Origin: Desulfuromonadales bacterium
GTDB lineage: Bacteria > Desulfobacterota > Desulfuromonadia > Desulfuromonadales > BM103
DNA: 20,046 bases
Reading direction: 5' to 3'
Assembly: GCA_030640215.1 (NCBI GenBank)
Contig: DAOWJU010000048.1
Span: 1 to 20,046, forward strand
Below the pieces are notes generated by a model. The model searched no databases. It saw only the letters and a list, made by a program, of their open reading frames with translations, and was not told the origin of the DNA. Position numbers and translations under genes: made by a program. Positions 1 through 20,046 of this stretch are shown here, piece after piece (the stretch's first letter is position 1; each line of letters starts with the position of its first letter).

Positions 1-189
1 ATTGCCGTTTATGCTTTTGATCCATTGATACCAACAAATGAAGTCTCGCAAGAGGCAAATCGCCTTACAGGCAACAGAGAGAAGGGGTTGTTTTTAGTCA
101 ATCAGCCGGCCGCAGATGTCGTGTTTCATGCGAAGGCGCTATGGTATAAGCAGACTTCGCTTAATTCAATTGTTTTCTTAGTAACCTAG
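1..189 (+). CDS. 3' end of an unrecognised protein-coding gene
   Basis: The first reading frame is open from the window edge to a TAG at 187-189, giving the last 62 residues of a protein whose start lies outside. The tail contains NEVSQEANRLTGNREKG and ends in the hydrophobic stretch NSIVFLVT. I do not recognise the family and see no catalytic motif. It sits 13 bases upstream of a small zinc-ribbon gene on the same strand, so the two may be co-transcribed. That the frame is coding is an inference from its length and from the tight spacing to the next gene. Confidence 0.55.
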   Translation: MAVYAFDPLIPTNEVSQEANRLTGNREKGLFLVNQPAADVVFHAKALWYKQTSLNSIVFLVT

Positions 190-202
190 TGCTGGAGAGA
201 TT

Positions 203-358
203 ATGAGTCGTGGCAGACGGGAACCTATCGAAGTTATATGCCCGAAGTGCCGCTATACAGAGATCGTTTATCTGCCAATCGAAGATCTGCCTCTCTGCCC
301 CCAATGCAATATTCGTATGTCTATTTCCGAGCTTCTAGATGAAGGAAAGTCTTATTAA
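203..358 (+). CDS. Small zinc-ribbon protein (51 aa)
   Basis: This short gene starts with ATG at 203, about six bases after a GGAG ribosome-binding site (193-196), and ends with TAA at 356-358. The 51-residue product carries two CxxC knuckles, CPKC near residue 13 and CPQC near residue 32. This is the arrangement of a one-zinc ribbon. The tail is acidic (SELLDEGKSY). No other domain is present. Such proteins often bind zinc and act as nucleic-acid or protein adaptors, but the specific role here is unknown. It follows the truncated gene by 13 bases and precedes the ABC-importer genes by 60 bases. Confidence 0.75.
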   Translation: MSRGRREPIEVICPKCRYTEIVYLPIEDLPLCPQCNIRMSISELLDEGKSY

Positions 359-367
359 TTATTCAAA

Positions 368-384
368 GGCCGAACGGTTCGGCC
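368..384. terminator. Palindromic hairpin between the zinc-ribbon and importer genes
   Basis: A 17-base near-perfect palindrome (GGCCGAAC, G, GTTCGGCC) lies just after the zinc-ribbon stop. A run of six T begins about 12 bases downstream (ending near 402), just before the AAGGAGG of the next gene. The gap between stem and T-run is longer than in a classical intrinsic terminator. It may be a weak terminator, an attenuating hairpin or a protein-binding palindrome. Confidence 0.35.
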
Positions 385-418
385 AAGCTATCCCTATTTT
401 TTCAAGGAGGAACAATAG

Positions 419-1219
419 ATGAAACAAGTCAAACTTCTGATTGCCTGCCTGCTGGCCCTTTGTGTTGTCCTGCCAGGTGTTGCTGCTGCAGACACCCTCG
501 ACGACATCCTTGATCGCGGCACCCTGCGCGTTGGTATGGAACCTGGTTACATGCCTTTCGAAATGACTAACAAAAAAGGTGAAATTGTTGGTTTTGACGT
601 CGACATGGCCAAGCAGATGGCGAAAGCTATGGGCGTTAAGCTTGAGCTGGTCAGCACCGCATGGGACGGCATCATCCCTGCCCTGATCACCAAGAAATTT
701 GACATCCTCATGAGCGGCATGACTCTGACTCAGGGGCGCAACTTGAAGATCAGCTTTGCCAAGCCATACATTGTTATTGGCCAGAGTATTCTGATCGACA
801 AGAAGCTGGCTGGCGAAATCAAGTCCTACAAAGACCTGAACAACAAGAAGTACCAAGTTGCTTCCAAGCTCGGCACTACCGGTGAGCAAGCCACCAAGCG
901 CATGATCCCCAAAGCCAGGTACATTTCTTTCGAGACCGAGCAGGAAGGTGTTATGGATCTGCTCAACGGCAAGGTTGATGCTTTCATTTACGACCTGCCT
1001 TTCAACGCCATTGCGTTTGCTGAAAAAGGCCAGAAAAAACTGGTCCTGCTCGACGATCCCTTCACCTATGAGCCGCTGGCATGGGCCGTTAATAAAAAGA
1101 ACGCCGACTTCATCAACTGGCTGGACAACTTCCTGATCCAGGCGAAGAACGACGGTACCTACGACAAGATTTACAAGAAGTGGTTCTTGAGCGACAAATG
1201 GCTTAAAGACCTCCAGTAA
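419..1219 (+). CDS. Polar amino-acid ABC transporter, periplasmic binding protein
   Basis: The 266-residue product is a family 3 extracellular solute-binding protein (SBP_bac_3). It captures a polar amino acid in the periplasm and hands it to the membrane permease. A Sec signal peptide covers residues 1-24, with likely cleavage after VAAA. The mature protein begins with the family pattern RGTLRVGMEPGYMPFEM, followed by GEIVGFDVDMAK and FDILMSGMTLTQGR, where the last arginine region normally contacts the substrate carboxylate. Length is typical. The ATG follows a perfect AAGGAGG at 404-410 with eight-base spacing. Permease and ATPase genes follow after an intergenic terminator. The exact substrate (glutamine, histidine, arginine or other) cannot be read from sequence alone. 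Confidence 0.93.
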   Translation: MKQVKLLIACLLALCVVLPGVAAADTLDDILDRGTLRVGMEPGYMPFEMTNKKGEIVGFDVDMAKQMAKAMGVKLELVSTAWDGIIPALITKKFDILMSGMTLTQGRNLKISFAKPYIVIGQSILIDKKLAGEIKSYKDLNNKKYQVASKLGTTGEQATKRMIPKARYISFETEQEGVMDLLNGKVDAFIYDLPFNAIAFAEKGQKKLVLLDDPFTYEPLAWAVNKKNADFINWLDNFLIQAKNDGTYDKIYKKWFLSDKWLKDLQ

Positions 1220-1230
1220 TATTGATTAGC

Positions 1231-1274
1231 ATGGCGGGGTCGTTCCATAGATGGAATTGCCCCGCCATCTTTTT
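1231..1274 (+). terminator. Rho-independent terminator between binding-protein and permease genes
   Basis: A nine-pair GC-rich stem (ATGGCGGGG with CCCCGCCAT) is extended internally by a second short stem (TTCCA with TGGAA). It is followed directly by a run of five T (1270-1274). It lies between two genes of one transporter. The likely effect is that most transcripts stop after the binding protein and a minority read through into the permease and ATPase, giving the excess of binding protein usual for such importers. Confidence 0.85.
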
Positions 1275-1300
1275 ATCTGGCTTAATGCAGGAATAACATT

Positions 1301-2260
1301 TTGAACACAAACAGAAATACTTGGCCCTGGAATTTATTAACCATCGCAATTCTCTTTACGTTATGCGCTGGGCTCTGGGCCGCTACTAAAAAAATCGATT
1401 ACACCTGGCGCTGGAACCGTGTCCCGCAATATTTCATCTATCACGATGAAACCCTGATACCGGCACCTTTCGACGGTCAAGTTGCCACCATATCCAAGCT
1501 TGGCGACAAGACCCAGATCAAGGTGCTTGGTGATAACGGCGAAGAAGAAACGTTCGAAGTTGACAGCAACGGAATTGAAGTCTTTGAAGGCGAAACCCTC
1601 TTTGAAGGTGATTACTTAGGTGCGACCTTTGAATGGCGCGCTGGTCCGCTGCTGGTTGGTTTATGGACGACCCTCTGGCTTTCGGCAGCAGCCAGTATTA
1701 TCGGTATGGTTATCGGCTTGATCACTGGTCTGTGCCGAGTCTCCAATAATCCGACCCTGCGCAGCCTCTCGGTTTTCTATATCGAGTTGATTCGCGGAAC
1801 GCCGTTGCTGGTGCAACTTTTCATCTTCTACTTCTTCCTCGGCACCGTTCTCGATATCAGCCGGATTATGGCTGGCATCAGCGCTTTGGCGATTTTTGCC
1901 GGAGCCTACGTTGCAGAAATTATCCGGGCCGGCATTCAATCAATCCCCAAAGGTCAGATGGAAGCAGCCCGCTCCCTGGGGATGAATGTCCCCCAGGCGA
2001 TGATCCACATTATCCTGCCACAGGCCTTCAAGCGTACTCTGCCGCCACTGGCAGGTCAGTTCATCAGCCTGATCAAAGATTCTTCACTGGTCTCGGTCAT
2101 TGCTATTACCGACCTGACCAAGAGTGGCCGTGAGGTTATCACCTCAACATTCGCCACCTTTGAGATCTGGTTCGTCGTCGCCTTCCTCTATCTTTTGCTG
2201 ACGTCAGTATTGTCCCAGGTAGCCGCCTGGGTGGAACGGAGGCTTGCAGTCAGTGATTAA
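1301..2260 (+). CDS. Polar amino-acid ABC transporter, permease with periplasmic insertion
   Basis: The 319-residue protein is a HisM/GlnP-type inner-membrane permease. The core from about residue 115 to the end has the family features: GLWTTLWLS at the start of the transport domain, [12 protein letters not shown], and the ATPase-contacting EAA loop [16 protein letters not shown]. An unusual region precedes the core. A membrane segment at about 12-28 is followed by roughly 80 residues of beta-rich, acidic, probably periplasmic sequence (about 30-112) before the first core helix. Classical permeases of this family are about 220-240 residues, so the excess is explained by this region. The start is a TTG at 1301 with a modest AGGA upstream. 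The gene overlaps the start of the ATPase gene. Confidence 0.9.
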
Positions 2261-2987
2261 GACAGTCGATCTGAAAAAGACATTCGTCGGACGTGATCAG
2301 ACGGTACATGCCGTTGATGGCATTTCCGCCCATATCAAACCAAGTGAGGTTGTGGTTATTATCGGTCCGTCCGGATCAGGCAAATCAACTTACCTTCGTT
2401 GCCTTAACGGACTGGAAACGCTGACCTCAGGACAGATCATAATTGATGGTGTCGACCTGTCGGCAAAAAAGACCGATCTCAACCTGGTGCGTCGTGAAGT
2501 CGGCATGGTCTTCCAGCAGTTCAACCTTTTCCCACACAAGTCGGTGCTGCAAAATATCGTCCTTGCCCAGCAAGTAGTTCGCAAGCGCAAGAGCAGCGAA
2601 GCCCTGGAAAAGGCCCGTATGCTGTTGCAAAAGGTCGGCATTGCTGAGAAGGAGAATGAATATCCGATTCGCCTTTCCGGCGGCCAGCAGCAACGCGTTG
2701 CCATTGCCAGAGCCCTGGCCATGGATCCAAAGATAATGCTCTTCGACGAACCGACCAGTGCACTTGACCCGGAGATGGTCGGTGAAGTCCTCGAAGTCAT
2801 GAAACAGCTGGCCCGTGAAGGCATGACCATGGTGGTTGTCACCCACGAGATGGGATTTGCTCGCGAAGTGGCTGACCGGGTGCTCTTTATGGACCAGGGC
2901 AAACTGGTTGAGGAAGGAACTCCGGAGCATTTCTTTACTGCTCCGCAGGAAGAGCGGACCAAGACTTTTTTACGGCAAGTTCTGTAA
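2253..2987 (+). CDS. Polar amino-acid ABC transporter, ATP-binding protein
   Basis: This 244-residue protein is the ATPase of the importer (GlnQ/HisP type), bound to the cytoplasmic face of the permease. It has Walker [10 protein letters not shown] (about 38-46), a Q-loop [10 protein letters not shown], signature LSGGQQQR (141-148), Walker [14 protein letters not shown] (161-173) and the switch histidine in VTHEM (about 198). I choose the GTG at 2253 because GGAGG at 2238-2242 is spaced ten bases from it. An in-frame TTG at 2244 is only one base from that site. The gene overlaps the permease stop, implying translational coupling. No clear terminator follows. Confidence 0.93.
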
Positions 2988-3097
2988 AACCCCCACAACA
3001 TGCTGTATTTTAATACTTTCCTTGACCCTGAAGAACAGCCTACACGATTGATGCGGTTCGTTCCTCACCACATCCTACATGTATTTTATTGATTGCC

Positions 3098-3793
3098 ATG
3101 GATGACGGTAATAAACAAACCATACGTCAAGGCGCATCAGCCGCATGGCCTATTTGTCTCGGTTACTTCCCCATTGGTCTGGCCTTAGGTGTGCTGGCTC
3201 AAAAAGCCGGTCTTCCCTGGTGGGCAGTGGCCATGATGTCAGTGATGGTTTTTGCCGGCAGTGCCCAATTTATCTGTGTCGCCATGATCGCTGCTGGCGC
3301 CTCGACCCCAGCCATTATCCTGACCACCTTCGTCGTCAACTTACGCCATGTCCTGATGAGCTCGGCCTTGGCCGTCTACCTGCAAGGCGTCAATCGTAAG
3401 TTCCTGGCGCTCTACTCCTATGGCGTAACTGATGAAAGTTTCGCTGTCAACCTGACCAGGTTTCGTGATGGCAAGTGGGATCGATGGAAAGCGTTGATCG
3501 TTAACCATCTGGCTAATTCTGTCTGGATAATGGCAACAATCTGTGGCGCCCTGGTTGGTCAGTTTGTTCCCCAAGGAGCCTTAGGGATCGATTACGCCCT
3601 GACTGGCATGTTTATCTGCCTACTGGTTTTTCAACTACAGGGACGCATATACATCATCACAGGCCTCTTGGCTGCCGCCCTTTCTGTTACCTGGTACCTG
3701 CTGATCCCTGGCGACTCTTATATCGTTGGTGCCTCGATGAGCGCTGCAACCATCGGTTACTTTCTAAAGCGGCACTATCGGAGGGACAGATGA
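3098..3793 (+). CDS. azlC: AzlC family branched-chain amino-acid exporter, large subunit
   Basis: The 231-residue, highly hydrophobic product matches AzlC. Recognisable stretches are PIGLALGVLAQKAGLPWW, MVFAGSAQFICVAMIAAGAS, LRHVLMSSALA and YGVTDESFAV, with at least six membrane segments. With its small partner AzlD it exports branched-chain amino acids or their analogues. The ATG at 3098 is preferred to an in-frame TTG at 3089; neither has an obvious Shine-Dalgarno sequence, which is unusual in this window. The stop overlaps the azlD start (ATGA at 3790-3793), the usual arrangement of the pair. Confidence 0.9.
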   Translation: MDDGNKQTIRQGASAAWPICLGYFPIGLALGVLAQKAGLPWWAVAMMSVMVFAGSAQFICVAMIAAGASTPAIILTTFVVNLRHVLMSSALAVYLQGVNRKFLALYSYGVTDESFAVNLTRFRDGKWDRWKALIVNHLANSVWIMATICGALVGQFVPQGALGIDYALTGMFICLLVFQLQGRIYIITGLLAAALSVTWYLLIPGDSYIVGASMSAATIGYFLKRHYRRDR

Positions 3794-4110
3794 CTTTCAA
3801 CGACTACCTATTCCTCTTCGGCGGCATGGGCCTGGTGACTTACCTGCCCCGCGCCCTGCCATTACTCTACCTGGCACACAAAAAAATGCCGCAATGGCTA
3901 ATCGACTGGCTCAGTTTGATCCCGGTAGCAATTCTCAGCGCCTTGCTTGCCCCTTCACTCTTCACAGATACCGCAACACGCAGCTTCGCCTTCGGCAAAC
4001 TGGAACTGTTAGTGGCTATCCCTACGCTGCTCTTCTCTTTGAAAACTCGGAGTCTAGGTGGGACTGTGTTGGTGGGGATGTTGCTGTATTGGCTGGGAGG
4101 GATGCTGTAG
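3790..4110 (+). CDS. azlD: AzlD family branched-chain amino-acid exporter, small subunit
   Basis: This 106-residue membrane protein has the AzlD pattern: GMGLVTYLPRALPLLYL near the N-terminus, LIPVAILSALLAPSL in the middle, and hydrophobic segments to the end. It is the small partner required by AzlC. The start overlaps the azlC stop by four bases and is preceded by GGAGGG (3780-3785). Length is typical. It is the last gene of the left-hand plus-strand block; no gene lies in the following 397 bases. Confidence 0.9.
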   Translation: MTFNDYLFLFGGMGLVTYLPRALPLLYLAHKKMPQWLIDWLSLIPVAILSALLAPSLFTDTATRSFAFGKLELLVAIPTLLFSLKTRSLGGTVLVGMLLYWLGGML

Positions 4111-4295
4111 GGATGCAGGGCTTTAAAGCTACGAAAACGGTAGAAAATAAAAGGTCAACAAAACATGCTGGGGAGAACACAAATGCAGGGACCTCTCAAG
4201 AGGTTCCGGCCTAAAATAAATCACACCGCAATACATTCCCCCCACAAACCTTCCTAAACAACTCAGACTCCAGGCAAAAGAAGTGCCCAGCGCAG

Positions 4296-4369
4296 CGCAA
4301 GCCATTTTTTGCTTACTTTTTGTTGGCTTGGACAAAAAGTAAGGCGTCTGGCGGGACGCGCCCCGCCGG
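4296..4369. repeat. Composite palindromic intergenic element
   Basis: Positions 4312-4323 (CTTACTTTTTGT) and 4332-4343 (ACAAAAAGTAAG) form a perfect 12-pair inverted repeat around an eight-base loop. A second GC-rich hairpin (GGCGGG with CCCGCC, 4350-4367) follows immediately. From memory, closely similar sequence recurs between genes in many proteobacterial genomes and is often mis-annotated as tiny hypothetical proteins. Only one copy is in this window, so its repeated nature is an inference. Confidence 0.5.
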
Positions 4370-4462
4370 TTCTGATCGATTTTGACTTGGGTCTGGTTTG
4401 TTTCCGGTTTGGGCTGTGATTCACAAAACGATCATTGGATAATGCCCCGTGTTTACAAGCGT

Positions 4463-4503
4463 GGGACAGTCCCCTTAACACCGGGGACAGTCCCTGTGTT
4501 TTT
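4463..4503. terminator. Paired GGGACAGTCCC element, possible bidirectional terminator or REP-like hairpin
   Basis: Two copies of GGGACAGTCCC(C) at 4463-4474 and 4483-4494 are separated by eight bases and can pair with each other (GGGACAGTCCCC with GGGGACAGTCCC, one central A-A mismatch). A run of five T begins at 4499. Each unit is also nearly self-complementary. The location between convergent genes suits a terminator. The GGGGACAGTCCC core also resembles REP-like sequences associated with REP-type tyrosine transposases, though no transposase is present here. Confidence 0.5.
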
Positions 4504-4507
4504 CGTG

Positions 4508-5269
4508 TTACTCCTCTCGATGGATCGAAAAAGGCCCCCAAGCCTGATCAACCGGCATCACTTCCAGACTATTAATATTCACATGAGCCGGTCGATTAAC
4601 CACCCACGTGACGGTTTCAGCAATATCAACCGCAGTAAGTGGCTCAGTTCCTGCGTAAACCTGATCAGCCTTACCATCATCACCCTTAAAACGAACATTG
4701 GAAAACTCAGTTTCAGACATACCGGGCTGAATACAGGTCACCCTGACCTGCTTGCCGAGCAAATCGGCCCTCAGGTTGCGGGAAAACTGTGAGACGAAGG
4801 CCTTGGTGCCTCCGTAAGCATTACCGCCGGGGTAAGGCCAAGAGGCGGCTGTAGAGCTGATGTTAACAATATGACCGCGATTACGTTCCACCATGCCGGG
4901 GAGAATGGCACGGGTGCAGTACATCAGCCCCTTGATATTGGTATCGACCATCACGTCCCAGTCTTTAATATCAACTTGATGAGAGGGCTCAAGGCCGAGA
5001 GCAAGGCCAGCATTATTGACCAGCACATCAATCTCACGAAAATCGGCAGGTAAGTTCGTAACCGCAGCTTCAATTGCTGCATAGTCGCGGACATCAAGCT
5101 GCAGAATATGCACTCCGGCAGCGTCAACCAGTTCGTCACGTAACGCTTGCAGCTTTTCTTTGCGACGCGCCGTCAGGATGAGACGGTCACCTGCTGCTGC
5201 AAAAGCACGGGCACAAGCTTCGCCGAAACCGGATGATGCGCCAGTGATAAAAATAGTTTTCACAGACAT
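4508..5269 (-). CDS. ydfG: YdfG-like NADP-dependent short-chain dehydrogenase
   Basis: The 253-residue product is a classical short-chain dehydrogenase very similar to E. coli YdfG, which oxidises L-allo-threonine, L-serine and 3-hydroxypropionate and reduces malonic semialdehyde. Visible are the cofactor loop TGASSGFG (9-16), NNAG (85-88), and the catalytic Ser (about 138), Tyr152 and Lys156 in AYGGTK. YdfG-specific stretches include NNAGLALGLEPSHQ, ILPGMVERNRGHIVNISST, TEFSNVRFKGDDGKA and PAHVNINSLEVMPV. The gene starts 16 bases after the stop of the upstream selenoprotein gene, so the two probably share a transcript. The exact substrate is inferred from similarity only. Confidence 0.9.
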   Translation of the reverse strand: MSVKTIFITGASSGFGEACARAFAAAGDRLILTARRKEKLQALRDELVDAAGVHILQLDVRDYAAIEAAVTNLPADFREIDVLVNNAGLALGLEPSHQVDIKDWDVMVDTNIKGLMYCTRAILPGMVERNRGHIVNISSTAASWPYPGGNAYGGTKAFVSQFSRNLRADLLGKQVRVTCIQPGMSETEFSNVRFKGDDGKADQVYAGTEPLTAVDIAETVTWVVNRPAHVNINSLEVMPVDQAWGPFSIHREE

Positions 5270-5285
5270 CGCATAGATCTCTCTT

Positions 5286-5507
5286 TTATGAATTGGCCAG
5301 TTGCTTCAACAGTTGCTGTTCATCGGGGAATTCACCAGTCGATTTCTTCGAGTAAATCAGTTCACCATCGACCACAACTTCGAAAACGCCCCCTGTTGAT
5401 CCAATCAACTCGACCTCGAAGCCACAATGCTTTTTCAGTAAGGCTGCCAAACTGACAGCACGAGGTTCATAGCTTCACATAGTGCAGTATTCAATGCTTG
5501 CCTTCAT
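5286..5507 (-). CDS. SelW/Rdx-family selenoprotein with in-frame TGA (Sec)
   Basis: Reading 5507 to 5286 gives a 73-codon frame whose only interruption is TGA at 5475-5477, codon 11, in the context EYCTMUSYEPRAVSL. This is exactly the CxxU redox motif of the SelW-like Rdx family. Family features continue after it: an AALLKKHCGFEVELIGSTGG region, then VFEVVVDGELIYSKK and a GEFPDEQQLL tail. Length is typical of bacterial SelW-like proteins. The ATG has a strong AAAGGAG six to seven bases upstream. A SECIS-like hairpin starts 16 bases after the TGA (5443-5459). It is a thioredoxin-like redox protein of unsettled substrate. The alternative, a pseudogene with a nonsense mutation, is unlikely because everything else is intact. 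Confidence 0.88.
5443..5459 (-). promoter_or_regulatory. Candidate bacterial SECIS hairpin
   Basis: On the minus strand GCUGUC and GGCAGC pair (six pairs, one G-U) around the five-base loop AGUUU. The apical loop begins 22 bases after the UGA and has G in its second position. Both features fit the loose bacterial SECIS consensus as I recall it (loop about 16-37 bases after the UGA, G among the first two loop bases). The structure would recruit SelB with Sec-tRNA. Confidence 0.6.
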
Positions 5508-5555
5508 AATTTACTCCTTTGACTATAACTTATTAATATGGCCTTTTACAAAGCC

Positions 5556-5634
5556 CGTCATCCTCGTGAAAACGAGGATCCATTGTTTAATAATTCCTGT
5601 AAACCACTGGATTCCCGCATACGCGAGAATGACG
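5556..5634. repeat. Inverted-repeat intergenic element, copy 1
   Basis: The element starts CGTCATCCTCG and ends CGAGAATGACG, so its ends are imperfect inverted repeats. Inside are GAGGATCCA and TGGATTCCCGC, each half also forming its own hairpin (CCTCGTGAAAACGAGG on the left). A second element with the same GTCAT-TCCCG / GGAATCCAG / CGGGGATGAC layout lies at 7587-7660. The design resembles short dRS3- or MITE-like repeats. Confidence 0.65.
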
Positions 5635-5672
5635 ATAAATGAGCTTTACATAAGCCTCCTTTGAATTAAGGG

Positions 5673-5678
5673 TATAAT
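5673..5678 (+). promoter_or_regulatory. Possible -10 box upstream of the DCC-family gene
   Basis: A perfect TATAAT lies 44 bases before the ATG at 5723. No good -35 hexamer is present at 16-18 bases; TTTACA at 5645 is 22 bases away. The call therefore rests on the -10 match and position only. Confidence 0.35.
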
Positions 5679-5722
5679 AACAGAAGGTAAGCACTTTTGT
5701 TCAGACTTATAGAGGTAGAATC

Positions 5723-6121
5723 ATGACGACCCGATATCCCCTTACCATATTTTTCGACGGTGCCTGTGGCGTTTGCTCTACAGAGATCAGTTACTATCGC
5801 TCAATAGCCGACCAGCGGGTAGAGTTTGTCGATATTGCAGCTGGTGATTTTGACGCCGAGGCATTCGGCAAGAAGATTGGAGAGTTTCAGGAGCAACTGC
5901 ATGCGCGCGCTGCAGACGGTCAGTATTTTACGGGGGTAGAAGCATTCCGCCAACTCTGGGAAGCATTGCCATCCCCCTTTTACCCTCTGCTGTCAACGGT
6001 TGTCGGCTTACCGGGGATTCATTTATCAGCACGCGCTGGATATGCATTTTTTGCCAGGTTCAGACATCTATTCCCGGCGAGACACGCGACCAGTTGCTCG
6101 ATTGCCAAAAAACCAGGATAA
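5723..6121 (+). CDS. DCC-family (DUF393) thiol-disulfide protein
   Basis: The 132-residue protein begins with a beta strand and the motif FFDGACGVCSTEI (residues 9-21), the DGxCxxC signature of the DCC/DUF393 thioredoxin-like family. Members are presumed thiol oxidoreductases; substrates are mostly unknown. A second family feature, an F-x-G-v-x-A-f-x-x-l-w block, is visible as FTGVEAFRQLWEALP. The C-terminal part is hydrophobic and basic (LPGIHLSARAGYAFFARFRHLF), and the tail ends in SCSIAKKPG. The ATG follows AGAGGTAG. It is probably transcribed alone, with a response-regulator gene 85 bases downstream. Confidence 0.85.
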   Translation: MTTRYPLTIFFDGACGVCSTEISYYRSIADQRVEFVDIAAGDFDAEAFGKKIGEFQEQLHARAADGQYFTGVEAFRQLWEALPSPFYPLLSTVVGLPGIHLSARAGYAFFARFRHLFPARHATSCSIAKKPG

Positions 6122-6206
6122 ATGCTCCCACGACATTTCAAAACAAAAAAATTTGTGATAAACTTCATGAAAAATCTGACTAATATTGTAATTCAAAGAG
6201 GTAAAA

Positions 6207-6638
6207 ATGAAACTGCGCATTCTGGTTTTTGATGATGATGCAGAGCTCCGCACCATGTTACATACAGCCCTTAGCAGCAAGGGCCATGAGGTAACTGCTC
6301 TTGCTGACCCAAGCGAATTTCCGTTTATCAACAAAAAAAGCTGCCCTTGCCTGCCAAATGAACCTTGCGCCGACATCCTGATAGCGGACAACGTTATGCC
6401 CAACATCGAAGGAATCGACTTTTTCAAAAAGCTCAAAAAGAACGGCTGTCATCCTTTGATCAATGGCAATGTAGCGATTATGAGCGGCTACCTGACGATT
6501 CACTACATGAACGAGCTGAACGATTTAGACATCCAGTATTTTCGCAAACCTTTTAAGCTGAGTGATATTTTCGAATGGGTTGACGAATGTCAGGTACGCA
6601 TTGAAGAGTCACGGAACACAGCTAACCTCAATCCGTAA
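6207..6638 (+). CDS. Single-domain response regulator with cysteine-rich insertion
   Basis: This 143-residue protein is a stand-alone receiver domain. The acidic pocket is DDD (residues 9-11), the phospho-acceptor Asp lies in ILIADNVMP, the switch Ser is in IMSGY, and the conserved Lys is in FRKPF. No output domain is present, so it probably acts by protein-protein contact, like CheY- or Spo0F-type regulators. Between the second and third strands is an insertion SCPCLPNEPC with three cysteines (C-x-C-x5-C), absent from standard receivers. Another Cys follows in NGCHP. The start ATG has GAGGT upstream. Its end overlaps the convergent transporter gene by 11 bases. No kinase gene is adjacent. 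Confidence 0.87.
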   Translation: MKLRILVFDDDAELRTMLHTALSSKGHEVTALADPSEFPFINKKSCPCLPNEPCADILIADNVMPNIEGIDFFKKLKKNGCHPLINGNVAIMSGYLTIHYMNELNDLDIQYFRKPFKLSDIFEWVDECQVRIEESRNTANLNP

Positions 6639-7539
6639 CGTCAATTTCAACAAAGCACCAGCCGATATCCGGTATTGCTTGCTTAATATCTCTCTCAAGC
6701 TCATTGATAGCCCTGGCAGCATCGCCAACCGGCATCTCCTCACGCATGCGTATTTTAATGGCGAGCATGGCCTTTGGTCCCATCTGTAAAGTGACGGCAT
6801 TAAAGAGTTCCAGGACATCCTGATCCTCAGCAATGATACTTTTGATTTTAGCGACTGTCTCAGGGTCGGCAGAGCGGCCAATCAGGAGTGCCTTGACTTT
6901 AATCGAGATGAATACGGCGACGATAACCAGGAGTACGCCGATGCAGATTGAGCCCATGGCGTCATAGATTGGATTACCGGTAATAATTGCCAGCGAAACG
7001 AATCCAAGGGCGAGGAACAAGCCGATCTGTGCGGCGTAGTCCTCACCAAGAACGACCAGCAACTCCGAACTGCGAGTATGTTTTATCCACTCACGCAGCG
7101 TCCTCTCCCCTCTCGCCTTCTTGATCTCTACAAGACAACCACGCAGGCTAATGCCCTCCATCACAATCGAAGCAACAAGCACGACGATTAGAACCCAGGC
7201 GTTGCTCATCGGTTCCGGATTTGAGAGCTTATGCGTGCCCTCATAAATAGAGAAGAGCCCGCCGACCGAGAAGAGCAGAATGGCGACCATGAAGGACCAG
7301 AAATAGCTCGCCTTGCCGTACCCAAGCGGGTGTTCTGCATCGGCAGCTTTCCGGGAACGCTTGATGCCCACAAGCAACAAGAGCTGATTGCCGCAATCTG
7401 CTATCGAATGACAGACCTCAGCAATGGCACTACTGCTACCGGTGAAATATGCTGCCACCGCCTTGGCAATGGCGACCCCCAGATTAGCGAAAAAGGCGTA
7501 CATGATCGCCTTGGTGGGGTTACTTCCGTGTGCTGACAT
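6628..7539 (-). CDS. Cation diffusion facilitator family transporter, SLC30A9-like branch
   Basis: The 303-residue product is a CDF-family inner-membrane metal/proton antiporter with about six membrane segments and a cytoplasmic C-terminal domain. The first intramembrane site is recognisable as EVCHSIADCGNQ (H..D). HPLGYGKASYFWSF is the branch-typical block before TM3. In TM5, where the canonical site has HxxxD, the sequence reads GEDYAAQIG, so the usual second half of the metal site is missing. I recall the same change in the SLC30A9/ZnT9-like branch. The metal is therefore uncertain. The ATG has GGAG six bases upstream. The 3' end overlaps the response-regulator gene by 11 bases. Confidence 0.87.
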   Translation of the reverse strand: MSAHGSNPTKAIMYAFFANLGVAIAKAVAAYFTGSSSAIAEVCHSIADCGNQLLLLVGIKRSRKAADAEHPLGYGKASYFWSFMVAILLFSVGGLFSIYEGTHKLSNPEPMSNAWVLIVVLVASIVMEGISLRGCLVEIKKARGERTLREWIKHTRSSELLVVLGEDYAAQIGLFLALGFVSLAIITGNPIYDAMGSICIGVLLVIVAVFISIKVKALLIGRSADPETVAKIKSIIAEDQDVLELFNAVTLQMGPKAMLAIKIRMREEMPVGDAARAINELERDIKQAIPDIGWCFVEIDVTD

Positions 7540-7586
7540 GCTTGCTCCTAAAAAAAATGGATCTATTAATCTGGAACTTAACAGAG

Positions 7587-7660
7587 CGTCATTCCCGAAG
7601 GTGTAATCGGGAATCCAGTCTTAATCACATGGATCCCCGATAGAACCATTCGGGGATGAC
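7587..7660. repeat. Inverted-repeat intergenic element, copy 2
   Basis: The element runs from CGTCATTCCCG to CGGGGATGAC. The left half forms TTCCCG/CGGGAA and the right half CCCCGA/TCGGGG, with AATCCAG and TGGATCC between. Its ends and internal order match the element at 5556-5634, so the two are diverged copies of one repeat family. Confidence 0.65.
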
Positions 7661-7689
7661 AGGCTTTCAATCAATAGCTCGGCTTGTAA

Positions 7690-7707
7690 TGCGATGGCAT
7701 CATCGCA
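7690..7707. other. Short perfect hairpin upstream of trhA
   Basis: TGCGATG and CATCGCA pair over seven bases around the loop GCAT. There is no strong T-run on either side, so it is not a convincing terminator. It could be an operator or a weak terminator. Confidence 0.35.
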
Positions 7708-7788
7708 CATATTTATTCTGGCCACTATAGTTACAAAAGTTTTACCTTGGATTTTTACAGGACAAGGCATAATGACGAACAAGATTTA

Positions 7789-7794
7789 TATAAT
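7789..7794 (+). promoter_or_regulatory. Possible -10 box upstream of trhA
   Basis: A perfect TATAAT lies 26 bases before the ATG at 7821. No convincing -35 hexamer is found at 16-18 bases upstream. Confidence 0.3.
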
Positions 7795-7820
7795 GATGTT
7801 CCACAAAGCGGAGCAGAATC

Positions 7821-8477
7821 ATGTCATCCAAAATAGATACTCCTGTTTATAGCATCAAAGAAGAGATCGCCAACAGCATTACCCACGGTATTGGTTTAAT
7901 CCTGGCCATAGCCGGACTAGCAGTTCTAATCTCGTTTGCCAGCCGCTTTGGCAACGTCTGGCATCTGGTCAGTTGCACTATCTTTGCCACGACCCTAATC
8001 CTGCAATACACATTTTCAACCCTTTATCACAGCATTCAGATTCCACGTGCAAAGAGCATCATGCGCGTCCTCGATCACTCTGCAATCTTCCTGTTGATCG
8101 CCGGAACCTACACCCCGTTTATGCTTGTCAACCTGCGCGACACCTGGGGTTGGACACTTTTTTCTGTCATCTGGACTCTGGCCTTGCTCGGCGTGCTCTT
8201 TCAGGTCTCACTACTACGTCGCTGGCAGGGGATATCTCTATCGCTCTATATCGGTATGGGCTGGGTTGTCGTCGTCGCCATTAAGCCGATGCTCGACGCT
8301 GTTGCGCCCGGTGGACTGATCCTGCTATTGCTCGGTGGGTTGGCGTATACTTCAGGAGTCGGTTTTTATCTCTGGAAGAGCCTGCGTTATCATCACGCCA
8401 TCTGGCACGGGTTTGTTCTGGCAGGGAGCATTCTGCACTTCTTTGCAGTACTCTTTTACGTTATTCCTCTGGCTTGA
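7821..8477 (+). CDS. trhA: Hemolysin III / TrhA (PAQR family) membrane protein
   Basis: The 218-residue protein has seven predicted membrane segments and the family's conserved polar residues. These are EEIANSITHGIG at the N-terminus, STLYHS in the second helix, a LDHSAIFLLIAGTYTPF block, and HAIWHGFVLAGSILHF near the C-terminus. The histidines and aspartate are those that bind zinc in PAQR proteins. Bacterial members affect membrane-lipid and energy homeostasis; the old hemolysin label comes from a Bacillus cereus homologue. The ATG has GGAG upstream. Its stop is eight bases from the convergent arginase stop, leaving no room for a separate terminator. Confidence 0.92.
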   Translation: MSSKIDTPVYSIKEEIANSITHGIGLILAIAGLAVLISFASRFGNVWHLVSCTIFATTLILQYTFSTLYHSIQIPRAKSIMRVLDHSAIFLLIAGTYTPFMLVNLRDTWGWTLFSVIWTLALLGVLFQVSLLRRWQGISLSLYIGMGWVVVVAIKPMLDAVAPGGLILLLLGGLAYTSGVGFYLWKSLRYHHAIWHGFVLAGSILHFFAVLFYVIPLA

Positions 8478-8485
8478 TCAGTAAA

Positions 8486-9382
8486 TCAGATAATCCTTTT
8501 GCCGAAGAGAGAAGCCGCCAATTCTACGGCAGTGAGTGCCGTTTTGTTAAGACTATCCAGAATCGGATTGATTTCGACAATATCGAGAGAGCTGAGTCGT
8601 CCGGAGTCAGCAACGATTTCCATCAGCAACTGACCCTCACGGTAAGTCAAACCACCCGGCACCAGGGTTCCGGCGCCGGGAGAAGCCTGCGGATCAAGAG
8701 CATCGACATCCAGACTGACATGTAAGCGTTCACGATGGATCAAGCGCTCCAGCGCCTCGCTGGCAACAACTCCCATTCCCCGCTCGTCAACATCACGCAT
8801 CGTATAAATGGTGACACCGCTCTCGCGCAGATTCTGCCGCTCACCGTCATCAAGGTCTCGCACGCCGATCATGACAATATCTTCCGGCTGCAAGGTTGCA
8901 CCCGGACCGCCGATCTCAACCAGATCAGGATAGCCCTGGCCGAGTAAGAGGGCCAGTGCCATGCCGTGGATATTGCCCGATGAAGACGTTTCCATCGTAT
9001 TGAAGTCACCATGGGCATCAATCCAGAGGACACCGGCTGGTTGTTGTTGAGTCACACCGGCAATGGTTCCGACAGCAATGGAATGATCGCCACCAAGGAA
9101 GATCGGGATATGGCCCTGCTCAACAGCCTTTTGTCCAGCGAGACAAACATCCTCGCAAATGGCCTTAATCGATGGCAGATAATTATTCTGACGTTCGCTG
9201 CTAAGTGATTCACGCACCGGCACCTTCAAGTTGCCAGAATCATAGACTTCGTAACCGAGTTGTTCAAGACGAGCGGCGAGACCGGCATAACGCAAGGCCC
9301 CAGGTCCCAGATCAACGCCGCGGTGCGACTGGCCGAGATCGATTGGTACACCAATAATTTGCACAGCTTTTTTCATAAGCAT
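8486..9382 (-). CDS. rocF: Arginase
   Basis: The 298-residue enzyme hydrolyses L-arginine to L-ornithine and urea using two Mn2+ ions. All ureohydrolase metal motifs are intact: GGDHS (His100), DAHGDFN (Asp122, His124, Asp126) and SLDVDALDP (Asp225, Asp227). VEINP and HGM are in their expected places. [15 protein letters not shown] and the spacing fit bacterial RocF arginase rather than agmatinase. Two in-frame ATG codons (9382 and 9376) are equally plausible starts. The gene begins about 18 bases after the stop of the ornithine-cyclodeaminase-like gene, so both are one operon whose products act in sequence. Confidence 0.93.
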
Positions 9383-9400
9383 ACCCAGAGACGTTTTTAA

Positions 9401-10492
9401 TCAAGCTTTAAGATTATTCCACAGATTCACCATGAAATCCTGTGCGTTGGTCAAGATCGCGACAGCCTGTGCGGAACCGCGATTGGCAAGTTTGTCAGCA
9501 CTGAACTCAGACATGTCGACGATATAGAAAAACACCGGACGGACGTTACCATCATTTAAAACCCGGTAACTCGGAACCATATTGCCGAAGGCAATCGAAT
9601 GCAACTGCGTCGCCAGAGCCACAACCGTGGTCGCCTTGCGGGCATGTTCACGCATGGCGTCCTGGGCCTGGTAAACGTCTGCGATGACGTCGGGCAACGG
9701 CCCGTCATCACGAATCGACCCGGCCAGCACATAGGGAACTTTATGTTTTTCACAGGCATAGATGATGCCGTCATTCAGCTCCAGTTCTTCAATGGTTTTA
9801 GCAATAGAGCCACGACTGCGCACTTCGTTAATGATGTCGAGGTGATTGTAATGGCCAAGCGGCCTCAGCGTTTGTGAATAGATATCCTGACCCAGGCCGG
9901 TCTGGAAAAACGCTGCTTCGAGATCGTGAGTCGCAAGAGCATTGCCGGCAAGCAGGCCATGGCAATAGCCATTCTCGATCAGGCCCTGCATGGCATCACG
10001 GCTATCCTTATCGAAGGCAACTGCGGGGCCAAGGACCCAGACGATATGACCGTGATCACGGTCATGACGCAGGACATCATACAGGGTGTCGTAGTGACGC
10101 GAGAAAGGTGTCTCCCGGGTGCCGCGGGTACGGAAAGTAAACTTATCAGTCGATTCTTCTGTCGCTTGCGTAAAACCATCCACATGCACATAGATGCCCT
10201 CTTCACCATTCTCGGTGCGGCCAACCACAACCTGGTCGCCCTTGCGGACTCGACGGGCCTCAACAACGTCAACATTGTCTCCATCAAGGACCATAACCGC
10301 GTCCATGCGGCTTTCTGGAGCGAGCACCCAACGTCCAGCACCAAGATGTAGATATTCGGGATGATTGGATGTGCCGTGATAATTTTTCGGCACGACACCG
10401 TCAGCCGGGGCAGGCTCGATCGTGACAACGGGAGTGTTAATCAGGTGTGAAGCTGTAAAATCAGGAGGGGTGTAACCGGGAATAATGGACAT
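9401..10492 (-). CDS. TIGR00300 / LOR-SDH domain protein, probable ornithine cyclodeaminase
   Basis: The 363-residue protein matches the archaeal-type family known as TIGR00300 (LOR/SDH bifunctional enzyme conserved domain). It has an N-terminal domain with HPEYLHLGAGRWVLAPESRMD and VRKGDQVVVG. The C-terminal Rossmann-like domain has HIVWVLGPAVAFDKDSR, LLAGNALATHDLE and LAGSIRDDGPLPDV. To my knowledge, methanogen homologues and the C-terminal part of cyanobacterial AgrE convert ornithine to proline with ammonia release; it is unrelated to the classical mu-crystallin-type enzyme. The adjacent arginase supplies ornithine, which supports this assignment. I choose the ATG at 10492 because GAGGAGA (10501-10507) sits eight bases upstream. 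An in-frame ATG at 10513 lacks a ribosome site. Confidence 0.85.
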   Translation of the reverse strand: MSIIPGYTPPDFTASHLINTPVVTIEPAPADGVVPKNYHGTSNHPEYLHLGAGRWVLAPESRMDAVMVLDGDNVDVVEARRVRKGDQVVVGRTENGEEGIYVHVDGFTQATEESTDKFTFRTRGTRETPFSRHYDTLYDVLRHDRDHGHIVWVLGPAVAFDKDSRDAMQGLIENGYCHGLLAGNALATHDLEAAFFQTGLGQDIYSQTLRPLGHYNHLDIINEVRSRGSIAKTIEELELNDGIIYACEKHKVPYVLAGSIRDDGPLPDVIADVYQAQDAMREHARKATTVVALATQLHSIAFGNMVPSYRVLNDGNVRPVFFYIVDMSEFSADKLANRGSAQAVAILTNAQDFMVNLWNNLKA

Positions 10493-10556
10493 GGTCAGAA
10501 TCTCCTCATGCAAGCAAGAAGTAGAGTCTATTTCATGTTCTCAGGTTAAAATGGGA

Positions 10557-10562
10557 TGTCAA
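10557..10562 (-). promoter_or_regulatory. Possible -35 box for the ornithine cyclodeaminase-arginase operon
   Basis: On the minus strand a perfect TTGACA lies 65 bases before the ATG at 10492. Seventeen bases further is AACATG, a poor -10 match, so the promoter call is tentative. Confidence 0.3.
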
Positions 10563-10590
10563 GTACAGCATAGGAAAAGTCAGCAAACAA

Positions 10591-10962
10591 TCAGACCCTG
10601 GTGATCACTTTTTTAACTGCAAACCAGTTAGCCAACATAATGAGAGCAACAAAGAGGATACCGACAACCCCAAGACGGCTCTTCATTCCGGCATTTATCA
10701 TATCCATCACAAAAACCCCGAGGAAGCACAAGGCGATAAACTTGTTCGCCCCCTCTGCCCAGTTTTCGCGGCTACTCCAGGCCAAACTCAGAATAGTGAC
10801 GTTAGCGAGTCCATAAGCGGTAGTGACATAGGCAAAGACCACCACCCCATGGGCCGCAGTTTCTGACATGATGATATTCATGCCGTACAGAATAAAGAGA
10901 AAAGAGCTGATAACGCTAATGCCAGAGAGGCCGTACATCAAAATAGTGTCGTGTTGCTTCAT
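10591..10962 (-). CDS. Small four-helix membrane protein of unknown function
   Basis: The 123-residue product is almost entirely hydrophobic with about four membrane segments: ISVISSFLFILYGMNII, VVVFAYVTTAYGLANVTIL, FIALCFLGVFVMDMI and VVGILFVALIMLANWF. I do not recognise the family and see no catalytic motif. I choose the ATG at 10962, preceded by AGGA with about seven-base spacing, over a GTG at 10980. It lies between the EamA transporter and the arginine operon on the same strand, with about 97 bases of upstream gap, so it may be transcribed alone or as a tail of the upstream run. Confidence 0.7.
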   Translation of the reverse strand: MKQHDTILMYGLSGISVISSFLFILYGMNIIMSETAAHGVVVFAYVTTAYGLANVTILSLAWSSRENWAEGANKFIALCFLGVFVMDMINAGMKSRLGVVGILFVALIMLANWFAVKKVITRV

Positions 10963-11059
10963 GGTGATTCCTATTTGCACATTGAAAGATTAATCATAAA
11001 AAATACTTTCACGTTTATACAGACTTCAATGTCAGAATGCATTGATTTTCGACAATATT

Positions 11060-11941
11060 TTACTTCCGTGTCGCTAAATAAATTCCCGCACCGATCAGCA
11101 TTACTCCCACAGAGTGATACCAGGAAAAGGTTTCACCGAGAAAAAGAACAGCCATAATACTGCCAAAAACCGGTAACAAGTGGATAAAAAGACCGGCACG
11201 GTTGGCTCCAACCAACTCGACGCCGCGATTAAAACAAAGGTAAGAAATGATCGAAGGAAAAATCATAACATAGCCAATGACCAGAAGATTTGTCGGATTG
11301 AGGGCCAATGCAGCGACGGTCATTGTCTCCCAGAGATAGAGCGGTACAAGGATTATGGCGCCGAGCCAGAAGGTCGTACAGAGAAAAGCCAGAGGATGTA
11401 CATGAGGCCGCTTGCGTAGCATCACCGTGTACCCTGCATAACAGGCCACCGCTGCAAAGACCAGTAAATCACCACGATTGACAGAGAGAGACAACAAGAC
11501 CTCAGAGTCACCTCTGGCAATAATCGTTATCGCCCCGCAGAGAGAAACCAGAATACCGGCACACTGTAGCTTTGTGACTCTCTCGCGAAAGACCAGAAAG
11601 GAAAGCAACACAATCAGGACAGGCATCAACGACTGCAGCAGGAAGGCGTTGATCGCTTCGGTGTATTGCAGGCCACTGTAGACGAGGGTGTTGAATGCTG
11701 CAATACCGAGGATTGCGAGCAATAAGACAGATGACCAACTTTGCAACAAAGCCTGGCGATCTCTACGCAAATGAGGCAATGCTGGCCAGGTCACCAGCAA
11801 TGCGGCCCCTACCCAGCGCCAGAATGCTAGAGCGATCGGTGGGATTTCAGAATGAAAGGCACGGCCAAGAATGAAGTTCCCGGCCCAGAAGAGCACCGCC
11901 AGAACCAGCAGGAGATATGGACGGTCCTTAATGCTCGTCAT
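11060..11941 (-). CDS. EamA/DMT-family transporter
   Basis: The 293-residue protein has ten predicted membrane segments arranged as two EamA repeats, as in drug/metabolite exporters of the RhaT/YdcZ/RarD group. Typical blocks are LFWAGNFILGRAF, PPIALAFWRW, NTLVYSGLQYTEAINAFLL in the first half, and YAGYTVMLRK, SIISYLCFNRGVELVGANRA and FLGETFSWYH in the second. It probably exports an amino acid or other metabolite; the substrate cannot be read from sequence. Its ATG overlaps the stop of the DUF1460 gene by four bases (11938-11941), so the two are translationally coupled. Confidence 0.9.
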   Translation of the reverse strand: MTSIKDRPYLLLVLAVLFWAGNFILGRAFHSEIPPIALAFWRWVGAALLVTWPALPHLRRDRQALLQSWSSVLLLAILGIAAFNTLVYSGLQYTEAINAFLLQSLMPVLIVLLSFLVFRERVTKLQCAGILVSLCGAITIIARGDSEVLLSLSVNRGDLLVFAAVACYAGYTVMLRKRPHVHPLAFLCTTFWLGAIILVPLYLWETMTVAALALNPTNLLVIGYVMIFPSIISYLCFNRGVELVGANRAGLFIHLLPVFGSIMAVLFLGETFSWYHSVGVMLIGAGIYLATRK

Positions 11942-12717
11942 GGCTTGACGCGATAAACCAACAAACCTGGTTTGTTCTGCAGATATTCAAGTAAGTCTTC
12001 GTCAACCACCCGCCCCGTGTCACTCCGTGATGAAGCGTGACGCAAGAGGACCCGCCCCTGGCTTTTAACGATCAAGCCAGTATGGCTGACATCGAGTCCG
12101 GCGTGATTTGAGAAGATTCCGATGTAATCGCCAGGTTGCAACGCAGAAAGGACTTCAGTATCAACGCTGGCAGTGGGGATATAGTTGATTTGTCTTGATC
12201 TAACGTCAATACCGGTCAACCAAAGCGATCCGTCAGCTTTACGGTTGAGTTGTTTCATCACCTTCAGAGTCCTCCCCTGCCCGATCCCTTCTGTGATATC
12301 GACAATGGCAGTAGCGTCATCAGCAACCCAGTCGCTAAAAAAATGCCTGCGATTCAGGTATGTAACCTTACCACTGACATAACGTACATTTTTTAGTTCT
12401 TCGGGGAAACTTTCGCTACCTGAGGCACGACGAAGGGCCTCGATTACATCAAGAAAAGTGAAGCAATCGAATTCATCCAGATTGATGACCAGTTGCTCAG
12501 TTTCCTGAGGACCACCGACCAGAGTATTCGCAGCATAAGGAGTATCGACAAAATGATTTGAGAGCTCCACGATCTGGGCCCCAGGATTGTCGATCAACTT
12601 TGCGGAATTGATGATTTGTGAGAGGTCGGCTTTACTACAGCGACCTAAATTAGTTGTATCTGCACAAGCAATCGAGACGATACCAAACAAAATGTAAAAC
12701 ATTAAGAAACGACGCAT
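11938..12717 (-). CDS. Exported DUF1460 protein (N-acetylmuramoyl-L-alanine amidase-like)
   Basis: The protein of about 259 residues starts with a clear Sec signal peptide (MRRFLMFYILFGIVSIACA, then DT). It matches DUF1460, a NlpC/P60-like cysteine amidase fold acting on cell-wall peptides. The probable nucleophile is the Cys in NLDEFDCFTFLDVIEALR, and a His lies in NHAGLDVSHTGLIV. Other family blocks are DTPYAANTL and LQPGDYIGIFSNH. I take the ATG at 12717 because it gives the best signal peptide. ATGs at 12723 and 12744 are possible, and the open frame extends further back only by overlapping the ferredoxin gene. It sits between the ferredoxin and EamA genes. Confidence 0.82.
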   Translation of the reverse strand: MRRFLMFYILFGIVSIACADTTNLGRCSKADLSQIINSAKLIDNPGAQIVELSNHFVDTPYAANTLVGGPQETEQLVINLDEFDCFTFLDVIEALRRASGSESFPEELKNVRYVSGKVTYLNRRHFFSDWVADDATAIVDITEGIGQGRTLKVMKQLNRKADGSLWLTGIDVRSRQINYIPTASVDTEVLSALQPGDYIGIFSNHAGLDVSHTGLIVKSQGRVLLRHASSRSDTGRVVDEDLLEYLQNKPGLLVYRVKP

Positions 12718-12769
12718 AAGCATTTCAGATACAACAGTAATCATCTTGGTTGTAGAGCAACGCCTGGGT

Positions 12770-12952
12770 TCAAGCCTCTTCCACAATAATGATGGCATCG
12801 TGCGGGCAAGCCGGGATACAGAGTCCATCAAGATCGCACCTGTCATGACTAACAACAGCTTTACCATCAATGAGTTGTAACGCACCATGTGGACAGGCTT
12901 TAATACACTCACCTGAACCCTGGCATTTATTCTTGTCGATATATATTTTCAT
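12770..12952 (-). CDS. Small ferredoxin with both second-position cysteines replaced
   Basis: The 60-residue protein has the two-motif fold of bacterial 2[4Fe-4S] ferredoxins, but each motif has three cysteines instead of four. Motif one is C10-QG-S-GE-C16-IKA-C20-P and motif two is C39-DL-D-GL-C45-IPA-C49-P. The second ligand position is therefore Ser13 in one and Asp42 in the other. Asp at this place is known to allow a [4Fe-4S] cluster that readily converts to [3Fe-4S]; Ser is less usual. It presumably carries electrons in the cytoplasm. It lies 31 bases after the second receiver-PilZ gene and just upstream of the DUF1460 gene. AGGAG lies about 14 bases before the ATG, a long spacing. Confidence 0.88.
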
Positions 12953-12983
12953 GGTTAGTCAATAATCTCCTAAAAAATATTTG

Positions 12984-13688
12984 TCATCGGGAAGCTTTCT
13001 TGTCTGACAAGCTTAAAATCGCTTTGTGAACGGATACTGGCAGTTCAACGAACATGATCCCCAAGCCATGCGGGTAATGAGGTTTCATGGGGTTGGGTTT
13101 GCGATTCTGCCACATAACTTTTGCACTGCATGTGAGCTCTGTTGTCGGGCCGTTCGGCAGCTTGAAACTCAGGCTTGCCTGAGATCCGGCAGGAATTTCA
13201 GCCTGGCTCTCAAGGAACATACCGCCACCGGAGAGGTCCAGACACTTGCCCTTAAATTTTTCACCATTAGCCGTAATAATGACCGGAAAGAAGCTCGGTT
13301 GCCGATGCTCGCGAATTTCCTCAATAAACTGACGGCCAACCTGAAGAAAGCTATGCCGGTCCAACGGCTTGATCAGATAAGCATCACAGCCGTTCCTGCG
13401 GGCGATTTCCGGCTGCTCTGGCTGATCTTGATCACAGATAATCACCACGGGCACATTGCGAAGTTGCGGGTCATTCTTGATCGCCTTACAACAAACGTCA
13501 CCGCCCTCTTTGGGTAGCGAAAAAGCCATATACACCATATCTGGCTTTTCATTACGAACCATTGACAAAGCCAGGGCAGAGTCCTCGGCTTCAATGATTT
13601 CGACAGGCGTCTTCTTTAAAAACTGACTCTCGATTGCCCTGAAGAAACGGGAATCATCAGCCAGAAGTACACGAAGTTTTTTGCTCAT
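12984..13688 (-). CDS. Receiver-PilZ protein with degenerate receiver and PilZ motifs
   Basis: The 234-residue protein has an N-terminal receiver domain (about 5-120) and a C-terminal PilZ domain (about 135-230). The receiver keeps the acidic pair in LLADDS and the Lys in IKPLD. The phospho-acceptor Asp is replaced by Ala (MVYMAFSLP) and the switch Thr/Ser by Cys (VVIICDQ). The PilZ domain keeps CLDLSGGGMF, but the first Arg of RxxxR is Ile by alignment with its neighbour (IREHR versus RREPR). Neither phosphorylation nor normal c-di-GMP binding is therefore expected. I choose the ATG at 13688, with a poly-G tract serving as ribosome site, over the ATG at 13703 upstream of it. It is a diverged tandem paralogue of the next gene. 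Confidence 0.85.
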   Translation of the reverse strand: MSKKLRVLLADDSRFFRAIESQFLKKTPVEIIEAEDSALALSMVRNEKPDMVYMAFSLPKEGGDVCCKAIKNDPQLRNVPVVIICDQDQPEQPEIARRNGCDAYLIKPLDRHSFLQVGRQFIEEIREHRQPSFFPVIITANGEKFKGKCLDLSGGGMFLESQAEIPAGSQASLSFKLPNGPTTELTCSAKVMWQNRKPNPMKPHYPHGLGIMFVELPVSVHKAILSLSDKKASR

Positions 13689-13690
13689 AG

Positions 13691-13699
13691 CCCCCCCCC
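13691..13699 (-). promoter_or_regulatory. Nine-G homopolymer at the ribosome-binding site
   Basis: Reading the minus strand, AGGGGGGGGG lies directly upstream of the ATG at 13688 and just after an in-frame ATG at 13703. It is the only Shine-Dalgarno-like sequence for this gene. Homopolymers of this length are prone to slippage, which would change the SD-to-start spacing for the lower ATG and the frame for the upper one. Confidence 0.5.
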
Positions 13700-13722
13700 T
13701 CATTCAGACAAACTTGACGTTA

Positions 13723-14421
13723 TCACGCGCCAAAACATCGCCGCAAAGCTGTGCCGACCGAATCCGATATGTCGACAAACTCGACACCGTAACCAAGCGG
13801 ATAATTCTCTTTGATGATCTCTTTCTCTGAGTTGGACCAGGCGATTCGTCCGTTAATTTCCACAGGAGTCTGTTGCTCATCAGGGAGAGAAAATTTCAAC
13901 AGCAGGCTTTCACCTTTTTGCGCTGTCGGTTGACAGTCAAGGAACATACCACCACTGCTGACATCAAGGCAACGTCCCTGTAAACGTCGACCTCGGCAGA
14001 TAAAGTTCACCATAACCTGGTAAGTCTGGCGCGGTTCGCGACGATCAATACTCAGCAGAAAGCGATGACCTGTGGCGAGAAAATGACGGCGATCAAGAGG
14101 CTTCGGCAGATAATCATCAGCGCCGGCGGCGCGAGCATCCAGTTCATCAGTTGCTGAAGTCTTAGCACCGATTAAAACGATGGGAATCTTTTGCAGGGCC
14201 TGATCCGATTTAAACCTTCTGCAGCAATCAAGACCATGCATTTCCGGCATATCCATGTCCATAAAAACCAGACTGGGACGATGCTCTCGGGCAAGCAAGA
14301 GAGCCTCTTCACCGGAGGATGCAGTCAGGATGGTTGCTGGCGTGTTACGCAGAAACTGTCTTTCCAGTTCCAGGAAAAACTTTGAGTCATCAACAATAAG
14401 AATACAAAGAGGTGTCCCCAT
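13723..14421 (-). CDS. Receiver-PilZ response regulator
   Basis: The 232-residue protein joins a receiver domain (about 5-120) to a PilZ domain (about 130-225). The receiver has ILIVDDS, the phospho-acceptor Asp in VFMDMDMP and the Lys in PKPLD; the switch residue is Gly (LIGAKT). The PilZ domain has the c-di-GMP motifs RREPR (RxxxR) and CLDVSSGGMF (D-x-S-x-x-G). It probably couples phosphorylation by an unlinked kinase to c-di-GMP-dependent control of motility, surface growth or development. The ATG at 14421 is four bases from the stop of the metallo-beta-lactamase gene, implying coupling; longer upstream starts would overlap that gene. The gene 34 bases downstream encodes its degenerate paralogue. 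Confidence 0.88.
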   Translation of the reverse strand: MGTPLCILIVDDSKFFLELERQFLRNTPATILTASSGEEALLLAREHRPSLVFMDMDMPEMHGLDCCRRFKSDQALQKIPIVLIGAKTSATDELDARAAGADDYLPKPLDRRHFLATGHRFLLSIDRREPRQTYQVMVNFICRGRRLQGRCLDVSSGGMFLDCQPTAQKGESLLLKFSLPDEQQTPVEINGRIAWSNSEKEIIKENYPLGYGVEFVDISDSVGTALRRCFGA

Positions 14422-14425
14422 AGGA

Positions 14426-15265
14426 TCATTCAACCAGCACAGTGGTGCCGACATTGGCAAAGAAAACCTTACTGGGGAAGCTGGCATGCAACTGAGCGGA
14501 ACGGATCTGACCTGTACAATGTGAGACACCCAGGCGATCAAAGTCCAGCTTTGTCAGATAATTAAGCGTTGCATCAAACTGTTCGTCGCTGGCAGGGCCC
14601 AGGTGTGTTCCACCAATAATCGCGTGAATACGGGGTTTACCTAACTCGTTTCGAAAATGTTCGACCGTATTGACCAGCCCGGCATGCGCACAGCCTAACA
14701 GGATAACAAGCCCTTTTGGCGTCTCAATGGCGAGAGCGGCATCATCCGGGAATTCATCCGCCACCCAACCGCTACGATCCGCAGAGCGCCGGACAAGATG
14801 TGGATCACCAGTCTCCAGCGGAAAGAGTCGTGGGATAAGACCACTGAAATGGAGCCCGGGAGCGAGCTCTGTAAGAGTATCAAGGAGATTAAATCTGGCA
14901 CCGGCAGACTCAAGATCACTTCGTTTGTGCGGCAGACTGATATCCCGCTGTTCATGCTGCCCTTGCCAGAAGCGCTCAGAAAATATTTGCGAATGGGCAT
15001 AGACAGGACGTGGGCCGACGGTTTTGAGCAGAGGCAGAAGGCCGCCGCAGTGATCGGAGTGACCGTGGCTCAGAATGACTCCATCGATCTGATGTGCATC
15101 ATGCTCAAGAACAGCCAGATTCGCCAGCAGTGTTGCACCACTACCAGTATCAAAGAGCCAGCTGCCGGTGGACGTTTTCACCAGACAGGCAAAACCGTGC
15201 TCTCCACAGGCAGAGATCGGTCGGCCAACAGTATTTTCACAAACTATGTCAATTTGCAGAGTCAT
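14426..15265 (-). CDS. Metallo-beta-lactamase-fold hydrolase (COG1237-like)
   Basis: The 279-residue protein has the metal-binding motif SHGHSDHCGG (HxHxDH, about residues 67-76) and later metal-ligand stretches LLGCAHAGLVNTV, IGGTHLGP and VSHCTGQ. The order and the FDTGSG block fit the COG1237 group, often named dihydropterin-ribofuranosylaminobenzene phosphate synthase after an archaeal member. That specific reaction should not be assumed here. It is a probable soluble zinc or iron hydrolase. I choose the ATG at 15265 (MTLQIDIVCENTVG); no good ribosome site is seen. It is the first gene of a six-gene minus-strand run. Confidence 0.87.
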   Translation of the reverse strand: MTLQIDIVCENTVGRPISACGEHGFACLVKTSTGSWLFDTGSGATLLANLAVLEHDAHQIDGVILSHGHSDHCGGLLPLLKTVGPRPVYAHSQIFSERFWQGQHEQRDISLPHKRSDLESAGARFNLLDTLTELAPGLHFSGLIPRLFPLETGDPHLVRRSADRSGWVADEFPDDAALAIETPKGLVILLGCAHAGLVNTVEHFRNELGKPRIHAIIGGTHLGPASDEQFDATLNYLTKLDFDRLGVSHCTGQIRSAQLHASFPSKVFFANVGTTVLVE

Positions 15266-15417
15266 GGCAGTCAACAATATTGTGTTCTTTACAGAAACAG
15301 GCTTCCACGCAATCAAATGAGGATGTTATAGTGCTCAGTGTCACGTCTGTTTGTTGTTGACACGACAGTAGCACACGCAGTCAATTCTCTCAGCAACCTT
15401 TTAAGGAACAAAACATT

Positions 15418-15729
15418 ATGTCAGAACTTCCTGTAACATTAAAGTTAACCGGCAAGCAGAACCGGTTTTTGCGCGGTCAAGGCCACGGCCTGCGCCCCTT
15501 CGTCATGATCGGCAAACAACACCTCAACGAAGAAGTCGTCAAAGCCACAAATGAAGCCCTCGACACACACGAGCTCATCAAGGTGAGAATCCAGGAAGGC
15601 TGCCTGACTGATCGCAAGACGGTCGCTGCCGAACTTGCCAGCGAGACCGGTTCCGCTGTCGTGCAGATCATCGGTCACACGTTCCTCCTCTACCGTCCTG
15701 CTGAGGAACCGACCATAACCCTGCCTTAA
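15418..15729 (+). CDS. yhbY: YhbY-family CRM-domain RNA-binding protein
   Basis: The 103-residue protein is a single CRS1-YhbY (CRM) domain that binds rRNA and associates with the large-subunit precursor. Visible family blocks are LTGKQNRFLRGQGHGLRPFVMIGK with the GxxG-type loop, an alpha-helix ALDTHELIKVRI, and IIGHTFLLYRPAEE at the end. Length is typical. AAGGA lies ten bases before the ATG. It is divergent from the metallo-beta-lactamase gene, and its stop overlaps the convergent dgt stop (15726-15729). Confidence 0.93.
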   Translation: MSELPVTLKLTGKQNRFLRGQGHGLRPFVMIGKQHLNEEVVKATNEALDTHELIKVRIQEGCLTDRKTVAAELASETGSAVVQIIGHTFLLYRPAEEPTITLP

Positions 15730-16859
15730 ACCCTCTCGTAAGGATCAAAGAGTCGCTTGTATTCATCTAGGGCATACCGATCTGTCATGCCAGCAATGTA
15801 GTCGCAGACGACCAACTCCCGACCAGACTGCTCATACTTATTCTGATAAGTAGTTGGCAACAAAGTCGGGTTTTGCAGGTAATTCTCGAAAAGCATGGTC
15901 AAGAAACGCTCTGCCTTGATACGCATGCGCTCAACCTTGTAATGACGGTACAGGTTTTTGTAGAGGAAAGACTTCAGTTCGCGGTTGCGTACTGCTGTAT
16001 CTGTACTGAACATCACCAGATTGGTACCATGTTTACGGACATCATCCAGAGAATGGATACCAGCCGCGTCAATATTGGCCCGTGTCTGTTCAACCAGGTC
16101 GAGGATCAAAAAACCAATCAAATGGCTGATCGTCTGTAAAATCTGACGTTCTTCAGGTAACGATGGATACTTCTCCGCCACCCTGGCGTAAGTTTCTGCC
16201 CAGAGATCAACGCTCATCAGTACCTTTGGGTTCAGATAACCAGCTTTCAGGCCATCATCAATATCGTGGTTGTTGTAAGCGATCTCGTCGGCCAGGTCGA
16301 TAATCTGCGCCTCTAGCGTAGGGCGCAGGCCCGGGCAATACTCTTCAAAGCCGGAGCCATCCGGGATATCATAATCAGAAGAGTGCTTGATGATCCCTTC
16401 GCGAACCTCCCAGCTTAGATTCAAGCCATTAAAATCAGGGTAACGTTCCTCAAGGCTCTCGACAATACGCAGAGACTGTCGGTTGTGTTCAAAACCGCCA
16501 TAAGGAGACATCAAGCGGTTGAGTACTTCTTCCCCTGTGTGCCCAAAAGGCGTATGTCCCAAGTCGTGAGACAGAGCCAGGGCCTCAACCAGGTCTTCGT
16601 TCAGCTTCAAACGCCGGGCAATGCCACGACCGATCTGGGCAACTTCAAGGGAATGAGTCAGGCGGGTGCGGTAGTAATCACCTTCGTGATTAACAAAAAC
16701 CTGGGTCTTATATTCAAGACGCCGAAAGGCTGCGCAATGAATAATTCTGTCGCGATCACGCTCGTAAACAGGGCGATCATCCTTGTAAACTTCGCTATGC
16801 CTTCTCCCGCGCGATGATTCACTTTGAGCAGCGTATCCTGCCAGATCTTGTCGTTCCAT
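15726..16859 (-). CDS. dgt: Deoxyguanosinetriphosphate triphosphohydrolase-like protein
   Basis: The 377-residue HD-domain enzyme hydrolyses dNTPs to deoxynucleosides and triphosphate. Family blocks are YERDRDRIIHCAAFRRLEYKTQVF, TRLTHSLEVAQIGRGIAR (first metal His) and ALSHDLGHTPFGHTGEE (the HD pair and following His). A later metal Asp lies in IIDLADEIAYNNHDIDDGL. Length and the early RRLEYKTQV block fit the short Dgt type 2 group. I choose the ATG at 16859, which has GGAG six bases upstream; the in-frame ATG at 16871 has no ribosome site. The stop overlaps yhbY by four bases. Confidence 0.93.
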   Translation of the reverse strand: MERQDLAGYAAQSESSRGRRHSEVYKDDRPVYERDRDRIIHCAAFRRLEYKTQVFVNHEGDYYRTRLTHSLEVAQIGRGIARRLKLNEDLVEALALSHDLGHTPFGHTGEEVLNRLMSPYGGFEHNRQSLRIVESLEERYPDFNGLNLSWEVREGIIKHSSDYDIPDGSGFEEYCPGLRPTLEAQIIDLADEIAYNNHDIDDGLKAGYLNPKVLMSVDLWAETYARVAEKYPSLPEERQILQTISHLIGFLILDLVEQTRANIDAAGIHSLDDVRKHGTNLVMFSTDTAVRNRELKSFLYKNLYRHYKVERMRIKAERFLTMLFENYLQNPTLLPTTYQNKYEQSGRELVVCDYIAGMTDRYALDEYKRLFDPYERV

Positions 16860-17021
16860 TAAATACTCCATGATTGGTTCACACTGAGCGTCTATTTAAG
16901 CCATGGCACAAGCTTTCTGTCAAGACCGATTACGGCTTCGACAGCTTGACCATAGTGCATGATTGTGCTAGTTCTTTTCGTACCTTACGTGTGTTAATCG
17001 GAATTTTCCTGAGGAGCTTTA

Positions 17022-17582
17022 ATGAGGGTAATTGCTGGCACTTCACGTGGCAGACGTCTGGCCCTTTTCGAGGGTCACAATGTCCGACCAACGCCGGACC
17101 GGGTTCGTGAAGCACTTTTCAGTATTCTGCAAAGTAAACTAGGTGGTTTTTCCAACCTCAGAGTTCTTGACCTCTTTGCCGGATCAGGAGCCCTGGCAAT
17201 TGAAGCGTTAAGCCGTGGTGCAACCTCTGCCTGTCTGGTGGACAAGGCTCCGGCTTCAGAAAAAATCATTCGTGAGAATCTGAATCTCTGCCAATTATCC
17301 GACAAAGCAAAAGTAATTACCAGAGGTGCCCTGCAGGCCTTGCCCGAGCTCTCCCCCGGAACTTTTGACCTGGTTTTTCTTGATCCACCTTATAGCCAGG
17401 GGTTAGTGGAAGATGCCCTTGTGGAAATAGACAGGCTGAGCATACTCAACAAAGACGGAATTATCTGTGCAGAAACCGGCGCAGATGAGATATTGCCAGA
17501 GTCTGTCGGCCAACTCCAGCGTATTGATCAACGCCGTTACGGCACAATTATGATAAGCTTCTATGAGTCTGTCCGAGAATAA
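17022..17582 (+). CDS. rsmD: 16S rRNA (guanine966-N2)-methyltransferase RsmD
   Basis: The 186-residue protein methylates G966 of 16S rRNA using S-adenosylmethionine. It has the RsmD start MRVIAGTSRGRRL, the RPTPDRVREALFSIL block, SAM-binding DLFAGSGALAIEALSRGA (about 50-67) and the catalytic LDPPY motif (about 124-128). Length is typical. The ATG follows GAGGAG with six-base spacing. The downstream neighbour is coaD, a very common pairing (rsmD-coaD), although here they are separated by about 170 bases holding a structured element. Confidence 0.95.
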   Translation: MRVIAGTSRGRRLALFEGHNVRPTPDRVREALFSILQSKLGGFSNLRVLDLFAGSGALAIEALSRGATSACLVDKAPASEKIIRENLNLCQLSDKAKVITRGALQALPELSPGTFDLVFLDPPYSQGLVEDALVEIDRLSILNKDGIICAETGADEILPESVGQLQRIDQRRYGTIMISFYESVRE

Positions 17583-17619
17583 GGGCCGAAGCGAAAATCC
17601 GGAAGTATGAGAACAGATT

Positions 17620-17684
17620 TTGGCTCGTTTGAGAGCTCATAGCCGTAGCTATGGGCCGAAAAGGAGCTGAAATATGGGCCAAAC
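17620..17684. repeat. Structured palindromic element between rsmD and coaD
   Basis: The ends TTTGGC (17620-17625) and GCCAAA (17679-17684) are complementary. Inside, AGCTC and GAGCT can pair, and at the centre GCTCATAGC (17636-17644) and GCTATGGGC (17649-17657) form a nine-pair hairpin with two G-T wobbles around loop CGTA. From memory, similar CATAGCCGTAGCTATG sequences recur in Geobacter-like genomes, so I infer a repeat family, but only one copy is seen here. It could shape read-through from rsmD to coaD. Confidence 0.55.
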
Positions 17685-17751
17685 AGCCGGGTTTGCAGCC
17701 GGTTATGGATTGTCTGACAGCCTCCTATTTAATCTTCAAAGAGGGAATGAC

Positions 17752-18240
17752 ATGAACAAGCAGATTGCCGTCTATCCAGGTTCTTTTGACCCAATCACCT
17801 ACGGGCACCTGGATATTATTGAACGCGGGCTTGAAGTCTTTGATCAAATCGTTATTGCGGTCGCCCGTAACTCCGAAAAGAAGAGCCTTTTCTCCACGGC
17901 AGAACGCATCAGACATATCGAGGAGGCAGTCGGTAACAATCCTCGCGTTATCGTTGACACCTTCGACGGACTGTTAGTTGATTATGCCGTCTCTAAGGGA
18001 GCAAAAGTCATCCTGCGTGGCTTAAGAGCTGTCTCCGACTTTGAATATGAGTTTCAGATCGCGCAGATGAACCATAATCTCAAAAGTGAAATAGAGACAC
18101 TTTTTATGATAACTTCAGTGCCCTATGGCTACCTCAGTTCTTCAATTGTCAAGGAAGTTGCCAGCCTGCAAGGATCTATTGAAAGTCTGGTCCCGACAGT
18201 TGTCAAAAAAGCTCTGGAGGAAAAGTTCGGCAAGACATGA
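17752..18240 (+). CDS. coaD: Phosphopantetheine adenylyltransferase
   Basis: The 162-residue enzyme transfers AMP from ATP to 4'-phosphopantetheine, the penultimate step of coenzyme A synthesis. It has the nucleotidyltransferase motif [16 protein letters not shown] (T/HxGH), [22 protein letters not shown], and the C-terminal [15 protein letters not shown]. Length is typical. I choose the ATG at 17752, preceded by GAGGG with about six-base spacing; the frame is open further upstream but that part looks non-coding. The DUF1858 gene follows after 20 bases. Confidence 0.96.
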
Positions 18241-18260
18241 TGAATATTTAAGGAGGACTT

Positions 18261-18464
18261 ATGATTACTCGTGAGATGATTATTGCTGAGATCATCGCCA
18301 GCAACCCCAAGACCATAAGTGTGTTTCGTTCCTTCGGTCTCGACTGCATGGAATGTCAGATTGCTGATTACGAAGAAGTCGAGCATGGGGCCGGGGTGCA
18401 TAACGTGGACATCAAAAAATTACTCAAGGCGCTGAATGAGGCTATCAGCGACGATCAGGATTGA
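18261..18464 (+). CDS. DUF1858 domain protein (hybrid-cluster-associated type)
   Basis: The 67-residue protein is a stand-alone DUF1858 domain. It has a helical N-terminus, the block PKTISVFRSFGLDCMECQIADYE with the CxxC pair (Cys29 and Cys32), and a C-terminal helix DIKKLLKALNEAI. Members often accompany hybrid-cluster or iron-sulfur proteins in anaerobes, but their biochemical role is not settled. AAGGAGG lies just upstream of the ATG. It follows coaD by 20 bases and is probably co-transcribed with it. Confidence 0.88.
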   Translation: MITREMIIAEIIASNPKTISVFRSFGLDCMECQIADYEEVEHGAGVHNVDIKKLLKALNEAISDDQD

Positions 18465-18671
18465 ACGCAGAGTACATCAGGCTCACGCGGATAAATGCCA
18501 GAATCGAAACTAGCAACAGGCCCTTCTAAGGTTCAACAAAAGCCTCCAACTCTGTGACCAGACGGTCCCAGTGCATCAACTACAATCGCCTCAATATATA
18601 GATCTATCTCTGTACTCATCTTAGCCGGGCTACTCCAGACAATCACTTGGCCAAGAACGTTGTTTGACAGT

Positions 18672-20046
18672 TTAATTGTTGATCAGCCCCGCAAGCTTGT
18701 GCGTAGTCACGTTGGTGACGACAATGCCGCTTTCGGCAGGACGGAGGTCAGTTCGTAGCACTTCACTCGTGTCTTTTGCAAGCTCCAGCCCGGTGGTTTT
18801 TTTGACTGGCTCGCTGACCAGAGAAATTTCAACGCGGCGATTTAGTGCTCTACCGGCTTCGTTAGTATTGTCAGCCGTTGGCATGCTGTCGCCAAGACCA
18901 TGCAAGATGATGACTTCAGATGGGACTCCAAGTTGCTGTTGCAAATATTCGGCTACATTGCGAGCACGTGCCTCGGACAGGGCAAGATTGTCGGCAAAAA
19001 CATGTTGGCTTCGTGCGGCGATCGGCAGATTGTCGCTATGCCCGACCACGTCAACTCTGGCCAGCTTCTGTGACTTAAGTTGATCAACGAGTTGGTCAAG
19101 CATCTCCAAGTCACTCTCCTGCAGTGTCGCGACGAATGAGGGGAAGTGCGGGTAGAGATGAATCTCTTGTTTTTCCTGAGGTTCCGAGTCGGCCGCTACA
19201 AACCGATTCACAGCGATCGGAGCCCGCTGATTTTGTGCAGAAAGTTGATCAGTAGCTAACTTCGCGGCAGCAATCTTTTCGGCGTCGGCTTGCTCTGCAG
19301 CCAACTTTGCAGCAGCAACCTTTTCAGCTTCGGCTTGCTCTGCAGCCAACTTCGCGGCAGCAACCTTTTCGACTTTGGCTTGTTCTGCAGCCAACTTCGC
19401 GGCAGCAACCTTTTCAGCTTCGGCTTGATCTGCAGCCAACTTAGCGGCAGCAACCTTTTCAGCTTTGGCTTGTTCTGCAGCCAACTTCGCGGCAGCAACC
19501 TTTTCAGCTTCGGCTTGCTCTGCAGCCAACTTCGCAGCATCAACCTTTTCGGCTTCGGCTTTCTCTGTAACGGATTCATCAACCACAACAGCCTGGGCTT
19601 CCGCAACTAAAGTCGATTCTGGCTCATCCCAAGAGACGACGATACCCTCTGAACGATTTTCGACTTTGTATTCCGGCAGGGTTGATTCACTAGCAACAAA
19701 TACCAGCCGGACCTTATCAGTGTGTGCTCCAAGACGTATTTGGTTAAAGCCATCGATTGCAGAGAATGAGCGTTCATCAAAAGAAGGCTCCACATTGTAA
19801 AGATCGACAACCAATCGCGGTGGATCAATTAGGGTAAAATATCGGATTTTCTCAACCAATCCGTCAGACTCAATCACAACTCGCCCGGGAGCCGCTATAA
19901 CCTGACGCACGACGGATGCTTTCTGCAACTTCTCAGCAGCAAGTTTTTCAGCAGCAAGTTTTTCAGCAGCAAGTTTTTCAGCAGCAAGTTTTTCAGCAGC
20001 AAGTTTTTCAGCAGCAAGTTTTTCAGCAGCAAGTTTTTCAGCAGCA
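18672..20046 (-). CDS. AMIN/OmpA-domain envelope protein with alanine-rich repeats (5' end outside the window)
   Basis: The minus-strand frame is open from the window edge to TAA at 18672-18674, giving 457 visible residues and an unseen N-terminus. In order it contains: perfect LAAEK repeats; an AMIN-like domain (RVVIESDGLVEKIRYFTL, PPRLVVDLYNVEP, IRLGAHTDKVRLVF); seven 15-residue KLAAEQAEAEKVAAA-type repeats, probably helical; and an OmpA-like peptidoglycan-binding domain (VVGHSDNLPI, LSEARARNVAEYL, NRRVEISLV). AMIN domains target periplasmic proteins to the envelope, and OmpA domains bind peptidoglycan. It is probably a cell-envelope anchor or scaffold spanning the periplasm. An internal TTG at 19928 should not be taken as the start. 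Confidence 0.88.
   Translation of the reverse strand, partial: AAEKLAAEKLAAEKLAAEKLAAEKLAAEKLAAEKLAAEKLQKASVVRQVIAAPGRVVIESDGLVEKIRYFTLIDPPRLVVDLYNVEPSFDERSFSAIDGFNQIRLGAHTDKVRLVFVASESTLPEYKVENRSEGIVVSWDEPESTLVAEAQAVVVDESVTEKAEAEKVDAAKLAAEQAEAEKVAAAKLAAEQAKAEKVAAAKLAADQAEAEKVAAAKLAAEQAKVEKVAAAKLAAEQAEAEKVAAAKLAAEQADAEKIAAAKLATDQLSAQNQRAPIAVNRFVAADSEPQEKQEIHLYPHFPSFVATLQESDLEMLDQLVDQLKSQKLARVDVVGHSDNLPIAARSQHVFADNLALSEARARNVAEYLQQQLGVPSEVIILHGLGDSMPTADNTNEAGRALNRRVEISLVSEPVKKTTGLELAKDTSEVLRTDLRPAESGIVVTNVTTHKLAGLINN
19252..19566 (-). repeat. 45-bp in-frame tandem repeats (15 aa x 7)
   Basis: The marker GCAGCCAAC recurs exactly every 45 bases at 19297, 19342, 19387, 19432, 19477 and 19522, with a diverged unit at 19252. 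Each unit encodes KLAAEQAEAEKVAAA or a close variant. The inner units differ by only a few bases, indicating duplication within the gene. The charge pattern suggests an extended helix like the TolA periplasmic domain. Confidence 0.9.
19936..20046 (-). repeat. 15-bp perfect tandem repeats (LAAEK) running off the window
   Basis: The unit GCAGCAAGTTTTTCA (plus strand) is repeated seven times without any change from 19936 to 20040 and continues past the edge. On the coding strand each unit encodes LAAEK. Perfect identity implies recent expansion or frequent copy-number change. The array may also be an assembly breakpoint. Confidence 0.95.

Follow-up and report, generated by a model that had tools for sequence, protein, structure and literature searches.

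The window, by which we mean the whole stretch of 20,046 nucleotides analysed here, carries on its minus strand a frame (5507-5286) of 73 codons followed by TAA, in which the sole internal stop is a TGA at codon 11. An earlier note had proposed a hidden SelW-like frame at 5286..5507, with this one TGA at the CxxU position (EYCTMUSYEPRAVSL), a strong ribosome site before the ATG and a TAA at its end. The coordinates proved exact, translation places the TGA where it had been described, and both the ribosome site, 6 nt upstream of the ATG, and the TAA are present. With the TGA read through, the product is MKASIEYCTMUSYEPRAVSLAALLKKHCGFEVELIGSTGGVFEVVVDGELIYSKKSTGEFPDEQQLLKQLANS*. The features discussed in the text are the following.

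4508..5269, minus strand: SDR oxidoreductase, nearest NCBIfam model YdfG; starts 16 nt past the selW stop
5286..5507, minus strand: predicted selW-like selenoprotein gene, 73 codons and TAA; Rdx match, TGA at codon 11 in relatives
5443..5459, minus strand: candidate bacterial SECIS hairpin GCUGUC-AGUUU-GGCAGC, starting 15 nt after the UGA with its loop 21 nt after; from covariation and a held-out set
5449..5453, minus strand: apical loop AGUUU of the SECIS hairpin, with a conserved G second, including the Ser19 codon AGT; from comparison of relatives
5475..5477, minus strand: predicted selenocysteine codon TGA, codon 11, second residue of CxxU (C8-T-M-U11); from the frame and relatives
5514..5520, minus strand: ribosome binding site AAAGGAG, 6 nt 5' of the ATG; read directly from the sequence
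5723..6121, plus strand: DCC1-like thiol-disulfide oxidoreductase, divergent from selW; from its frame and Pfam

Two further observations concern the surroundings of the gene. A palindromic repeat of about 100 bp (window 5540-5640) lies just 5' of selW; 16 matches to it are listed genome-wide, its own included, which suggests a small repeat element dispersed in the genome. At 18672-19928 the minus strand encodes an AMIN and OmpA-domain protein with a long central run of AEKVAAAKLAAEQ-type repeats.

The family assignment was made with the TGA read through, as the earlier note had advised. The Pfam model Rdx (PF10262) matched residues 4-70 of the product at 73.3 bits (cut-off 22.6, E=1.8e-20), a match well beyond chance, and the NCBIfam model TIGR02174 (CXXU_selWTH) matched at 65.7 bits, over its cut-off of 34.2. 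NF041051 (SelTWH_Campy) also aligned with residues 4-70, at 82.9 bits; this is under its curated cut-off of 88, and for that reason the product was left outside the SelTWH_Campy equivalog. Solved Rdx structures could be matched by sequence, the best being 2fa8 (E=4.6e-10). The Selenoprotein W of 2npb aligned with residues 5-70 (E=0.0053); the two are Rdx homologues, and distant ones. The AlphaFold2 model of the product (TGA given as C, 24-row alignment) has a mean pLDDT of 92.7, and the predicted order of elements is strand 2-8, helix 14-28, strands 31-37, 42-46 and 49-53, a short helix 54-57 and helix 63-71. In this model the motif C8xxU11 falls between strand 2-8 and helix 14-28, as is characteristic of Rdx proteins. 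A redox pair placed between the first strand and the first helix is the arrangement of thioredoxin-like redox proteins. C8 and position 11 are invariant in all 24 aligned sequences, which were hand-chosen for the alignment.

Relatives were sought in one genome per species across 84,980 species, using a set of six peptide patterns that all leave codon 11 out, and the best 80 of 109 were compared. All 80 of these best 80 of 109 have TGA at codon 11, and their frames stay open past it as far as the match extends; the unrelated disruption of the frame in close relatives that the earlier note had named as a ground for refutation was thus looked for in this set, and the same TGA, with the frame read on past it, was found instead. 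Going by record labels, the best 80 of 109 span at least eight phyla (Deltaproteobacteria/Desulfuromonadales, Acidobacteria, Planctomycetota, Gemmatimonadetes, Actinomycetota, Zixiibacteriota, Calditrichaeota, Marinimicrobia and Verrucomicrobiales among the labels); most are metagenome-assembled genomes, and the nearest of the best 80 of 109 that bear a name are Desulfuromonadales/Deltaproteobacteria. A SelW match was present in 61 of the 118 genomes of the window's order, with 66 places listed. Exactly one TGA interrupts 62 of these places, two TGAs one, a TAG one, and no stop the remaining two (one a CxxC form, the other a partial match without the motif region). The codon position could be read at 30 of the 66 places, and all 30 have TGA within CxxU; the window is one of the 30, and some of them are also among the 80 relatives. 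A sample of 148 genomes of the phylum gave 26 Rdx places including that of the window: 22 with one TGA only, one with a TGA and a TAG, and three that are stop-free and carry Cys at the Sec position. Homologues that keep the in-frame TGA as TGA or replace it by Cys, the pattern used as a criterion for bacterial selenoproteins, are what is seen here.

Two loci of the order stand apart. A genome of the same genus has a second SelW-like copy (L134, G050:C44:94629-94832) with two in-frame TGAs (CKQUDYUDR), which is a form with two Sec residues or else a paralogue in decay. Another copy (L132, G074:C1:2796230-2796358) is decayed: its match is interrupted by a TAG, and the CxxU motif is missing.

The candidate SECIS hairpin was found by comparing relatives and not by folding of a single stretch. 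Single-sequence folding downstream of the UGA (51-91 nt) did not return it and gave unremarkable z-scores; its pairing probability in 60 nt of the window is 0.022, longer stretches of the window have a different fold of minimum energy, and folds of 48-58 nt show a competing CAGU/ACUG pairing. The Rfam scan of 4900-5800 gave nothing at the gathering score and two weak matches below it. The published bSECIS model calls for a stem of 4-16 bp, a loop of 3-9 nt with G in position 1 or 2, a distance of 16-37 nt from the UGA and a minimum free energy of at most -7.5 kcal/mol (PMC13188914). The window has a stem of 6-7 bp and a loop AGUUU or GUU at 21-22 nt from the UGA, with G second and within the pattern N1-G-U-N-N2; its energy is -7.8 kcal/mol for 5443-5462 (20 nt) and -8.7 for 38 nt. 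The agreement in energy is marginal, as the value is -7.4 against the limit of -7.5 when the A-U pair is left open (6 fixed pairs). Only 33 of 81 sequences reach -7.5 in the 6-pair form, and five loci (L072, L079, L091, L099 and L100), with energies of -0.6 to +8.1 in the hairpin register, form the hairpin poorly or not at all.

The comparative signal was assessed over 76 distinct rows. The pairs are formed in 89.5% of cells, a share that is 24-52% if the 3' partners are displaced by 1-3 columns. In 27 cells both sides have changed, compared to 4.6 on average after shuffling, and none of 500 shuffles reached the covariation score of 0.323 (versus 0.175), although such scores are inflated by kinship among the rows, as the tool itself warns. 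Three of the pairs show changes on both sides, which is not unusual (shuffled mean 2.1, reached by 95 of 500). RNAalifold, to which the structure was not supplied, predicted just the five inner pairs of the seven. A held-out set of 56 further loci (30 from the order, 26 from the phylum sample) contributed 36 distinct new TGA sequences, and at least five of the six pairs form in every one of them (five in 22, six in 14); L159, a TGA form, stands outside these counts. The Cys forms L136, L157 and L158 form 3, 2 and 3 of the six pairs, and are a small but suitable negative control; they are also more distant proteins.

The plainest evidence for a SECIS constraint is the serine usage at codon 19, which lies in the loop. 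Serines at this codon are written AGT in 66 of 69 cases and AGC in three, with TCN in none, whereas AGT accounts for 18 of the 332 serines at other positions 3' of the TGA in these genes. The contrast (p=1e-54) comes from related sequences and is indicative only. All 22 codon 19 serines of the held-out set are AGT, and the loop over the 80 loci (best 80 of 109) is mostly AGU[U/C]U.

The genome of the window is a draft of 2.71 Mb in 347 contigs, 82.9% complete. Profile searches placed selA over its cut-off on contig C255, and selB and selD over theirs, side by side, on contig C241. Curated cut-offs are quoted for the sel families because weaker matches of these families occur in many control genomes. 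A tRNA-Sec is encoded on C255, with the anticodon tca by ARAGORN; the other tRNA above the RF01852 cut-off in this genome is tRNA-Trp, with anticodon cca. Absence of the Sec machinery had been the other ground on which the earlier note would have given up its proposal; with selA, selB, selD and tRNA-Sec all in the genome, the proposal stands.

The selD gene adjoining selB (L010, about 185-1210 on the minus strand of C241) itself has a single in-frame TGA within the match, near the N-terminus (SGUAAK), and its frame reads KTSGUAAKMAPG. This SelD is predicted from its sequence to be a selenoprotein. SelD is among the selenoproteins described for Geobacter species (PMC1794560).

Two genomes of the order count against the Sec reading. 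G039, of the same genus and 99% complete, and G076, of the same order and 100% complete, each have a TGA-containing selW and a tRNA-Sec; in neither did the searches give a selA match, or a selB or selD above the cut-off. Since selA and selB adjoin in G010, G074 and G114, and selB and selD in the genome of the window, one missing contig could remove selA, selB and selD together. That such a contig is missing from the G039 and G076 assemblies is a guess, and a recent loss of Sec decoding in these genomes is compatible with the same findings. A short selB match at a contig end of G039 was considered as a sign of an assembly gap and was dropped, as similar short matches occur in G010 and G114 at places other than their full selB genes; it is more likely another GTPase gene. 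Across the order, selA is found at E<=0.001 in 104 of 118 genomes, in 59 of the 61 with a SelW match and in 45 of the 57 without (Fisher p=0.004), a co-occurrence that says little because selA is nearly universal and that is confounded by assembly completeness.

Database entries give a different picture of the active site. Of 92 database relatives, 16 were read: seven span the TGA with W in its place, two begin at an ATG just before the TGA and then have W, seven begin after it, and none has U. The warning of the earlier note that gene calling loses the active site fits this sample of 16 out of 92. The W in nine of the 16 entries is what would be seen if a changed genetic code made TGA a codon for Trp or another residue. 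We regard this as very improbable in a genome that has selA, selB, selD and a tRNA-Sec (tca), and whose tRNA-Trp has the anticodon cca; moreover, we know of no family precedent for Trp at the Rdx redox position. The W residues probably come from gene calling with another code.

The seven of 16 entries that begin after the TGA would suit a product that starts downstream, the UGA merely closing a leader. Against such a start, the ten codons before the TGA hold the first strand (2-8) and the conserved Cys8, a good ribosome site stands 5' of the upstream ATG, and past the TGA the window offers no start codon before a TTG at codon 20, inside helix 1; we consider a downstream start highly improbable. 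The same judgement applies to a pseudogene, that is, a Cys-type SelW-like gene in which a chance nonsense mutation turned TGC or TGT into TGA. Either codon is one base from TGA, and a decayed copy bearing TAG is known elsewhere in the order (G074), but the TGA is identical in 80 of 80 relatives (best 80 of 109), across phyla, and the choice of the Ser19 codon and the pairs of the hairpin are constrained in the TGA forms.

Drawn from the computed frame, family, machinery, conserved TGA, conserved hairpin and predicted fold, the explanation that we hold to be almost certain is a standard bacterial SelW-like (Rdx) gene in which the UGA of codon 11 is decoded as selenocysteine. The Sec reading that the earlier note proposed is supported by the sequence comparisons, and Sec insertion at codon 11 would proceed as follows. 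Translation would start at the ATG at 5507, and SelB with Sec-tRNA(Sec) would insert selenocysteine at the UGA under the direction of the hairpin, which lies within the coding sequence at nucleotides 16-32 after the UGA. The product would be a small thioredoxin-like protein with its Cys8-x-x-Sec11 pair between the first strand and the first helix. Motif and modelled fold point to redox activity, in which the Cys8/Sec11 pair may perform reversible selenenylsulfide/thiol chemistry.

The gene belongs to a kind already described between 2005 and 2008, and the surprise is accordingly low and the novelty less than the earlier note implied. Bacterial SelW-like selenoproteins were reported from the marine metagenomes of the Sargasso Sea (PMC1088965) and of GOS (PMC2398784), the latter with 427 SelW-like selenoproteins versus 56 Cys homologues. 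One is described in Geobacter sulfurreducens in a paper that also covers Desulfotalea psychrophila (PMC1794560), and SELENOW-like, Rdx and CxxU are listed together in PMC9312934. The CxxU motif, a Sec-decoding genome and a SECIS within the coding sequence after the UGA are common to the window and to the published bacterial cases as these sources present them (PMC1088965, PMC1794560, PMC2398784); we see no essential difference, and the sequence is new. The SECIS elements of eukaryotic selenoprotein genes sit in the 3' untranslated region (PMC13188914), whereas the candidate element here is in the coding sequence. What bacterial SelW does in the cell was described as unclear in 2005 (PMC1088965).

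The neighbouring genes were compared by clustering frames of at least 90 residues within 3 kb of selW at 80 loci (best 80 of 109) and in the window, and the 18 largest clusters were viewed. The largest draws on 18 sources, the window among them, and lumps together ABC proteins that are unrelated; part of it consists of EttA-like genes. The SDR cluster has nine sources including the window and that of the DCC1-like gene seven. The SDR gene adjoins selW in eight of the 80 relatives (best 80 of 109), the closest eight, and the DCC1-like gene stands beside it in six of the 80 (best 80 of 109). As both are confined to the closest relatives, a functional link to selW is only a lead. The YdfG model scored 364.6 bits against the SDR protein, under its cut-off of 411. 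We infer that selW and the SDR gene are co-transcribed. A further proposal makes selW and the YdfG-like SDR gene of this genus a redox operon of two genes: SelW would protect the NAD(P)H-dependent SDR or restore its activity, or the SDR would reduce SelW. This is speculative and in our judgement unlikely.

An ABC-F gene lies beside the Sec-type selW, on the same strand, at 10 of the 80 loci (best 80 of 109), in Planctomycetota-labelled or unlabelled bacteria; it is upstream of selW in L061, L064, L065, L071, L076 and L090 and downstream in L056-L059, which are near-identical to each other. All four ABC-F genes tested match models of the EttA translational throttle, the other six having been assigned by clustering only. 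This EttA-like neighbour recurs in other lineages and is not found beside selW in the window. Adjacent Prx/SelW reads have been reported in the GOS data (PMC2398784).

Confirmation of selW rescues a gene that routine annotation tends to lose along with its active site. The hairpin that co-varies over the 80 loci amounts to a family-specific SECIS profile, with which such genes could be annotated in different phyla; three Cys forms lack it. If the SelW-SDR operon were true, it would give bacterial SelW a concrete partner.
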